A stretch of DNA of 64,000 nt from Planctomycetota bacterium (GTDB lineage Bacteria; Planctomycetota; E44-bin39): NCBI GenBank assembly GCA_004376375.1, contig SOJX01000136.1, forward strand, positions 1-64,000. The letters are read 5' to 3'. Shown here one piece after another: positions 1 through 64,000 of this stretch. The position numbers and the translations under genes were made by a program. How positions within the stretch are numbered: the first letter of the stretch is position 1; the number at the start of each line of letters is the position of its first letter. The notes under the pieces were generated by a model, which worked only from the letters and a program-made list of their open reading frames with translations, made no database searches and was not told the origin of the DNA.

Positions 1-117
1 AAAACCCCCCGCTCCTCGGCCGGGGCTTTAAACCCACCCGCCCGGGGGGGGCCGGGCCCCGCCCCTGACGACCATTCTGTTATTTGTTTTCGATAATTAA
101 ACCGGCGGAGTTTCGTA
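1..117. other. GC-rich window start and short leader
   Basis: The first 75 bases are runs of C and G with no coding signal; low-complexity sequence like this often marks a contig edge, but that cannot be shown here. From 76 the composition drops, and a ribosome binding site GGCGGAG at 104-110 serves the gene starting at 118. Confidence 0.3.
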
Positions 118-1794
118 ATGCAACATGAATCGTTTATAAATACACGACATGCATGTGACCGAAGAATCAACCCATTTGATTACGGCAGGATTGAAAATTC
201 AGCCGAGGCAAACAGCATCATCTGCTCCTTCTGGTTTCACTTTATACTCATTTTCATCGCCGCGGATTTCATCGCGTTCCAGATCATATACCCGGGAAGA
301 TATAAAGCCGAGGTGAAAAAAGAATGTAAATCCGTAAAATTCGACCGCGATGCGAAGCGGGTTACTTTCGTGCACCTGAAACCTCCGAAAGTGCTGGGTG
401 ACAGATACGGCAATCTGAAATGGCAGACCATTAAAAAGTATTATATCCCCAACTCAATGTTCCCTCAAAAGCCCCCACTGGGCCTCGAACATGATTACTT
501 GTCAAACAAGAATTGCGGAGGTTCAAGCGTGGTCGATGCTTACGGCATCGGCGGTGGAAGTTGCGGCCCATACGGGCTAAGCCAGACTAAATTAGAGTCC
601 GCGATAATTTCCGGACTCAGGTGGTTGAGTATTCACCAGGATAAAAAAGACGGCAGATGGGACGGTGATAATTTTCAGAAGAACTGCAAGTCCTTCGGAG
701 GTTGCATACCCGTGTTTCCCAGTGGGCCGTCGGGGCATTTCGATATCGCACTCACCGGCCTGTCGTTATCGGCGTTCGCCGGCCACAACCAGACCCATAG
801 GAAAGGAAAATTCAAGTGGACCGTGCGCAAGGGCATGAGGTTTCTTCTTAAATCTCAGGACCCGACCACCGGATGTTTCGGCAACTCAGGCGGGGCGGGC
901 TGGTGCTATAACCACGCGATTGCAACAATGGCCATCTGCGAATTATACGCAAAAACGCGCGATTTTACTCTGGAGGCGCCTGCAAAAAAAGCGGTCAGGC
1001 ATATCGTTCAATCCCAGAATCCCAAAAGCGGCTGGGGATATCAGCCGAAAAGCGGCCAGAGCGACACCTCCTCAACCGGCTGGATGCTGCTTGCGCTCAT
1101 GGCCGCCGGGAATGCAGGGCTGGACGTGCCGGCAAACACATTCGCCGGCGTAATGACCTGGCTGGATAAAGTAACCTGGAACCGCAGCGGACGCGTAAAC
1201 TATGTCGAAACCGGGAACAGGCGCTCGACAATCTCTGCCGACAAGTTCCGCATCTACAAGAGACTTCCGACCATGACGGCGGTCGGCGTTCTTTCCCGCA
1301 TCCATTGCGGCCAGGAACCTGCGCACCGCAAAATTAAAAAGGGATTGAAAATCCTTGCCGCTGAACCTCCCCGGAGCACAAAAACTTTGAAGCAGGATTT
1401 CGCAACCAACTTCTGCTACTGGTTCTTCGGCACCAAAGCGTTATCTAAAATCGGCGGAAAAAAATGGAAGAAATGGAAAGAAGCGGTTGAAGGCACATTG
1501 CTTGAAAGTCAAATCAAAGACGGCCGATGCGAGGACGGAAGCTGGGCGCCGGAAGGAAAATGGTGCCTCGCAGGCGGCAGAATCTATGCGACGGCGATAA
1601 ATCTTCTAACGCTCAATAATATGCCATCGCGACACAAAGTTCCCGACTGTGAAAAAGCCGAAATAATCACTTGCCATGGGAAGGCTTGGGGAATACAATT
1701 AAAATACTTTCGGGCGATTAGCTCAGCTGGGTTCTTCACCCGCTCCTCGCAACTTATTACACATCAACAAGTTGCGAAAGCCTGTCTTTTGTAA
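118..1794 (+). CDS. Membrane-anchored prenyltransferase/terpenoid-cyclase toroid protein
   Basis: A 558-residue protein of unknown substrate. A hydrophobic segment at about residues 37-59 probably anchors it in the membrane. From about residue 160 onward there are repeats of the alpha/alpha-toroid type seen in squalene cyclases and prenyltransferases: a helix followed by a short Gln/Gly/Trp-containing turn (SIHQDKKDGRWDG, KSQDPTTGCFG, QSQNPKSGWGYQ, QIKDGRCEDGSW). I see no clear DxDD or DCTAE cyclase motif, so catalysis is doubtful; such proteins are frequent in Planctomycetota. The ATG at 118 has GGCGGAG 7 nt upstream. The C-terminus is odd: from residue 532 it is translated from a tRNA-Val 5' fragment (1711-1730) and the sequence behind it, so the last 27 residues are probably not ancestral. 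It precedes the tRNA-flanked two-component island. Confidence 0.7.
   Translation: MQHESFINTRHACDRRINPFDYGRIENSAEANSIICSFWFHFILIFIAADFIAFQIIYPGRYKAEVKKECKSVKFDRDAKRVTFVHLKPPKVLGDRYGNLKWQTIKKYYIPNSMFPQKPPLGLEHDYLSNKNCGGSSVVDAYGIGGGSCGPYGLSQTKLESAIISGLRWLSIHQDKKDGRWDGDNFQKNCKSFGGCIPVFPSGPSGHFDIALTGLSLSAFAGHNQTHRKGKFKWTVRKGMRFLLKSQDPTTGCFGNSGGAGWCYNHAIATMAICELYAKTRDFTLEAPAKKAVRHIVQSQNPKSGWGYQPKSGQSDTSSTGWMLLALMAAGNAGLDVPANTFAGVMTWLDKVTWNRSGRVNYVETGNRRSTISADKFRIYKRLPTMTAVGVLSRIHCGQEPAHRKIKKGLKILAAEPPRSTKTLKQDFATNFCYWFFGTKALSKIGGKKWKKWKEAVEGTLLESQIKDGRCEDGSWAPEGKWCLAGGRIYATAINLLTLNNMPSRHKVPDCEKAEIITCHGKAWGIQLKYFRAISSAGFFTRSSQLITHQQVAKACLL
1711..1730 (+). repeat. Truncated tRNA-Val 5' end (candidate attachment site)
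   Basis: Twenty bases identical to 5476-5495, i.e. one base plus the first 19 nt of tRNA-Val (acceptor strand and D-arm). The match stops abruptly after CTGG and no anticodon or T-arm follows. This is what remains when an element recombines within a tRNA 5' half and supplies a replacement copy. The two copies lie 3,765 bp apart in direct orientation. No integrase gene survives between them. Confidence 0.7.
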
Positions 1795-2310
1795 ACCTTC
1801 CTGGTGCCAATTGGGTGCCAAATTTTTTCCTTTCCTGATTTTCTCTGAAACAGATTGTAGTTTCTTCCCAAGAAAATTATTTTTTACTATGAAATTGTCA
1901 ACTTTGATTTCATTTTGAAAGGTTTGGCTTCAAGACAGGCGATTTTAATCAACTCAGATAATCCGTTGCCCTTGAACACTTGACATTATCAGCAGGCCTG
2001 AATTTAGAGGTAATCTCCTGGATAAAGATAAATTGAATCGTTACCTTGATATCTGGTAGGAAATGTGGTAAAATTAAGTGACGAGAGAACGATTAGTTAT
2101 CCCGCACATTGTAAGGTTCAAGCGGCCAACTGCGTTGTGTTGTGCATTTGCAGGTGCTTGAGCCGAGCTTATTTGTACTGATAGTCCTTTTCTCACCTGC
2201 CTGCCTGACCGCAATCGTAGCCGAAAGAGTGTAACTTGCCTCAATGGCGTCCTGGAGGCAATCCGGGCGCGCATTTGAAGAATGCGGGTAGAATTCCCGT
2301 GTTTGCGTGT
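1795..2310. other. Non-coding left part of the tRNA-flanked segment
   Basis: About 500 bp with no convincing gene on either strand. Apart from the GGTGCCAA pair near its left end I recognise nothing in it. Short open frames on the minus strand (2074-2508) lack family signature and overlap the response-regulator promoter. Confidence 0.4.
1803..1821 (+). repeat. Paired GGTGCCAA boxes, left
   Basis: GGTGCCAA occurs at 1803-1810 and 1814-1821, 11 bp apart (about one helical turn), 73 bp inside the tRNA fragment. The same pair with the same 11-bp step occurs near the right end (5319-5337). Candidate recombinase arm-type sites; function is inferred. Confidence 0.5.
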
Positions 2311-2339
2311 TTGGCAGATGATGCCGCAACTTTTATACA
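2311..2339 (+). promoter_or_regulatory. Sigma70-type promoter for the two-component pair
   Basis: TTGGCA (2311-2316), 17-bp spacer, TATACA (2334-2339). The predicted start near 2346 gives a leader of about 88 nt before the response-regulator ATG. Confidence 0.55.
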
Positions 2340-2433
2340 CGAAGACATGGAGACGCTGAGACAGCGAGAAAAGGGGAAGAAGCTTGAGGTCTGAGGGGAG
2401 ACGCGGAACACGGAACCCGTGGAGAATTACATC

Positions 2434-3087
2434 ATGAGTAAAAGGGTACTTTTGGCCGACGACCACACGATTATGCGCGCTGGTCTTCGAAACCTGCTCG
2501 AAAGGCAATCGGACATGGAAGTGATCGGCGAGGCCGGGAACGGCAGGGAAGCGGTGAAGCTTGCCCGGGAGCTGAGTCCGGACGTTATCGTCATGGACAT
2601 CTCCATGCCCGAACTGAACGGAATCGAGGCAACCCGGCAGATTATTAACGCCACTCCCTCGGCAAAGATCCTTATTCTTTCAGTGCATTCCGACGAGCGT
2701 TTTGTAGCGAATGTGCTCGCGGCCGGCGCTGCCGGCTACCTGCTCAAGAATTGCGCCATCGATGAATTGGTGCTTGCCATTCAGACGGTTTGCGAAAACC
2801 AGACTTACCTTAGCACCAAAATAACGGATGTGTTGGTCAAAGACTATGTGAAGCAGTTGACAGGGGCGGACTCGAGGACGCGCCCCGGTCTATCCCCCAG
2901 GGAATGCGAAGTGCTGCAACTCCTGGCCGAAGGCAAAACAACGAAACAAATCGCGGCAAGCCTTTACCTCAGCCCAAAGACCGTGGAAAGCCACAGAAGG
3001 CAAGTCATGGAGAAACTGGATATCCACAGCATCGCCGAACTCACCAAATACGCCATACGCGCAGGATTCACTTCCCTTGAGCCGTAA
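2434..3087 (+). CDS. NarL/FixJ-family response regulator
   Basis: A DNA-binding two-component regulator of 217 residues. The receiver domain (about 1-120) has the acidic pair D9/D10, phospho-acceptor D55 in VIVMDISMP and the conserved Lys in LLKN. A LuxR-type helix-turn-helix fills about 145-210 (LSPRECEVLQLLAEG, SPKTVESHR). I chose ATG 2434 because GGAG lies 9 nt upstream and the receiver begins directly with it; a GTG at 2419 is in frame but overlaps that site. The histidine kinase follows 28 nt downstream, so the two are very likely co-transcribed and a cognate pair. The pair sits inside the tRNA-Val-flanked segment. The signal and target genes are unknown. Confidence 0.9.
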   Translation: MSKRVLLADDHTIMRAGLRNLLERQSDMEVIGEAGNGREAVKLARELSPDVIVMDISMPELNGIEATRQIINATPSAKILILSVHSDERFVANVLAAGAAGYLLKNCAIDELVLAIQTVCENQTYLSTKITDVLVKDYVKQLTGADSRTRPGLSPRECEVLQLLAEGKTTKQIAASLYLSPKTVESHRRQVMEKLDIHSIAELTKYAIRAGFTSLEP

Positions 3088-3115
3088 ATATGTATATTAA
3101 ATGGGAGGCGTCATA

Positions 3116-5020
3116 ATGGAACCAGACACCACACTCATAAAACTGGTTCATAACGCAGTAAACGATGGGATATGGGACAGCAATCTGGAAACTGGTGAGA
3201 TATTCCTCTCTAACAGCCTGGCTGAGATGCTTGGCTACAGCATAGATGAAATTAAACCTGACAGGAGGTCCTGGGAGAAGTTCATACATCCTGAGGACAA
3301 ACCACAAGTCATGGTATCCCTGCAGCACCACCTTGACGGAATGACAGAATCATTCCAGGTTGAATACCGTATGAAGACAAAGCCTGGTGACTGGAAATGG
3401 ATTCTCGCCCGTGGACAGGTCATCGAGCGTGACAGAAATGGTAATCCTGTTCGAATCCTCGGCACATATCAGGACATTGATGATCGCAAGCATTTAGAGA
3501 GTGCACTTAAGGAGAGCGAGGAGAAATACAGGCAGCTCTTTGAAAACGAATCCGACGCCATCGTGCTTATCGATGCAACTACACGCAAGTTTCTTGATGC
3601 CAATCCGGCTGCGCTGGATCTGTATGGTTACACTTTAGATGAACTGATGGACATGAGAGCTGAAGACTTATCTGTAGAACCGGATTTGACCATTTCTTCC
3701 ATCCAACAAGCGGCGGTAACTGGTAGTGCTTCAGTGGTGGAAAGATGGCATAAGAGAAAAGATGGCTCAAAATTCCCCAGTGAACTTAGTGCCCGTGTTT
3801 TTAACATGAAGGGTAGAAAGGTAAACTGCACAATCATTCGTGACATCGGCGACCGCCTGAAAGCTGAGGAAGAGCAGAAGGAGCTCGAGATCCAGCTCCA
3901 GCAGACTCAGAAGCTCGAAAGTCTCGGCATTCTTGCCGGTGGAATCGCGCATGACTTTAATAACTACCTCGTCTCGATGCTCCTTCTCCTCAAGCTTGCG
4001 AGAATGGATGCCGGACCTGATAGTAAGACTTTGAAGAGCATCTCGCAGTGTGAAAATGTCTGCAAAGAAGCACAGCGTCTTACAGAACAGTTGCTTATAT
4101 TTTCCAAGGGCGGCGTACTTGTCAAGAAAACCGTTTCAATGGGTTCTCTACTGAAGGACGTGGCCTTTTTCTCGCTGCCGGGTTCCAGGTGCGAGTGCAT
4201 CTTTGAAATACCCGATGATCTCCTGTGCACGGAAGCCGATTCAGGGCAGATCAGCCAGGTGATACACAACCTGATCCTGAATGCAGACCAGGCCATGCCC
4301 AAAGGCGGCATAATTACATTACATGCAGAGAATGTCGATGTCGGGCAGGATTCTCCTGTACCACTGAAACCTGGCAAGTACGTGAAGGTGAGCGTCGCCG
4401 ATAAGGGGATCGGCATTCCAGACGAACACAGGCAGAATATTTTCGACCCGTTCTTCTCTACAAAGCAGAAGGGCAGCGGGCTCGGGCTTTCGACTTCGTT
4501 CTCAATAATAAAGCAGCACGAAGGCCATATAACATTCGAGTCCGTCCTTGGGGCCGGGACCACCTTCAGTTTTTACCTGCCCGCCACCGAGAGGGAGCCG
4601 ATACTTGAAAGCGATAAGACAGAGCAGCCAGCTCCCACCGGCGCCGGCAGGATACTCATCATGGACGACAAGGAGATCGTCCATGCACCAATGAAAGCAC
4701 TGCTGGGTGTCTGGGGTTATGATGTCGATTTTGCCGAGGATGGGACCAGGACGATTGAATTGTACCGGAAAGCAATGGACGCGGGCTCGTCATACGATAT
4801 AGTAATAATTGACCTGACAATCCCGGGTGGCATGGGGGGAAAGGAAGCCATAGAAAAACTCCTCGAACTCGACCCGGATGTCAAGGCGATTGTTTCAAGC
4901 GGATATTCGACCGACCCCGTGATGGCGAACTTCGTTGAATACGGATTCCGGGATTGCCTGCCAAAGCCCTATATGCCAGACAAGCTGCTGAAGGTTATCT
5001 CAGATGTCCTGAACGGGTAA
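3116..5020 (+). CDS. PAS-PAS hybrid sensor histidine kinase with receiver domain
   Basis: A 634-residue, apparently cytoplasmic hybrid kinase: no membrane segment is visible. The order is PAS (about 10-130, ending in a PAC-like [10 protein letters not shown]), a second PAS (about 140-250), a HisKA phospho-acceptor H in [10 protein letters not shown], an ATPase domain with N-box LNADQAMP, G1 DKGIGIP and G2 GSGLGLST, and a C-terminal receiver (about 515-634) with DD in ILIMDDKE and acceptor D in IIDLTIPGG. The receiver suggests an internal phosphorelay or a feedback sink. ATG 3116 has GGGAGG 7 nt upstream; the ATG at 3101 would overlap that site. It is paired with the upstream NarL-type regulator. 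The ligand sensed by the PAS domains cannot be told from sequence. Confidence 0.9.
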
Positions 5021-5266
5021 CAGGCATGAGCAGAGACGTATCATGGGGGATTTATATTGCTCAATTTACCTTCTTCGTGGGTGTTGCAGCTTCAGCGGTC
5101 ATGGTGATCTTGCCTTATTAGGAGTGAGCATCAACAAGATGTATGTTCACATAAGTCTACAAAATTTCTTATCCAAATCTTATCCAGAGCGGATTTTTTT
5201 GCTTTTAATATTTATGTATCTTATCTCGTATTGTATTGTTTCAGAGATAATGGAAATTTTCTTGTC
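5021..5266. other. AT-rich non-coding stretch after the kinase gene
   Basis: AT-rich sequence. A 75-codon open frame (5043-5270) is hydrophobic but has no family signature and ends inside a promoter, so I do not call it a gene. Confidence 0.4.
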
Positions 5267-5295
5267 TTGACAAAAAATATTGAAGATGTTAATAT
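5267..5295 (+). promoter_or_regulatory. Near-consensus sigma70 promoter upstream of tRNA-Val
   Basis: TTGACA (5267-5272), 17-bp spacer, TAATAT (5290-5295). The nearest downstream gene is tRNA-Val, about 175 nt after the predicted start, followed by the epimerase. If the flanked segment is an insertion, this promoter came in with it and now drives the host tRNA. Confidence 0.6.
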
Positions 5296-5318
5296 GACTA
5301 TGCTAAAGCATGTCGATT

Positions 5319-5337
5319 GGTGCCAAATAGGTGCCAA
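5319..5337 (+). repeat. Paired GGTGCCAA boxes, right
   Basis: GGTGCCAA at 5319-5326 and 5330-5337, 11 bp apart, in the same orientation as the left pair at 1803-1821 and 139 bp before the intact tRNA copy. Candidate recombinase-binding arm sites of the flanked segment. Confidence 0.5.
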
Positions 5338-5476
5338 ATTAGGGGTCATTGAAAGGCGCTAAAGGAAATCAAAAGCAAAGGAAAGTAATCAATAATTTTA
5401 ACACAATATATATTACAGAAAGGAGTTAATAGACTTACACCAGTACAGGAAAGGAGTTAGAAAAGGAAGGTAACAC

Positions 5477-5550
5477 GGGCGATTAGCTCAGCTGGCTAGA
5501 GCGCCTGCCTTACAAGCAGGAGGTCACTGGTTCAAGTCCAGTATCGCCCA
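5477..5550 (+). tRNA. tRNA-Val (anticodon TAC)
   Basis: Complete 74-nt cloverleaf. Acceptor GGGCGAT pairs with ATCGCCC before discriminator A. There is a D-arm GCTC/GAGC, an anticodon stem CCTGC/GCAGG around CTTACAA giving anticodon TAC, and a T-arm ACTGG/CCAGT with TTCAAGT. CCA is not encoded. Its first 19 nt plus one upstream base are duplicated at 1711-1730. The ATG of the epimerase begins only 2 nt after the discriminator base. Confidence 0.95.
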
Positions 5551-5552
5551 CA

Positions 5553-6491
5553 ATGACTTCTTACCTCATCACCGGCGGCGCCGGATTTATCGGAAGCAAC
5601 CTAGTTGAAGAGCTTTGCCGGCGGCGTGAAGCCGTGCGCGTGCTCGATAATTTCATCACCGGCAGGCGTGAAAATCTTTCCGGGCTCGAGAATAAAATAG
5701 AGCTTATCGAGGGCGACCTGAGAGACTTCGATACGGTCCGGAAAGCCGCCTCCGGCGTCGATTTCATTCTGCATCAGGGCGCCCTGCCCTCGGTGCCCTT
5801 CTCCGTTGACGACCCGGTGACAACCAACGAAATCAACGTGGGCGGAACCCTTAACGTCCTTATCGCCGCCCGTGAAGCCGAAGTGAAAAGGGTGGTGATT
5901 GCATCTTCGTCGGCCGTTTACGGTGATACGCCCGCGCTTCCAAAGGAAGAAGGGATGGCGACCAGGCCCCTTTCGCCTTATGCGGTTTCGAAGCTTACCG
6001 CAGAGCAATACGGTTGTGCGTTCCACGGAGTTTACGGCCTCGAGACGGTTGCGCTCAGATATTTCAACGTATTCGGCCCCCGGCAGGACCCGGCTTCGAG
6101 ATATGCTGCCGTAATCCCGATTTTCATCAAGGCTTTCCTGAAAAACGAGAGCCCGACAATTTTCGGCGACGGCGAGCAGTCTCGGGATTTCGCCTACGTC
6201 GATAACGTGGTTGCGGCGAACCTGCTCGCGACGACCGCACCCGACGCCGCAGGCGGTGTTTATAACATCGGCTCGGGCGAACGTCGTACGCTGAATGAAC
6301 TTGTCGAGCATCTGAAGAAAATTATCGATACGGACAGCGAGGCGATAAACGCCCCCCCCCGGCCGGGCGACATCATGCATTCCTGGGCCGACATATCACT
6401 TGCGAAGGAAAAGCTGGGTTTTGAGCCGCTGACGGGTTTTGTCGATGGACTGGAAAAAACGGTGAACTGGTACAAAGAGCAGGCCGGATAA
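5553..6491 (+). CDS. NAD-dependent nucleotide-sugar epimerase (extended SDR)
   Basis: A 312-residue extended short-chain dehydrogenase of the UDP-glucose/UDP-GlcNAc 4-epimerase class. It would supply sugars for surface polysaccharide from nucleotide-sugar precursors. The Rossmann motif GGAGFIGS is at residues 8-15, followed by IASSSAVYGD and the catalytic YAVSK; RYFNVFGPRQDP and DGEQSRDFAYVDNV are typical substrate-domain motifs. The length is normal. The start at 5553 matches the family N-terminus, yet it lies 2 nt behind tRNA-Val, so no ribosome binding site can exist outside the tRNA; AGGAGGT at 5518-5524 is in the tRNA and too far away. Translation is probably leaderless, perhaps on RNA made by tRNA 3' processing. 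A C11 homopolymer near 6352 is a possible sequencing-error spot but the frame holds. The exact substrate is undetermined. Confidence 0.9.
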   Translation: MTSYLITGGAGFIGSNLVEELCRRREAVRVLDNFITGRRENLSGLENKIELIEGDLRDFDTVRKAASGVDFILHQGALPSVPFSVDDPVTTNEINVGGTLNVLIAAREAEVKRVVIASSSAVYGDTPALPKEEGMATRPLSPYAVSKLTAEQYGCAFHGVYGLETVALRYFNVFGPRQDPASRYAAVIPIFIKAFLKNESPTIFGDGEQSRDFAYVDNVVAANLLATTAPDAAGGVYNIGSGERRTLNELVEHLKKIIDTDSEAINAPPRPGDIMHSWADISLAKEKLGFEPLTGFVDGLEKTVNWYKEQAG

Positions 6492-6526
6492 TCATGTTGG
6501 GCCGGAATACGGGCTATGCGGATCGC

Positions 6527-6760
6527 TTAGCAGGAGACGGCAAAGTCAGACCTGAGTTTATCGATATGCTTCTTCACAAAACGGGACTGGTCACCGGAAG
6601 GAGCCAGCACCATTGCCTGTTTATACTGTGCGATGAGATGCGTGTACTGCGTGTACGAAGGTTTCTCCTTCTTTTCCTTTATTCTGAGCTCGGACTGTAT
6701 CGCCTTTACAAGTTTCTGCCGATATCCGTTTCCGCTCGCGAGTATTGTAAACTCTTCCAT
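6527..6760 (-). CDS. Small hypothetical protein, 77 aa
   Basis: A short, charged protein (MEEFTILASGNGYRQKLV at the start, many Lys and Gln residues) with no recognised domain, signal peptide or membrane segment. The ATG at 6760 is preceded by GGGAGG about 6 nt upstream, the main reason to accept it as a gene. It converges on the epimerase gene, 35 nt away. An in-frame upstream ATG near 6829 has no comparable binding site. Mostly helical character is likely. No function can be proposed. Confidence 0.5.
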   Translation of the reverse strand: MEEFTILASGNGYRQKLVKAIQSELRIKEKKEKPSYTQYTHLIAQYKQAMVLAPSGDQSRFVKKHIDKLRSDFAVSC

Positions 6761-7078
6761 ATAACCTCCCTTTTTGTATATAGTTAAGCATATAACGTGC
6801 CAGGCAGCTGTAAAATCTACAATCTCCACAATCTATCGAATGCCAATACACTTAGAGCGATCAGGCATTAAAGTGAATTTGAATTTTGTGCTCCATGATG
6901 TTTGATAATGTAACATTGTCCAAATATTGACAATTTCTTCAGCGTTGAATTGTGCTAAGTGTTATTTACAAACACGGGTTCCAGGCAGCAAAATCAGCGA
7001 ATAATGGAGCAGGTTACGCTTGATTTTCAGCATTATGTAAAGACGGGATTGCATGAGGCAAGAGGAAGGTTTTGGACT
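6761..7078. other. Intergenic region with no recognised feature
   Basis: About 320 bp between the small minus-strand gene and the end of the large kinase gene. It is moderately AT-rich; it should contain the promoter of the small gene, but I see no promoter I would commit to. Confidence 0.3.
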
Positions 7079-10066
7079 TTATTTAATCTCCCGTACGAGC
7101 CGGAAACCGATGAATTTCGCCTGGGTATACGGCTCGATGTGGCCGCGGTTGGCGGAGCGGCAATATGGCGCGGGCGCGCCTACCGAGCCGCCGCGCATGA
7201 TAACGCGCTCGCCATCGGTCGGACCTTTCGGGTCGTCGGGATGTTTTTCGCTGTAATACTTTTCACCGTACCAGTCTTCGCATAATTCATACACGTTGCC
7301 GTGCATGTCGTAAAGGCCCCACCGGTTGGGCCTTTTCTGAGCGACGGGGTGCGTTACCTTTTCCGCGTTCTCGACGAACCACGCGTATTCCCTGAGCCGT
7401 GCCGACTCATCGCCGCAAGAGTACAGCTTCATCGAGGCCGCACGGCAGGCATATTCCCACTCCGCCTCACTCGGCAGCCGGTACGTCACGCCGTCCATAT
7501 CCGAGAGCCTCTTTATGAACTCGTGCACGTACTCCCAGCTAACCATCTCGACCGGCTTGTCGTCGCCCTTGTGAGTACTCGGATTATTTTTCATAACCGC
7601 TTTCCACTGCGCCTGCGTGACTTCGGTCGTCTGCATGTAAAACGGTTTCGTTATGTTAACCTTATGCTGCGGGTGCTCGTCCTCGTTTCTCTTTTTGCCT
7701 TCGCCTCCCATCATGAACTCGCCCGCGGGAATCAACTCGAACTTCATCCCGATGGAATTCGTAACAGTGTCTTTCTTCTCCTTCGCAACCACGAGCGGGT
7801 TGGATTTATCGCCCGGGTTCGCCCAGATGCGCACGGTCTTGTCGTAAGAGGACGAGGCCACGCTCCGGCCGTCGGGGCTGAAGGCTATCCCGCAGACCGC
7901 GTCTTCGTGCCCTTCCAGGCAGCAGAGTTCTTCACCTGTATCGACGAGCCAGATCCGAACCGCTTTGTCCCTGGAAGCCGTCGCGACGAGTTTACCGTCA
8001 GGGCTGAAAACACCCTCATGGACCCGGTCATTATGTTCGAGCTTATGCAGTTCCTTACCCGAGGCAACGTCCCATATTCGTGCCGTAGTATCCTCTCCCC
8101 CCGTCACGACGAGCTTGCCGTCCGGGCTGAATTCGGCGAAATCGATGGGTTCCGTATGCCCTTTAAAGGTTGCCAGTTTTTTCGCCGTTTCCGTTTCCCA
8201 TGCCCTGGCGGTGTAATCGTTGGAACCCGCGACAGCCAGTTTCCCGTCCGCGCTGAAGGACGCGTCGCGAATATAGTTCTCGAGCCCTCTCAACTTGCTC
8301 AACTCGTTCCCGCTGCCGTCCAGGTAGCTGACCGTATAGTCGACGTTGCCCGTAAGAATCCTGTACCCGTATTCGCCGAACAGAAACGCCTTGACGTTCC
8401 CTTTCTGTTTATCGATTCGCCGGAGTTCTTTTCCGCTCAATACATTAAAAATGCGGACGGTATTATCGCCCATCGTACCGGCGACCGCCTTGCCATCGGG
8501 GCTGAAAACCGCGTCGTAGAATTTCTCGCCGCCGCCCTCGAAGCGCCGCACATCTTTCCCCGTTGCAGTATCCCAGACGCGCGCGGTCTTGTCATACGAA
8601 GCGCTGACTATAAACTTACCGTCCGGGCTGAATACGACGGCCCAGATCGAATCCGTATGGCCTTCAAGGCGCCGGAGTTCTTTGAAGCCCGCATATAGCT
8701 TTCGTATTTTGGCGTTCGGCTTTTCAGTGCCCGCGCCCGTGGCAGATGGTCCCGTCGAACCTCCTGTCGCATCAGGTCTGGTTCTTCCCAGGTTCCGCGG
8801 CCCGTAAAGGACGAATCCCGCGATTACAAAAACCATAACAACCGCAAGAATAACGGAGCAGGCAACATAAATACGCTTCTTCTTCGGCGGCGGAGGCGCG
8901 GCTTCCACCGGTGGTTCAGTTGCGGCAGGTTCTTCGGGAGCTGAGGTTTCAACTTTGAACGTCAGCGGTTCTTTCGTCGGCGCCGGCACCGGTGGAGTCG
9001 AGGGCAACGTGTCGGCCTCTTCCGACACTACGGGCATCTTTTTCGAGCCGGTGCGCCGAAGCATGGCAGTCGTCGAATAACCTTTCGGGTCTTTACTCCT
9101 GAGCGTATCGAACGCTTCCAGTACCGAATCCCAGTCGGGGAAACGCTCCTCCGGCTTCTTGGCAAGCATTCGGTCTATTATCGCCCAGAACGATTCCGAA
9201 ACGTCCTGATTTATTTCGGACACCGGAGTGGGTGTTTCGTTCACATGCTTGTTGAGAATTCCAAGCGGAGTCTCCGCCATGAATGCGGGATGGCCCGTGA
9301 GCATTGTGTAAAGCGTCATACCGAGGGAATAGATATCGCTTCGGTGGTCGACCTGCTCGCCCTGGCACTGTTCGGGGCTCATGAACATCGGCGTACCCAT
9401 AACCTGCTGGGACGCGGTAAGACCGCCTGTCGTCTCCGCGGTGTTCTTCACAAGCCCGAAGTCTGTGACCTTGACGATGCCGCCCTTGTCGATCATTATG
9501 TTATCGGGCTTGATATCGCGGTGGATAATCCCTTCCTCGTTCGCCGTAGCGAACGCGAGCGCGGCCTGTCGCGCGATCTCCAGCGCGTCGCCCGGGTCCA
9601 GCATGCCCTTATCCTGAATAAGTTCCCTGACCGTGCGCCCGCGGATGAATTCCATTATGAAATAATAAAGCTCTCCGACCTGGCCCCGGTCGATTACCGC
9701 GACAATATTCGGATGTTTGATGGAAGCGACAAGTTTCGATTCACGCAGGAAGCGGGCAATGTATGCCTTGTTTTCGGCAAGTTGAGGCGGGAGAATCTTG
9801 ATCGCCACGGAACGGTCGAGCGAAGTCTGCGTCCCGCGATACACGGCGCCCATCCCGCCCTGGCCGATCTTCTCGATAACGATGCAGCCGCCGACCTCCT
9901 GTCCTATCAGCGGATCAGTACCCGATGCGGTCGGGGCCGACGCCAGCGTAGGGTCCAGCGGCGGCGTCTGTACCGTGTCGCCCGAGCTCATGTCGAAGGA
10001 GCAGCGCGAGCAGTACCGCGCACCCGGCTTGTTTTCTTCCCCGCATCTCTGGCAGATCGTAGCCAT
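7079..10066 (-). CDS. Ser/Thr protein kinase - WD40 - SUMF1-like fusion
   Basis: A 995-residue signalling protein with four parts. Residues 5-22 form a zinc ribbon (CxxC...CxxC). A Hanks-type kinase follows at about 55-325 with glycine loop GQGGMGAVY, HRDIKPDN and DFG, so it looks active. A Pro-rich stretch leads to one membrane helix near 402-424. About seven WD40 repeats (FSPDGK...VRIWD pattern) fill about 465-760. The C-terminal 225 residues match the formylglycine-generating-enzyme/sulfatase-modifying (SUMF1) fold: GMKFELIPAGEFMMG, TYRLPSEAEWEYACR, MRGGSV, GFRLVRE. The cysteine pair of true FGE is not evident, so the last domain may bind rather than catalyse. Topology would put kinase inside and WD40-SUMF1 outside the inner membrane. 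Kinase-WD40 fusions are common in Planctomycetota; the triple fusion is less usual. ATG 10066 has GGAAA upstream. Confidence 0.9.
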   Translation of the reverse strand: MATICQRCGEENKPGARYCSRCSFDMSSGDTVQTPPLDPTLASAPTASGTDPLIGQEVGGCIVIEKIGQGGMGAVYRGTQTSLDRSVAIKILPPQLAENKAYIARFLRESKLVASIKHPNIVAVIDRGQVGELYYFIMEFIRGRTVRELIQDKGMLDPGDALEIARQAALAFATANEEGIIHRDIKPDNIMIDKGGIVKVTDFGLVKNTAETTGGLTASQQVMGTPMFMSPEQCQGEQVDHRSDIYSLGMTLYTMLTGHPAFMAETPLGILNKHVNETPTPVSEINQDVSESFWAIIDRMLAKKPEERFPDWDSVLEAFDTLRSKDPKGYSTTAMLRRTGSKKMPVVSEEADTLPSTPPVPAPTKEPLTFKVETSAPEEPAATEPPVEAAPPPPKKKRIYVACSVILAVVMVFVIAGFVLYGPRNLGRTRPDATGGSTGPSATGAGTEKPNAKIRKLYAGFKELRRLEGHTDSIWAVVFSPDGKFIVSASYDKTARVWDTATGKDVRRFEGGGEKFYDAVFSPDGKAVAGTMGDNTVRIFNVLSGKELRRIDKQKGNVKAFLFGEYGYRILTGNVDYTVSYLDGSGNELSKLRGLENYIRDASFSADGKLAVAGSNDYTARAWETETAKKLATFKGHTEPIDFAEFSPDGKLVVTGGEDTTARIWDVASGKELHKLEHNDRVHEGVFSPDGKLVATASRDKAVRIWLVDTGEELCCLEGHEDAVCGIAFSPDGRSVASSSYDKTVRIWANPGDKSNPLVVAKEKKDTVTNSIGMKFELIPAGEFMMGGEGKKRNEDEHPQHKVNITKPFYMQTTEVTQAQWKAVMKNNPSTHKGDDKPVEMVSWEYVHEFIKRLSDMDGVTYRLPSEAEWEYACRAASMKLYSCGDESARLREYAWFVENAEKVTHPVAQKRPNRWGLYDMHGNVYELCEDWYGEKYYSEKHPDDPKGPTDGERVIMRGGSVGAPAPYCRSANRGHIEPYTQAKFIGFRLVREIK

Positions 10067-10184
10067 GGATATGTTTTCCGGTTCTGATTACAACGAAGAT
10101 TATACTAGCAGCGGCAGGAATTGTTTTCAAGGAGAATCAATTATCATAGTTCAGCGGCGCAGCGTGATGCGCGCGCAATAAAAT

Positions 10185-10212
10185 GTAGGGGCACGGCGCG
10201 CCGTGCCCCTAC
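10185..10212. repeat. 28-bp GTAGGGGC...GCCCCTAC palindrome
   Basis: A perfect 28-bp palindrome beginning GTAGGGGCACGG. Related copies are at 32718-32745 and 57356-57421. It lies between the kinase start and the end of the next gene upstream; a REP-like dispersed element. Confidence 0.75.
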
Positions 10213-10251
10213 AGGATTATTGCACAAAATCCTACTGCCTGTTTTTCGGAT

Positions 10252-11037
10252 TTAATTACTCGTTATCCAGCTCCATGCTTCGCCGGCGTTGCTGATACTG
10301 AGGCTGTGGCCGCCGCCGGGGACTTCGATGAAGTTCACGTTGTGGCCTTCGCTTTCGACCCACTGCACCTGCTGGCGGATGGTCGAGATGCCGCCGAAGG
10401 TGCCGTCCGCGTCGCCGAAGACCCAGTACACGGGAAGCATGCCCGAGGCGTTCGGCATGGGCGGCGTGTGCGCGACTCCGGCCGAGAAAGCCATAATCCC
10501 CGCCCATCCGGCCTGGCCGATTCCGGCGCCGAAAGCCGTCTGCCCTCCGGCCGAGAAACCGTTCACGTAACAGGCGTCTAGGTCGATGTTATAAAGCCCC
10601 GAAGTATCATCCCTCACCCCGGTCGCATGACCGTAGTCCGAACCCGACCCGTTGTGCGGCGGCGCGATGACGATGAATCCGTTTGAATCTGCAACCGATT
10701 TCCATTTCGGCATCATCTGGCTGGGCGAGCCGCCTGCGCCGTGCCATGTCAGAAGGAGCGGTGCCGGGCTTTTCACACTTGACGGGACATACACCATACA
10801 ACTCCGTCCGCCCAGGGTCTGGGTGCTGTCACCGGTCGCACCGCCGGAGCCGTTTGACGCATTACCGCCGCCGCCGGTGCCTGTTCCGGTCCCTGTGCCA
10901 CCTGTGCCTGTTCCGCCTCCCCCTCCGGTGCCCGGCGCTCCGCTGCGGCTTGACTTGTTACTGCCGCCGCAGCCGGCTACGGAGATTACCAGGCCAAGTG
11001 CAGCCAAAAGGACGAACAGGATTATTGCACGATTCAT
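10252..11037 (-). CDS. Lipoprotein alpha/beta hydrolase, PHB-depolymerase/LpqC-like
   Basis: A 261-residue lipoprotein esterase candidate. The signal peptide ends in lipobox VAGC with Cys23. A linker of Gly and Thr repeats (about 38-70) separates it from an alpha/beta-hydrolase domain starting near 75. The nucleophile elbow is GFSAGG, with Asp in FGDAD and His in GGGHS as likely triad members; LLLTWHGAGG provides the oxyanion region. The family includes polyhydroxybutyrate depolymerases and feruloyl-type esterases, so an extracytoplasmic ester substrate is likely but not identified. A close paralogue begins at 63250, and a more distant one with the same linker type lies next door at 11228-12067. 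It is smaller than most family members. Confidence 0.8.
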   Translation of the reverse strand: MNRAIILFVLLAALGLVISVAGCGGSNKSSRSGAPGTGGGGGTGTGGTGTGTGTGGGGNASNGSGGATGDSTQTLGGRSCMVYVPSSVKSPAPLLLTWHGAGGSPSQMMPKWKSVADSNGFIVIAPPHNGSGSDYGHATGVRDDTSGLYNIDLDACYVNGFSAGGQTAFGAGIGQAGWAGIMAFSAGVAHTPPMPNASGMLPVYWVFGDADGTFGGISTIRQQVQWVESEGHNVNFIEVPGGGHSLSISNAGEAWSWITSN

Positions 11038-11227
11038 TTCCCTTCCCTCCTACCGGTTATTACGACGGTACCTGAAATTTTCTGCCTTTTTGCAGCCCGC
11101 CTGTCATATGCAGGCTTATTGTTGTTCGCTTCCCACAAAGGCTGGACAACCGATATATTTTTATGGTTCCCATCCTTGCGGTAAACCCAGACCAGAATTG
11201 ATATGCCTGTTGATGATGGTATATGCA

Positions 11228-12067
11228 TTATTGCCTGCTCTTTCCGGGGAAGAACTGTAGCGCTGCGGCAAACTGCGTCATGTCGCCGTGGGTATTGCAG
11301 CCCGGACCGCTGTAGGGCGCATCCGGGGGCAGCCTGTAGCCCGCCGCCGCCATTGCATCGACGACCTCCTGGGCCAGGGCAATCTTTCCGCCGGGTCCGC
11401 AATTGCCGTGCGGCGCGAAACCGAGTTCTGAAGCGGTCTTCGCCGGGCTCCAGCCGGAAATCTCCGACGTGATATCGTTTGCCCAGTATGCTGCAAAGTA
11501 CGATTGCCTGAGGTTGGAGAGGTTCGCGGCCCCGCTTGTGCCGGCGGATTCCCCGAGCAGGCACGTGCGGTCGTTGTCGATGTTGTAATTCGCGCGCACG
11601 TCGTCGAGCACGTCCGCGCCCGCCTGGCCGTCGCCTCTGTAGGTAGGTCCGTCGAGTACTGCGCATATAAAGCTTCCAATGTATTGCGATCCGAGCCCCC
11701 TGAGATTACTGGCCATCGCTCCCGCGCCTTCGGTACCGCTGTAAACGATCAGAAGCTCGTTCGGCGAGCCATCGCTGTACGAACCGGGAACGATAAGGTT
11801 GTAGTTGACGCCGCTGGGCGTTGTCCCGCCTGAACCCCCGCCGGAGCCGTCCGAAGAGCCTCCGAACGGCGGGTCGACTGGGCCGCCGTTGCCGCCGCCG
11901 CCGGTTCCCGTACCCGTACCTGTACCGCCACCTCCTCCGCCGCCACCGCCTCCGGTGCTCGGCGTGCCGCTGCGGCTTGATTTATGGCTGCTGCCGCAAC
12001 CCGGCACCCACAGGAACAAGCCCAGGATAATCAGGATTGAAATCATAATTCCCTTTTTGCCTGTCAT
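11228..12067 (-). CDS. Lipoprotein with Gly/Thr linker, diverged alpha/beta hydrolase
   Basis: A 279-residue lipoprotein: signal peptide with lipobox VPGC (Cys24), then a Gly-rich and GTGT linker to about residue 85. The rest resembles a shrunken alpha/beta hydrolase: LLIVYSGTEG, a nucleophile-like GESAGT, and a late His in NTHGDMTQF. Detectable but weak similarity to the neighbouring lipoprotein (same layout, different core) suggests an old duplication. RBS GGAGAG precedes ATG 12067. It lies 190 bp upstream of the 10252-11037 gene on the same strand and 20 bp downstream of the STAS gene, so the three may be co-transcribed. Enzyme activity is unproven. Confidence 0.65.
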   Translation of the reverse strand: MTGKKGIMISILIILGLFLWVPGCGSSHKSSRSGTPSTGGGGGGGGGGTGTGTGTGGGGNGGPVDPPFGGSSDGSGGGSGGTTPSGVNYNLIVPGSYSDGSPNELLIVYSGTEGAGAMASNLRGLGSQYIGSFICAVLDGPTYRGDGQAGADVLDDVRANYNIDNDRTCLLGESAGTSGAANLSNLRQSYFAAYWANDITSEISGWSPAKTASELGFAPHGNCGPGGKIALAQEVVDAMAAAGYRLPPDAPYSGPGCNTHGDMTQFAAALQFFPGKSRQ

Positions 12068-12087
12068 GTGATTGCTCTCCTAATTTA

Positions 12088-12444
12088 TTATGCGGTTGAT
12101 CTCTCGAAACTTTCGTAAAGAGAATCACGAGCCGAGCCCGAAAACCTGCTTTTCGAAACCCCGGCAATACTGGAAAGCTCATCATCGGTAAGACCCTTCA
12201 AAGGCGGCGCTATCGAAATCTTAAGGTTTCCGTTCTGTTGGCGAATCCAGTCGAAAATGGCGAAACCAAGCGAATCTACGGAAGTTGTTTCCCGAAGATC
12301 CAGTCTTATGTTTTTCATACCCCTGCTGGAAGCCAGCTTAATGAAATCAAGTCCTTCCCTTGCCGCATGACCGACGAGCTTTCCCGCGATTTTTATCTGG
12401 AGTTGACCGTTTTCCCTGAAAGTTATTGCGAACGACGTTTTCAT
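12088..12444 (-). CDS. STAS-domain protein (anti-sigma-factor antagonist type)
   Basis: A 118-residue protein that is essentially one STAS domain, as in SpoIIAA/RsbV-type anti-anti-sigma factors. The diagnostic loop before helix 2 reads TTSVDSLGFAIFDWI; the Ser in DS is where the partner kinase would phosphorylate. The N-terminal strand MKTSFAITFRENGQLQIKI and a C-terminal 20-residue tail complete it. Ending GGGAGG precedes ATG 12444. No RsbW/SpoIIAB-type kinase or matching sigma factor is encoded nearby; the divergent neighbour is a sigma54 activator, which does not use this switch. It may instead act in a partner-switching path encoded elsewhere. Confidence 0.8.
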   Translation of the reverse strand: MKTSFAITFRENGQLQIKIAGKLVGHAAREGLDFIKLASSRGMKNIRLDLRETTSVDSLGFAIFDWIRQQNGNLKISIAPPLKGLTDDELSSIAGVSKSRFSGSARDSLYESFERSTA

Positions 12445-12650
12445 CAGTTGGCCTCCCGTATCTTACCTTTTCGTATCTTTCTTCATTATATATATCAATT
12501 ATCATGCCAAATTGATATAATTGCCGCTGAAATGCTATTACTGCTTGATACAAATGAGGTTATACGTTATCTAGGTCTCGTCTGCCATACGAGTTGACAT
12601 GGGTTTTACCGACGGATTACGGAGTTTTTGCACTTTTCGGAGGATAAAAC

Positions 12651-12678
12651 TTGATTTTCCGATATCAGATTGTATAAT
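12651..12678 (+). promoter_or_regulatory. Sigma70-type promoter for the sigma54-activator gene
   Basis: TTGATT (12651-12656), 16-bp spacer, TATAAT (12673-12678). The predicted start near 12685 leaves a leader of about 32 nt. Confidence 0.6.
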
Positions 12679-12716
12679 TCAATATAACTATTTCACCGAA
12701 TATCCGGGGTCCAGAC

Positions 12717-15497
12717 ATGGCTGCGAAAATATCCAAAGTACAGGACAAACTGTTAGCCGCACTCGAAAAGAAAGCGCCGAATGCCTCCGCTTTTGTAGAT
12801 GAACAATATGACCCCATGGAAACAGCGACACTTCTGAAAGTATGCAGACTTCTCCTTAAGAAAGAAAAGGACCCGGTAAGAAAGGCAATGCTTCACATGC
12901 TTGTCGGGCGGATATACCATGATGACGCCAATTTTGATGATGCCGCAAAAGAAGCCCTGCTTGTTTCCAAAATGAAAGATATTCCGACTTCCGTAACAGC
13001 CTATGCATACGGCATAATAGCGAGCATCTACACCCAGCAGGGCGATTTCGTTCGCGCTGAAAAGCTTTGCAAATCCGTCCTGGCCCTTACAGGCGAAACG
13101 GAAAGCGAAACCTTTGTCCTGGCCGTCAACACAATCGGCAACATACACTATTACAACGGAAGATTCGCCCTTGCGCTCGAATACTATGACACCGGCATAA
13201 GAATAACGAAGAAACTGGGCCTGAAGAAGCGGGCCATTGTAGCAATCATCAATTCGGCGCTTGCGCTGGGCGTTCTCGGCAGGCTGGATGAAGTAATTAA
13301 GCGCCTGGAGGAAGCCAGGAAACTTGCGCAGGAAGTTGGAGACGATAGAAGTATCGCTCAAGTCGCCGTAACTATCGGGGATAATTACCTGAAGCAGGGC
13401 GAATTAGAAAAAGCACTTGAACAACTTTCAGAAGGGCTTCGGCTTACCAAGAAAATCGGACAGAAGTCCAGGCTTGCAGAAATATATACGGAAATCGCAC
13501 GCGCCCACTTTGGTTTGGAGCAATTTGACCTCGCCCTGGAAAACGCAATGAAAGGCCTTTCGCTAGCCGAGAAAATGAACCAGAAAATTCATATCGCTTC
13601 CAGCGCCGGAATGGTCGGACTTATTCACAACCACACCGGCAACGCGGATGCCGAAAACTTTCTGAAAAAAAGCATTGAAACATACCGGGCATGGCCGAGC
13701 GACGTCGAATCGGTGGGCCTCGAATATTCGCTTTTTCAATACGGCAAGTTTCTGCTGCCGAAGAACAAAAACGAGGCCTTACAGTGTTTTCAGGAAGCCG
13801 CCGCAATCCTGATGAAAAGGCCATCATCGGAAAATGTAAAAAAGAAACTGGAAGAAACGCGCGATATCCTGCATGAACTCGGCGTCGAGATCGTGCTGCC
13901 GGAAGAGAAGCCCAGAGAACTCGAGAAAGGCCAGGAAAACCTCAAGAAAGCGCTCGAGATTTCAAAAACGATAAACCTCGAGACGAGCCTGAATAACATT
14001 CTCAACATCATCGTCGACGGCGTCCTCGAAATCAGCGGCGCCGAACGCGGTTTTATCGTCTTCATGGAGGACGGTCTCTGGAAGACGACTATTTCCCGGA
14101 ACTTCCCGGAAGATATTACAGAAGAATCGGAGTATCCGGCGATCCAGAAAATTATACAGAACAGCCTGAAATCGGGAAAGCCGATGATGGGTGGGTGCAG
14201 GCACACCTCGAGAGTATTCGAGAGTGACTCCGTTGAAGTCCCGGATTCCGTAAGAACACTCCTGGTCTTTCCCCTTGCCGTCGGTGAAGAAATCCTGGGG
14301 TGCATCTATATCGACAGCCGCGTCGCAGCCATGGACATCTCGTCCGACCTCGAAGACCTTATGACGGCCGTGATGGAACACGCGGCCTTCGTCATCGCCA
14401 AGACGAGCCAGTATGAAAGTATCCGCAACTTCAGCGAAAAACTCGAGCACAGGATCGAGCGCCAGAACATGGAGCTGAGGCGGACCCGCACCGAACTCGA
14501 GAAGAAGCAGCAGGAGCTGGAACTCAAGCACCATTACAAAAACATCATCGGCAAAAGCTCTAAGATGAGAGAGATTTTCAGGCTGCTCGATGAAATCACC
14601 GGAAACGACCTGCCGGTCTCAATCGAGGGCGAGAGCGGGACGGGGAAAGAACTCGTCGCCAAGGCGATTCACTACAACGGTCCGAGGAAGAAGAAGAACT
14701 TCCTCGCGATAAACTGCGCGGCCATCCCCGAATCGCTCATGGAAAGCGAGCTTTTCGGATATGAGAAAGGCGCATTCACCGGCGCCGACGAGAGGAAGGC
14801 CGGCATTTTCGAACAGGCCAACGGCGGCACCCTGTTTCTGGACGAGATCGGCAACATGAGCCCGGTCATGCAGCAGAAACTTCTCCGCGTCGTTCAGGAA
14901 AACGAAGTGAGGCGGCTCGGCTCGGACAGCCCGCTCAAGGTCGACGTAAGGATTATTTCGGCCACCAACAAAAGCCTGAGCGACCTCGTCGCCGGGGGGA
15001 CTTTCCGGGAAGACCTGTTTTACAGGCTCAACGTCCTGCCGATTACTCTTCCGCCTCTGCGCGACAGGAAAGAAGATATTCCGCTGCTGGTCGAGTACTT
15101 CTGGAAAAAAATCAGCCCTTACACGGAAATCCCGGAAAACGACAAAGGGGAGCTGCTGAAACTGCTCAACGATTACGACTGGCCCGGCAACGTGCGCGAA
15201 CTCGAGAACGAAATCACACGCCTGGCGTCGCTCGGCAAGACCGGTTTCAACATCAAGTATCTCTCGAGGCACATCCTCCATGAATCGCGGCAAAGCGGCG
15301 TGCCTATGGGCATTTTCCTTTCCGAGGAAAGCCTTACGCTGCCCGAGATCGAGAAACGCTGTATCGTTGCCGCGCTCGAAAACGCAAAAGGCAACAAGAC
15401 AAAAGCGGCCGAACTGCTCGGTATTCCCAGGACATCGATTGACAGCAAGATGAAAAAACTTAATATAAGGCTGGCCGAACTTGTGTATGAATATTAG
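12717..15497 (+). CDS. TPR-GAF sigma54-dependent transcriptional activator
   Basis: A 926-residue enhancer-binding protein. Residues about 25-390 are tetratricopeptide repeats (for example GRFALALEYYDTGIRITKKLG, split by family pattern), likely a protein-binding platform. A GAF domain (about 415-560) follows, then a coiled coil (565-605). The AAA+ domain (about 610-850) has Walker A GESGTGKE, the sigma54-contact loop GAFTGA, Walker B GTLFLDEIG and an arginine-finger region FREDLFYRLNV. The C-terminus is a Fis-type helix-turn-helix (GNKTKAAELLGIPRTSI). All features for sigma54 activation are intact. No receiver domain exists, so control is probably by ligand binding to GAF or by partner proteins on the TPRs. 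Its targets are unknown. The alcohol dehydrogenase gene starts 9 nt after its stop, suggesting co-transcription. Confidence 0.92.
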   Translation: MAAKISKVQDKLLAALEKKAPNASAFVDEQYDPMETATLLKVCRLLLKKEKDPVRKAMLHMLVGRIYHDDANFDDAAKEALLVSKMKDIPTSVTAYAYGIIASIYTQQGDFVRAEKLCKSVLALTGETESETFVLAVNTIGNIHYYNGRFALALEYYDTGIRITKKLGLKKRAIVAIINSALALGVLGRLDEVIKRLEEARKLAQEVGDDRSIAQVAVTIGDNYLKQGELEKALEQLSEGLRLTKKIGQKSRLAEIYTEIARAHFGLEQFDLALENAMKGLSLAEKMNQKIHIASSAGMVGLIHNHTGNADAENFLKKSIETYRAWPSDVESVGLEYSLFQYGKFLLPKNKNEALQCFQEAAAILMKRPSSENVKKKLEETRDILHELGVEIVLPEEKPRELEKGQENLKKALEISKTINLETSLNNILNIIVDGVLEISGAERGFIVFMEDGLWKTTISRNFPEDITEESEYPAIQKIIQNSLKSGKPMMGGCRHTSRVFESDSVEVPDSVRTLLVFPLAVGEEILGCIYIDSRVAAMDISSDLEDLMTAVMEHAAFVIAKTSQYESIRNFSEKLEHRIERQNMELRRTRTELEKKQQELELKHHYKNIIGKSSKMREIFRLLDEITGNDLPVSIEGESGTGKELVAKAIHYNGPRKKKNFLAINCAAIPESLMESELFGYEKGAFTGADERKAGIFEQANGGTLFLDEIGNMSPVMQQKLLRVVQENEVRRLGSDSPLKVDVRIISATNKSLSDLVAGGTFREDLFYRLNVLPITLPPLRDRKEDIPLLVEYFWKKISPYTEIPENDKGELLKLLNDYDWPGNVRELENEITRLASLGKTGFNIKYLSRHILHESRQSGVPMGIFLSEESLTLPEIEKRCIVAALENAKGNKTKAAELLGIPRTSIDSKMKKLNIRLAELVYEY

Positions 15498-15506
15498 AAT
15501 TATGCA

Positions 15507-16661
15507 ATGAACCTTCTTAATTCATTCAGCTTCGAACTGCCGACAAACATTATTTACGGACCCGGAGTCGCAGGCGATCTTCCGCGAATCACCCGGGAGG
15601 CGGAATACGAATCTGTTCTCATTGTCACCGACAAGGGGATTACAGATTCCGGTCTCCTTGAAAAAGTCACCGGCCCGCTCGAGGAAGACGGGATTGGTTT
15701 TAATATCTTCGACGACGTTGAACCCAACCCCAGGGATTACAACGTCAACGCGGGCGCGGAAAAGGCAAAAGAAATCAATGCCGACTGCCTTGTCGCGGTC
15801 GGCGGCGGCAGCCCGATTGACTGCGCGAAGGCGATGGCCGTGCTCGCGGTCCACGGCGGTAAACCGCGGGATTACGCAGGAAGAGGAAAGATACCCGGAC
15901 CTGTTCTTCCCATAATCGCAGTCCCGACAACGGCCGGCTCCGCGAGCGAGGTCACGTTCAGCGCCGTCATCACCGACTCGAAAGAAAAATTCAAATTCAG
16001 CTACCGCGATACGAAAATCGCGCCGCGATTCGCGCTTGCCGACCCCGAGATGACCGCCACCATGCCGCCCGCGCTCACCGCCGCGACCGGCATGGACGCC
16101 CTCACTCACGCCATAGAAGGCTTCACGGCGAAAGAAGCCAATCCGTTTTCAGACGCTGCCGCCCTGCATGCGATTGAATTAATCAACAAATACCTGAGGG
16201 CGGCGGTTGAAAACGGTGGAAGTATCGAGGCCCGCTCGGGAATGTTGGCCGGGAGCATACTCGCCGGAATCGCGTTCAGCCACTCGGACGTCGCGGCCGT
16301 CCACTGCATCGCCGAAGCGCTCGGCGGTATGTACGACCTGCCGCACGGCGTATGCAACGCGGTCGTCCTGCCGGCAATGATGGAATACAACATGGACTTT
16401 TGCGCCGGGAAATACGCCCGCGCGGCAACGGCTATGGGAATCATTTATAAAGATGAAAAGGAAGGCGCGCGCAAGGCCGTCGAAGCGGTCAAGCAGCTTG
16501 CCCGCGACGTGAAGCTGCCGGAATTCAAGACCCTCGGCGTAAGAGAATCCGACTTTGGAACGCTGGCGGAAAAATCCTTCAAAAACGGCTCCAACGCCTC
16601 CAACCCGCGCCCGATGGAGAAAAGCGACTACCTGAACGTCTTTGAAAAGCTCGCTCCGTAA
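15507..16661 (+). CDS. Iron-containing alcohol dehydrogenase
   Basis: A 384-residue group III (iron-type) alcohol dehydrogenase interconverting alcohols and aldehydes or ketones with NAD(P)H. The cofactor loop GGGSPIDCAKAMAV is at about residues 95-108, TTAGSASEVT at about 139-148, and the metal-binding region GMDALTHAIEG with downstream His in LPHGVCNAVVLP. Length and layout are normal. It starts 9 nt after the sigma54 activator stop. The 3' end of a second, otherwise lost copy lies at 18021-18085 behind the next gene. The physiological substrate is unknown. Confidence 0.9.
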   Translation: MNLLNSFSFELPTNIIYGPGVAGDLPRITREAEYESVLIVTDKGITDSGLLEKVTGPLEEDGIGFNIFDDVEPNPRDYNVNAGAEKAKEINADCLVAVGGGSPIDCAKAMAVLAVHGGKPRDYAGRGKIPGPVLPIIAVPTTAGSASEVTFSAVITDSKEKFKFSYRDTKIAPRFALADPEMTATMPPALTAATGMDALTHAIEGFTAKEANPFSDAAALHAIELINKYLRAAVENGGSIEARSGMLAGSILAGIAFSHSDVAAVHCIAEALGGMYDLPHGVCNAVVLPAMMEYNMDFCAGKYARAATAMGIIYKDEKEGARKAVEAVKQLARDVKLPEFKTLGVRESDFGTLAEKSFKNGSNASNPRPMEKSDYLNVFEKLAP

Positions 16662-16703
16662 CGGCGCCCCCCTCCCCCCGTCTTTTAAAGAATTCACATT
16701 ATC

Positions 16704-16732
16704 TTGACCGCGGGACTTTCGACTATTATAAT
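16704..16732 (+). promoter_or_regulatory. Consensus-like sigma70 promoter for the zinc-ribbon kinase
   Basis: TTGACC (16704-16709), 17-bp spacer, TATAAT (16727-16732). A start near 16739 gives a 23-nt leader containing AGGAGA (16750-16755) ahead of the GTG start codon at 16762. Confidence 0.7.
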
Positions 16733-16761
16733 AGGCTTTCCCGAATAACAGGAGATATCTC

Positions 16762-18012
16762 GTGCCCGAAAGCAGTAAACCAGCGGAGCCAGTGCAGAAA
16801 AAGCCGCACGAGAAAACGCTGGAAAACGATAAGAGATTCGGCAAAGCCCTGCAGAACAAGGGCTATATCACTCCCTACCAGTTCGAACGCGTGTCGGCGC
16901 GCCAGCAGCGATACGTGAAATCGGGGAAGCTGGTGCGCCTGTCCACGATTCTCCTGAAGCGCGAGATGATTTCCTACGAGCATGCTGAGGAAGCGTTCGA
17001 GCTGATCGGCGAGCCCCGGAAGTTCTGCCGCGCCTGCGGCTGCCGTTACCGCCCGAACACCGACAGGCGGATATGTCCGAAATGCAACTCCCCGTACCCC
17101 GCCCCGGAAATCGAGATTTTCGATACCGACGAAATGGACAGCGTCGACGTAAAAGCCGCGGAAGCGGTAATAAAAAAACCGGAGACAAAGAAAAGGAAAT
17201 TCGGCAAGTTCATCGTGCTGGACCGCCTCGGCCAGGGCGGGATGGGCGCGGTATACAAGGCGCACGATACCGTGGACGATATCGACGTGGCCCTGAAGAT
17301 AATGCTTCCATGGCTCGCCAAGAAAAGCGAGTTCAGGGACAGGTTCCTCGTGGAGGTCTCTGCTCTCAAGAAAATAAAACACCCGAACACGGTGTTCTTT
17401 TACGAGTCCGGCGAGATCAACGGCATGATATACTGCGCGATGGAACTGTTGTCGGGAAAAGACCTGGAAGCGCGGCTCGACGAGGAAGACAAGCTTCCGA
17501 CGGACGAAGTAATCAGAATACTGCGGGACGTCACCGGAGTCCTCGATTACGGCTATTCGAGGTTCGCGCCCGGCAAGTTCGTGCACAGGGACATAAAGCC
17601 GGGAAATATTTTCGCGTGCGACGACGGGTCGTACCGGCTGATGGACTTCGGCCTGGTCCGGTCGAGAATACTTTTCGGCAAAAGCCTTACCGAGAAAGGC
17701 GACGTGTTCGGCACGATATCCTACATGTCGCCGGAGCAGATCGGCGCCGAAGGCGGGATCGATATACGAAGCGACATATATTCGCTCGGCTCGACCGCGT
17801 ACCACCTCGTTACCGGGGACGTTCCCTACGAGGGAGAAAGGATGAGCCTGGTGATAAAGAAAATAAACGAGTCCAGACCCACACCCATCAAGAGCCTTGT
17901 CCCGGATATTCCCAAGCATTTCGCAGTCTGTATCAAAAAGATGATGGCTGCGGACCCGGAAGACCGCTACCAGACGCCGGCGGAGCTTCTGGAAGAGCTT
18001 GAAAAACTTTAG
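16762..18012 (+). CDS. Ser/Thr protein kinase with N-terminal zinc ribbon
   Basis: A 416-residue Hanks-type kinase without a membrane segment. The N-terminal 90 residues are helical and basic and resemble the repeat unit of the protein at 26210 (a helix, then LLKREMISYEHAEEAFELIG). A zinc ribbon of two CxxC pairs lies at about 93-113. The kinase domain (about 150-416) has GQGGMGAVYKA, the Lys in VALKIM, HRDIKPGN and DFGLV, and the APE-like SPEQ, so it should be active. The start is GTG 16762, chosen for AGGAGA 6 nt upstream. It has its own promoter and lies between an intact dehydrogenase gene and the remnant of a second copy, as though placed inside a tandem duplication. Substrates are unknown. 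Confidence 0.9.
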   Translation: MPESSKPAEPVQKKPHEKTLENDKRFGKALQNKGYITPYQFERVSARQQRYVKSGKLVRLSTILLKREMISYEHAEEAFELIGEPRKFCRACGCRYRPNTDRRICPKCNSPYPAPEIEIFDTDEMDSVDVKAAEAVIKKPETKKRKFGKFIVLDRLGQGGMGAVYKAHDTVDDIDVALKIMLPWLAKKSEFRDRFLVEVSALKKIKHPNTVFFYESGEINGMIYCAMELLSGKDLEARLDEEDKLPTDEVIRILRDVTGVLDYGYSRFAPGKFVHRDIKPGNIFACDDGSYRLMDFGLVRSRILFGKSLTEKGDVFGTISYMSPEQIGAEGGIDIRSDIYSLGSTAYHLVTGDVPYEGERMSLVIKKINESRPTPIKSLVPDIPKHFAVCIKKMMAADPEDRYQTPAELLEELEKL

Positions 18013-18020
18013 CGCCTTTA

Positions 18021-18085
18021 CCCCCTGCCCGATGGAAAAAAGCGACTACCTGAACGTATTTAAGAAAATCACTTTAGAATATTAA
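18021..18085 (+). pseudogene. 3' remnant of a duplicated iron alcohol dehydrogenase gene
   Basis: Sequence from 18028 to about 18067 repeats the 3' end of the 15507-16661 gene (16609 onward) with few changes. Read from 18032 it gives MEKSDYLNVFKKITLEY then TAA, against MEKSDYLNVFEKLAP in the intact protein. Nothing else of the second copy remains. The remnant ends one base before the stop codon of the AT-rich convergent gene at 18086. Confidence 0.7.
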
Positions 18086-19033
18086 TTATTTTGTCGAATT
18101 TCCCAGTCTATTTTCTATTTCCATCTTTGCTTCTCTGGCTAATTCTTTGACTCTCTGTACCGGATCATTCCTCATTACCCTATTTAGAATATCAATTGAG
18201 TTTTCTCTTCCCAGTTTTCCCAATGCAACGATAGCTGAACCTCTAACATCATAAGTTTTGGCCTTAAGAGCCGAAGTAAAGAGTATTTCCTCCCAATCGG
18301 AATAATTAATGCTTATTTGATCCCATTCACTAAGCAAACCCAAAGTCTCAGCTTGACTCATTCTGCCTCGGTTATAAAAGTCTTCGCGTAGTTCTTTGAT
18401 AATAGTACTTTTTTCCTGGATTGATGAGTTTCCAATTCCTGCGTTGAGCACTTCAATAAAATAATGGTAATCTATATGACTCTTTACGTAACCGTCATAA
18501 TTTTTAATAAGATGAGCTAAAATGTATTTTCCGTCACCTTTGTGATGTATTCGCTGAACTGTACATACTCTTATTTTATAACTCGGGTTGTTTAATCCCA
18601 AATATTTACCATTGATACGAACAGACGACCAATCTGCACGAAAATACTCTCCAATTATAATTAGCACCACTGTAATTATTATGAATTTCCAGTAGTGTTT
18701 TGAAAGAAAGCATATGAAATCAATAAACGCATCCATCTTTACTGCATTGTCTTTTAGTAATGCAATTACATGACGAACAATGCATATACTGAATGTTGCC
18801 CCAAAAAGAATTGTAAAAGGTGTGCAATAAAAATATGCAATATTATAGTAATATGGAAAAAACTTTGCAGGATCAACGCCCTCAAGCTGCGATGCGTAAA
18901 ATGTCGGGACAACAAATATAAACCATGGGAAATAAGCAGAAGGGATAAAGCTTATAAGTATAAATAATGGAATTCCCGCTTTTATTGATTGCAAGATGTA
19001 GCGATCAGGGAATGGCCTTTGCGATATATCCAT
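18086..19033 (-). CDS. Membrane protein with C-terminal HEAT repeats
   Basis: A 315-residue protein of unknown role. Three or four hydrophobic segments (about 18-38, 62-88 and 112-132) lie in the N-terminal 135 residues. The C-terminal part carries HEAT-type helices (SALKAKTYDVRGSAIVALGKLG and the following pair of helices, split here by family pattern). It is clearly more AT-rich than its neighbours and uses A/T-ending codons, suggesting separate origin. No good ribosome binding site is seen before ATG 19033. It abuts the dehydrogenase remnant with no spacer, so an insertion or deletion junction probably lies here. Confidence 0.65.
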   Translation of the reverse strand: MDISQRPFPDRYILQSIKAGIPLFILISFIPSAYFPWFIFVVPTFYASQLEGVDPAKFFPYYYNIAYFYCTPFTILFGATFSICIVRHVIALLKDNAVKMDAFIDFICFLSKHYWKFIIITVVLIIIGEYFRADWSSVRINGKYLGLNNPSYKIRVCTVQRIHHKGDGKYILAHLIKNYDGYVKSHIDYHYFIEVLNAGIGNSSIQEKSTIIKELREDFYNRGRMSQAETLGLLSEWDQISINYSDWEEILFTSALKAKTYDVRGSAIVALGKLGRENSIDILNRVMRNDPVQRVKELAREAKMEIENRLGNSTK

Positions 19034-19126
19034 AGTTATCTCGCAAATATGAGTACATTTAAATTATATCATGCTTTTCTAATTATGCGAACGATGCAGC
19101 ATTTTCAGAAAGGTAATAGGTATAAT

Positions 19127-20425
19127 TTAAAACCCGACGTCGATTGAGATGCCGATTTCGGTGTCGTCCTGGCCGTAGGCGTGGCCTCCGTGGCGGCGGC
19201 GGTCGCAGGTGCGGTCGATTACGCCGAACCTTATAACGGCGTTTTCCAGCCGGTACTCGATGCCAAGGCCGAGCGCGAGCGCGTTTGGATAGAACTCGGT
19301 GGAAAGCGAGGCGTGGTCGCGCCCGTACGGCGACGGCTCGTAGCGGATGCCGGCGAAAAGATGGACAAGCTCGCTGAGCGCGGCCGTGAATCCGATCCCC
19401 ACCTCCAGCGTCTGGCGCATCTTCATGTCGTAGCTGTGGTCGATGAAATTTATGCTGTTGCTGCGGTAGTTTGTCGAAAACCGCAGCGTGTTCCAGCTCG
19501 TGTGGCGGAAAGACAGGCTTATCGTGGAGTCGTTGCCGAGCCTGTACGCCACGGCCGCGTCCACCTGGAGCGGGTAATACATCCGCGTAAGCGCGTCCGT
19601 CTCCTCCTTGACGCCGGTTATCGAGCTGTAGCGCTCGCCCGTCCCCGCGAACCGGAACTTGTACGGCGTGCGGACCACGAGGCCGATCCTCAACTTCTTT
19701 TTCGGCTTGTAGAGGAGCGCGAGGTCCACCGATGCCGCATAACCGATGAGGTACTCGTCCCGCTCGGTGAAATAAGCCGAGTACGGGCTTATCGCGCTCG
19801 TCGGCGCGTATTGCTTCGCCTGGTACAGCTTCCGCCAGCCCATGCGCCCGTGCACGGCGGCGCCGACCGAAAGCTTGTTTCCAATCGGAACGGCGGCCGC
19901 AACCGGTACCGATAAGACGGCTATCGTCGACTGGTACTTGCCGTATGTCATGTCGCCCGAGGTCGCGGGCGCCCTGTCCGCGAAATATGTGTTGATGCTC
20001 GTCGCGGGCATGTTGAGCCCGCCGAGAGCGAAGTATTTCGCGTTGTAGCAGAGGCCCATTTGAACGCCGGACACGGAGTTCGATATCCTGTGCCGGAAAA
20101 ACGTGTCCGACTCGACGGGGTAGACTTTCTGGAACTCGCCCTGGTAGATATCGGGATACGAAACGTTCGGCATCGACTTCGACGACCGCCTGCGCGACCA
20201 CCTGTGCGAAACATTCATGCCGAAGATACCGTCCTCGAGCTCGGTCAGCCCGGCCGGGTTCCAGTAAACCGTGGTCCAGTCCGCAATATCCGCGACGGCG
20301 CCGCCGCCGAGGACCCGCGAGCGGACGCCGGGACCGAGCAGGTCCGGACCCGCCGCGTCGGCGGTTTCGGACAAAGCCGCAAGTAATACGGCAATGCATG
20401 CGGTAATCGTCAGCGCGCGTTTCAA
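19127..20425 (-). CDS. Outer-membrane beta-barrel, FadL/PorV-like
   Basis: A 432-residue exported protein. The signal peptide (about 1-24, ending ADA) is followed by GGGAVADIADWTTVYWNPAGL, the N-terminal hatch signature of FadL/OmpP1 and PorV-type barrels (given in parts: GGGAVADI, then WNPAGL). Alternating hydrophobic strands fill the rest and the last residue is Phe after ISIDVG, the usual barrel-insertion signal. The start is TTG 20425, with GAGG about 8 nt upstream. Such proteins take up hydrophobic compounds or serve type 9 secretion; no other secretion gene is here to decide. It is the downstream neighbour of a HEAT lipoprotein on the same strand. Confidence 0.8.
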   Translation of the reverse strand: MKRALTITACIAVLLAALSETADAAGPDLLGPGVRSRVLGGGAVADIADWTTVYWNPAGLTELEDGIFGMNVSHRWSRRRSSKSMPNVSYPDIYQGEFQKVYPVESDTFFRHRISNSVSGVQMGLCYNAKYFALGGLNMPATSINTYFADRAPATSGDMTYGKYQSTIAVLSVPVAAAVPIGNKLSVGAAVHGRMGWRKLYQAKQYAPTSAISPYSAYFTERDEYLIGYAASVDLALLYKPKKKLRIGLVVRTPYKFRFAGTGERYSSITGVKEETDALTRMYYPLQVDAAVAYRLGNDSTISLSFRHTSWNTLRFSTNYRSNSINFIDHSYDMKMRQTLEVGIGFTAALSELVHLFAGIRYEPSPYGRDHASLSTEFYPNALALGLGIEYRLENAVIRFGVIDRTCDRRRHGGHAYGQDDTEIGISIDVGF

Positions 20426-20521
20426 ATCCTGTTTTCCTCTTTGCCGGATAATCTTATTGCATGTTAAAAAAACAGTTATAGCAATGAGACAGCAAAGCCG
20501 TTGCCGCGGAAATCTCGAAAA

Positions 20522-20632
20522 AGCTTTCAGCTTTCAGCAGTCAGCATTCAGCTTATATTAATTATTAATTAAAAACAACTGATAGCTGAATGCTGAAAGC
20601 TGATAGCTGAATACTGAACGTCGACAGCTGAT
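20522..20632. repeat. Imperfect inverted repeat of CTGAAAGCTGATAGCTGA type
   Basis: The left half contains AGCTTTCAGC and CAGCATTCAGCT. The right half contains AGCTGAATGCTGAAAGC and GATAGCTGAATACTGA, the reverse complement theme. Between them is an AT-rich stretch. The RNA could form a long hairpin. One of several short-repeat-filled spacers in this window. Confidence 0.65.
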
Positions 20633-20638
20633 AAAGCT

Positions 20639-21982
20639 CTACTTCCGTGACATACTTTTCAGATACTCGCGCCAGTGCCTTATGGATGCTTTACGTTTTT
20701 TCTTTTCCGCATCGTGCTCGTAGCCGCAGGAATGCCGGGTTATCCTTCTTAGTTCCTCGGCGCACATCCAGCGCAGGTATACGTTTTCCGACTCCATTCC
20801 GGCCAGAAACATCGGCGCCGCATTCGTTCCGTGAAGGGCCAGCGCTTCCACCGCCGCTTCGCGCACGGCCGCGTTCTTCGACGCCATCGCCTTTGCAAGC
20901 GCGCAGCGCGAATCCTTCGACTTTATCCGCCCGCACGCCGTAAGGAGCGCCATCATCACCCTGCGGTCCCGCTCCACCTCGAGGGCGCGGGCGATGTCCG
21001 GCATCGCGTCGGGGTTCTTGAGAAAACCCAGGGAGCGCGCAGCCGCCCGCCTTACCCGCGGCAAAACGTCGCGAAGACCGAGAACGACCACGGCAACCGT
21101 CGCCGGCTCGCCCGCGTAACCGAAACCGTTATAGGCCGCGACGCGCGCCTCTTCCTCGGAATCGGTAAGGTACCGCTCCAGCGCGCGCAGTGCCGGGCGC
21201 GTCGCCGCGCGCTCGAGCGCCCACGCGGCCGCGAGGCGGACGCGCGGGTTCCTGTCCTTAAAAAGTTTCCCGAGCGCGGAGGCGGCGCGGTCGTCATAGA
21301 CGATTCCAAGCAGCACCGCGGAATTCCTGCGAACGCGGGCGTCCTTGTTCTGAAGCGCCAGGACGAGCGACCGGACTGCGGCTCTTTTCAGTTTTTTCAC
21401 AAGCGCTTCACGGCGGGCCGCGGCCCCGTTTCCTTCCCGGCCGAGAAGCGAAAACAGTTCGAGAATCATAATGTTCTCGGCCCGGCTGAGCTCGGAATCC
21501 CCGGCGGCCGCCGGGGTTTTATCTTCCGGGTACTTCTTTTCGAGCTTTTCAAGAAGCTCCGGGGTCGCGGGCCGCACTACGTCCGGGCCGGACCTGATAT
21601 GCCACATGACGGTAAACGCCGAGCCGTCGGATTCGAGCACCACTATTCCATGCGACACGCTTGTAAGCTCCATGACAAGCCCGGCGTCGACTCGAAGCCC
21701 GGCCGGCAGATCGCCTATATGCGTGACGTTGAGGACCCGCCGGTCGGTTTCACCCCCAAAGACGCGCTTCACCCGGATGAGGATTATATGCTCGGGCGGG
21801 CTGCCGGGACGGCTGGCCGCGTGCTCGCGGATCTCCAGGACGTCGGCGAGGACGATTGCCTTCGCGGGGACCCTTCCGGAACCGCCGTTGCCGTTTCTTT
21901 CCCCGTTCGCGCAGCCGGCAAAGGCGGCAATAACCGCTCCGGCGCATATTATCAGGCTGATTTTTCGGATACAGGTCTTCAT
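20639..21982 (-). CDS. HEAT-repeat lipoprotein
   Basis: A 447-residue envelope protein. The signal peptide carries lipobox FAGC (Cys24). After a first domain (about 40-160) come HEAT repeats of the PBS-lyase type from about 200 to 430: DARVRRNSAVLLG, NPRVRLAAAWALERA, EEARVAAYNGFGYAG, LPRVRRAAARSLG, NAAVREAAVEALA. HEAT arrays form protein-binding solenoids; I see no catalytic motif. It is the upstream gene to the barrel protein, from which the inverted repeat region separates it. No partner can be named. Confidence 0.8.
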   Translation of the reverse strand: MKTCIRKISLIICAGAVIAAFAGCANGERNGNGGSGRVPAKAIVLADVLEIREHAASRPGSPPEHIILIRVKRVFGGETDRRVLNVTHIGDLPAGLRVDAGLVMELTSVSHGIVVLESDGSAFTVMWHIRSGPDVVRPATPELLEKLEKKYPEDKTPAAAGDSELSRAENIMILELFSLLGREGNGAAARREALVKKLKRAAVRSLVLALQNKDARVRRNSAVLLGIVYDDRAASALGKLFKDRNPRVRLAAAWALERAATRPALRALERYLTDSEEEARVAAYNGFGYAGEPATVAVVVLGLRDVLPRVRRAAARSLGFLKNPDAMPDIARALEVERDRRVMMALLTACGRIKSKDSRCALAKAMASKNAAVREAAVEALALHGTNAAPMFLAGMESENVYLRWMCAEELRRITRHSCGYEHDAEKKKRKASIRHWREYLKSMSRK

Positions 21983-22066
21983 TGTTCCGGGTTTCCCGTC
22001 ATCAGGACAGCCCGATTAATCTACCACAGGTTCACTACCACTGCGAGTGAAAAATACGATAGATAC

Positions 22067-23215
22067 CTACTGCTTTCTGAACAATTCCTTCCCCAGCGGG
22101 CGGAAGGGAAGAACCGCCAGTACAGCCAGCGGATAAGCAGCCACTAAAATAGCCGGAATCCTGATTATCAACCAGACCACGTGATTCCATCTCCATGGTC
22201 CATAAGAACGGACTGCTAATTCATTGTAAATGTATTCCACGTGAACCAGTATTGCGCACAGGCAAAGCAATGCAGAAATTATTGAAACGCTTATCTGACC
22301 GCGCAGAAACCCGAACATCACCGCGGCAGCAATAATAAGCGCAATCGGCAGATATTTTACTATATTGTTAAGGAGGAACTCCATCCAATGATTCCAGCGC
22401 CAATCGACGTCAAATATGCTTCCCGACCGATGCACGATGCTATGTACAATCAGAATAAATATAATCAGCAGCGTTGCATTCAGAGCCCGCCGAAGCCCGA
22501 AAAGCATGAACCCGACAAGAAAGCATATCAACGGGACCGTGATTGTAATAATCAGCGGCGTATAAACATCGAACATTTCATAATGGAGATCGAACTCCCC
22601 CCATCTTTCAACCAGCTTATTCCAATCGGGAATAACCAGAGTTTGCAGTAATACGGCCAAAACACACAGGTTTGCTGCAGCCCTCCGGGGAAATTCCTCA
22701 CGGGAATCGACGTTGTAGCGTCTTACAGGCGGTATCCACTGCACCAGCCACCAGATAAGGACTGCAAGTCCGGTAACTCTTATCAAAGAAATAATGTGGG
22801 GCCATAGTTCCGCCTTATCGGCCTGCGATTGAACAACCCCGAATATTTCAAGGCAATACAACGCCGGCAGGAGCGTGGCCGTAATCTGGGTCCACTTCCG
22901 GCCGAACCCGACAAAAAACGCCAGGCCGATACCGCCGATGGCAAAACCGACCCCTGAGATAATCGAAACAGTAGTATGGGCAATTATAAAGGGAAAGTCC
23001 TCCCCGGCACCCTCTACCAGAGGCATGCCGATTTGACTCCACTGCCAGACAATCCATCCAGCTTTGCCGAGAAATTCGAGAGCCAGTAAAAAAATCAATC
23101 CGACGGTTACCTGAACAATACCAATCTTCCGGCGGGGAAGGGAAATCACGTCCGGGGCGGCGGTTAGCGCTTCGCCGTCTTTGGGAGGCTGGTTTTGTTC
23201 CGGCAGTTCATGCAT
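22067..23215 (-). CDS. Polytopic membrane protein, paralogue 1
   Basis: A 382-residue integral membrane protein of unknown function with about nine hydrophobic segments between residues 35 and 375. I chose ATG 23215 because the protein then begins (MHELPEQNQ) like its upstream paralogue (MDEISGHTQ) and overlaps that gene by 8 bp, a typical operon junction. Both proteins share DVISLPR near residue 30, a central (Y/F)N motif followed by a basic cluster, and the C-terminal RPLGKELFR. No transporter, kinase or enzyme signature is visible. The C-terminus is basic and presumably cytoplasmic. Confidence 0.7.
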   Translation of the reverse strand: MHELPEQNQPPKDGEALTAAPDVISLPRRKIGIVQVTVGLIFLLALEFLGKAGWIVWQWSQIGMPLVEGAGEDFPFIIAHTTVSIISGVGFAIGGIGLAFFVGFGRKWTQITATLLPALYCLEIFGVVQSQADKAELWPHIISLIRVTGLAVLIWWLVQWIPPVRRYNVDSREEFPRRAAANLCVLAVLLQTLVIPDWNKLVERWGEFDLHYEMFDVYTPLIITITVPLICFLVGFMLFGLRRALNATLLIIFILIVHSIVHRSGSIFDVDWRWNHWMEFLLNNIVKYLPIALIIAAAVMFGFLRGQISVSIISALLCLCAILVHVEYIYNELAVRSYGPWRWNHVVWLIIRIPAILVAAYPLAVLAVLPFRPLGKELFRKQ

Positions 23216-24218
23216 AGTAACTGAATTTATTCTTTCTATTTCTTTTTTTCTCCACCCGCCGAAACAACTCTTTTCCAAGAGGGCGTAACGGTAGAATTGC
23301 AAGTATGACAAGAGGGTAGGAAGAAACCAATAATTGAGGAATAACAATTCCCAACAGCCATAATATCCACTCTGACACTTTCACGCTTACACCCCATAAC
23401 GGATTATAAACCGTGTATGCGAGTTCAATTAAATTAATGCCAAGAATCACGAAAGCTATTATCGCCGCAGCAATACTGCCCTTTCGAAAAGCATATAAAA
23501 CGCATATCAGGACTAAAAGAACAAAAGGCAATACGTAAGTCAGCCATAATATAATACCCTCGATCCTAAACAGATAATGAGATGAAAATACTACATCATA
23601 AAAGGTAATAATTATGCCCAGCTTATTACATATCAGGTACAGAACGGCTAAACAGCATACGATAGTCAGTCTTTTTCGGGGAAATAACTCTTTTCTATAT
23701 TCGGAATTAAACCTTAGCTCAGGAAGCCAGCCCACCATTATCCATATCGCACTGGACAGAATAATGAAACTTGCAGTACCTATAGCAAACAGTATCCAGG
23801 CCAGCCAAAAACGGGAGGAATCTCCAAATAATGAATTTGAACTGAAAAATAAGGGCTCTGTTATTGAAGAAAACGCAAAAACAATTACAGCGGTTTTTAT
23901 CCACCATCTTCTGGCTCCGGGAAATATACATAACACAAGCCCACAGAACAGCATCGAAAGCGCAGAGATTATAATAAGAATGATAGCAACCAGCGACCCT
24001 GGCCCTAAAATATTTGCCGTAACAGGCGTTACATATTTTGAGACATTCCATGTATAGTAAATTAATGGAGCGATAATATTTATAACCTCTATAAAGAAAA
24101 AACCAATCAGAACCTGAACCGTACCGAATTTACTGCGGGGGAGAGAAATTACGTCCGCATCGGCGGTCTGCATTTCGCCGTTTTCGGTGGGCTGCGTATG
24201 GCCTGAAATTTCATCCAT
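23208..24218 (-). CDS. Polytopic membrane protein, paralogue 2
   Basis: A 336-residue membrane protein paralogous to the next gene downstream, with about eight hydrophobic segments. Shared features are the N-terminal DVISLPRSKFGTVQV, an ELFPRK region in the middle and the C-terminal LPLRPLGKELFRR. ATG 24218 aligns with the paralogue's start; an earlier ATG at 24233 would add five residues. This copy is more AT-rich than its partner, so the duplication is old or one copy is foreign. No function is recognised. Confidence 0.7.
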   Translation of the reverse strand: MDEISGHTQPTENGEMQTADADVISLPRSKFGTVQVLIGFFFIEVINIIAPLIYYTWNVSKYVTPVTANILGPGSLVAIILIIISALSMLFCGLVLCIFPGARRWWIKTAVIVFAFSSITEPLFFSSNSLFGDSSRFWLAWILFAIGTASFIILSSAIWIMVGWLPELRFNSEYRKELFPRKRLTIVCCLAVLYLICNKLGIIITFYDVVFSSHYLFRIEGIILWLTYVLPFVLLVLICVLYAFRKGSIAAAIIAFVILGINLIELAYTVYNPLWGVSVKVSEWILWLLGIVIPQLLVSSYPLVILAILPLRPLGKELFRRVEKKRNRKNKFSYYA

Positions 24219-24237
24219 AGATTTATTATACATTCAA

Positions 24238-24449
24238 TAATCGAAAATCGTAAATCGAAAATCGAAAATAAGAACACGCCGAGCAAACCGGTCTGGTTAC
24301 GCTCGGCGGCTAACTTATTTCCTTATTCCCTTATTTCCTTATTTCCTTATTTCCTTATTTCCTTATTTCCTTGTTTCCTTGTTTCCTTATCCCTTATCCC
24401 TTATCCCGTATCCCTTATCCCGTATCCCTTATCCCTTATCCCTTATCCC
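24238..24449. repeat. Short tandem repeats, TCGAAAA and CCTTATTT/CCCTTAT types
   Basis: Left part: TCGAAAA-type heptads (24240-24268). Right part (24309-24449): CCTTATTT octads passing into CCCTTAT heptads with variants. The run reaches the guaA stop codon. Similar units recur at 27680-27715, 29317-29350 and 51593-51788. Confidence 0.85.
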
Positions 24450-25997
24450 TTATTCCCACTCTATCGTGGACGGCGGTTTCTGGGAGATGTCGTAGACAAC
24501 GCGGTTGACGCCGCGGACCTCGTTGATGATGCGCGACGACATTGTCTGGAGAAGGTCGTAGGGGAGCCGCGCCCAGTCGGCGGTCATCGCGTCGACCGAC
24601 TCGACGACGCGGATGACGATCACGTTCTCGTAGGTTCCTTCGTCGCCCATCACGCCGACCGAGCGCACGGGCAGATGCACGGCAAACGCCTGCCACACGT
24701 CCTCGTACAACCCCGCTTTTTTGATTTCTTCATAGACAATCGCGTCGGCCTGGCGCAGGACGGCGAGTCTTTCCCGCGTCACCTCGCCGAGGCATCGCAC
24801 GGCAAGACCGGGGCCGGGAAACGGGTGCCGCATAACGATGTCGCGCGGCAAACCGAGCTTCAGGCCGACCTGCCGGACCTCGTCCTTGAAAAGCCCGGCA
24901 AGCGGCTCGACAAGCTCGACGTTCAACTCCTCGACCAGTTTTCTGACAAGCACGTTGTGGTGCGGTTTTATCTGGTCGGTCGGACCGCCGTGGGGGTTGG
25001 TCGTCTCGATAACGTCGGGGTAAAGCGTGCCCTGCGCGAGGAAGTGCGGCGCGCCGAGCTCGCGCGCCTTCTCCATGAAGGTGTGGATGAACTCGTCGCC
25101 GATTATCCTGCGCTTTTTCTTCTGGTCTGAAACACCCCCGAGCAGGTCAAGAAACCGGTCGGCCGCGTCGATAAAATGAAAATTCCTGAGCCTGGACTTG
25201 AAAGTATTTACAACCTGCCCGGCCTCATTCTGCCGAAGGACTCCGTTGTCGACGAATATGCAGTGCAGCTTTTCGCCGATTGCCCTGTCAAGCAGCATCG
25301 CGACGACGGTTGAATCCACGCCGCCTGAAAGGCCGAGCACGCAGCTTTCATCCCCGATCTGCCTGCGGAGTTTTTCGACTTCCTCGTTTATGAAGTCCTC
25401 CATCTTCCAGTCGCCGGCCGCGCCGCAGATGTCGTAGAGAAAGTTCCTGAATATCGTCCTGCCGTCGGGCGTGTGGTGCACTTCGGGGTGGAATTGTACT
25501 CCGTAGAAGTTCGAATTCTTATGTTTAACCGCTGCAAACCGGCAGGTCGGGGTGGATGCAAGGGGCACGAAATATTCGGGCAGCTCCTTTACCATGTCGC
25601 CGTGGCTCATCCAGACGGAAGTCTCCTCCGAAACGCCGGCCAGCAGTTTTTCCGGCTCATTGACTTTCAGTGAAACATGTCCGTATTCCCTGCTTTCGGC
25701 GGGTTTTACTTCGGCGCCGAGGTATTTGCACCCGAGCTGCATCCCGTAGCAGATTCCGAGAATCGGCACGCCGAGCTTGAGGATTTCGGGATCGGCCTCG
25801 GGCGCGCCGTCCGCATATACCGACCGCGGCCCGCCCGTCATCACGATGCCGATAAGGTTCTTCTTTTTCAATTCCGCGGCCGGAGTGTCGCAGCGCCGAA
25901 TCTCGCAGTAGACCGAGTGCTCGCGTATCCGCCGCGCGATAAGCTGGGCGTACTGGCTGCCGAAATCGAGAACCGCTACGAACTGGTGCTTAGCCAC
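24450..25997 (-). CDS. guaA: GMP synthase (glutamine-hydrolysing)
   Basis: A 515-residue enzyme of normal length that converts XMP to GMP with ATP and glutamine, the last step of guanine nucleotide synthesis. The class I glutamine amidotransferase domain (1-195) has nucleophile Cys in GICYGMQLGC and HPEVHHT for the His/Glu pair. The ATP pyrophosphatase domain has P-loop LSGGVDSTVV at about residue 225. The dimerisation domain ends in the conserved TIEWE. It starts at ATG 25997, has its own predicted promoter at 26031-26058, and is followed by tandem repeats rather than a gene. Confidence 0.98.
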   Translation of the reverse strand: MAKHQFVAVLDFGSQYAQLIARRIREHSVYCEIRRCDTPAAELKKKNLIGIVMTGGPRSVYADGAPEADPEILKLGVPILGICYGMQLGCKYLGAEVKPAESREYGHVSLKVNEPEKLLAGVSEETSVWMSHGDMVKELPEYFVPLASTPTCRFAAVKHKNSNFYGVQFHPEVHHTPDGRTIFRNFLYDICGAAGDWKMEDFINEEVEKLRRQIGDESCVLGLSGGVDSTVVAMLLDRAIGEKLHCIFVDNGVLRQNEAGQVVNTFKSRLRNFHFIDAADRFLDLLGGVSDQKKKRRIIGDEFIHTFMEKARELGAPHFLAQGTLYPDVIETTNPHGGPTDQIKPHHNVLVRKLVEELNVELVEPLAGLFKDEVRQVGLKLGLPRDIVMRHPFPGPGLAVRCLGEVTRERLAVLRQADAIVYEEIKKAGLYEDVWQAFAVHLPVRSVGVMGDEGTYENVIVIRVVESVDAMTADWARLPYDLLQTMSSRIINEVRGVNRVVYDISQKPPSTIEWE

Positions 25998-26030
25998 GTC
26001 TTTTCCCCGGGAAGAATTATCGAAAAAGGC

Positions 26031-26058
26031 AGTATATCAGACCGATTTTTTTGCGCAA
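26031..26058 (-). promoter_or_regulatory. Predicted guaA promoter
   Basis: On the minus strand TTGCGC (26058-26053), 16-bp spacer, TATACT (26036-26031). This gives a leader of about 27 nt; I see no purine riboswitch in so short a leader. Confidence 0.5.
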
Positions 26059-26073
26059 GAATATTTCATTAAT

Positions 26074-26134
26074 GGTCTTTCGGCCCTCTGGTCGATATAT
26101 TAATATGACCAAAGGACCAGGAGACCAATCGACC
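26074..26134. repeat. GGTC-rich inverted repeat
   Basis: GGTCTTTCGG, CTGGTCGATAT, then ATATGACC, GGACCAG and GAGACC: inverted GGTC/GACC words around an AT centre. Related to the GGTCCTTC arrays at 34661-34745 and 39527-39560. Confidence 0.6.
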
Positions 26135-26149
26135 TTCTCGAAATTTTCC

Positions 26150-26178
26150 TTCACACAAGGCCGCACTTTTGGTATATT
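26150..26178 (+). promoter_or_regulatory. Predicted promoter for the 26210 gene
   Basis: TTCACA (26150-26155), 17-bp spacer, TATATT (26173-26178); leader about 25 nt. Confidence 0.5.
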
Positions 26179-26209
26179 CAGCAGGAAGGATATCTGAAAA
26201 GGGTACACC

Positions 26210-26692
26210 ATGGATCAGGAGCAGGGACAATACGCCAATCTTCTATTCGGCGAAATCGCCGTCCGCCTCGGCTACTGTACGCAGGCGGACATCGACAAGG
26301 TTATCGAGCTTCAGCTGCAGGCCAGTTCCATCGGCCGTGAATTCTTTTTCGGCGACCTCCTCTACAAGCAGGGCATACTGACAAAGGAGCAGGTCGAGGG
26401 AATCATCGCCGAGCAGAAATATGAAATGGAACGCCAGGAGGAACTCCTTTTCGGCCGGCTGGCGATGACGAACACGGAAGTCACCCAGGCCGACATCGAC
26501 GCCGCACTCGAGGAACAGAAGCGCCTCCGCGGCGAAGAAAAAGAAACCCCCAAAATCGGTGAAATCCTCATCAGTGCGGGGAAACTGACCGAGCAGGAGT
26601 GTCAGGCGCTCCTGAAAACCCAGGCCAGGCTGCGCGACCCCAAAGCCTGGTGGAGCAGCGTCGAAGACCAGTCCCGCGAGAAAGAGCACTAA
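26210..26692 (+). CDS. Repeat protein with GspE-N/MshEN-like helical motifs
   Basis: A 160-residue acidic cytoplasmic protein built of three copies of one motif: FGEIAVRLGYCTQADIDKVIE, FGDLLYKQGILTKEQVEGII and IGEILISAGKLTEQECQALL (shown without flanks), each followed by a Gln-rich helix. This pattern (small-G-x-hydrophobic...G.lt..q...al..Q) is the one found in N-terminal domains of type II secretion/pilus ATPases and in stand-alone planctomycete proteins. No ATPase part is present. A similar unit precedes the zinc ribbon of the kinase at 16762, hinting at a shared interaction module. Exact role unknown. Confidence 0.7.
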   Translation: MDQEQGQYANLLFGEIAVRLGYCTQADIDKVIELQLQASSIGREFFFGDLLYKQGILTKEQVEGIIAEQKYEMERQEELLFGRLAMTNTEVTQADIDAALEEQKRLRGEEKETPKIGEILISAGKLTEQECQALLKTQARLRDPKAWWSSVEDQSREKEH

Positions 26693-26841
26693 ACAATCCG
26701 ATTCTGCCGGATAATTATCTTTAATCCCCAGGCATATTATCCGATAATCTTTCCACACAGATTCCCTAATTAATTCTTGCCATTAAACCCAGCTTTGCTA
26801 AAATCGTTTTTCCTCATAGTCATGCTTGCCGGGAGACAACC

Positions 26842-27675
26842 ATGCATGAAATAACTTACAGGGAAGTAATCACGCCCGACGTTTTCCTTCTGAAAATCAA
26901 AGCGCCCGTTATCGCCAGGAAGCGCAAGGCCGGGCAATTCGTTATCTACCGCCTCCACGAGAAAAGCGAGCGCATACCGCTTACCCTCGCCGACGCCGAC
27001 CCCGACGAGGGCACGATAACCCTGCTATTCCAGGCGGTCGGAAAGTCCACGATGGAACTGGGCACGAAAAAAGCCGGCGATCAAATCCTCGACGTCGTCG
27101 GCCCGCTCGGAAAACCGACGCACCTCGAGAACTTCGGCACCGTCGTGTGCATAGGCGGGGGCATCGGCGTCGCGCCGCTGTACCCCATCGTGCAGGCGAT
27201 GAAAGACGCCGGCAACAACGTCGTCACGATAATCGGCGCGCGCACGAAAGACCTGCTCATACTCGAAGACATGGTGAAGGCGGCCTCGAGCGAGCTCCAT
27301 ATCTGCACCGACGACGGCTCCTACTGCGAGAAGGGTTTCGTGACCGACCGGCTGAAGCACCTCGTCGAGCAGGGCGTAAAGCCCGATCTCTGCGTCGCCA
27401 TCGGGCCGGTCGTGATGATGCGCGCGGTCTGCAACATGACCCGGGAATTCAACATCCCGACGGTGGTCTCGCTCAACCCGATAATGGTCGACGGGACGGG
27501 CATGTGCGGCGCGTGCCGCGTCACCGTCGGCGGCAAGACGAAATTCGCCTGCGTCGACGGCCCGGAGTTCGACGGGCACCAGGTCGATTTCGACGAGCTG
27601 ATAAAACGCCAGGCCGCGTACCTCGCGGAAGAAAAAACGGCCCGCGAAAAATGGACCTGCGAATCCGGGCAATAA
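26842..27675 (+). CDS. nfnA: NfnA-type FAD/NAD-binding ferredoxin:NADP oxidoreductase small subunit
   Basis: A 277-residue flavoprotein of the sulfide/dihydroorotate-dehydrogenase-like reductase family. The FAD domain is at about 1-100, the NAD site CIGGGIGVAPLYP at about 103-115. A C-terminal cysteine cluster (GMCGACRV ... FACVDGPEFDGH) binds a [2Fe-2S] centre. With the flavoprotein encoded 180 bp downstream it forms the electron-bifurcating NADH-dependent ferredoxin:NADP oxidoreductase, or a close relative used as a glutamate-synthase small-subunit partner or sulfide dehydrogenase (SudAB). The pairing and order A-B fit NfnAB. Its length matches the family. ATG 26842 is preceded by GGGAG. 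Confidence 0.85.
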   Translation: MHEITYREVITPDVFLLKIKAPVIARKRKAGQFVIYRLHEKSERIPLTLADADPDEGTITLLFQAVGKSTMELGTKKAGDQILDVVGPLGKPTHLENFGTVVCIGGGIGVAPLYPIVQAMKDAGNNVVTIIGARTKDLLILEDMVKAASSELHICTDDGSYCEKGFVTDRLKHLVEQGVKPDLCVAIGPVVMMRAVCNMTREFNIPTVVSLNPIMVDGTGMCGACRVTVGGKTKFACVDGPEFDGHQVDFDELIKRQAAYLAEEKTAREKWTCESGQ

Positions 27676-27855
27676 GGGATATGGAATACGGGATAAGGGA
27701 TAAGGAAATAAGAATATATATTTAGCGGCCGCGCTTGCGCGGCGTTAAATAAAATTCGTTTAGCGGGCGAGCGCGGCCGGCGTGGTCTGCTCGCCGGGTC
27801 TTCGGGAAAAAGAAAACGGCAGAAGTAATACACGACACAAACGAAGGACAGCAAC

Positions 27856-29307
27856 ATGGATGAAAAGAAAAAATCAAAAGGCCTGCCGAAAAAGGAAAGG
27901 ATGAAGATACCGCGCACTCCGATGCCGGAGCAGGACCCGAAGGAGCGAAGCCGTAATTTCAGCGAAGTGCCCCTCGGCTATACTCCCGAAATGGCGATCA
28001 AAGAGGCAACGCGCTGCCTCGAGTGCAAGAAGCCGAAGTGCATAATCGGCTGCCCCGTCGAGGTCAAGATTCCCGAGTTCATCGGCCTCATCGCCGAGGG
28101 CAAGTTTATCGAGGCCGCGTGGACGCTGAAGGAAACCAACGCGCTCCCGGCCGTTTGCGGCCGCGTATGTCCGCAGGAAACCCAGTGCGAAATAACGTGC
28201 GTTACCGGAAAAAAAAGCAAGCCGGTCGCCATCGGACGCCTGGAAAGATTCGCGGCCGACTACGAGCGCGCGCAGGGAAAAATGCAGATACCCGAAATAG
28301 CGCCTCCGACCGGGAAGCGGGTCGCGATGGTCGGATGCGGGCCGGCCGGCCTGACATGTGCCGGCGACCTCATCAAGCTCGGCCACGAGGTCCATATTTT
28401 CGAGGCGCTCCACGCGCCCGGCGGCGTGCTGGTCTACGGAATCCCCGAGTTCCGCCTGCCCAAGGCAATCGTAAACGCAGAAGTCGACTACCTCATCGCC
28501 TGCGGCATGAAACTGCACCTGAACACGATTATCGGAAAAATGTACACCGTCCACGAGCTGATGGAAGAAGAGAACTTCGACGCGATATTCATCGGCACGG
28601 GCGCGGGCGCGCCCGCGTTCATGAGGATACCGGGCGAGAACTTCGCCAACATATATTCCGCCAACGAATGGCTCACGCGCATCAATCTTATGCGCGCATA
28701 CGAGTTCCCGGCCTGCGACACCCCGATCCACAGGGGCAAGATTATCTGCACTATCGGCGGCGGCAACGTGGCGATGGACTCGGCCCGTACCGCGCTCCGC
28801 CTCGGCGCGGAGCACTCAATCGTCGTCTACCGCCGCACGCGCAAGGAAATGCCGGCGCGTGACGAGGAAATCCACCACGCCAAGGAGGAAGGGGTCGAGT
28901 TCCATTTCCTGACCGCACCGCTCGAGTATTCCGCCGACGACGAGGGCAAAGTCACGGAAATGCGCTGCATCCGGATGGAGCTCGGCGAGCCGGACGCTTC
29001 CGGCCGGCGCAGACCCTTGCCGATTGAAGGCTCGGAGTTCACCATTGAGTGCGATACGGTCGTGGTTGCGATCGGCAACCTCGCCAACCCGATAGTGCCC
29101 GATACCACGCCCGGCCTCAAGCTCAACAAGTGGGGCAATATCGACGCCGACAGGGAAACCGGCGCGACCTCGATCCCCGGCGTCTACGCGGGCGGCGATA
29201 TAGTAACCGGCGCGGCCACGGTCATCGAGGCGATGGGCGCGGGCAAAGTCGCGGCACGCGCGATGCACGAATACCTGACCAAGTCCGAAACCGCAGCAAC
29301 CACTTGA
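27856..29307 (+). CDS. nfnB: NfnB/GltA-type NADPH flavoprotein, large subunit
   Basis: A 483-residue NADPH-dependent flavoprotein of the glutamate-synthase small-subunit family. The N-terminal ferredoxin-like domain carries cysteines for two [4Fe-4S] clusters (CLECKKPKCIIGC, CGRVCPQETQCEITC). FAD-binding GCGPAGLTCAG lies at about 158-168, the NADPH site TIGGGNVAMDSARTALRLGA near 296-315, and the C-terminal FAD motif GDIVTGAATVIEAMGAGK near 448-465. In the Nfn complex this subunit holds the bifurcating FAD and reduces NADP with electrons from NADH and ferredoxin. It follows nfnA after a spacer containing short repeats. A homotetrameric glutamate synthase role is the main alternative. Confidence 0.87.
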   Translation: MDEKKKSKGLPKKERMKIPRTPMPEQDPKERSRNFSEVPLGYTPEMAIKEATRCLECKKPKCIIGCPVEVKIPEFIGLIAEGKFIEAAWTLKETNALPAVCGRVCPQETQCEITCVTGKKSKPVAIGRLERFAADYERAQGKMQIPEIAPPTGKRVAMVGCGPAGLTCAGDLIKLGHEVHIFEALHAPGGVLVYGIPEFRLPKAIVNAEVDYLIACGMKLHLNTIIGKMYTVHELMEEENFDAIFIGTGAGAPAFMRIPGENFANIYSANEWLTRINLMRAYEFPACDTPIHRGKIICTIGGGNVAMDSARTALRLGAEHSIVVYRRTRKEMPARDEEIHHAKEEGVEFHFLTAPLEYSADDEGKVTEMRCIRMELGEPDASGRRRPLPIEGSEFTIECDTVVVAIGNLANPIVPDTTPGLKLNKWGNIDADRETGATSIPGVYAGGDIVTGAATVIEAMGAGKVAARAMHEYLTKSETAATT

Positions 29308-29316
29308 GCAACTGAG

Positions 29317-29350
29317 AAATCGAAAATCGAAAATCGTAAATCGAAAATCC
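29317..29350. repeat. TCGAAAA heptad repeat at a gene start
   Basis: Four imperfect TCGAAAA/TCGTAAA units directly behind the nfnB stop and running into the signal-peptide codons of the next gene. The same unit occurs at 24240-24268. Confidence 0.75.
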
Positions 29351-30492
29351 ATTTAATCTTCCTGCTGCTCCTGCCGGCAGCCTCAATCGGCTGCACGTTC
29401 ATCGGCAGGATTTTCTACGGCCCGGACTACGGCCCTCCACGGTTCATCAAGGGACCGTACATTCAAAACGTAACGCAGAATTCCGTTGTAATAATGTGGG
29501 AAGCGACGGACCGGGAGAACGCTTCGGTAATCATCAGCGGTCCGGGGCTGGAAAAAGAAATTGCCGCACATGAGACGGGTCCGCGAAAACGACTATTCAT
29601 TGCCCGCCTGTCCGGGCTTGAAACGGCATCAAATTATCAGTATACGGTCAGGTCCGGCGCGCTTACGGCCGGGCCGTTTTCTTTCCGCACGGCGCCGCCG
29701 CCCGGCGCCGGGTTTCGGATGGTTGTCTACGGCGATACGCGGAACGCTCCCGCCAGCCACCTGAAAGTCATCAAGGGAATCATCGCGTCGAAACCGGAGT
29801 TCGTTATCCACACAGGCGATTACCTGAACCACGGCGACGACACCCGGGCATGGAACCGCGATTTCTTCGAACCGGCCGCGGAGCTTATAAAATCGACACC
29901 AGTCTTCCCCGCGCACGGAAACCACGAGGAATACGCGAAAGAATATTTCGGCTATTTCTCCACACCTCCCGGCGGACGGCCGTTATGCGATTCCGGGACT
30001 GCGGCCCAGTGGTATACATTCAAATGGGGGTGCGCGCGGATAATCGTGCTTGACTCATGCGACGATACTCACGACGAGCAGTGGGATTTCTTCCGCGAAG
30101 CGGCCGCGAAAAAGGATTACTCGTGGCTTTTCGTCGCCATGCACCACCCGCCCTACTCGTCCGGCAATTACCGGGCCCAGCTGGCCAAGTACGAGAAGCT
30201 GGTGCCGATGTTCGAGGAAGCGGGCGTCGACATGCTCTTCTGCGGGCACGACCACAATTACGAGCGGCTCGACAAGGACGGCCTTCCGGTAATAATCGCC
30301 GGCGGCGGGGGCGCGCACCCGTACGACATTCACAAGCTCGGCGTGCCGCACAAGTATTCAAAAGTCCGCCATACCGGTTTGAGTTTCGTTGTATGCGATG
30401 TAACGCCGACGGAAGTGGTTATGAAAACAAAAAGGCCGGACGGGACGGTTATCGACGGGATTACGCTGAAAAAAAACAAATTGCCGCAATAG
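29347..30492 (+). CDS. Purple-acid-phosphatase-like metallophosphoesterase lipoprotein; start codon unclear
   Basis: Translation in frame from 29347 gives a lipoprotein signal peptide (IHLIFLLLLPAASIGC), a purple-acid-phosphatase N-terminal fibronectin-like domain (FIKGPYIQNV...VVIMWEA) and a metallophosphoesterase domain: GDTRNA, HTGDYLNHG, AHGNHEEY, MHHPPYS, CGHDHNYER. All metal ligands are present, so the domain looks active as an exported phosphatase. However, between the nfnB stop (29305-29307, same frame) and the first ATG at 29494 there is no ATG, GTG or TTG in frame. Starting at 29494 would cut off the signal and half the first domain. Either an ATC/CTG start is used, or the heptad repeat at 29317-29350 has displaced the original start. 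The 5' boundary given here is therefore a guess. Confidence 0.75.
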   Translation: MHLIFLLLLPAASIGCTFIGRIFYGPDYGPPRFIKGPYIQNVTQNSVVIMWEATDRENASVIISGPGLEKEIAAHETGPRKRLFIARLSGLETASNYQYTVRSGALTAGPFSFRTAPPPGAGFRMVVYGDTRNAPASHLKVIKGIIASKPEFVIHTGDYLNHGDDTRAWNRDFFEPAAELIKSTPVFPAHGNHEEYAKEYFGYFSTPPGGRPLCDSGTAAQWYTFKWGCARIIVLDSCDDTHDEQWDFFREAAAKKDYSWLFVAMHHPPYSSGNYRAQLAKYEKLVPMFEEAGVDMLFCGHDHNYERLDKDGLPVIIAGGGGAHPYDIHKLGVPHKYSKVRHTGLSFVVCDVTPTEVVMKTKRPDGTVIDGITLKKNKLPQ

Positions 30493-30754
30493 AAAAGAAT
30501 AAGCGCCGAAAGTCAGTATACCCCTTCCAAAAAAAGGCCGGGGCAAGCGGATTGACCGGATTAAGGGAGCTGGAAAAAGAACCGGTTTCAGCATCTTTCC
30601 TTCACGCGAACTGCTATGAAACTCCAACAGCAAATAATATAACTTTCAAACGCATCTCATCTTTCCTGCCGAAACCATGACGATGATCTTTTAACCAACC
30701 TGTCAATCCGCTTGCAACTCCGGCCTCAATAACTATCACGCGATACACGCAAAA
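30493..30754. other. Intergenic, no recognised feature
   Basis: About 260 bp between two convergent genes. I see no gene and no clear terminator; an open frame crossing it is a frame-shifted shadow of the phosphatase gene. Confidence 0.3.
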
Positions 30755-31222
30755 CTATTCCCGACCGTTATCCTCAACCGGCTCATTTGCCGGCTTTTTC
30801 TCGAGCGCTTTCATCTTATCCGTATCCGCCGCCAGCATTACAAAACCGCAACGGGGGCACGCCTTCGCCTCGACCTCGACCATCGGCTCCTTGAGCGTAA
30901 AGAATTTAACTTTCGCCGGCCTGAAATAAACACGCCCCGTCGAAGAGAGCTTCCCGGGAGTGAGTTCCGCGTGGCCGCAACTCGGGCATGAATCTTTAAT
31001 CATCTTCGCTTCTTTAAAACTCACATGTTTCTGAACAACTTTTTCCAAATCTTCCTCCTTGAATCTGGTGCTGTCGCCAATTTTATAAAACGTAATCGAG
31101 CCTTCCCTCATCCAGCGGTAAATCGTCTGCTCGCTGACATCCAGGTATTTGCACGCCTCCTTTATGGTGAGCCACCTGCTTTCCTCCGCACCTGTATTCT
31201 CGCTCATAAGCTCCTCTGCCAT
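30755..31222 (-). CDS. Excisionase/MerR-like HTH protein with zinc ribbon
   Basis: A 155-residue DNA-binding protein. A helix-turn-helix of the excisionase (HTH_17) family spans about 15-65: WLTIKEACKYLDVSEQTIYRW, then EGSITFYKIGDSTRFKEEDLE (pattern given in parts). A zinc ribbon with CPSCGH and CPRCGF lies at about 82-135. ATG 31222 has AGGAG about 8 nt upstream; the in-frame ATG at 31267 lies at the -10 box of the predicted promoter and cannot be on the message. The promoter contains three decamer repeats, likely autoregulatory operators. The zinc ribbon with a short basic strand suggests a regulator rather than a phage excisionase; no element is evident around it. Confidence 0.75.
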   Translation of the reverse strand: MAEELMSENTGAEESRWLTIKEACKYLDVSEQTIYRWMREGSITFYKIGDSTRFKEEDLEKVVQKHVSFKEAKMIKDSCPSCGHAELTPGKLSSTGRVYFRPAKVKFFTLKEPMVEVEAKACPRCGFVMLAADTDKMKALEKKPANEPVEDNGRE

Positions 31223-31253
31223 CCCATATACTCCTATTTGGTTCCGTATTATA

Positions 31254-31283
31254 TCTTTTACTATCATATACTACTATATACTA
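31254..31283 (-). promoter_or_regulatory. Three decamer repeats, candidate operator
   Basis: On the minus strand three units in step of exactly 10 bp: TAGTATATAG (31283-31274), TAGTATATGA (31273-31264), TAGTAAAAGA (31263-31254). They cover the spacer, -10 box and start region of the regulator's promoter, so bound protein would block transcription. Confidence 0.6.
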
Positions 31284-31296
31284 CCAATATTGTCAA
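31268..31296 (-). promoter_or_regulatory. Sigma70 promoter of the HTH/zinc-ribbon gene
   Basis: On the minus strand TTGACA (31296-31291), 17-bp spacer, TAGTAT (31273-31268). The start near 31261 gives a leader of about 39 nt, and excludes the ATG at 31267 as start codon. Confidence 0.65.
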
Positions 31297-31379
31297 GGAC
31301 AGCGGCTAATTTCCAGCCTTGTGTTGGTATAACTTATATGATATCAGGGGATTACGGCAAAAGAAAATTTCAGCGAAAT

Positions 31380-32570
31380 TCAATCATCCATTTCTTCTTC
31401 GTGGTGGTGTCGGTCAACTTCTCCGCGCAGGACCTTATTAAGATAGTCTTCGAAGTTCAGCAAAGTCTTATCCATTATTGAATCCGGCTCGACTTCCATA
31501 CGGTATTTCTCCACGTCGGCAAGCAGCTTTTTAATATCCGCGTCATGGTGTGCGGCAAGCGATCCCGCCGCGTTCTGTCTTACTATAAACGGCATCGAAT
31601 CATCTTTCAAAACCTTAAAGAGCTCATCATAACTCTGCTCGGGGTCGTACTTGCCCAGGGCGAGCGCGGCGTCGACGCGCACCCTTGTATCGGTATTCGA
31701 GTGAATGGTTTTAAGGAGCTTATCAAACCCGCGCTTCGACCGGTAACGGCCGAGCATATGCATGACTTTTCCCCGCGGCTCGATTTCGGTTTCGATCGCA
31801 TAATACTCAATGGCCGGCCCGGTCACGTCTACTTTTGCAATCGTCCCCGCGGCGTGAAGGATTAACGTCCTGAGGTGCGGATCAGGCTCCTCTTCGGTCA
31901 GTTTGAACAGCCGCGGGACGGCCGCTGGATCCCCGATTTTTGCAACCTTTTCGAGGAGGCCCTCGCGCCCGAGGTTATCCGAATTCCCGTATTCCTTAAG
32001 CAGGTCTTCGACCGACCATGTCTTCAGGACAAGTTCAAAAAACTCTTTCTGAACGCCGTCCACTTTCCGCCTGGCCGCGGCGATAATCACCTCTTCTCCG
32101 AGTTTGGGAGTAAATTCCGCGCCCGCTTTCGGCAGCTCATACGAAAACGTCGAAACCGGCTCATCGGTAACGAATTGCCCGCCGAAGCCGCGACCGTCCT
32201 TGTCCAGGGCGACTACGCAGATAACGCCCGCGTTTACCGGCGCCGAAGGCTTGACCATTACGGTGATCTCGCAGGAAGGCGGCCTGACTTCAAGGCGGGA
32301 GCCGCCGAATTTCGATTTGGAGTTGCGGAATATTATATCCCCGATCGCCTGGGTGGTGGGAAACTCGATTGACAGCTTATACACCGCATCCTGATTCGGG
32401 CCGGGCTCGCCTTCCAGCTTGTACTCGATTATTCTGGCAACAACTTTTCCGACCTCTACTTCGGCAGGGACCGCATTCCCGGAATCGTTTTTCTTTTCTT
32501 CGCCGCACGAGCACGAGGAAAACCCGAAGACCAGGAACGCCAGCACTGCAAGAAAACATAACCGGGCCAT
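31380..32570 (-). CDS. HEAT-repeat lipoprotein
   Basis: A 396-residue lipoprotein with lipobox FSSC (Cys20). Residues about 45-180 form a beta-rich domain that looks cohesin/BACON-like (KLSIEFPTTQ, GVICVVALDKDGRG) but is not assigned with confidence. From about 200 there are HEAT/PBS-lyase repeats (GDPAAVPRLFKL, DTRVRVDAALALGKYD, MPFIVRQNAAGSLAAH). The C-terminus is His- and acid-rich (HHHEEEMDD). I chose ATG 32570 because GGAG lies 7 nt upstream and it starts the signal peptide; 32597 is a longer alternative. Periplasmic scaffold or sensor role is likely; function unknown. Confidence 0.75.
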   Translation of the reverse strand: MARLCFLAVLAFLVFGFSSCSCGEEKKNDSGNAVPAEVEVGKVVARIIEYKLEGEPGPNQDAVYKLSIEFPTTQAIGDIIFRNSKSKFGGSRLEVRPPSCEITVMVKPSAPVNAGVICVVALDKDGRGFGGQFVTDEPVSTFSYELPKAGAEFTPKLGEEVIIAAARRKVDGVQKEFFELVLKTWSVEDLLKEYGNSDNLGREGLLEKVAKIGDPAAVPRLFKLTEEEPDPHLRTLILHAAGTIAKVDVTGPAIEYYAIETEIEPRGKVMHMLGRYRSKRGFDKLLKTIHSNTDTRVRVDAALALGKYDPEQSYDELFKVLKDDSMPFIVRQNAAGSLAAHHDADIKKLLADVEKYRMEVEPDSIMDKTLLNFEDYLNKVLRGEVDRHHHEEEMDD

Positions 32571-32717
32571 CAATTCCGCTCCTTTGTTATTTTGCATTCT
32601 AAATTATGTGCTTCCGTTCGGGTTTTTTCAAGCCGAATCCACGTCACATTGTAATACCGCCGCTTCGGGGGTTTTCCGGTAGGATATACCTCCCTGCCCG
32701 CCGCCGCAACGCCTTCT

Positions 32718-32745
32718 GTAGGGGCAAGGCATGCCTTGCCCCTAC
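32718..32745. repeat. 28-bp GTAGGGGC...GCCCCTAC palindrome
   Basis: Perfect 28-bp palindrome (GTAGGGGCAAGGCA and its reverse complement), same arms as 10185-10212 with a different centre. The surrounding 32571-32890 spacer also holds CTTCATACTTT-type short repeats (32770-32830) and no gene. Confidence 0.75.
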
Positions 32746-32890
32746 AACGCGCAGCAAGCTGCGCGGCTGACTCTTACTTCATCCTTCATACTTTACACTT
32801 CATACTTTCTTCCTTATCCCTTATTTTATATTTTACCCTCGAATCATCCCGGCCTGCCTGCTAAAATCCGCGAAAAGCAAGGGGGCGTAC

Positions 32891-34021
32891 TTGCCGGGAA
32901 TAAGCAACCGACTTCCGCTTATTATTATATTTCTGGTTCTCATCGCGCCGGCAGCCGGGTGCGCGGCGCCGCCGGATTTCCGACTCGCAGACGTCCCGCC
33001 CGAGCCCTCGCCGGGACCGGTAACCGGGGCGCCTGAAAAATCCCCCCCGCTCCCTCCTCTGGCTGAACCGGGCGCAAAACCCGAACCGTGCAGGCCTTCG
33101 CTCTGCTATCGGCCGCTGCCGATCGGCAGCCAGTCCCCTATCCAGCTCGTGCGCACAAGCCTTATCCCGGCCAGCCCCTATCTGCTCGAGCCGGGAAAGG
33201 CGAGGCTCAGGCTTTCGACGACGTGGGTAAACTTCTGGGGGTACAAGCGGTTTTCATACCTGCTTGACGGCGAAGTCCTCAATTCGACGGCAGGCGTCGA
33301 TTTCGGTCTTATGAACAGATTCGAGCTCGGCTTCAGCTGCAACTCGGTGCGGGTCGGCGGCGGCATCATGGACTCGTTTATCGAGCGTTTCCACAGGACC
33401 TTCCGCTTCGACGACTACGACCGTCCGGACTTTCCGCGCAATATGTTCGTGCTGGAATTTTACAACAAGCGTGGTGAAAGATACTTTTACAGCGGCGACG
33501 AGCGGACGCCCAAGGAGCGCCACCGGGGCGCGTCCGCCACGGCGAAATTGTGCCTCTGCAATGAAGTAAAATGGCTGCCCGAAACCGCGCTCTTCTTCAG
33601 CTACAAGCACGGGAGCATGCGCTCCCACATGCCCGAGGCCACGGATACGGACGATTACGGTTTCGGCGTGCTGGCGGGTAAGAAAATCGGCGACTGGACG
33701 CTGTACCTGAACCTCGCGGAGTTTCATTTCAGGGACAAACGCTTCGGCTCGGTGCGGCTCAGAAGCGTTCAGCGCAATCTTTTTCTCGGCGCCGAATACA
33801 GGATCAAGCCCTGCTTCTCCGTCCTGATGCAATTCCTCGGCACATCAAAAGCTGCGGTAAGTTTCTACGATTTCTCGAGGCCGACGACCGAAGGCATTCT
33901 CGGTCTGCGCTGGGCATTCGCCGAAGGCGCGGTCCTCGAATTCGGCCTGCTCGAAAACCTTTTCGAATACTTCAACTCGCCCGATATCGGCGCCCATCTC
34001 GGCCTGAGCGTGGAATTTTAA
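32891..34021 (+). CDS. Outer-membrane beta-barrel lipoprotein, DUF3187-like
   Basis: A 376-residue exported protein beginning at TTG 32891 with a GGGGG stretch upstream. The signal peptide has lipobox AAGC (Cys24), followed by a Pro-rich linker to about 75. The remainder resembles the DUF3187 barrel family: PLPIGSQSPIQL, then PGKARLRLSTTWVNFWGY, RFELGFSCNSVRVGGG and IERFHRTFRFDD (separate pieces). It ends with a strand terminating in Phe (LGLSVEF), the usual barrel signal. DUF3187 has no established function. The lipid anchor on a barrel-type protein is unusual; the Cys could instead be part of an ordinary signal peptide. Confidence 0.7.
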   Translation: MPGISNRLPLIIIFLVLIAPAAGCAAPPDFRLADVPPEPSPGPVTGAPEKSPPLPPLAEPGAKPEPCRPSLCYRPLPIGSQSPIQLVRTSLIPASPYLLEPGKARLRLSTTWVNFWGYKRFSYLLDGEVLNSTAGVDFGLMNRFELGFSCNSVRVGGGIMDSFIERFHRTFRFDDYDRPDFPRNMFVLEFYNKRGERYFYSGDERTPKERHRGASATAKLCLCNEVKWLPETALFFSYKHGSMRSHMPEATDTDDYGFGVLAGKKIGDWTLYLNLAEFHFRDKRFGSVRLRSVQRNLFLGAEYRIKPCFSVLMQFLGTSKAAVSFYDFSRPTTEGILGLRWAFAEGAVLEFGLLENLFEYFNSPDIGAHLGLSVEF

Positions 34022-34029
34022 CGCGGCAA

Positions 34030-34160
34030 ACGCCAAAAGTTTTAAGTCAAAAGTTTTAAGTTAAAAGTTCAAAGTTAGTAATTAAGAGACTATCTATTGA
34101 TTGCGGTGTTTTTCTTTTAATTCTTTAACTTTTTACTTTTTACTTTTTACTTTTAACTTT
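34030..34160. repeat. AAGTTTTA / ACTTTTT short repeats
   Basis: Left half: AAAAGTT-type units (34033-34075). Right half: ACTTTTT heptads (34125-34160), the reverse complement theme, so the spacer can fold back. It lies between two convergent genes and may act as a bidirectional terminator. Confidence 0.65.
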
Positions 34161-34167
34161 CGACGTT

Positions 34168-34569
34168 CTATGCCGCGTCGGCGTTGCTGTCATCCTCCGG
34201 CGCCTCTTCAGTAAAATCCGCGGGCGGCTCGATCGGTTTGGCCTCGGCTGCGGCAAGGATCTTTTCCATCGCTTCAAGGCCGCTGCGGTCTATAAGAACG
34301 TCGATAACGTTCAACGCAAACAGGCCCGCGAGCTCGATCTCGTCTTCAAGGTTGATGCGGGGCAGTTCGCGGCGCAGCAGCTCGAGGAAATGCTCTTTGC
34401 AGTAATAACCGCCCAGAACGGCCTCCTCATCTTCATTCTCGACCCGGATTTCCATAATGTGCTGATGCTCGCAGCCTTTGACCGCGCATTGCAGGAAATC
34501 GTTGCGGATTTCCATGTCCGCATAGACCGACAGATTCTCTGAAATAGCACGTAACTGTTTCTGAAGCAT
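34168..34569 (-). CDS. Small acidic protein with possible zinc knuckle
   Basis: A 133-residue cytoplasmic protein. Cys and His residues in CAVKGCEHQH and YYCKEHF (about 32-70) could bind one zinc. The rest is helical and acidic, with an Asp/Glu/Ala-rich tail. GAGAGGGGG precedes ATG 34569, the start chosen over 34584. No family is recognised. It is convergent with the barrel gene and divergent from the HEAT operon. Confidence 0.55.
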   Translation of the reverse strand: MLQKQLRAISENLSVYADMEIRNDFLQCAVKGCEHQHIMEIRVENEDEEAVLGGYYCKEHFLELLRRELPRINLEDEIELAGLFALNVIDVLIDRSGLEAMEKILAAAEAKPIEPPADFTEEAPEDDSNADAA

Positions 34570-34660
34570 GAGTCCCCCTCTCACCAGAACAGACCGAACG
34601 TAGGAAGGCAGAAATGAATTGACGCGATTATAGGCGGAAAACCAAGTTATGTCAAGGTCT

Positions 34661-34745
34661 TTATTAAATAAAGGTCTTTTCGTCCTTCGGTCCCTCGGTC
34701 TTCTGGTCTTAAGGACCGAAGGACCGCGAGACCGATGGACCGATG
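34661..34745. repeat. GGTCCTTC-type inverted repeat
   Basis: AAGGTCTTTATTAAATAAAGGTCTT then CGTCCTTCGGTCC, CTCGGTCTTC and, in the other orientation, GGACCGAAGGACCG, GAGACCGATGGACCGATG (words listed separately). It can form a long hairpin between two divergent genes. Related to 26074-26134 and 39527-39560. Confidence 0.65.
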
Positions 34746-34825
34746 TCTGGATTTTTCTGGCAAAAAACTCATTTCAGGGTTAAAATCGGGATTCGCCTTT
34801 GCGGATCCAACGCGCGGAGATTCGG

Positions 34826-37396
34826 ATGAGCTTGTCGGCGCGAATGCATAAACTTTTCCTGTCTGCATGCGGTTTTATAATCGTCATCATGTCGGCCTGC
34901 ATAGCCGCAGCGGGCCAGAAATCCCCGGCCGACCGCTACCAGGGGGCCCTCGATGAAAAGCCGAATCATATCCTTGTCGAAATGCTGGCATACCCCGAAT
35001 ACGCGGGAAAGGCCTCGGGAGAGCTCGCCCGGCGCGGTGAAAAAGCCGTCCTCGACCTTATCATGGCCGCGAAGCTGAAGGATGAGTCTGTGCGGTATTA
35101 CGCGATTTCCGTGCTTGACAGAATCCCCGGAAGAGAATCGGACGCCGCGCTTGTGGCCGCGCTTTTGGACGACGAAGCGCCCGTACGCGCCCGTGCCGCG
35201 TTCGCGCTTGCGGGTCGCAGGAACCCGGTCCACGCCGCCGCGCTCGTTGACGCTCTGAAAAAAGAAACGGACGAACTGGCCCGGGGCGCGATTGCTATCG
35301 CGCTTTCAGAACAGCCTTCTCCGGAAGCGCCCGAATCCCTGCTGGACACGTTCGCCGAGACCGGCGACTTCACCGTACTTGCCGCCCTTTACAGGCATTC
35401 CGCAACCGCAGTCGAAAAGCTGGAAAAGATTCTGGAATCTTCGGACGACCCGCTTGTGCGACGCCGCGCAGCCCTGGCGCTGGGTGCCTTTGGCGGTAAA
35501 AGTTCCGTGGCAGCGCTCGCATCAGCGGCGACAAAAGACAATGAGGACAACCCGGTCAGGTTCGCGGCAATCCTGGCCCTTGCGGCAATCGGCGAGAAAA
35601 ATACTCTCGCCACCGCACTCAAGGATGAAAGCGCCCCCGTACCCGACTCGCTCCGCAAGGCTTTCGAATCCCTTGACAAAGCCAGAGAGGAAATCGACAA
35701 AGCTTTTTCAGACGGCGACAAGAAAACTGTCGAATCACTGAAGAAAAAGCTGCTCGGCAGTCCGCCCAGCCGCGCGCTCGTGCCGACGATCTCGGCTTAC
35801 CTGACTTCCAAACATCCTGAATCGCGCAAGGCGGCTGCGGAAATTCTCGGACGCTGGGGATACCCGGAATGCGCGGCCGCGCTCGCAGCCGCACTGAACG
35901 GGCCCGGCCCGATAGACCGCGAGGCCGTAATAATCGCGCTGGGGCGCACCGGTCAGGCCGATGTCGTGCCGCTGCTGGCGCACGAAACAGTTTCAGAAGA
36001 TAAGAAAATCAGGATCGCGGCAATATACGCCCTGAGCTATACCCCCGTGCGGATGGCCCGCGATATTCTCGCGCGCCTGGCAGGCGACCCGGACCGGGTC
36101 GTAAGCGGGATGGCGATTTCCTGCCTTTCCGCGTTTCCCGACCGGAGACTTACGCCGATTTTCAGGAGAGCGCTCAAGCATAGCAATCCGCTGACACGCT
36201 TCTCGGCCGTTACATGGTTCGGCACGTACCGCCCCAAGCCGGAATCCACGGCTCTTGTCGCGCGCATCGACAGGGAGACCGATGCGAACGTCAACGTGGC
36301 AATCATCCGCGCGGTAAGCCGGTGGAAAGGCCAGACAGACCCGGTGCTGCTCGGGCGATACCTCGCGCCGAAACATCCCCGCAAGGTGCACGCGGCTGCC
36401 GCGGAAGCCCTCGGAAAATACAAATCGCAGGCCGCGGCACATGCACTTCTTCGCGCCTTCAAGGCCGCGGCCGGTAAACCCGAACAGGCTGTAGTTTTTT
36501 TAGAGCCCCTCGGAAAAACAGGCGACAAAATCGGCCTCGCGCTTCTTGTGAAGCTGCTGTCCAAGCCGGCATGGCAGAATCCCGCGCTCAAGAAACAGGT
36601 TGTCCGCGCGCTGGGCCACCTCAGCGCTCAGGCCGCTTCCGCCAGGATCGCCAAACTCCTTACTCCCGGCACCGACGAGGCAGTGCTTATTGCGGTCGCC
36701 GAAGCGCTCGGGCGAATCGGCGGACCTGCCGCGGGTGCGGAGCTTGTCAGTTTTGTACGTAAAAAAGAATTTCCTCAGAGCGCACGGCGGGCCGCACTGG
36801 AAGGAATTGTGAAAAGCGGCAACCGCGAAGGCCTCGTACTGGTGCGCACCTGCCTGTCGGACCCGAAGTACCTGACGGCAGCGGCAAAGGCGCTCGGGGA
36901 ACCGGAAACGGTCCTCCCCCACCTGATCAGGCATCTGAAGGGCGACGCCATGGCGGCCGAGAAGATCGACTGTATTGACATCCTGGCGGAGCTCGAGGAC
37001 CCGGCCGTCAATGCGGCACTGGGCATCTCGCTTCAGGACGCCGACGAGTCCGTCCGTCTGGCCGGGGCGGCTGCGCTTATACGGCGCGGCTCGGTAACGC
37101 CGCTTGGAAAGCTCGACATTCTTAAAGCATCCCGCCTTGGCGGGACAATCAGCAAGCTTGAAGGAATCGCCCGGTTTGAGGTAATCCGCCGGATTGTGAA
37201 AGCCCTGGATTCTCCAGATGTAACCGTCCGAAACGCGGCCCGGCTCGTACTTGCGAGGCTTGCCGCGCCCGGGTCGGATTCTTTCGTTCCGCCGCCCTCG
37301 GACGACCTTTCGCCGGGAGAAGAAAAAGAACGTATAAAAGCATGGAAAACGTGGTTCACGCGCAATAAACCGCGCCTGACCCCAATGGGAGAATAA
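34826..37396 (+). CDS. Large secreted HEAT-repeat protein
   Basis: An 856-residue exported protein made almost wholly of HEAT/PBS-lyase-type repeats. A hydrophobic signal segment spans about 10-30 and has MSAC as a possible lipobox. More than a dozen repeat units follow, e.g. DEAPVRARAAFALAG, DPLVRRRAALALG, PVRFAAILALAAIG, HPESRKAAAEILG, DPDRVVSGMAISCLS, ESVRLAGAAALIRRG. No enzymatic motif was found. ATG 34826 has CGGAG 7 nt upstream; 34799 is an in-frame alternative. The next gene starts 4 nt after the stop and also begins with HEAT repeats, so both are one operon. Likely a periplasmic binding scaffold. Confidence 0.8.
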   Translation: MSLSARMHKLFLSACGFIIVIMSACIAAAGQKSPADRYQGALDEKPNHILVEMLAYPEYAGKASGELARRGEKAVLDLIMAAKLKDESVRYYAISVLDRIPGRESDAALVAALLDDEAPVRARAAFALAGRRNPVHAAALVDALKKETDELARGAIAIALSEQPSPEAPESLLDTFAETGDFTVLAALYRHSATAVEKLEKILESSDDPLVRRRAALALGAFGGKSSVAALASAATKDNEDNPVRFAAILALAAIGEKNTLATALKDESAPVPDSLRKAFESLDKAREEIDKAFSDGDKKTVESLKKKLLGSPPSRALVPTISAYLTSKHPESRKAAAEILGRWGYPECAAALAAALNGPGPIDREAVIIALGRTGQADVVPLLAHETVSEDKKIRIAAIYALSYTPVRMARDILARLAGDPDRVVSGMAISCLSAFPDRRLTPIFRRALKHSNPLTRFSAVTWFGTYRPKPESTALVARIDRETDANVNVAIIRAVSRWKGQTDPVLLGRYLAPKHPRKVHAAAAEALGKYKSQAAAHALLRAFKAAAGKPEQAVVFLEPLGKTGDKIGLALLVKLLSKPAWQNPALKKQVVRALGHLSAQAASARIAKLLTPGTDEAVLIAVAEALGRIGGPAAGAELVSFVRKKEFPQSARRAALEGIVKSGNREGLVLVRTCLSDPKYLTAAAKALGEPETVLPHLIRHLKGDAMAAEKIDCIDILAELEDPAVNAALGISLQDADESVRLAGAAALIRRGSVTPLGKLDILKASRLGGTISKLEGIARFEVIRRIVKALDSPDVTVRNAARLVLARLAAPGSDSFVPPPSDDLSPGEEKERIKAWKTWFTRNKPRLTPMGE

Positions 37397-37400
37397 AGCC

Positions 37401-39524
37401 GTGGATGTAGACTGCAATAAACTCAAGAAAACAATCATCGATACCAAGGAACTGTACATCGTCCGGCGCGACGCGATAAGCGAGCTTGCCCGGAGCGGGG
37501 ACAGCGGCGCGCTTGATACGATCCTCTCCGTCCGCGGCGACCGTGAAAAAATAATACGGCGGAAAATCGCCGAGCTGCTGTGCGAATTCGATAACGACCG
37601 CTCGCGGGCCGCGCTGTGCGAATTCCTCTCAGACGCGGACGACGACGTAAAACGCAATGCCATCCGCTCGCTGAAGAAAATCGGCGACGCTTCCTGCCTC
37701 GCGCCGCTCGAGAAAACGATAGAAGACAAGAGCTGGTTCGTCAAACGGTCGGCTGAAGACGTTCTGAAAGATCTTAAGAAGAAATTCCCCGACGGCCCGG
37801 CCGCGCCGCCCGCGCCGCTCGGCAAGGCGCGCGGGCAGGCCGCAGAGGCGGCCCATAAACCCAGGGTCCGGCAGCGGCTTCCCGTCGGGTCGAAAATACC
37901 GAGCGAGGTCCGCGACATTGAGGAAGCCGAGCCCGGCGCCCGCGTGGAAAAAAAGAAGGAAGAAAAAAAGAAAAAACCGCCCACGCGCCTGACGGCCACG
38001 GCCGCGTCCGTACTGGCCGATTCCGCCACCGCGGAGAAAAAAAGCGAGAGCCTCTCAGACCTGCAGTCAGAGATCGCGGCACTGAGAAAAAAGCACGCCG
38101 ATATGCTCCAGAGACATGAAGTAGACGCCGCCGCGCGCACAAAGGAAGCGCAATCGCTTAAATCGCCACAGCGTAAAACCGAAAGCCGGACCGAGGCAAG
38201 GCGGGCCAAGCGCCCCGAAAGGCCCAAGACCCGCAGGGAGAGAAAGAGACCGGCACGCCAGGCTCCAAGCGCGCGGCCGGCAAGGACTATCAGTACGCCG
38301 GGCGTCCGGACGGTCGAGCCCGCCCGCCGCGACCGCGGCACTGACAAGACCTGCCCGTCATGCGGGGAAAAAGTCAAGCAGCATCACCGGGTATGCCTGT
38401 ACTGCGGCCACACTTTCGGGCGCACGGCAAGAAAGCGGGCAGAACGCCAGGTTGAACGCGGTCTCCGCGCGCCTCATCGGCGGGAGAGCCGCGGCCTGAC
38501 CGGCAAGTTCATGCTCGTCCTCACGTCGGATGGAAAGATCGCCGTCGACGACATGGCCGACGTGCTCCAGAAATCCCGCGGAGTCACCCGCGGCGACGCC
38601 GTCAAGATGCTCACCCGGTCCTCGGGGATTCTCGGCAACGACCTCCATCCCGCGGAAGTGAAGCGCCTGAGCTCCATCCTCGAGCGCGCCCCGCACAGGT
38701 TCTTCGTGACGCCGGCCGATCAGCGCCATATGAGGCCGAAGGTGGTGTCGATCCGCCGGGGCAAGGTCGGCAGGTCAGGCCCGGACCTTGTTCTGCAGGA
38801 CAGCCGCACGGTAAAAGTCGGGTGGAACGACGTGCTGCTCGTGACCTGCGGGCTTATCCGGCCGGGCAAGGAGGCGTTCGCCGCCGGCAAGAGACGGGGC
38901 AGCGGATCTCTCAGGTTCGTAATGGACTTCTTTATCCGCGAGCCCTATTGCATTGCACGCGTCGTAAGAAAGATGCCGAACCTGAGCGCCATGCAGAAGC
39001 TCAGAGCCCGCTCAAAAAGCGATTACTTCGAAGAACTGGCAAGGGAAGTACTCGACCACGGCATCCATAACCGCATTTCCCGGGGCGTACACCATATGTC
39101 GGACAAGGGTTTCCGCGGGAACTGGAGCGACCTCACGTTCGAAGACGAGATCGCGTTCACAAACTACAGCCTGTGGCTCCTGGAAGTGCTCGAGCACGAG
39201 ACCGTAAGATCCGGCCAGCTGATGCAGGTGCTTGTGCCGCACCTCTCCTCTCCCCGTTTCGACGTATCGGAAAACCCCGAGCACCACGTATGGCGGGAGC
39301 ACGTGCGTGACCGCCGCCGGCATCACGACTACCGCGACATCGTACGCAAGGACAACCGCCGCGACCGGAAGCAGATCGGCTGGGGAAGCTCGAACGACCT
39401 GATAGACTGGTCGGAACTCTTCAGCGGCAGCGGCGCCGGGACCACCGGGCGGGTAATAGTCATCTTCATGGTGATACTCGGCCTTATGACGTTTTTCGTC
39501 GTGATGGGGGCGATGTGTAAGTAA
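37401..39524 (+). CDS. HEAT - zinc ribbon - membrane-tail protein
   Basis: A 707-residue protein starting at GTG 37401, with GGGAG 8-9 nt upstream. HEAT repeats occupy about 15-130. A long basic linker rich in Lys, Arg, Glu and Ala follows (about 135-310), then a zinc ribbon (CPSCGEKVKQHHRVCLYCGH) at about 315-335. Residues 350-660 form a globular domain I cannot place (it includes SPEKG-free stretches such as VVSIRRGKVGRSGPD and DYFEELAREVLDHG). One hydrophobic helix ends the protein (VIVIFMVILGLMTFFVVMG), suggesting a tail anchor facing the cytoplasm. It lies 4 nt behind a HEAT gene. Function unknown; a membrane-tethered scaffold is my best guess. Confidence 0.7.
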   Translation: MDVDCNKLKKTIIDTKELYIVRRDAISELARSGDSGALDTILSVRGDREKIIRRKIAELLCEFDNDRSRAALCEFLSDADDDVKRNAIRSLKKIGDASCLAPLEKTIEDKSWFVKRSAEDVLKDLKKKFPDGPAAPPAPLGKARGQAAEAAHKPRVRQRLPVGSKIPSEVRDIEEAEPGARVEKKKEEKKKKPPTRLTATAASVLADSATAEKKSESLSDLQSEIAALRKKHADMLQRHEVDAAARTKEAQSLKSPQRKTESRTEARRAKRPERPKTRRERKRPARQAPSARPARTISTPGVRTVEPARRDRGTDKTCPSCGEKVKQHHRVCLYCGHTFGRTARKRAERQVERGLRAPHRRESRGLTGKFMLVLTSDGKIAVDDMADVLQKSRGVTRGDAVKMLTRSSGILGNDLHPAEVKRLSSILERAPHRFFVTPADQRHMRPKVVSIRRGKVGRSGPDLVLQDSRTVKVGWNDVLLVTCGLIRPGKEAFAAGKRRGSGSLRFVMDFFIREPYCIARVVRKMPNLSAMQKLRARSKSDYFEELAREVLDHGIHNRISRGVHHMSDKGFRGNWSDLTFEDEIAFTNYSLWLLEVLEHETVRSGQLMQVLVPHLSSPRFDVSENPEHHVWREHVRDRRRHHDYRDIVRKDNRRDRKQIGWGSSNDLIDWSELFSGSGAGTTGRVIVIFMVILGLMTFFVVMGAMCK

Positions 39525-39526
39525 AG

Positions 39527-39560
39527 GTCCTTTGGTCCTTCGGTCCTTCGGTCCTTCGGT
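39527..39560. repeat. GGTCCTTC octad array
   Basis: Four near-perfect copies of the octad GGTCCTTC/GGTCCTTT directly behind the stop of the HEAT/zinc-ribbon gene. Confidence 0.8.
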
Positions 39561-39624
39561 CAAAGAAATGCAGTTGAAACCGCACGCAGCCGAAAGCCAA
39601 GCCGTTAGCTCCTGGTAGATATGC

Positions 39625-40566
39625 ATGCCTGAACCTTGCCGATTAGAAATCATAATCGTCGCCGTTGTTTCGGCGGTTATCCTTGCCTCGTGCGCGGCAA
39701 AACCGATGCCGATTCAGGAAGAGGCCCGGATAAAGAATATCTATCTGGATAAGCACGGGTCTGAAATGACGCGGCGGCAGAAACAGATTTTCATGGGCAC
39801 CAGGCTCAACTCGCAGGGAGACGCCGAGAAGCTTCTGGAGAATTTCCGCGCCCGGAACCGGCAGAGCAGTCAGCTTGAAGACAGAAAATCGGAAGCAGCC
39901 GGCGAGATCAGGAAAGCCGTGGAGGCGGGCTCATCTTACGGTAAAGCGGTTGGAAAAAAGCTCGATCTCGAGCGCAATCTTGCCGCGGCGAGTCCGAAAG
40001 CCCGTAAAGACCTTGCCGACAAGTTGAAGAAAGCAAAGCTCGAAGCGAAACAGTTCGAGAAAGAAGTAATCGAAAGAATAAGGGCTGTCGAAAAACTGGT
40101 GACCCGCACGCCGTTCACCATGGAAGAAAAGAAAGATATCCGCTCCCGGCTTGCCTTACTCGCACGGAATTATAAAGACGATAAAAGGCGCCTGAAACAG
40201 GTGGCCGGGAAAAGCACGGAACCGCACGCAGGCCGCACCGCGCCGGTTCTGGATGCGATACGCTCGGCGAAAGAAGCCGTGGCCGGAATCCGCGCACTCG
40301 TGGAGGACGAGGAAATCCTCGCCGCCAAGGCGGAGCAGGTCGGCGTCGAAAAGGTCAGGGGCGATTACGTTTCCGTGCACAAAGAGACACTGGCCGCGTT
40401 CAAACTGGCGCGGGAAAGCATCGCCGGTGCAAAGAAGTTATCGGGAAAATCCGGCACATCCGGAGTGAAGAAGAAAGCATTCAGGGAAGAAATCACCGCA
40501 ATCGAGTCTAAACTCGACAAACTGCACGAGAAATCCCAAAAACTCTCCAGGATTTTCAAGAAGTAA
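39625..40566 (+). CDS. Coiled-coil lipoprotein
   Basis: A 313-residue protein with signal peptide and lipobox LASC (Cys23). The mature part is almost entirely charged helix (Lys, Glu, Ala, Arg) with heptad patterning at about 60-310, i.e. a long coiled coil. No named domain is seen. ATG 39625 was chosen because it leads directly into the signal peptide; the upstream binding site is weak (GGTAG). The next gene begins on the base after its stop codon, so translation is probably coupled. It may span the periplasm or hold a complex of the neighbouring proteins together. Confidence 0.7.
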   Translation: MPEPCRLEIIIVAVVSAVILASCAAKPMPIQEEARIKNIYLDKHGSEMTRRQKQIFMGTRLNSQGDAEKLLENFRARNRQSSQLEDRKSEAAGEIRKAVEAGSSYGKAVGKKLDLERNLAAASPKARKDLADKLKKAKLEAKQFEKEVIERIRAVEKLVTRTPFTMEEKKDIRSRLALLARNYKDDKRRLKQVAGKSTEPHAGRTAPVLDAIRSAKEAVAGIRALVEDEEILAAKAEQVGVEKVRGDYVSVHKETLAAFKLARESIAGAKKLSGKSGTSGVKKKAFREEITAIESKLDKLHEKSQKLSRIFKK

Positions 40567-41901
40567 ATGAAAAAACGGATATTCATTATCGTCGTCGCGC
40601 TTGCACTGCTGATGCCACCGTCCTTCATGGTTTACCGCAGGATTCAGAATGCGTTTGTCGCAAGCGAGATCCGCGCGGAGCTTGAGAAGTTGCGCAAGAC
40701 GTTCGTTATCGTCCCCGACGAGGAGAACGGTGCGATACCGATACTGGAAGGGATGGATGAATTCAAGGATTACCAGGAACATGTTGATATTCTGCACCCG
40801 GATTTTGACCCGGGATGCAGTGCTTATATCAGGAAAGCAAGGAAATACATCGAAGGGAAAACCGCAGCTTTTGAAAAGATATACGAAGGACTGAGCTATA
40901 AAAGATTTCAGTATATAAAACCCGATATTCTTTTCTTTTCAGAAGATAATCCCCCTTTTATGGGACCAATAAGAGTCGCTGGCGAGTCCCTGGTTCTCAA
41001 GGGACGTCTGCTTGAGCTTGACGGAAAAGACGATGAAGCGCTTGAAGAATATCTGAATACGCTCAGGCTGTCGGTAACGATGAAAAACGAGTCGACTCTT
41101 ATAAGCAAGATGTTGAAACTTTCCGTAGCCGGCGAGGCGCTGGAGGTTATCTACGAGAAGCTCGATAATGCCAGCTTTTCGAAAGAACAGCTTAAGAAAA
41201 CTCTGGACAAGCTGAAGGACCTGTACTACGAACCGCCGAGGGATATGTTTGTTTTCGAATATTACGGGATGATAAGAGAAACAAAAATGTTCTGCGAAAG
41301 AACTCCCGATTTCGAGGAGTATTTCGGCTGGTATATTAAGGTTGCCGGATCTAATAAACTCATTGAATCTCAAAGGATAGATTATTCCCGTTACAACAGA
41401 TGGCATGCGGATTTCAGGAGCGATTACGAGCTGCTTAAGAAATGGCATGCCCACCACAGGGATATTGATTTCCTGAAGCTTTACGATATTCCGGATGAAA
41501 AACAGCTTGGTTATTTCGAAAATATGCTTAGTAGAAATCACAAACGGGATTACCAGCATGTTCTCCATTGGTCCATCGGGCTTACCACAGCCCGGATTTC
41601 AGTTCTTGAAGCAGACATGATCTGGCGGGGCGCGGCGATGACGTGCGCGATCCAGCTTTATAAACTGGAGAACGGAAAGCTGCCGGATTCGCTTGACGCG
41701 ATTGCCGATATGCTGCCGGAAAAAATGATGATTGACCCGTTCTCGGGAAAGAACTTTATCTACAGGACGAAGGGAAGTGCTTTCCAGCTTTACAGCGTAG
41801 GCGAAAACAGGATCGACGATAATTGTACAGCAAGTCCGGAGTGGGTTATGCGAGTCAGAATTCCCGTCGGGCCTGACATGGTCTATCACAAAGGATTTTA
41901 A
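40567..41901 (+). CDS. Membrane-anchored protein with pseudopilin-like C-terminus
   Basis: A 444-residue protein with an N-terminal membrane helix (about 5-25) and a large helical extracytoplasmic part. The last 90 residues carry a pattern common in planctomycete exported proteins and related to GspG-like pseudopilins: AIQLYKLENGKLPDSL, then IDPFSGKNFIYR and a closing LYSVGENRIDDN. The body (about 30-330) has no family I recognise. It begins immediately after the stop of the coiled-coil lipoprotein gene and is followed 7 nt later by a polytopic membrane protein, forming a tight operon of three. Confidence 0.65.
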   Translation: MKKRIFIIVVALALLMPPSFMVYRRIQNAFVASEIRAELEKLRKTFVIVPDEENGAIPILEGMDEFKDYQEHVDILHPDFDPGCSAYIRKARKYIEGKTAAFEKIYEGLSYKRFQYIKPDILFFSEDNPPFMGPIRVAGESLVLKGRLLELDGKDDEALEEYLNTLRLSVTMKNESTLISKMLKLSVAGEALEVIYEKLDNASFSKEQLKKTLDKLKDLYYEPPRDMFVFEYYGMIRETKMFCERTPDFEEYFGWYIKVAGSNKLIESQRIDYSRYNRWHADFRSDYELLKKWHAHHRDIDFLKLYDIPDEKQLGYFENMLSRNHKRDYQHVLHWSIGLTTARISVLEADMIWRGAAMTCAIQLYKLENGKLPDSLDAIADMLPEKMMIDPFSGKNFIYRTKGSAFQLYSVGENRIDDNCTASPEWVMRVRIPVGPDMVYHKGF

Positions 41902-41908
41902 CTAAATT

Positions 41909-43030
41909 ATGTTCTCGATTTCCGAAGATATTGTCAATAAACCGGACGGCATGCATATCCGCGCGCCGCGGAAGCCATTCCCGTGGTGGGGACCATTCGA
42001 TGCAGTGGACGCTATCGGGCGCGCGATGCTGGCATTTGGACTGCTGGGCCTTTCAGGTCTTTTTCTTCAGATTCAATACAACGACATGTTCAACCTGCTT
42101 TTAGCAAAAGCCGCGATAAACCTGGATACGTTTCTTAAGCTCGAGGCTTACCTCTGCATTGCCCTGATGCTGCTGGGAGTTATTTCCGGGATCGGGATTC
42201 TGTACCGCAAGCGTTTCGGGCTGATCGCCCTGTTCGCGCAGTCCGGCCTTTACATTTTTATAGTCCTGGGTGTCGCGGTCTTTTTCGCAATCGCCTTGAT
42301 CCGAGGGCTATTTGCAGGCGATCCGCAATCCTATTATTTTATGAATCGGTACTCTTATTATCTGGCCGAATTTACGGATACGGGGAAACTTGTTTTCATT
42401 AACTTTCCGGTTATGGTCGGTTCTCTGTTTCTCGCACTAGCAGTCCCGGGAGCGCTTTTTGTATGCTGGCGGAAGGCCTGCCTCAAATATGAGTTTTCGC
42501 ACGTGCACCTGCCGAAACTTGAACACGGTCAATGGGACGGTACCCGGCTTTTCGGAATACTGTGGCTGGTTCTGGGGACGGGGATTGTGCTGATCATATA
42601 CCAGACTGTAATCTACCGGATGACATACTATTTCGAGACAGAGCGCTGGGTGTCCTATACCATTACCGGTATAGCGATGTTTCTTTTTGCAATAGGCGCC
42701 TTGATGGTTACGGGAGGAATACTCTTCCTCAGGCGGTCGAATGTGGGACGGGTTATTCTTCGATCAATTGTTTTTGCTTTTATTGTACTCCTGGCGGTGG
42801 TGTTCAGCGCACTTGTATTTGTGGTACCGCAAACAGGGTTGCCGGCTTTCGAAGTGGTAACCCTGTTTATTTTTATCACTTTCGGATTATTCGTTCTGGG
42901 ATATGCGCTTTTTGAGGTAAGGCGATATTTTTCCTGCCCGAAGGTTATGGCGTGGTGCTGGAAGGGCGAATATACGCCGCCGTGGAAACGTATGATCGAG
43001 CAATACAAAATCAATAAAAATACCGAATAA
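41909..43030 (+). CDS. Polytopic membrane protein of unknown function
   Basis: A 373-residue integral membrane protein with about eight hydrophobic segments (near 30-52, 70-90, 100-130, 160-182, 205-225, 238-262, 275-300 and 310-335). A short N-terminal cytoplasmic part contains RAPRKPFPWWGPFD, and a basic tail ends the protein. No transporter or enzyme signature is seen. It is the last gene of the 39625-43030 operon; its stop codon is 4 bp upstream of the first ECF promoter motif. Confidence 0.7.
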   Translation: MFSISEDIVNKPDGMHIRAPRKPFPWWGPFDAVDAIGRAMLAFGLLGLSGLFLQIQYNDMFNLLLAKAAINLDTFLKLEAYLCIALMLLGVISGIGILYRKRFGLIALFAQSGLYIFIVLGVAVFFAIALIRGLFAGDPQSYYFMNRYSYYLAEFTDTGKLVFINFPVMVGSLFLALAVPGALFVCWRKACLKYEFSHVHLPKLEHGQWDGTRLFGILWLVLGTGIVLIIYQTVIYRMTYYFETERWVSYTITGIAMFLFAIGALMVTGGILFLRRSNVGRVILRSIVFAFIVLLAVVFSALVFVVPQTGLPAFEVVTLFIFITFGLFVLGYALFEVRRYFSCPKVMAWCWKGEYTPPWKRMIEQYKINKNTE

Positions 43031-43034
43031 TACC

Positions 43035-43064
43035 GAGACTTTCAGGGCCGGACGGGATTTAAAG
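43035..43064 (+). promoter_or_regulatory. Candidate ECF promoter, copy 1 (sigma gene)
   Basis: GAGACTTT (43035-43042), 11 bases, GGGATTTAAAG (43054-43064). Identical to two other copies at 43877 and 45524 in both boxes and in spacing. Read as -35 GAGACTT and -10 TTTAAA, the spacer is 16 bp. Faces the sigma-factor gene. Confidence 0.7.
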
Positions 43065-43127
43065 ACAAGGAGGCGACAGGAATCCGTCTAAATGCCCCAT
43101 CGCGGGAAAAACCGGGCCATGATTAAT

Positions 43128-43155
43128 AACCGCTCTGCGTTACAGGGCGGTTTTT
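43128..43155 (+). terminator. Rho-independent-type terminator in the sigma-gene leader
   Basis: Stem AACCGCTCTG (43128-43137) pairs with CAGGGCGGTT (43143-43152) with one G-U, loop CGTTA, followed by T run to 43155. It lies between ECF promoter copy 1 and the sigma gene, so it would cut that transcript at about 85 nt unless overridden. Confidence 0.55.
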
Positions 43156-43282
43156 GCATATCCGCATCCCGCTGGAGCGAAAGTTATCCAGTCTTGACTT
43201 TCAAAGGCAATAATACTAATGTTGTGGGGATAAAGTGCAACGCGGCGTAAAAGAAACCGGCAGGAGAAGCCTGAAAAATATT

Positions 43283-43867
43283 ATGGTGGAAAAGGTTGAC
43301 CCGGATACTCAGTTGATGCTTCGCTTCCAGGCCGGCGATGAGAAAAGCTTCGAGCAACTGGTCGAGCGCAATAAGCAGAAAGTCCTCAACCTGGTTTACA
43401 GGTTCCTGGGAGCATGGCAGGACTCGGAAGATATTGCACAGGAAGTATTTATAAAAGTCTACCGCGCCCGAAAAACCTACAAGCCGATAGCCAAATTCAT
43501 CACCTGGCTTTATATTATATGTAAAACCACCTGCTACCAAGAGTTAAGGAAACGCAAGCTGAAAATTGTATCTCTTTCCGATGATAAGGCTTTGGCGGAT
43601 GGGCCGGTCGGCCGCCAGATAACGGACAAGAGCAGCCCTTCGCCGTTGGGCTCGGTATTGCAGGATGAGCGGACTATTGCCGTAAAGGAAGCCATAGATT
43701 CGCTGCCGGATTCCCAGAAAATGGCCCTGATTCTGCGCAAATACGAGCATCTGTCCTATCTGGAGATATCGGAAGTCATGGAATGCACGGAAAAGGCCGT
43801 AAAATCCCTTTTATACAGGGCCAAGCAGGGCCTGAAGGAAAGGCTCAAAGATTTTCTGAAAAAATGA
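43283..43867 (+). CDS. ECF-family RNA polymerase sigma factor
   Basis: A 194-residue sigma factor of the RpoE/ECF group. Region 2 (about 5-75) has DTQLMLRFQAGDEKSFEQLV and the core-binding DSEDIAQEVFIKVYR. Region 4 (about 125-190) has SLPDSQKMALILRKYEHLSYLEI (pieces) and the helix-turn-helix ending KSLLYRAKQGLKERL. I give ATG 43283 as start because it lies just before region 2; GTG 43235, with a GGGG stretch upstream, would add 16 unconserved residues. The anti-sigma gene follows at 43928. Three copies of one promoter-like motif in this cluster suggest that it drives its own gene and its partners. Confidence 0.9.
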   Translation: MVEKVDPDTQLMLRFQAGDEKSFEQLVERNKQKVLNLVYRFLGAWQDSEDIAQEVFIKVYRARKTYKPIAKFITWLYIICKTTCYQELRKRKLKIVSLSDDKALADGPVGRQITDKSSPSPLGSVLQDERTIAVKEAIDSLPDSQKMALILRKYEHLSYLEISEVMECTEKAVKSLLYRAKQGLKERLKDFLKK

Positions 43868-43876
43868 GATCCCGGC

Positions 43877-43906
43877 GAGACTTTTCGGCTCAACCGGGAT
43901 TTAAAG
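43877..43906 (+). promoter_or_regulatory. Candidate ECF promoter, copy 2 (anti-sigma/EF-hand genes)
   Basis: GAGACTTT (43877-43884), 11 bases, GGGATTTAAAG (43896-43906). Ten bases behind the sigma-factor stop. A start near 43912 leaves a leader of about 16 nt carrying GGAGG. Confidence 0.7.
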
Positions 43907-43927
43907 AGGCAGATGGAGGCATGACAG

Positions 43928-44449
43928 ATGAATTGCCGTAAAGCACAGAAAGTACTGACAGACGCAATCGGAAAAGGTGCAACTCTTGACCCGAAGGTCG
44001 AGGAGCACCTCGAGGATTGCCCGTACTGCAGGCTGGAAAAAGCACGGCTCGAGGAGATGTGGGGCCTGCTGGACAGCTACAATACTCCAAAGGCAAGCGC
44101 CGGCTTTACCTCCAGCCTGATGGCCGGAATCAGGTCCGAGCAGCCCGCCCCCGAGCCGATTCACACCGGCAGCGGGCTGAAGCGCTGGCGTATGGTCTCG
44201 GCCCTGGCGGCTTCGCTGGTTATCGCGGTCATACTCTGCGTGCTGTGGGTAAAACCGCTTTTCAAACAGGACGTCGTCAGAGTGGAGCCGCAGGACGCCG
44301 GTCAGACCGCGCAAGCCATCAGCGATGAGGACATTATAAAAGACCTGGAAGTCTTTGAGAACATCGACATGCTCCAGAACATGGCGCTTTTGTCCGAGTA
44401 TGACGTAATTGAAAACCTCGGCGATACGCTCGATGAGGAAAACAGGTAA
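43928..44449 (+). CDS. Zinc-finger transmembrane anti-sigma factor
   Basis: A 173-residue single-pass membrane protein. The N-terminal part (about 1-40) is a zf-HC2/ZAS-type anti-sigma domain with Cys3 and the H-x3-C-x2-C motif EEHLEDCPYC, which binds and holds ECF sigma factors. One membrane helix lies at about 92-112. The 60-residue periplasmic tail is acidic. ATG 43928 has GGAGG 8 nt upstream. It sits directly behind the sigma gene, the classical pairing. Periplasmic proteolysis or tail sensing would release the sigma factor; no site-1 or site-2 protease gene is adjacent. The EF-hand protein gene begins 1 nt after its stop. Confidence 0.88.
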   Translation: MNCRKAQKVLTDAIGKGATLDPKVEEHLEDCPYCRLEKARLEEMWGLLDSYNTPKASAGFTSSLMAGIRSEQPAPEPIHTGSGLKRWRMVSALAASLVIAVILCVLWVKPLFKQDVVRVEPQDAGQTAQAISDEDIIKDLEVFENIDMLQNMALLSEYDVIENLGDTLDEENR

Positions 44450-44450
44450 A

Positions 44451-45494
44451 ATGAAGAGCAAGGCTTACATACTGATGTCCTGGGCAGTGATTCAACTGCT
44501 GGCCTTGCTGTTGGTACCGGCCGTTTACGCAGGGGAAGACGCCAGGGCCCGCGGACGCCGGTTCAAGGCGAACCAGAAGAGATGGCAAAGCCTTTCCGAG
44601 GAAAAGCGTCAGGCGATAAGGGACAGAGCAAGGAAAATTTCGCCCGAGCAGCTCAAAGAGCTGAGGCAGAAACTCGCCGAATTCAAAAACCTCCCCCAGG
44701 AAAACCGGGAACAGATCAGAAGCAATTTCGGAAGATTCAGGCATCTTCCTCCGATGGTTAGAAGAAGAATCGCCAAGAGGTTCAGGCGTTTCAGAATGCT
44801 CCCCGAAGCGAAGAGGATGGAACTGAGGCGGCGGTTCAGGCAGAGAAGAAGGCTTGGCCCTGCGAGTAACCGGCCCGGCCCGGGACCGATGAGGCGCATG
44901 AGGCCACAGGCAAGGCCGGAAGACAGACCGGACAGCCGCAAAGAAGGCCCGAAAGGCGTAAGGCCGCGTCCCCCGAGAGGCCCCAGAGGCGACGGCCCCG
45001 GACCCGGCGCAAAAAGCTCGAGACCGGGCCGCCCGAAAGGCATAAGGCCGCGTATCCCGAGAACTCCAAAAGGCGACAGCCCGAAAGTCAAAAGACCGGG
45101 CGCTAAAAGAAGTCCCAGGAGTGACGACCCGAGACCTGATCCGAAAGACCGTTTGAAACAGATGGGTGAACGGTTCAGGGAAATGGACAGGAACGGGGAC
45201 GGCTCCATCTCCAAACGCGAGTTTGCCGGAGTTGCCGAACGCTTTGAGAATTTCGACACCAACGGTGACGGCAAAATATCGAAGGAAGAATGGGCAAACA
45301 CCGTCAGAGAACTTTACAGGAAAAAGCGGGAAAACGGCGGAAGGCCAGAACGCCCGAAAGGCACGAGACCCGAACGGCCGAACGGCACAAAACCTGAGCG
45401 CCCGAACGGCACGAGACCGGAGCGCCCGAAAGGCACAAGACCGGGCGGCAACCGCCCGCGCCAGCGCCCTAACGGCAGGACTGGAAGGCAGTAA
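44451..45494 (+). CDS. Secreted DUF3106-like protein with two EF-hands and basic repeats
   Basis: A 347-residue exported protein; signal peptide about 1-24 (ending VYAGED). Residues 30-140 contain helical Arg-rich repeats like DUF3106/Spy-type periplasmic proteins (RWQSLSEEKRQAIRDRA, FKNLPQENREQI, FRHLPPMVRRRI, FRMLPEAKRMEL). A Pro/Arg/Gly-rich low-complexity region follows. Two canonical EF-hand loops are at residues 246-257 (DRNGDGSISKRE) and 269-280 (DTNGDGKISKEE), so calcium binding is likely. The C-terminus repeats RPERPKGT/RPNGT units. ATG 44451 starts the signal peptide, one base after the anti-sigma stop. Co-expressed with the anti-sigma factor, it may be its periplasmic sensor partner or its output. 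Arg richness suggests binding to acidic polymers. Confidence 0.75.
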   Translation: MKSKAYILMSWAVIQLLALLLVPAVYAGEDARARGRRFKANQKRWQSLSEEKRQAIRDRARKISPEQLKELRQKLAEFKNLPQENREQIRSNFGRFRHLPPMVRRRIAKRFRRFRMLPEAKRMELRRRFRQRRRLGPASNRPGPGPMRRMRPQARPEDRPDSRKEGPKGVRPRPPRGPRGDGPGPGAKSSRPGRPKGIRPRIPRTPKGDSPKVKRPGAKRSPRSDDPRPDPKDRLKQMGERFREMDRNGDGSISKREFAGVAERFENFDTNGDGKISKEEWANTVRELYRKKRENGGRPERPKGTRPERPNGTKPERPNGTRPERPKGTRPGGNRPRQRPNGRTGRQ

Positions 45495-45523
45495 TAAAAA
45501 TCAGAAAAAACGCCGAATCCGGC

Positions 45524-45553
45524 GAGACTTTTTGACACAAACGGGATTTAAAG
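45524..45553 (+). promoter_or_regulatory. Candidate ECF promoter, copy 3 (basic secreted protein)
   Basis: GAGACTTT (45524-45531), 11 bases, GGGATTTAAAG (45543-45553). It lies 30 bp behind the EF-hand gene and gives a leader of about 46 nt to the next gene. Confidence 0.7.
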
Positions 45554-45604
45554 AAGCAAATAAACAATCCAATCTGGAGACCAATAAAAGGAAAAGGAGG
45601 AAGC

Positions 45605-46093
45605 ATGAAGTATCTCGCTTACGCACTGGTGCTGGTTGCTGCCCTTATGCTTTTCACAAGCCCGGTTGTCGCTGGCGATGAAGACGGTTCGGGCGGCAAG
45701 GGCCCCAAGGCAGGCAAAGGCGGCAAGGGGAAATGCAAGCACCCGAAGGCCCGCGCGCACATCAGGAAGCATATCAGGATGCTTATCAGGCGGATGAGAA
45801 AAGCGGGCAAGTCGCAGGAAGAAATCAGGGAAGCCGTCCGCGCCGCCCTCGAGAGGCTTCGCGAAAGGTTCAAACTGAGCCGCGAGAAAATGGCCGAATA
45901 TATCGCGGGCTTGAAGGAACGGGGCCTTTCCGACAAGGAAATCAGGAAACTCGTCAGGGAAAAGAGAAAAGAGAGAAGGAAAGCGCACAGGGAAAGACAC
46001 AAAGAGAGAAGGAAAGCGCGCAAGGAAAACCGTCCCAACAGACCGAATCCTCCGCGTCGTCCCGGCGGCGGTCGTCCCGGCGGTCGTCCCTAA
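45605..46093 (+). CDS. Secreted Lys/Arg-rich helical protein
   Basis: A 162-residue exported protein. The signal peptide (about 1-23, ending VVAGD) is followed by a Gly/Lys stretch and a strongly basic helical region (about 45-140) rich in Arg, Lys, Glu and His, ending in a Pro/Gly/Arg tail. The helix includes RERFKLSREKMAEYIAGLKE, a pattern recalling Spy/CpxP-like periplasmic chaperones, though no LTxxQ motif is seen. AAGGAGG precedes the ATG. It has its own copy of the ECF motif and a strong terminator behind it. Likely an output of the sigma factor; binding to polyanions or metal is speculative. Confidence 0.75.
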   Translation: MKYLAYALVLVAALMLFTSPVVAGDEDGSGGKGPKAGKGGKGKCKHPKARAHIRKHIRMLIRRMRKAGKSQEEIREAVRAALERLRERFKLSREKMAEYIAGLKERGLSDKEIRKLVREKRKERRKAHRERHKERRKARKENRPNRPNPPRRPGGGRPGGRP

Positions 46094-46114
46094 AAGTAAT
46101 AACCAGTTCATCAC

Positions 46115-46148
46115 AAAAAAAGCGGCCCATAATCGGGCCGCTTTTTTT
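46115..46148. terminator. Bidirectional rho-independent terminator
   Basis: A run of seven A, stem AGCGGCCC (46121-46128), loop ATAATC, complement GGGCCGCT (46135-46142), then seven T. It ends both the ECF cluster (plus) and the tricorn gene (minus). Confidence 0.92.
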
Positions 46149-46163
46149 CGTTAACAAAATTTC

Positions 46164-48491
46164 TTACTTCTGCCGCTCCGCGGGCAGCGACTTGAGGAGC
46201 TCGTCGATGGCGCCGTCGAGTTGCGGGTAGCGGCCGACCAGGTCGTCCTCGGGCGTTCTGTCGATTTTAATATCGGGGTTCACGCCCCAGTTCTCGAGAT
46301 TGGTGCCGTCCCTCGCATATGCTCCGACGACCGGAGTGCGGATTCGCGACCCGTCGATAAGGGTATAGGAAGAGGTGCCGATAACGCCGCCGCCGGTCTT
46401 TATACCGATGAGCTTCCCGAGCCCGAGGTCGCGGAACCCGCGCGGGAAAATCTCCGCGTTGGAGAACGAGTACTCGTTCGTCAGCACGACCTTGGGGCCG
46501 TAGAACCCGTGCCTCGGCCGGTCGATCTTGACGGCCTCCCTGTTATATGTCCGGTAACCGTACTTTTTCTTCTCCAGGAAATCGAGCAGGTAGACGTCGA
46601 TATAACCGCCGCCGTTGTTTCTCACGTCGATAACCACGCCTTCCTTCTGGCGATACTGCATAAGCTCTCTCTTGAACTGTTCAAGGTAAGGCCTGCTCAT
46701 GGAGAGGATGTGGGTGTAAGCGAGGCGGCCGCCGGAGCGCTCCTCGACTCTTCTGCGGTTGTCGTCCACCCACTTGCGGTAGCGCAGCCGCCAGAGGCCG
46801 GTCGAGCCGATAAGCTTTATCCGCGTCGACCGGTTGTCAGACCCGTCGGCGTTCGGGCCGACCGTGAGGTCAAGGCGGTCGTTCAGAGGATGGTTGAGCA
46901 TCCGATGGTAATTATCGCCGGCGGCGAGCGGCTTCCCGTCAACGGCGAACAGGTAATCGCCCTCGCTCACGTTGGCCCAGTCCTTCAACGCGGGCCCGTA
47001 CTCGTAAATATGGCCGATTCGATAAAGCCCTGACTCCGCGTCGGCCTCGAGTTCCAGGCCGAAGCTCAACGTGGAAACCCCGGAGCTTGGCTCCCGCGGC
47101 GCATAATAGCCCATGTGTGACGCCTTGAGCTCGCCCAGCATCCTGTTTATCACCGTCCCGAGCGCGTCACGGTCGGTAACCGACGGCAGAACGGCCGCAT
47201 ACTTGTCGCGCATGGCCTCCCAGTCAACTTCGTGCATATCGGGGTCGTAAAACGCATGCTTCAACATTCGCCAGCACTCGTGAAATATCTGCTCGAACTC
47301 CTTTGCGGTGTCGACTTTCACTTTTACGGAAACGGCAACCGGCTTCGGCGAGCCCGGGCCGGGCGCGCGGTGATAGAGCCGCCCGCCGGAAAGGTAGAAG
47401 ATTTCCTTCCCTTTGGGCGAGAAACCGAGGGATGAAACCTCTTTGACGCTGCCGATTTTCTTGAACTTCGACTTCTCGGCCTCGGGATCGAAAAGATACA
47501 GGTTGTCCTTTTCTTCGTCCGCGACCGGCTCGGTCACCACCGCGACGATTTTCTTCCCGTCGGGCGATACCGCTGCGGATTTCAACTCCCCCTTGACTTC
47601 GAACAGCTTGCGCACGCGTTTCTCGATCCGGTCGAAATCGATCTTGACTTCCGGCAGCTTGATTTCTTTCTTTTTTTCCTCTTTCTTTTCCGGTTTCTCG
47701 TCGCCCGGCTTTTCGGAGCCGGGTTTCTCTCCCTCGCCTTTTTCTTTCTTCTTCGGTTTTGCGGCCGGCGGTTTTTTCGCACCCGGTTTCTTCTTCGCCC
47801 GGGCGGCCTTCACCTCGGGGTCGTCCGGGTCTTCGGCCTCCCTGGCGAGCGAAACCGCATAGAGATGATTGGTTCCTTCGAGCTCGGTCGAGCTCAGAAA
47901 GAAGAGCTTTTCCTTCGTAAAAGCTACTATCCATTCGTCAAACGGCAGGTTTTCGACGACGATATGCTCCACGGTACCCACGGTACTGTTATCAATCGCG
48001 GAAATGATGCATGCATCGTATTCGAGGTCCTTGTTGGCCTTCAGGAACGCGATCCACCTGCCGTCGGGGGACCAGTAAATTCCCCGGGGTGCGGTTTCCT
48101 CGTACTTCAGCAGCAGGCGCCCGGACTTCTCCTCGAGATTATAGACCCACAGGGTATTATCGCTCCGGCTCACGGAAATGTGCTTCCCATCCGGCGACCA
48201 GTCGAATTCGTATTTCCGGGTATCACTGTCGGTAACCTTGACCAGGTTTTTGCCGTCCGCGTCGACGACGTAAACCTCGTCCTGCTTCGTGCGGTCGGAA
48301 ATAAAAGCGATCTTCTTTCCGTCGGGCGAGTACCGGGGCTTCCTGTCGCGTGCCGGGCCGTCGGTAATCTGGCCCACCCGCCCCTGGTCGAGGGGGCGGG
48401 TTAAAATCTCGCCGTGCGTCGAAATCACGCCCCGGGTTTCGTCGGGAGAGACGTCATAGTCGTCGCACTTGCCGAACTTCCGGTAGCTCAC
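46164..48491 (-). CDS. Tricorn-type S41 protease, C-terminal portion (gene split by TAA)
   Basis: 775 codons from GTG 48491. It has a second beta-propeller (about 1-400, WSPDGK-type repeats) interrupted by a Lys/Pro/Glu-rich insert near 205-270. A PDZ domain (about 490-585) and an S41 peptidase domain (about 590-775) follow. These contain DVRNNGGG, the nucleophile region NEYSFSNAEIFP and GIKTGGGVIG, so the protease part looks intact. The frame is continuous with the upstream 48498-49391 frame except for one TAA at 48500-48498, two codons ahead of this GTG. Together they make about 1,075 residues, the usual tricorn length. Either the gene is a recent nonsense mutant, or this part is made by re-initiation, or the TAA is an assembly error. 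Tricorn degrades peptides after the proteasome or Lon-type proteases. Confidence 0.85.
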   Translation of the reverse strand: MSYRKFGKCDDYDVSPDETRGVISTHGEILTRPLDQGRVGQITDGPARDRKPRYSPDGKKIAFISDRTKQDEVYVVDADGKNLVKVTDSDTRKYEFDWSPDGKHISVSRSDNTLWVYNLEEKSGRLLLKYEETAPRGIYWSPDGRWIAFLKANKDLEYDACIISAIDNSTVGTVEHIVVENLPFDEWIVAFTKEKLFFLSSTELEGTNHLYAVSLAREAEDPDDPEVKAARAKKKPGAKKPPAAKPKKKEKGEGEKPGSEKPGDEKPEKKEEKKKEIKLPEVKIDFDRIEKRVRKLFEVKGELKSAAVSPDGKKIVAVVTEPVADEEKDNLYLFDPEAEKSKFKKIGSVKEVSSLGFSPKGKEIFYLSGGRLYHRAPGPGSPKPVAVSVKVKVDTAKEFEQIFHECWRMLKHAFYDPDMHEVDWEAMRDKYAAVLPSVTDRDALGTVINRMLGELKASHMGYYAPREPSSGVSTLSFGLELEADAESGLYRIGHIYEYGPALKDWANVSEGDYLFAVDGKPLAAGDNYHRMLNHPLNDRLDLTVGPNADGSDNRSTRIKLIGSTGLWRLRYRKWVDDNRRRVEERSGGRLAYTHILSMSRPYLEQFKRELMQYRQKEGVVIDVRNNGGGYIDVYLLDFLEKKKYGYRTYNREAVKIDRPRHGFYGPKVVLTNEYSFSNAEIFPRGFRDLGLGKLIGIKTGGGVIGTSSYTLIDGSRIRTPVVGAYARDGTNLENWGVNPDIKIDRTPEDDLVGRYPQLDGAIDELLKSLPAERQK

Positions 48492-48497
48492 GGGCTG

Positions 48498-49391
48498 TTA
48501 GCGGTAATCGGCCTCTATCTTGATCGGAACCTCGGACGCCTTACCCGTTTTTACGTCGAGTTTCCATATATTGAATTCGTGCTCGAACAGGATGACTTCC
48601 CCGTCGGGCGAAATCGACGGGTTCGTCACCCCGTTTTCAGGCAGGGTCGTTACCTTCTCCGGCTCCCCGCCCGCAACCGGCACGCACCAGATATTGAACA
48701 CGCCGTCGCGCTCGCATACGAAATAAACTTTATCGCCGGCAATCATCGGCGAGTTTTCATGGCGGTCCGTATCCAGCAGTCGGCGGACCGTCTTTTTCTC
48801 CGTATCACAGATATGGATTTTTGCGTTGGCCGAACCGACGTAGCCCCGGCGCCCGTATGAAGCCGACCTCTGCGTATAGGCCAGAAGCCTGCCGTCCGCG
48901 GAAAAAGTACCGTCATACCCCCGGGTTGCCAGGTACGGCTCGGGCATCTTTTCGCCTTCCACGACCACCGTATACAATTGGGAGCCCCAGGTAGAGCCGC
49001 GGCCGGTGCGGAAAATAATTCTTTTGGAATCCATCGTCCAGGTAATCGATACGTCCGTGCCGGAATAATATGTAAGCTGCCTGGGCATGCCGCCGGTAGC
49101 GGGCACGACAAACACGTCCCAGTTGCCGGTCCTGTTCGAAATAAATACAATCCACTTCCCGTCGGGGCTGAACCGGGGGCGAATATCGGTGCCGGGGTGA
49201 GACGTAAGCGGCCGTGCGGCATCGCCCGCGGGCTGAAGCCAGATATCGCCCATGTAACTGAACACAATATTGCCACCGGAGTAATGCGGCGACTGGAGGA
49301 GCCTGGTACCTGCGGCCAGGGCCGGTCGCGCGGCAAGAATACAGGCGGGCATTATCAATCCGATTATTACGAATTTAACGAAGCGGTACAT
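48498..49391 (-). CDS. Tricorn-type protease, N-terminal propeller portion
   Basis: 297 codons giving a signal peptide (about 1-26) and the first beta-propeller of a tricorn-family protease: YSGGNIVFSYMGDIWLQPAGD (pieces), FSPDGKWIVFISNRTGNWDVFVV, SADGRLLAYTQRS, ISPDGEVILFEHEFNIW, all in repeat pattern. GGAGG precedes ATG 49391. It ends with DYR-TAA where homologues continue; the next codons CAG-CCC-GTG stay in frame into the protease half. The signal peptide suggests a periplasmic enzyme. Propeller alone would be non-catalytic. Confidence 0.85.
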   Translation of the reverse strand: MYRFVKFVIIGLIMPACILAARPALAAGTRLLQSPHYSGGNIVFSYMGDIWLQPAGDAARPLTSHPGTDIRPRFSPDGKWIVFISNRTGNWDVFVVPATGGMPRQLTYYSGTDVSITWTMDSKRIIFRTGRGSTWGSQLYTVVVEGEKMPEPYLATRGYDGTFSADGRLLAYTQRSASYGRRGYVGSANAKIHICDTEKKTVRRLLDTDRHENSPMIAGDKVYFVCERDGVFNIWCVPVAGGEPEKVTTLPENGVTNPSISPDGEVILFEHEFNIWKLDVKTGKASEVPIKIEADYR

Positions 49392-49633
49392 GTGTATCCT
49401 CCAGGCGCATTAAGGTTACGGCTCGAGCTGATACGCAGAACAGGATATCAAGAGAGAAAGAAACATCAGGACACTTGCAGTAGAAGTGTTTGTATAAGTT
49501 TCAGTGACAAATGGCATTGGAAATTCGCAAACCCGCAATCTACCGCAGGTTGGCATTGAGTGGATGGACCCGCACAACCTAAGAAGATCCGAAGAGATAG
49601 AACGAAGCCCCTGTCCCCGAGTTGCCGGCTTTG
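49392..49633. other. Intergenic, no recognised feature
   Basis: Spacer between the tricorn start and the HU stop codon. No gene, repeat or clear terminator was recognised. Confidence 0.3.
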
Positions 49634-49960
49634 CTAAAGTGTTGGGCTGTCTGGCTCTCTGTCTACAAGGGATTGCAGACTCTGCTTCATGATCTTTCCG
49701 ACCTTGAAGCGAACAGTCTTCTTTTTCGGGATGTTGACAACGTCCCCAGTCCGCGGATTGCGACCGAGTTTCGGTTTAACATCGCGCGGCTCGAAAACAC
49801 CGAAGTTCCTGAACTCAAGGCGGTTACTTTGAGCGAGCTCCCGGATGATTTCGTCGAGGAAACGCTGGATGACCTCACCCGCCAGAGTAGCTGTAATGCC
49901 TAACTCTTGTGCCACGCGTTTGGCTATTTCACGCTTCTTAACAGTTCTCCCAGCCGGCAT
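49634..49960 (-). CDS. HU/IHF-family DNA-binding protein
   Basis: A 108-residue nucleoid protein. The family's N-terminal helices (VKKREIAKRVAQELG, AGEVIQRFLDEII) are followed by the beta-arm region: LEFRNFGVFEPRDV, then GRNPRTGDVVNIP, which contains the DNA-intercalating Pro, and closing VRFKVGK. ATG 49960 was chosen for AGGAGG shortly upstream; an upstream ATG at 50005 would precede the predicted transcription start. The 15-residue tail is slightly longer than in classical HU. HU versus IHF cannot be settled by eye. It is a monocistronic gene with its own promoter. Confidence 0.93.
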   Translation of the reverse strand: MPAGRTVKKREIAKRVAQELGITATLAGEVIQRFLDEIIRELAQSNRLEFRNFGVFEPRDVKPKLGRNPRTGDVVNIPKKKTVRFKVGKIMKQSLQSLVDREPDSPTL

Positions 49961-49994
49961 CCTTTTCCTCCTGTCTTCTGACGTTAGTTCGCAA

Positions 49995-50023
49995 AGTATA
50001 CCCAATTAGGAGAAAGAACGCAA
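49995..50023 (-). promoter_or_regulatory. Predicted HU-gene promoter
   Basis: On the minus strand TTGCGT (50023-50018), 17-bp spacer, TATACT (50000-49995). Leader about 28 nt with AGGAGG. Confidence 0.6.
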
Positions 50024-50107
50024 ACGCTTTTTCATAAAATTTTCTGGCACGGGGGTATAGCGCAAAAAGGCCGCAAACAGGCCGAATCGGCATGAAATAT
50101 CAATATT

Positions 50108-50140
50108 ACTCCAAACTGCGGGCCGAGTTGGAGTTTTTTT
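50108..50140 (+). terminator. Rho-independent terminator without an upstream gene
   Basis: ACTCCAA (50108-50114) pairs with TTGGAGT (50128-50134), extended by CT/AG over one bulge, then seven T. No plus-strand protein gene lies upstream back to 49400, so it may end a small RNA from the 50000-50110 region. Confidence 0.6.
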
Positions 50141-50256
50141 ATCGGGAATACCAGATTTTTATTGCCCGGCGCCGGGCTCTGTGATAAGTTGGTAAAGTTG
50201 TGCAGTCAAGAATGTTAGACCAGTGTACCCGCGGAAAATACAAGCGATAACGGACA

Positions 50257-51000
50257 ATGCTGGCCATCATATCCGACATCCACGGCAACCTCGAAGCCCT
50301 CACCGCGGTCCTCGACCACATACAAAGTCAAAAAGCGACCGAGATCCTCTGCCTCGGAGACGTGGTCGGCTACGGCCCGGACCCGCTCGCATGCCTTGAA
50401 ATGGCCGTCACTTTTTCCTTCAACCTCTGCGGCAACCACGAAGAAGGCGTTATACAGAAACCGATCGACTTTTCCAGAAACGCGGAGATCGCAATCAAGT
50501 GGACGAAAAGACAGGTCGAAGGCACGGCAATATGGAGCGAGTTCCTCAACACGCTCTCCCTGACCGAAAAACGCGGCAACATTCTCTACGCGCATGGCTC
50601 GCCCAAGCTGCCTACGAGCGAGTATCTGTTGCCCTCCGATATCGGCGAGCCGGAAAGCCCGACCAGACCGACGAAGCTGAAATCCAACTTCGACCTCATG
50701 GAAGAGTACTGCTTCGTGGGGCACACGCACCTGCCGGGCGTGTTTCTCGAATCGATGAAATACATCGCGCCGCAGGACATCAACAACCATTTCGTCCTTC
50801 CCAGAAACGAAAAAGCGATTATTAACATTGGCTCGGTCGGCCAGTCGCGCGACCACAACCCGAACGCCTGCTACGTCACCACCGACGGACACAGCGTAAG
50901 GTGGCACCGCGTACCGTATGACCTGGGGAAAACCCAGATGAAAATCCGCGGAACAGCCCTGCCTGAATTCCTCGCCAACCGACTCGCGCTCGGCGAGTAG
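50257..51000 (+). CDS. Calcineurin-like metallophosphoesterase
   Basis: A 247-residue cytoplasmic phosphoesterase of the YfcE/PrpE-like group. All motifs of the two-metal site are present in order: SDIHGN (6-11), LGDVVGYGP (about 34), GNHEEG (about 58), YAHGSP (about 111), GHTHLPG (about 158) and NIGSVGQSRD near 189. Relatives hydrolyse cyclic nucleotides, diadenosine tetraphosphate or protein phosphate; sequence does not decide. ATG 50257 begins directly with the first motif strand; no strong binding site precedes it. It converges with the nudix gene. Confidence 0.88.
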   Translation: MLAIISDIHGNLEALTAVLDHIQSQKATEILCLGDVVGYGPDPLACLEMAVTFSFNLCGNHEEGVIQKPIDFSRNAEIAIKWTKRQVEGTAIWSEFLNTLSLTEKRGNILYAHGSPKLPTSEYLLPSDIGEPESPTRPTKLKSNFDLMEEYCFVGHTHLPGVFLESMKYIAPQDINNHFVLPRNEKAIINIGSVGQSRDHNPNACYVTTDGHSVRWHRVPYDLGKTQMKIRGTALPEFLANRLALGE

Positions 51001-51043
51001 AAGAACGTTAGAACGTTAGAACGTTTGAACGTTTGAACGTTCT
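51001..51043. repeat. AACGTTAG/AACGTTTG octad array
   Basis: Five copies of the AACGTT core in octad steps (GAACGTTA, GAACGTTT) filling the gap between two convergent genes. The core is self-complementary, so the transcript from either side can fold. Confidence 0.8.
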
Positions 51044-51592
51044 TCAACTTTGTTCAAGAGCAATCAGACCCAGCGCGGCGATTGTTTTCCCGTCAGTTAT
51101 TTTCCCGTCCTTGATCATTTCAATCGCCTTCCCGAGCGGTACTTTCTCCGCTTCCAGGCATTCGTTATCCTCAGGTTTCGGACTGGTGAACGTCAGCTTC
51201 TCCGCCAGATAGACAAACATTTCTTCATCGCAGAAACCCGGCGAGGTATAGAAGCGGGTCAGCAGTTTAACCGACTGCGCCCGGTAACCGGTTTCTTCTT
51301 CGAGTTCGCGGACCGCACAGACCTCCGGCGATTCGCCCTTCTCGAGCGTGCCGGCCGGGATCTCGTAAATCCATTTCCCGACGGGATAGCGGAACTGTCT
51401 CAGAAGAACAATATTCTCTTCATCGACAAACGCCACAACCGCTATGGCAGCCGGGCTGCGCACAACTTCCCGCACCGCGTCGCGCTCGTTCGGCAGAGTC
51501 ACCTTGTCCCGGTAAACCGTTATCCGGCGGCCTTTAAAGACCACTTTGGAATCTAGAACGGTGAAATCACGGCTTTCAGTCGAATTATTCAT
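51044..51592 (-). CDS. NUDIX hydrolase, ADP-ribose pyrophosphatase type
   Basis: A 182-residue hydrolase splitting nucleoside diphosphate linked to another group, most like NudF-type ADP-ribose pyrophosphatases. The Nudix box GX5EX7REUXEEXGU is complete: GTLEKGESPEVCAVRELEEETG in two overlapping parts, at about residues 75-97. The preceding PVGKWIYEIPAG and downstream YTSPGFCDEEMFVYLA are typical of the ADP-ribose subgroup. It is the last gene of the aroA-mnmG run, separated from mnmG by 196 bp of tandem repeats. Confidence 0.9.
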   Translation of the reverse strand: MNNSTESRDFTVLDSKVVFKGRRITVYRDKVTLPNERDAVREVVRSPAAIAVVAFVDEENIVLLRQFRYPVGKWIYEIPAGTLEKGESPEVCAVRELEEETGYRAQSVKLLTRFYTSPGFCDEEMFVYLAEKLTFTSPKPEDNECLEAEKVPLGKAIEMIKDGKITDGKTIAALGLIALEQS

Positions 51593-51788
51593 CTTCCCCT
51601 CTTCCCTTATTTCCTTATTTCCTTGTTTTCTTGTTCCCTTGTTCGGTACCCGTTTCTCGTTTCTCGTTACTCGTTACTCGTTTCTCGGTACTTGGTACTT
51701 GGTACTTGGTACTTGGTACTTGGTACTCGGTACTTCTTATCCCTTCTTCCCTTATTCCCCTTATCCCGTATCCCTTACCCCGTATCCC
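51593..51788. repeat. Large composite short-tandem-repeat block
   Basis: Nearly 200 bp of consecutive arrays: CCTTATTT octads, ACTCGTT/TCTCGTT heptads (51650-51690), five TACTTGG heptads (51695-51735), then CCCTTAT/CCCGTAT heptads to the mnmG stop. The transcript of the operon must pass through it. Confidence 0.88.
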
Positions 51789-53600
51789 TTATTCCCTTCT
51801 TCTTCTATGAAGCGCGACAAGCAGTATGGAAATATCGGCCGGGTTCACGCCGGGGATGCGTGAAGCCTGGCCGAGTGAAATCGGTTTTACTTCCATGAGC
51901 TTCTTTCGGGACTCCGTCCTGAGACCCTTTATGGATTCGTAATCAAAATCCGCCGGGACCGGCCGGTCTTCCAGCTTGCGGAACCGCTCCACCTGCGCCT
52001 GCTGGCGCTCGATATAGCCGCCGTACTTCTCCTCTATCTCGACCGCATCCCAGAAATCGTCCGGCAGGTTGCGCCCCGCAAGCCCGGGCTCACTCGCAAG
52101 CAGGTCGCGCCACGAGTTTTCGCGCCGGCGAAGAAATTTCCCCAGAGACTTGCCTTCCCGAAAAGTATTATTAAGATGTTCTCTTATTTCAGCCACGGTC
52201 TTTAATTTAGTCTGCGAACGGGTGAACGCACTTTCATCAATCAAACCGTTTTCATAACCGTAGCGCATGAGGCGCCGGTCCGTGTTGTCGGCCCGGAGCA
52301 GAAGCCGGTACTCCGCCCGCGACGTGAACATGCGGTACGGTTCGCTCGTTCCGCGGGTTACCAGGTCGTCAATGAGGACGCCGACGTATGCCTCGTCCCG
52401 TCCGAGCACAAGCGGCTCTTCGCCGCGAAGCGACCGAACCGCATTGACACCCGCGACAAGGCCCTGCCCGGCAGCTTCCTCATAACCGGAAGTCCCGTTG
52501 ACCTGCCCGGCGTGGAAAAGGTTTTTCACTGCTTTGGTTTCCAGCCAGGGATGCAGTTGCCCGGGCGGGAAATAATCGTACTCTATCGCGTAACCGTGCC
52601 GGAGAATCTGTGCCTCCTCCAGCCCCGCTATCGAGCGGACAATCTTCTCCTGCACGTCGCGCGGCAGCGAGGTGGAAATGCCGTTTGCATAAATCCAGTC
52701 CGTCTTCAAACCTTCCGGCTCGAGAAAAACCTGGTGGCGCGGGCGGTTCGGAAACTTCACCACCTTGTCTTCAATCGAAGGGCAGTAGCGGGGACCGACG
52801 CCTTTTATGCAGCCCGAATAAAGCGGCGAGCGGTCGAGGCTGCCGCGAATAATTTCGTGCGTCTGCCCGCTGGTATAGGTTATATGACACGGCACCATCG
52901 GGCGGTCGACCGCTTCCGTGGCATGCGAAAACGGAATTATATTTTCATCGCCCGGCTGCGGCGTCACGCGGCTCCAGTCGATAGAATCCTTCGCGAGCCG
53001 CGGCGGTGTGCCCGTCTTCAACCGCCCGCTCGTAATACCGAGTTTTTCAAGCGACTCCGTGATCCCGATTGCCGCGGGCTCGTCGTCGCGTCCGCCCGGG
53101 CGGTTTTCCAGGCCGATATGCATCAACCCGTCAAGGAACGTCCCGGCCGTGAGGATAACGGCCCGTGCACCATAGCGCCCTCCCCTGCCGACCACCGCGG
53201 AAACGGCGCCGCCCTCTGTCTCAATGCCGACGGCCATGTCGTATATTATCGTGAGGCCGGGCGCCGACTCCATGACGCGGCGCATGTAGGCCGTATATTC
53301 CGCCTTGTCGGCCTGCGCACGCGGAGCGCGCACGGCCGGACCTTTACTCATGTTCAGCATTTTGAAGTGAATCATCGCGGCGTCGATCGCGCGGCCCATC
53401 TCGCCGCCGAGCGCGTCAACCTCGAGAACCATCTGACCTTTTGCGAGTCCGCCGATCGCAGGGTTACACGGCATCTTCGCGATGGTATCCGCCGACAGGG
53501 TAATACACCCGACCGCCATCCCCATCCGCGACGCGGCAAGCGCGGCCTCGACGCCCGCGTGACCGGCGCCTATAACGACTATGTCGAACTCGGAATGCAT
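51789..53600 (-). CDS. mnmG: tRNA uridine-5-carboxymethylaminomethyl modification enzyme MnmG
   Basis: A 603-residue FAD enzyme which, with MnmE, modifies wobble uridine 34 of several tRNAs. FAD motif VVIGAGHAGVEAALAASRMG is at about residues 5-24; CNPAIGGLAKG, DALGGEMG and the conserved Cys region (SGCIKGVGPRYCPSIEDK in parts) follow. The C-terminal MnmE/tRNA-binding domain ends near SIPGVNPADI. Length is slightly under the usual 620-630, loss being at the C-terminus. mnmE is not in this window. It lies between the unknown 464-aa gene and the repeat block on the minus strand. Confidence 0.97.
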   Translation of the reverse strand: MHSEFDIVVIGAGHAGVEAALAASRMGMAVGCITLSADTIAKMPCNPAIGGLAKGQMVLEVDALGGEMGRAIDAAMIHFKMLNMSKGPAVRAPRAQADKAEYTAYMRRVMESAPGLTIIYDMAVGIETEGGAVSAVVGRGGRYGARAVILTAGTFLDGLMHIGLENRPGGRDDEPAAIGITESLEKLGITSGRLKTGTPPRLAKDSIDWSRVTPQPGDENIIPFSHATEAVDRPMVPCHITYTSGQTHEIIRGSLDRSPLYSGCIKGVGPRYCPSIEDKVVKFPNRPRHQVFLEPEGLKTDWIYANGISTSLPRDVQEKIVRSIAGLEEAQILRHGYAIEYDYFPPGQLHPWLETKAVKNLFHAGQVNGTSGYEEAAGQGLVAGVNAVRSLRGEEPLVLGRDEAYVGVLIDDLVTRGTSEPYRMFTSRAEYRLLLRADNTDRRLMRYGYENGLIDESAFTRSQTKLKTVAEIREHLNNTFREGKSLGKFLRRRENSWRDLLASEPGLAGRNLPDDFWDAVEIEEKYGGYIERQQAQVERFRKLEDRPVPADFDYESIKGLRTESRKKLMEVKPISLGQASRIPGVNPADISILLVALHRRRRE

Positions 53601-53635
53601 AATGACTCGAACTCAAATGTTATACTGTTAAGCAC

Positions 53636-53722
53636 AGACAAGGGGACAAGGAGACCCGGCGACAAGGAGATAAAATAATAATTTCACCTTGTCGCCTTGT
53701 CTCCCCGTCTCCTTGTCTGCCC
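53636..53722. repeat. GACAAGG-type inverted repeat
   Basis: GACAAGGGGACAAGGAGAC and GGCGACAAGGAG on the left, then CACCTTGTCGCC, TTGTCTCCCCGTCTCC on the right: heptad-octad words in inverted orientation around an AT-rich centre. It occupies the mnmG upstream spacer. Confidence 0.7.
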
Positions 53723-53751
53723 GGCGCACAGAATATTCACCAGTTACGCGA

Positions 53752-55146
53752 TCAGGCTCCCTCTTCATACGCAAACTCGTAGCGGAACCATTTCTGGAGC
53801 TTGCCCGAAAGTTTGCGGAAGCCCTTGGCTTCCCTGAGAATGCAGTCGTTGTATTCCTTGACGAACTCCTCGGCGACAGTCGACGACTTTGACTTGCGGG
53901 GCATCCTCTTTACTTCTTTATATCGCTCTACCATGCCCCCGGTCTTTACAAGCCGGTAGAGCGCGACCGCGCTCACGACCGGGTCCTTGAACGGGTACAG
54001 GTTTCGGCGGGAGATCCAGAACGCATCGCGCGCGGCATCGTAGATACCGTCGCCGAGACCGGGGACGATAATCACGTCCGGCCTCTTCCAGGTGAAGTCG
54101 TGCCACTGCCTCTCGAGGACTTTATCTATTTCGATAACTTCCTTAATGCGCGCGACGGTCAGTGCTTTCGTCATCCCGGTCGTTTCCGAATAATAGACCG
54201 GCAGCATCCCGCGCGAACTCTCCCGGCCGGAAAGCTGGGGGTATAATTTCTGTATCCCGCTCAGCTCCGAAGACAATCTGGCATAGCGCGTCGCGGGCGA
54301 GCTTTCCTCCGCGCTGCGGAGCCTGCTGTCGATCTTCTCGCGCGTCTCGAAGATGCGCGCCTTCGTCTTCGGGATATCGAGCGCGCTCTTGAGCATCGTC
54401 TTGGTCAACTCTTCGGCCTGCTCGCGGTCGCGGCGCTTCTTGAGCACCCGCTTCATCGCCTCCGCCATCGCGCGGATGTCGCCCTCCGTCGCACGCACGA
54501 CTTCGGCCTCGGCCGTATCCAGCCGGATGGAGCGCGATATCTTGAACTGGAGCCTGCCGAAAAGCGGCAGCCGCTCCTGTATGGACGCGACAAGCTTGCT
54601 CACGCGCTCCGCGCCCTTGGCGTAACGCAGGATTTTCACCAGCCGGTCGCTCGACTTGCGGTAGCGCTCCTCCATAAACTCGAGCTCGCGCTCGAGCATC
54701 TCAACGTCTTTTCTGAAGGCGACGACCTCGGGGTTTTCGATAATCCTGCAATACCTGTCCCGGATCTCCTGGGCGAAGGTAAAGACGTTGAACTCCTCGA
54801 ACCGCGTCATGAGGTTAGATTCTTTCCTCATTACCTCCATGTCCTGGAAGTCGCGGAGAAACCCGCCCGAAAGCAGTCCGTAGTCGACGAGAGGTCTTTC
54901 CTCTTCCGAAAACCCGATTTCCTCGAAAAGGGGGTCGCGGACGCGTATCCTGACAAGCAGCTTCAGCGAGTCCCAGTAACAGTTGTTGAGCCTTCTCACG
55001 GTCCGGCTCGACGGATCGCCTTTGAAGAATTCGGCGTCCGCCTCCTCCAGCTCGGTGGCAATCTTGAGATAGTCGTTCCGCAGAGGTTCGGGAACTTTGT
55101 CCGCGGGGAGAAACTGGTTTATGCCGTACAGGTGTTCCGTCGTCAT
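53752..55146 (-). CDS. Conserved-looking hypothetical protein, 464 aa
   Basis: A cytoplasmic helical protein without recognised domain. Residues about 150-290 are strongly charged helix with coiled-coil patterning (KDVEMLERELEFMEERYRK, KRVLKKRRDREQAEEL). The C-terminal third has a more globular stretch: PDVIIVPGLGDGIYDAARD, ISRRNLYPFKDPVVSAVALYRL. No nucleotide-binding or metal motif is clear. Its ATG overlaps the glyS stop by one base (TAATG), so it is translationally coupled to the glycyl-tRNA synthetase beta chain. That position, ahead of mnmG, hints at a link with translation, but this is only context. Confidence 0.7.
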   Translation of the reverse strand: MTTEHLYGINQFLPADKVPEPLRNDYLKIATELEEADAEFFKGDPSSRTVRRLNNCYWDSLKLLVRIRVRDPLFEEIGFSEEERPLVDYGLLSGGFLRDFQDMEVMRKESNLMTRFEEFNVFTFAQEIRDRYCRIIENPEVVAFRKDVEMLERELEFMEERYRKSSDRLVKILRYAKGAERVSKLVASIQERLPLFGRLQFKISRSIRLDTAEAEVVRATEGDIRAMAEAMKRVLKKRRDREQAEELTKTMLKSALDIPKTKARIFETREKIDSRLRSAEESSPATRYARLSSELSGIQKLYPQLSGRESSRGMLPVYYSETTGMTKALTVARIKEVIEIDKVLERQWHDFTWKRPDVIIVPGLGDGIYDAARDAFWISRRNLYPFKDPVVSAVALYRLVKTGGMVERYKEVKRMPRKSKSSTVAEEFVKEYNDCILREAKGFRKLSGKLQKWFRYEFAYEEGA

Positions 55147-57338
55147 TACTGCTCGCTGGTTTTTTCAGGGCCGGCTATCTCGGCCATGTCGGCGAAGTTC
55201 TCGGCAAAAAGCTCGTAAATCGCGCCCGTCAGGCGGACCCGGTTCAGGCGCAATTCCGGGTTTTCCACGTTCACAAATACCTTGTCGTAAAACTCATTAA
55301 TGGGGTCTTTCATTTTCTCAAGGAAATAATTTCCCGCCTCGACGTATTCTCTATTGTCCGTCAGTTCAATAAAGCGCTTCTCCACTTCTTTAAACAGCCT
55401 GTAAAGTTTATGTTCGTATTTTCCTTCTTCATCATCTTCCGGTTTGAATTTTCCGGGGTCAGGAGACGCGTTTACGTCAAGACCTTTTTCCTCGAGGTCT
55501 TTTGCAATCTTCCCCGGCCTGCAGCGCTGAACCGATTTCACGAGGTCGAACCAATCAGATTTATTTTTTTTATAGAGATTTCTCAAAGCTTTCAATTTCG
55601 GCCTTATTCTATTCAGCGGGTATTTCATTCCCCTTTCAAGCACAGAACGGACATGGTCAGGAAGATAAACCTGGCTTGTATATTTTACATAAAGCCTGTC
55701 GCGCATGAACCGCAATACGTTCTGAATAACCTCGTCCGGCCTGAATTCAACCGAATTGATAAGCGCACCGGTTGCCTCCACAAGCAGCTTTGCCGGCTCA
55801 ACATTCTTATTCTCAAGAGAATCGAGCAGGCCCAGCACGGCTCGGCGAAGCGCGTACGGGTCCTGGTTGCCTTTGGGTTCTTCGCCAATCGCGAAAAACG
55901 CGACCAGAGTGTCTAGCCTGTCGGCGGTCGATAGTATATTTGCAACCACTCCACTAAAACCAGGCGCATAATGGTGAACGTTGTAATTATGGTATCGCTT
56001 GATCGCCCAGCGAACCTCTGGCTCTTCCTCTTTTGCAATTTCCTTTGCGTATATGCTGCCGATCACGCCTTGCAGAGATGGAAATTCCCCAACCATCTGT
56101 GTAACGAGATCCGCTCGGCATAAAAACGCGGCACGTTCGGCAAGTTCGGTATGGTTTTTATCGTAGCCGAGCATGGGGCCGATTTTACCGCATAGCTCGA
56201 CAAGGCGGTTCACTTTGTCGAGGTTCGAGCCAAGCTTCGCGTGGTAGACCATGCCCGCAAGCTCGGGAACGTAATCCTCGAGTTTCTTCCCGCGGTCCTC
56301 ATCGTAGAAAAACTTCGCGTCGGCGAGTCGGGCGCGGATGACGCGCTCGTTGCCCACGCCGATTGTCTGGAGGTAGTAGGCGTTGCGCTCGACAGTTTCG
56401 TCTTTCAGCTGCGGGCGGTTGGAAACTGTAACGAACTTATTAATTAATGTGCCGTCTTCCTTCTCCACCGGGAAGTAGCGCTGGTGCTCCATCATCGCGG
56501 CCTGGACTATCTCTTTCGGAAGCTCAAGAAATTCCTCATCGAACTCCCCGACAACCACCTCCGGCCATTCAACAAGGTTCGTCACTTCATCGAGCAGAGT
56601 TCCAAGTTTATTCTCATCAAAAACAATGCCCTCTTTCTTAAAAACTCTTTCCAGTTCCCCTTTGATTTTCTTTTTCCGCTCCTCGGAATCGAGGATTACG
56701 TATTCTTTTTCCAGCTCTTCTTTGAACTTATCGATATCGGCTTTTTCGATTTCTATTTCGCGTCTGCCGTGGAACGGGTGCCCGCGGGTGATGCGGCCGA
56801 CGGGGATGCCGTGGAAATCGAACTCGATAACTTCATCATCGAGCAGCGCCAGGATATGTCTTATCGGCCGCGGCCATGCGAATTTATTGCCGGGAATCCA
56901 CGTCATCGACTTCGGCGCGCCGACTTCGGCAATCGCTTGAGGGATTATTTCAGCCAGAATTTCTTTCGCCGTTCGCCCCTTTTCCTCGACTTTCAGAAAA
57001 CAGTAACGGCCTTTATCCGTATCACGGATTTCGATATCGTCCACGGATTTGCCGTTCTTTCTGGCAAATCCTTCCGCAGCCTTTGTCGGTTTACCGTCCT
57101 TGAACGCAGCTTTCTCCGGCGGGCCGAAGATTTCTTCAAATTTATCCTCTGCTCTATCACTAATACCTTCAACAAAGAAATTAAATCGTCTTGGAGTGGA
57201 AAAACTGTCAATGTCAATTTGACCTAATCCGGCCCATTTTATTTTTGTATCCAAAGATATATATAATCCTCCACTGATACTATTTATATATCCCGCCGGT
57301 ATTTCTTCGTTATAGATTTCGAGTAGCAGGTTCGGCAT
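55146..57338 (-). CDS. glyS: Glycyl-tRNA synthetase beta subunit
   Basis: A 730-residue beta chain of the bacterial (alpha2beta2) glycyl-tRNA synthetase; it binds tRNA-Gly. The N-terminus MPNLLLEIYNEEIPAGYI, VGAPKSMTWIPGNKFAWPRPIRH (parts), MMEHQRYFPV and the HD-like DKNHTELAERAAFLCRADL are all typical, as is the C-terminal anticodon-binding region FYDKVFVN. It is slightly longer than the usual 680-700. glyQ lies upstream, 85 bp away across a palindromic repeat, and the next gene is translationally coupled. Confidence 0.97.
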   Translation of the reverse strand: MPNLLLEIYNEEIPAGYINSISGGLYISLDTKIKWAGLGQIDIDSFSTPRRFNFFVEGISDRAEDKFEEIFGPPEKAAFKDGKPTKAAEGFARKNGKSVDDIEIRDTDKGRYCFLKVEEKGRTAKEILAEIIPQAIAEVGAPKSMTWIPGNKFAWPRPIRHILALLDDEVIEFDFHGIPVGRITRGHPFHGRREIEIEKADIDKFKEELEKEYVILDSEERKKKIKGELERVFKKEGIVFDENKLGTLLDEVTNLVEWPEVVVGEFDEEFLELPKEIVQAAMMEHQRYFPVEKEDGTLINKFVTVSNRPQLKDETVERNAYYLQTIGVGNERVIRARLADAKFFYDEDRGKKLEDYVPELAGMVYHAKLGSNLDKVNRLVELCGKIGPMLGYDKNHTELAERAAFLCRADLVTQMVGEFPSLQGVIGSIYAKEIAKEEEPEVRWAIKRYHNYNVHHYAPGFSGVVANILSTADRLDTLVAFFAIGEEPKGNQDPYALRRAVLGLLDSLENKNVEPAKLLVEATGALINSVEFRPDEVIQNVLRFMRDRLYVKYTSQVYLPDHVRSVLERGMKYPLNRIRPKLKALRNLYKKNKSDWFDLVKSVQRCRPGKIAKDLEEKGLDVNASPDPGKFKPEDDEEGKYEHKLYRLFKEVEKRFIELTDNREYVEAGNYFLEKMKDPINEFYDKVFVNVENPELRLNRVRLTGAIYELFAENFADMAEIAGPEKTSEQ

Positions 57339-57355
57339 TATTATTCCATTTTATT

Positions 57356-57421
57356 GTAGGGGCACAGCGCGCGCATGTTTTGTGCCCCTACATACGGGCG
57401 GACACGGGGGTCCGCCCCTAC
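57356..57421. repeat. Compound GTAGGGGC...GCCCCTAC palindromes
   Basis: Two hairpins in series: GTAGGGGCACA (57356-57366) with TGTGCCCCTAC (57381-57391), then GGGCGGAC (57396-57403) with GTCCGCCCC (57410-57418) and TAC. It sits between glyQ and glyS and would be part of their common transcript, possibly adjusting expression of the downstream gene. Confidence 0.7.
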
Positions 57422-57423
57422 AT

Positions 57424-58359
57424 TTAATTATCTTTCAGCAACGGAAATCCCAAATCCTTTCTGTGCTGCAGATACATGTTGGCGGCGGCGCGGGCCATGT
57501 TGCGGATCTTGCCGATATATGCCGCGCGCTCCTGGACGGAAATCGCGCCGCGCGCATCGAGAATGTTGAACACGTGCGAGCACTTCATGACGAACTCGTA
57601 CGCGGGGTAAACAAGATTATCTTTTTTTACATCGCGCCAGTCTTCGGACTCCGGCGTCGCCTCTTTATCGCGTTTTTTGAAGCGCTCGAACAGGTTTTCG
57701 AACTCGCCGTTGAACAGCTTGAAAAGCTCGAACAGCATTTCCGTGTCCGCGACCTCGAAGTTGTATGTCGAGCCCTGGAACTCGGTTTCCTTGTGAATCT
57801 CGCCGTATGAGAACCCGGGCGCCCACTCGAGGTCGAAGACGGAATCGACGCCCTGCACAAAGGTGGCGAGCCGCTCGAGGCCGTAGGTCAGCTCGAGCGT
57901 TATCGGGTCGAGCGCAATCGAGCCGCACTGCTGGAAATACGTGTATTGCGAAACCTCGGTCCCGTCGAGCCAGACTTCCCAGCCGAGTCCGCTCGCGCCG
58001 AGCGTCGGCGATTCCCAGTCGTCCTCGACGAAGCGCACGTCATGCGCCTTCAGGTCGATGCCTATCGCCTCGAGCGACTTGAGGTATATATCCTGCGAGT
58101 CTTCGGGCGCGGGCTTGACGACGACCTGGTACTGGTAATAGAACTGCATCCGGTTCGGGTTGTCGCCGTAGCGTCCGTCGGTCGGGCGGCGGGACGGCGC
58201 GACGTACGCCGCTTTCCACGGCTCCGGTCCGAGCGCGCGCAGAATCGTCGCCGGGGCGAACGTGCCCGCGCCGACCTCGATATCGGTCGGCTGCGTTATC
58301 ACGCATCCGTAATCCGCCCAGTACTCGGTAAGCTTCAGGATTATCTGCTGGAAGTTCAT
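57424..58359 (-). CDS. glyQ: Glycyl-tRNA synthetase alpha subunit
   Basis: A 311-residue class II catalytic subunit that makes glycyl-adenylate and charges tRNA-Gly together with GlyS. Family hallmarks are present: [55 protein letters not shown] (parts), [18 protein letters not shown] and LTYGLERLA. The length matches the family plus a short C-terminal tail. It begins 13 nt after aroA on the minus strand. The split glyQ/glyS form is the bacterial type. Confidence 0.98.
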
Positions 58360-58372
58360 ATCAATCCCGCTG

Positions 58373-59638
58373 TCAAAGCGAATTCAGCGCATCCCAGAAA
58401 CCGGGATAGCTTTTCGACACGACCTCCGGGTCGCGGACCTTTACTCCCGGCACGGCAAGTCCGATAAGCGCCATCGACATCGCTATGCGGTGGTCGTTAT
58501 GCGATTCAAACGCCGCCACGCGCGGCGGCGACGGTATTATCACCAAACCGTCCTCGAGCTCTCTTACATCGACCTCCGCGCGCCCGAGTTCCTCGGCGAC
58601 GGCCGAAATCCTGTCCGACTCTTTGTGGCGGAGGCCGCCTATATTCAGTATCTCGGTCGGCGTGCTCGCGAACGCCGCCACGACCGCAAGGGCGGGAACC
58701 GCGTCGGGCGCATCGCTCATGTCCACGCTCACGCCCCTGAGGTTACTGCCGCGGACCGTAACGCCGTCCGCGTCGCGGTCAACCACGCAGCCCATTTTCA
58801 AAAGAACGTCGAGCAGCCCCAGATCAGCCTGCTTCGAGTCCGGCGGAATACCGGGCACGGTGACTCTGCCGCCGGTAATCGCGGCCGCGGCGAACCAGTA
58901 CGCGGCACTGGACGCGTCCGGCTCGACGGTATAGTTCCCCGCTTTGTATTTGGAGCCCGCTTTGATACGGTAAACGGCCGGTTCCGGTTTCCCGACTTCG
59001 ACGCCGAACTTGCGCATCACGTCCAGCGTTAAATCAACGTATGGCTCGGATACCAGCTCGCCTTCGACGACGATATCAAAATCATCCCGCAGTTTCGGTA
59101 CTATCAAAAGGAGCGCCGAAAGAAACTGGCTCGAAACTTTGCCTTCAACAGTAACGCGCCTGCCGGAAAGCTTTCCGCCTTTTACGGTAATCGGGCCGCG
59201 GTCCGGTTCTTTTTCCTCGACTGTTGCACCAAGCTCCCGGAGCGCCTTGATTAGCGGTCCCATCGGCCGCTCCATCAGCCGGTCCGAGCCGGTAAGCGTG
59301 TACGGCCCGGGGCCGAGCGCGGCGAACGCGGTCGCGAAACGGTAACCGGTCCCGCAATCGCCCAGAAACAATTCCGCGCTGGTGCCTGGCCAGTTGCCGC
59401 CCGTACCTTTTACTATCAGCTCGGCAAAGCCGCCGGAGTCCTCTATCTCGACTCCCAGAGAACGCAACGCACCGATAAAATTCCGCGAATCGTCGCAGTC
59501 CAGAGCACCTGTAATCGTCGAGCCGCCGTCGGCAATGGCCGCGGACGCCAGCGCGCGCAGAGTCAGGCTTTTCGAGCCGGGAACATTGATTACCGCGCCC
59601 TGCGGTACCGCAGGATTAATAGAAACCATCCCTGGCAC
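58373..59638 (-). CDS. aroA: 3-phosphoshikimate 1-carboxyvinyltransferase (EPSP synthase)
   Basis: A 421-residue enzyme joining shikimate-3-phosphate and phosphoenolpyruvate, the sixth step of the shikimate pathway. Conserved parts are [15 protein letters not shown] near residue 20, [10 protein letters not shown], and [10 protein letters not shown] near 345. The phosphoenolpyruvate loop, usually LGNAGTAMRPL or LGNSGTTMRLL, reads [11 protein letters not shown] here, with changes at positions flanking the invariant Gly-Thr; this may alter inhibitor sensitivity. The start is GTG 59638, five bases after GGGAGG; ATG 59629 is an alternative. It heads the aroA-glyQ-glyS run. Confidence 0.94.
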
Positions 59639-59707
59639 GTAATCCTCCCGAAGGTAAACGCTGGATTATATCATATCGCATATACCAGTCAAGTAATTCC
59701 GCTTTTG

Positions 59708-59903
59708 CCAAGTACCAAGTACTAAGAACCAGGTACCAGATACAAAATACTCGGTACTTGGTGCTTCTTATCCGTTTCTCGTTACTCGTTTCTCGTTACT
59801 CGGTACTCGGTACTCGGTACTTCTTTCGGGTTTAGGTGGAATTTCAGGGCCTTAATCCCGTATAATAAAGTGGTTAGTAGTTAGTAGTTAGTCGTTAGTG
59901 GGT
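59708..59903. repeat. Short tandem repeats: TACTTGG/ACTCGGT/TTAGTAG heptads
   Basis: AAGTACC and GGTACC words (59708-59740), GGTACTTGG, then ACTCGTT/TCTCGTT and ACTCGGT heptads (59775-59822), and TTAGTAG heptads (59875-59900). A likely -10 box TATAAT at 59861-59866 lies between the blocks, so the last array would be in the leader of the metalloprotease message. Confidence 0.8.
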
Positions 59904-59911
59904 AAAGAAAG

Positions 59912-62900
59912 ATGAGGTTGACACCGGGAGTCAGAGTGCCCGTCATCCTGAGACAGAATCATATTTCACTGCCTGTAATTCTGACGGCAGCGTTAATCCT
60001 GTTTTCAACCTGCCCCGTGTCCGGCGGGCCTGCGCAGCTCGAGCCGGTTACCGTACGGCAGCCCGACGGCACTCCGCTCACCATCCGCATTCTCGGCGAC
60101 GAGCGGTTCCTCGTTACCGAGACGCTGGACGGCTACACCGTCACCCGCGACGCCAAGACCGACGAATGGCGTTACGCGTTATGTAACGCAGACGGTAAAC
60201 TGGTACCGTCCGAACTGGTTGCGGGGAAACACGACCCTGGAAAAAACGGACTGGCAAAACACATCAGGCCGTCGAAAAAGGTAATCGACGCCCAGGTCGC
60301 CGCGAGAAAAAAGAACGAAATAAAACCCATAGTCAGGGGCAAAAGGAAAAACAATTCTTCTAAGCCGACGTCATCCCCGGGCGGTCCGTCGGCCGCGCCC
60401 GGCGGTCCGAGCGCGGCGCCGCCGCTCCCGTCCACTTTCACAGAGGCGAGAATCCTCGTCATACTTGCCGACTTCTCAGGCGGACCACAGTTTCCGTACA
60501 ATTCATCGAAGACTGATTTCGAGACCCGCGTCTTCTCCGAAGGCTCATACCCCTCGGGAAGCGTCGACGACTTGTTCGCCGAAGCCTCGTACGGCCAGTT
60601 CGATTTGAACGGGTCGGTCGTGGACTGGACCACCGCGCCTGAGACTTACGCGTACTACTGCGACGGCTCGTCCGGCATGGGCTCGTTCCCGAACAACTCC
60701 CAGGGCCTGGCCCGCGACCTTTGCCTGGCAATCGACGGTTCGGTCGACTTCTCACAGTTCGACGCGGACAACGACGGCGAGGTCGACGGCGTTGTCGTAA
60801 TCTTCGAGGGCGAGGCCGACGGCTCGTCAAGCCGCTTCTGGCCGCACATGTGGGGCCTCAACAGCGAGGCGATAACGCTCGACGGCAAGACTATCGACCG
60901 ATACTGCATCTCGAACGAGCAGAGAACCGACGGCACGATAACGACAATCGGCGTTATCTGCCACGAGCTGGGACACGTCTTCGGCTCGCCCGACCTTTAC
61001 GACTATACCCCGAACACTTCCGACTACGAAAACGACGGCGACAACAACGCGTTCCCGGTCGCGCACTGGTGCCTGATGGCGCGCGGCGGGAACAACGGGC
61101 CCTCGGGCAGCGGAGGCTCCAGACCTTCTCACCCGTGCGCGTTTATAAAGGCCCAGTTTTTCGGATGGATAAGCCCGCAGACAATTGACACGTCGGGCAG
61201 CTATAACATTGAGGCGTTTCAGACCGCGCCCGCCGGCGCAAGGTCTTACCAAGTTCCGCTGACGGCGGACGGCGACGAATACCTCCTGATTGCAAACCGC
61301 GGACAGAACGTATCGAGCTTCGATTACAATTCCTGGAACGGCAGCTTCCGCAACTCCGGCATCGTCGTAATGCATATCGACTGGCATTCGGACGCGGGCG
61401 GCCTGGGGAATTCCGTATCCAACGACGGGCCGGCCGCTTACAGTTACTACGCGGTCTGGGTCGAAGACCACGCACACCCGAGCCCGATAGACCAATGGCC
61501 GTACGAATTGAAGCTGGACGCCGCGCTCTCGGTCGAGGGCGGCTGCACCAGCCTCGGGCCGACGGGGACGGTATGGGCGTCGGCCGCCTCCAACCACGAC
61601 GGCTTCTCGCCGGTCAGGATTTATAACGCCTCTTCACGCGGCGCAACAATGAGCTTCGATATGGAATATCTGAAGCTCGGCACAACCATGCCGTCGGGCG
61701 ACGTCGGATACTTTTACGATCAGCCCGTGCCGGTTTCAGGGAACTCGACCGCCGTCACATGCACGATAACTTCGGGCTCGACGCCCGCGGGACTCGTTCT
61801 CGATGGTACCGGGTGCGTGATTTCGGGGACGCCGTCGGGCGCGCCCGGCAATTCCACTTTCACGATTCGCGCCGAATCGAACGGCCTTGTCAATTTCGCA
61901 AACGTCACGATTGCAATCGCCGACCCGGTGCAGATAACCGGTTTCACGATTCCGGCCAACTGGCCGATAGGCCAGCCCGGATTCCTCGGCCAGGTGGACA
62001 CGCAGGACGGCGCGAAACCGCTGTTCTTCGATCTCGTCAACGCGGCCGAGCTTCCGCCCGGACTCGCGCTCGACAACGCCGCGGGAAGCATCACCGGCAC
62101 GCCGACCGCCGTCGGCGGTTACGCGCCCGAGTTCGTCGTTACCGACGCCGCCGGCGTGCAGGATTCCGGCGTCTGCAATATCACGATTGACCCGCCTTCA
62201 ATCGTCGCGCCTCCGGTCACGGGGCTCACATGGAGCCGCAACGGCGCGACGGTAACGCTTTCCTGGGACGAGAGCGCGGCGGTGACGTTTTCCTCATACG
62301 TTATTTACCGGGAAGATTTTTCGTTTTCCGACGTTTCCGCCCTCAGCCCGATTGCATCGGTCGGCCCGATATCAACCGTTCAATATGACGACATCCCGCC
62401 CGGCGATTATGATTACTACTACGCCGTGGCCGTGCTCGATAACGTGGGATACATAAACCCGACGGTCATCCCCGTCGGCCCCGTCGACGTATACCCGCCC
62501 CTCGAAGTGACCGGCCTCACGGCAACGCAGGGCAACAACAACAACGTCATATTAAGCTGGACGGCAAGCGCGTCCGCCGACGTCGCCGGTTACACAGTGG
62601 CCTGGGACGACGGCGGCGGTTACGGGAGCCCCGTCGACGTCGGCGCCACCATCGGGACGGACATCAACGGCCTCGACGAAGAAGCGTCATACACCTTCAG
62701 GGTCTCGGCATACGACGAGGTGCCGAACGTTTCGCCGGGCGCCACGGTCGCATCATCGCCGCTCGACGTCATACCTCCCGCGGACGTTTCCGCGTTCGTG
62801 GCGAAGCCCGGATTCGGTGCGGTAAGACTGATATGGCTGCCCTCGACGTCGCCCGACGCCGCCGGCTACCGGGTCGCCGTGGACAACGGGAGCGGCTTCG

Positions 62901-63190
62901 GAGCTCCGACCGACGTCGGGAAAGCGCTGGAATACACCCCCACAGGACTGCAGGCACTAATAAAATACAGCTTCCGCGTAACGGTCTACGATGAGATTCC
63001 AAACGAATCCGCGGGCGCGACCGTCAATGCAATGCCTCTTCTTTATCTCAAGAAAAAGAAGCGCCATTGCGGCCTCGGCGCGGTGGACGACGATCCGAAC
63101 TCCATTATCGGCGCGCTTCTACCCGTACTCATATGTATGAGCATGCTGCTTTTATCCCGCCGCCGGCGCTGGATTGAAGATAGAGTTTGA
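59912..63190 (+). CDS. Secreted M6-type metalloprotease with Ig-like and FN3 domains
   Basis: A 1,092-residue exported protease. Signal segment about 18-38; a pro-region to about 150; a Pro/Gly/Ser linker; then an immune-inhibitor-A (M6)-like catalytic domain from about 175 to 560 with zinc motif HELGH at 351-355 in HELGHVFGSPDLYD. Two putative-Ig (He_PIG) domains follow (LVLDGTGCVISGTPSGA, LALDNAAGSITGTPTAVGG), then three fibronectin type III domains (about 765-1045). The C-terminus has a Cys-Gly (RHCGLGA), a hydrophobic stretch and RRRRW, a layout like CTERM-type sorting signals. It probably acts at the cell surface or outside. ATG 59912 has only a weak AAAGA binding site. Confidence 0.87.
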   Translation: MRLTPGVRVPVILRQNHISLPVILTAALILFSTCPVSGGPAQLEPVTVRQPDGTPLTIRILGDERFLVTETLDGYTVTRDAKTDEWRYALCNADGKLVPSELVAGKHDPGKNGLAKHIRPSKKVIDAQVAARKKNEIKPIVRGKRKNNSSKPTSSPGGPSAAPGGPSAAPPLPSTFTEARILVILADFSGGPQFPYNSSKTDFETRVFSEGSYPSGSVDDLFAEASYGQFDLNGSVVDWTTAPETYAYYCDGSSGMGSFPNNSQGLARDLCLAIDGSVDFSQFDADNDGEVDGVVVIFEGEADGSSSRFWPHMWGLNSEAITLDGKTIDRYCISNEQRTDGTITTIGVICHELGHVFGSPDLYDYTPNTSDYENDGDNNAFPVAHWCLMARGGNNGPSGSGGSRPSHPCAFIKAQFFGWISPQTIDTSGSYNIEAFQTAPAGARSYQVPLTADGDEYLLIANRGQNVSSFDYNSWNGSFRNSGIVVMHIDWHSDAGGLGNSVSNDGPAAYSYYAVWVEDHAHPSPIDQWPYELKLDAALSVEGGCTSLGPTGTVWASAASNHDGFSPVRIYNASSRGATMSFDMEYLKLGTTMPSGDVGYFYDQPVPVSGNSTAVTCTITSGSTPAGLVLDGTGCVISGTPSGAPGNSTFTIRAESNGLVNFANVTIAIADPVQITGFTIPANWPIGQPGFLGQVDTQDGAKPLFFDLVNAAELPPGLALDNAAGSITGTPTAVGGYAPEFVVTDAAGVQDSGVCNITIDPPSIVAPPVTGLTWSRNGATVTLSWDESAAVTFSSYVIYREDFSFSDVSALSPIASVGPISTVQYDDIPPGDYDYYYAVAVLDNVGYINPTVIPVGPVDVYPPLEVTGLTATQGNNNNVILSWTASASADVAGYTVAWDDGGGYGSPVDVGATIGTDINGLDEEASYTFRVSAYDEVPNVSPGATVASSPLDVIPPADVSAFVAKPGFGAVRLIWLPSTSPDAAGYRVAVDNGSGFGAPTDVGKALEYTPTGLQALIKYSFRVTVYDEIPNESAGATVNAMPLLYLKKKKRHCGLGAVDDDPNSIIGALLPVLICMSMLLLSRRRRWIEDRV

Positions 63191-63249
63191 CTTTGAACGG
63201 CAGCCGGAATAGAATAATTATCGGAAAAAACACGCGGGAAGGAAATGGA

Positions 63250-64000
63250 ATGCGCAGCATGCAAAAGTTCATTCTTATCGCCGTATTCCTTGTTGCTATC
63301 GGACTCGTAATCGCAAACGGCTGCAGCAGCGGCGGTGGTGGCAAAAAGATTGTCGGCACCGGTACGGGAACGGGAACCGGTACGGACACGGGAACGGGAA
63401 CGGGTACGGGCACCACGGACCCCAGCGGCGGCTCAGGCGGACAGACCGGCGAGAGCACGCAGACGCTCGGCGGCAGAAGCTGCCTGGTTTACGTTCCCTC
63501 CTCATACAACGAGGCCAATTGCGTCCCCCTTTTACTTACCTGGCACGGGGCCGGCGGCGCACCGGGCAACATGATGCCCAAGTGGAAGCCCGTCTCCGAC
63601 TCGCACGGGTTCATTGTCGTCGCACCTCCGCACGACGGCTCGGGCTCGGACTCCGCGCATGCGCCCGAAGTCCGCACGGCCGTCGCCGCGCTCTACAACA
63701 TCGACCTCAACGCATGTTACGTGAACGGCTTCTCCGCGGGCGGGCAGACCGCGTTCCACGCGGGAATCGGCCAGTACGGGTGGGCCGGGATAATAGCATT
63801 CTCCTCTCGCGTCTCACACACGCCGCCCATGCCGAACACCTCGGGGCTTCTTCCCGGCTCCTGGGTCTTCGGCGACGTAGACACGGCATTCGGCGGTATC
63901 ACAATAATACGCGATCAGGTGGCGTGGGTCCAGACCGAGGGCCATAACGTTAATTTCAAGGAAATCGCCGGCGGCACCCACACCCTCAACATCAGCGACG
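63250..64000 (+). CDS. Lipoprotein alpha/beta hydrolase, LpqC-like (cut by window end)
   Basis: The first 250 codons of a lipoprotein hydrolase closely related to the 10252-11037 gene. The signal peptide has lipobox ANGC (Cys25). A GTGT linker spans about 36-60. The shared core contains STQTLGGRSC, LLLTWHGAGG, MMPKWKPVSDSHGFIVVAPP, the nucleophile elbow NGFSAGGQTAF, FGDVDTAFGG and a His in GGTHTLNISD, so all triad residues lie within the window. The ATG at 63250 has AAGGAAA upstream and leads straight into the signal peptide. The frame is open at 64000; by comparison with the paralogue only about 10 residues are missing. Likely an exported esterase; substrate unknown. Confidence 0.85.
   Translation, partial: MRSMQKFILIAVFLVAIGLVIANGCSSGGGGKKIVGTGTGTGTGTDTGTGTGTGTTDPSGGSGGQTGESTQTLGGRSCLVYVPSSYNEANCVPLLLTWHGAGGAPGNMMPKWKPVSDSHGFIVVAPPHDGSGSDSAHAPEVRTAVAALYNIDLNACYVNGFSAGGQTAFHAGIGQYGWAGIIAFSSRVSHTPPMPNTSGLLPGSWVFGDVDTAFGGITIIRDQVAWVQTEGHNVNFKEIAGGTHTLNISD

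Follow-up and report, generated by a model that had tools for sequence, protein, structure and literature searches.

A locus-private, promoter-like repeat and a candidate feedback circuit in an ECF sigma factor cluster of a Planctomycetota bacterium

Gene content of the cluster

The window, a stretch of 64,000 nucleotides from a Planctomycetota bacterium, carries a plus-strand gene cluster that begins with an ECF sigma factor gene (43235..43867; 210 aa), for which either a GTG at 43235 or an ATG at 43283 may serve as the start codon. Its product contains sigma2 and sigma4 domains only (PF04542, 7.8e-18; PF08281, 2.4e-15) and matches the structures of E. coli sigmaE and SigW. Adjacent to it, 60 nt downstream of the sigma gene, a second plus-strand gene (43928..44449) encodes a 173-aa protein with (i) an HX3CX2C motif at residue 27 and a cytoplasmic sigma-binding region, as expected of the zinc-type (ZAS) class; (ii) one transmembrane segment at about residue 89; and (iii) an outer tail of 65 aa (residues 109-173) with a net charge of −12. 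Family matches are weak, namely to RsiW over 24-72 (E 0.012) and to Pfam zf-HC2 at 15.7 bits, below the cut-off of 22.2 bits. Together with the motif and the single transmembrane segment, they lead us to read this protein as a zinc-type membrane anti-sigma factor.

The third gene (44451..45494, plus strand) encodes a secreted protein that combines a DUF3106 domain (PF11304, 51.6 bits against a cut-off of 24.3) with two EF-hands, the latter being two stretches with canonical loops (PF13202, 54.3 bits), and with Arg/Lys/Pro-rich repeats; the net charge of its precursor is +61. Between 45352 and 45451, this gene contains 24-nt tandem repeats encoding RPERPNGT-like units. The domain calls of the initial annotation (ECF sigma factor and two EF-hands) were thus confirmed, with signal peptides assigned by reading. 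A further plus-strand gene (45605..46093) encodes a secreted, Lys/Arg-rich helical protein, with a precursor net charge of +33 and no family match above cut-off. Single-sequence models of this basic protein and of the DUF3106 part were helical and gave no fold match with E≤0.001. The cluster ends at a terminator-like plus-strand hairpin, GCGGCCC-ATAATC-GGGCCGC followed by a T run (46122..46148), as read from the sequence. Beyond it, on the minus strand, a tricorn-protease-like gene is seemingly split by a frame change near 48495 into two ORFs (46164-48491 and 48498-49391), whose products read as a single protein.

The repeated motif and its confinement to the locus

Within 2.5 kb, three intergenic copies of a promoter-like motif accompany these genes. 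The initial annotation had reported a thrice-repeated motif with identical spacing, and we indeed recovered exact copies at 43035, 43877, and 45524, all with zero mismatches and all on the plus strand. An alignment of 106 bases around each copy widened the invariant part to CGAGACTTT-N10-CGGGATTTAAAGA, comprising 22 positions, which places the copies at 43034..43065 (P1), 43876..43907 (P2), and 45523..45554 (P3), with a −10-like TTTAAA at 43058-43063, 43900-43905, and 45547-45552, respectively. The 19-position form of the motif gave 0 matches in 100 whole-window shuffles with up to 3 mismatches allowed, and a search for a known RNA family at the motif found no match.

In each copy, 16 bases separate GAGACTT from TTTAAA. 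Assuming starts 6-8 nt after TTTAAA, the predicted leaders are ∼16 nt at P2, where a GGAGG ribosome site (43915-43919) precedes the anti-sigma ATG, and ∼46 nt at P3. Both the 16-base spacing and the distances from predicted start to ATG (16 and 46 nt) fit ECF promoters, in agreement with the promoter-like geometry proposed earlier. The hallmark of ECF promoters is an AAC in the −35 and a CGT in the −10 box (PMC8103513); these boxes typify the early-studied ECFs and are not an absolute criterion (PMC8103513). Here both are absent, with GAC and TTTAAA found instead, which upholds the earlier claim of a departure from the classical signature.

The proposal that the copies precede the genes of the cluster held for P2, which lies before the anti-sigma/EF-hand gene pair, and for P3, which lies before the basic secreted protein gene, but not in the same way for P1. 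The motif does stand upstream of the sigma gene, as positive autoregulation would have it; the two are separated, however, by a 10-bp hairpin and its T run (43128-43155), and a terminator in this place speaks against simple autoregulation. From the spacing, P1 transcription is predicted to start at about 43069-43071, so that P1 may give rise to an ∼86-nt RNA (43070..43155, plus strand; hairpin at 43128-43152, T run to 43155) or to an attenuated leader that reaches the sigma gene by read-through only. The putative RNA as a whole is not unusually stable in folding (z −0.79), and a simple terminator scan did not list the P1 hairpin, probably because its stem uses two of the Ts. Small RNAs under sigmaE control are known in E. 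coli (PMC8103513).

The initial annotation had further envisaged a regulon. A motif search with fixed spacing found no credible sites elsewhere in the 5.68-Mb genome, so this expectation fails and the motif is private to its locus. With up to 2 mismatches of 19, the whole genome yielded the locus copies only; at 3 mismatches, one additional match appeared, within a gene; and varying the gap from 9 to 13 across the genome gave nothing beyond the three locus copies. A relaxed 15-position motif matched 13 times, 10 of them outside the locus and mostly intragenic, as against 13 matches of a reversed control, and a wider regulon was rejected on these grounds. Among 391 other genomes of the same phylum, all from other classes, 13 had a single scattered match each to the extended motif when up to 3 mismatches were allowed; nine matching loci from the phylum, some of them taken from a separate, earlier search, were inspected and were either intragenic or had no gene following. 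An exact match in the GTDB 220 contigs was limited to one copy on a Flavobacteriaceae contig, overlapping short ORFs, which we take to be chance. An ungapped pair search for repeated promoters at other ECF loci, of low power, found none above noise. Elsewhere in this genome, a classical-looking ECF promoter, GGGAACTT followed by GTGTATCTA, lies upstream of a further ECF gene (L104).

The −10-reading helix and the DUF3106 module

Across 62 aligned ECF sequences (the locus sigma factor, paralogues from its own genome, and homologues from the phylum), the locus sigma factor has a Thr where 58 of the 62 have an Asn. By alignment to sigmaE and residue count, this position would correspond to Asn80 of E. 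coli sigmaE and, through the W-x3-I-x2-N pattern, it appears equivalent to Asn88 of Mycobacterium tuberculosis SigH, a residue that wedges the DNA open at the −10 element and is thought to help set specificity (PMC6411747). The same helix departs at two further positions, with Ile in place of Arg (42/62) and Gln in place of Asn (47/62). The strongest tie between sigma factor and motif is that both the reader helix and the candidate box are atypical, a correlation within one locus. An ECF paralogue on contig 76 of the same genome (L102:3248-3811) also has a Thr at the sigmaE Asn80 position, and the motif is absent upstream of it.

The remainder of the cluster belongs to a broader pattern. DUF3106, of which we found no mention in the open-access literature searched, is present in 106 of 294 genomes of the phylum, where the order ECF gene, anti-sigma gene, DUF3106 gene recurs. 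In every one of the 29 DUF3106-linked anti-sigma factors the outer tail is acidic, with charges from −7 to −24 and a mean of −13.4, and a ENLDLLENLELLEDLE-like pattern is repeated in many of these tails (L071-L098, L164-L176). Ten other ECF-linked anti-sigma factors have a mean tail charge of −5; several of these are also acidic, which makes the charge contrast modest, and L073 among them probably belongs to the acidic-tail type. The DUF3106/EF-hand-related neighbours examined were all net basic, from +9 to +79. This combination of acidic anti-sigma tails and basic DUF3106 neighbours suggests that the secreted partner binds the tail by charge-driven docking. Some anti-sigma/DUF3106 pairs occur without an adjacent ECF gene, including one on contig 3 of the same genome (L069:3950-6881), which has a tail charge of −19 and a convergent EF-hand gene nearby.

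Of 31 DUF3106 loci, 3 have an EF-hand gene near the module and two more have one at a distance, compared with 0 of 55 other ECF loci. So low a recurrence led us to discard EF-hands as a core component; they are an occasional accessory of the module. A response to calcium or polyanions, as suggested in the initial annotation, is a conjecture.

A candidate circuit and its closest known systems

We consider it probable, at roughly two chances in three, that the holoenzyme of the locus's own ECF sigma factor uses the three repeats as promoters and that these jointly form a self-contained feedback circuit. Three observations argue for recognition by this sigma factor: (i) within the genome, the ECF locus alone carries the motif; (ii) its spacing and start-codon distances fit ECF promoters; and (iii) the sigma helix is altered, with Thr at the Asn80 position. 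In such a circuit, the zinc-type membrane anti-sigma factor would release the sigma factor and P1, P2, and P3 would fire. P2 would drive the anti-sigma factor and the secreted DUF3106/EF-hand protein, and P3 the secreted basic protein, while P1 would read into the terminator ∼86 nt downstream to give a short RNA, and only read-through would extend to the sigma gene. The basic secreted proteins would probably act back on the acidic anti-sigma tail, resembling RseB on RseA in mechanism and not in homology; the recurrent gene order, the uniformly acidic tails, and the basic DUF3106 neighbours point to this feedback. Counted against recognition by the locus sigma factor are eight ECF/anti-sigma/DUF3106 clusters of the phylum, in which motif scores are at about shuffle level with no clear motif above it, these clusters being too distant for a fair refutation.

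A second point counted against it is the conserved CGGGA upstream of TTTAAA, which is more than an ECF spacer needs and makes the conservation wider than the usual ECF boxes. This feature would suit operators for another regulator, with the ECF sigma factor using unrelated promoters, as would the imperfect direct repeats, 19 bp apart, that CGAGACTTT and CGGGATTT can be read to form. However, the sigma/anti-sigma pair are the only regulator genes adjoining the cluster, TTTAAA stands at promoter distance from the start codons after P2 and P3, and the motif is restricted to an ECF locus, so that we consider operators unlikely. Promoter shape alone cannot name a sigma factor, and the genome holds ∼16 further ECF-like matches; the repeats might therefore be locus promoters read by the housekeeping sigma factor or by a different ECF sigma factor of this genome. 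The motif is absent elsewhere in the genome, and its scores in the regions before 15 other ECF genes are no better than those of shuffles, which speaks against this reading and makes it, in our judgment, slightly less likely still.

The copies might also be alike because a single intergenic segment was recently duplicated locally, without a shared function. The flanks show at most a weak, gapped resemblance, and the N10 spacers differ among the copies. The resemblance concerns two of six comparisons, uncorrected, namely the upstream flanks of P1 and P3 (p ∼0.001 against shuffles, ∼0.019 against window fragments) and the downstream flanks of P1 and P2 (p ∼0.007 and ∼0.019, respectively). While an old local duplication behind the repeats is possible, though not established, a recent one is very improbable, as spacers and flanks have diverged, with gaps, yet 22 positions are identical in all three copies, which indicates selection on the motif.

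Under our preferred reading, in which the repeats serve the locus's own sigma factor, the locus looks like a small private circuit and not like a master regulator of many genes. Its type is a recognisable one among ECF loci, and it carries a striking, locus-private, promoter-like repeat without the usual boxes. With both its −10-reading residue and its candidate promoter altered, the locus constitutes a natural test of the ECF promoter code, and the pairing of acidic-tail anti-sigma factors with basic DUF3106 proteins, which recurs in one phylum, could give this orphan family a function. More tentatively, and with a rather low probability that every part will hold, the locus may combine an ECF sigma factor lacking both the near-invariant −10-melting Asn and the usual boxes, a private promoter within its own locus, one copy of which leads into a terminated small RNA, and a widespread, undescribed acidic-tail anti-sigma factor bound by secreted basic DUF3106 proteins.

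Among known systems, the locus shares with the autoregulated ECF/ZAS pairs sigmaE-RseA-RseB and SigW-RsiW the sigma regions 2 and 4, an adjacent anti-sigma factor with HX3CX2C and one transmembrane segment, and in-locus promoters, putative in the present case. It differs from them in that the AAC/CGT boxes are absent, the three motif copies occur only in the locus, a terminator lies between P1 and the sigma gene, and basic secreted partners take the place of RseB. The arrangement at P1, a putative ECF promoter followed by a terminator hairpin within <100 nt, is that of the sigmaE-dependent small RNAs MicA, RybB, and MicL, whereas the P1 RNA is a predicted one with no known relatives or targets. 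In CnrYXH of Cupriavidus, a membrane anti-sigma factor and an extracytoplasmic sensor partner likewise control an ECF sigma factor (PMC4598750); however, CnrY is of a structural class other than the zinc type and CnrX senses Co/Ni (PMC4598750), and DUF3106 showed no sequence or fold match to a CnrX/Spy-like partner in single-sequence models at E≤0.001. In the CaBP-SigV system of Caulobacter, as in this locus, the gene of a secreted EF-hand protein adjoins an ECF sigma gene, and both genes there have ECF-type promoters and are reported to activate each other (PMC13171946). That system differs in its −35 element of the GGAA(G/C)C type, in its gene order, and in that no anti-sigma factor was identified there (PMC13171946), and CaBP has 133 aa with three EF-hands and no reported DUF3106, in contrast to the DUF3106 and two EF-hands found here (PMC13171946). 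Nevertheless, CaBP-SigV provides a precedent for coupling between an EF-hand protein and an ECF sigma factor (PMC13171946).
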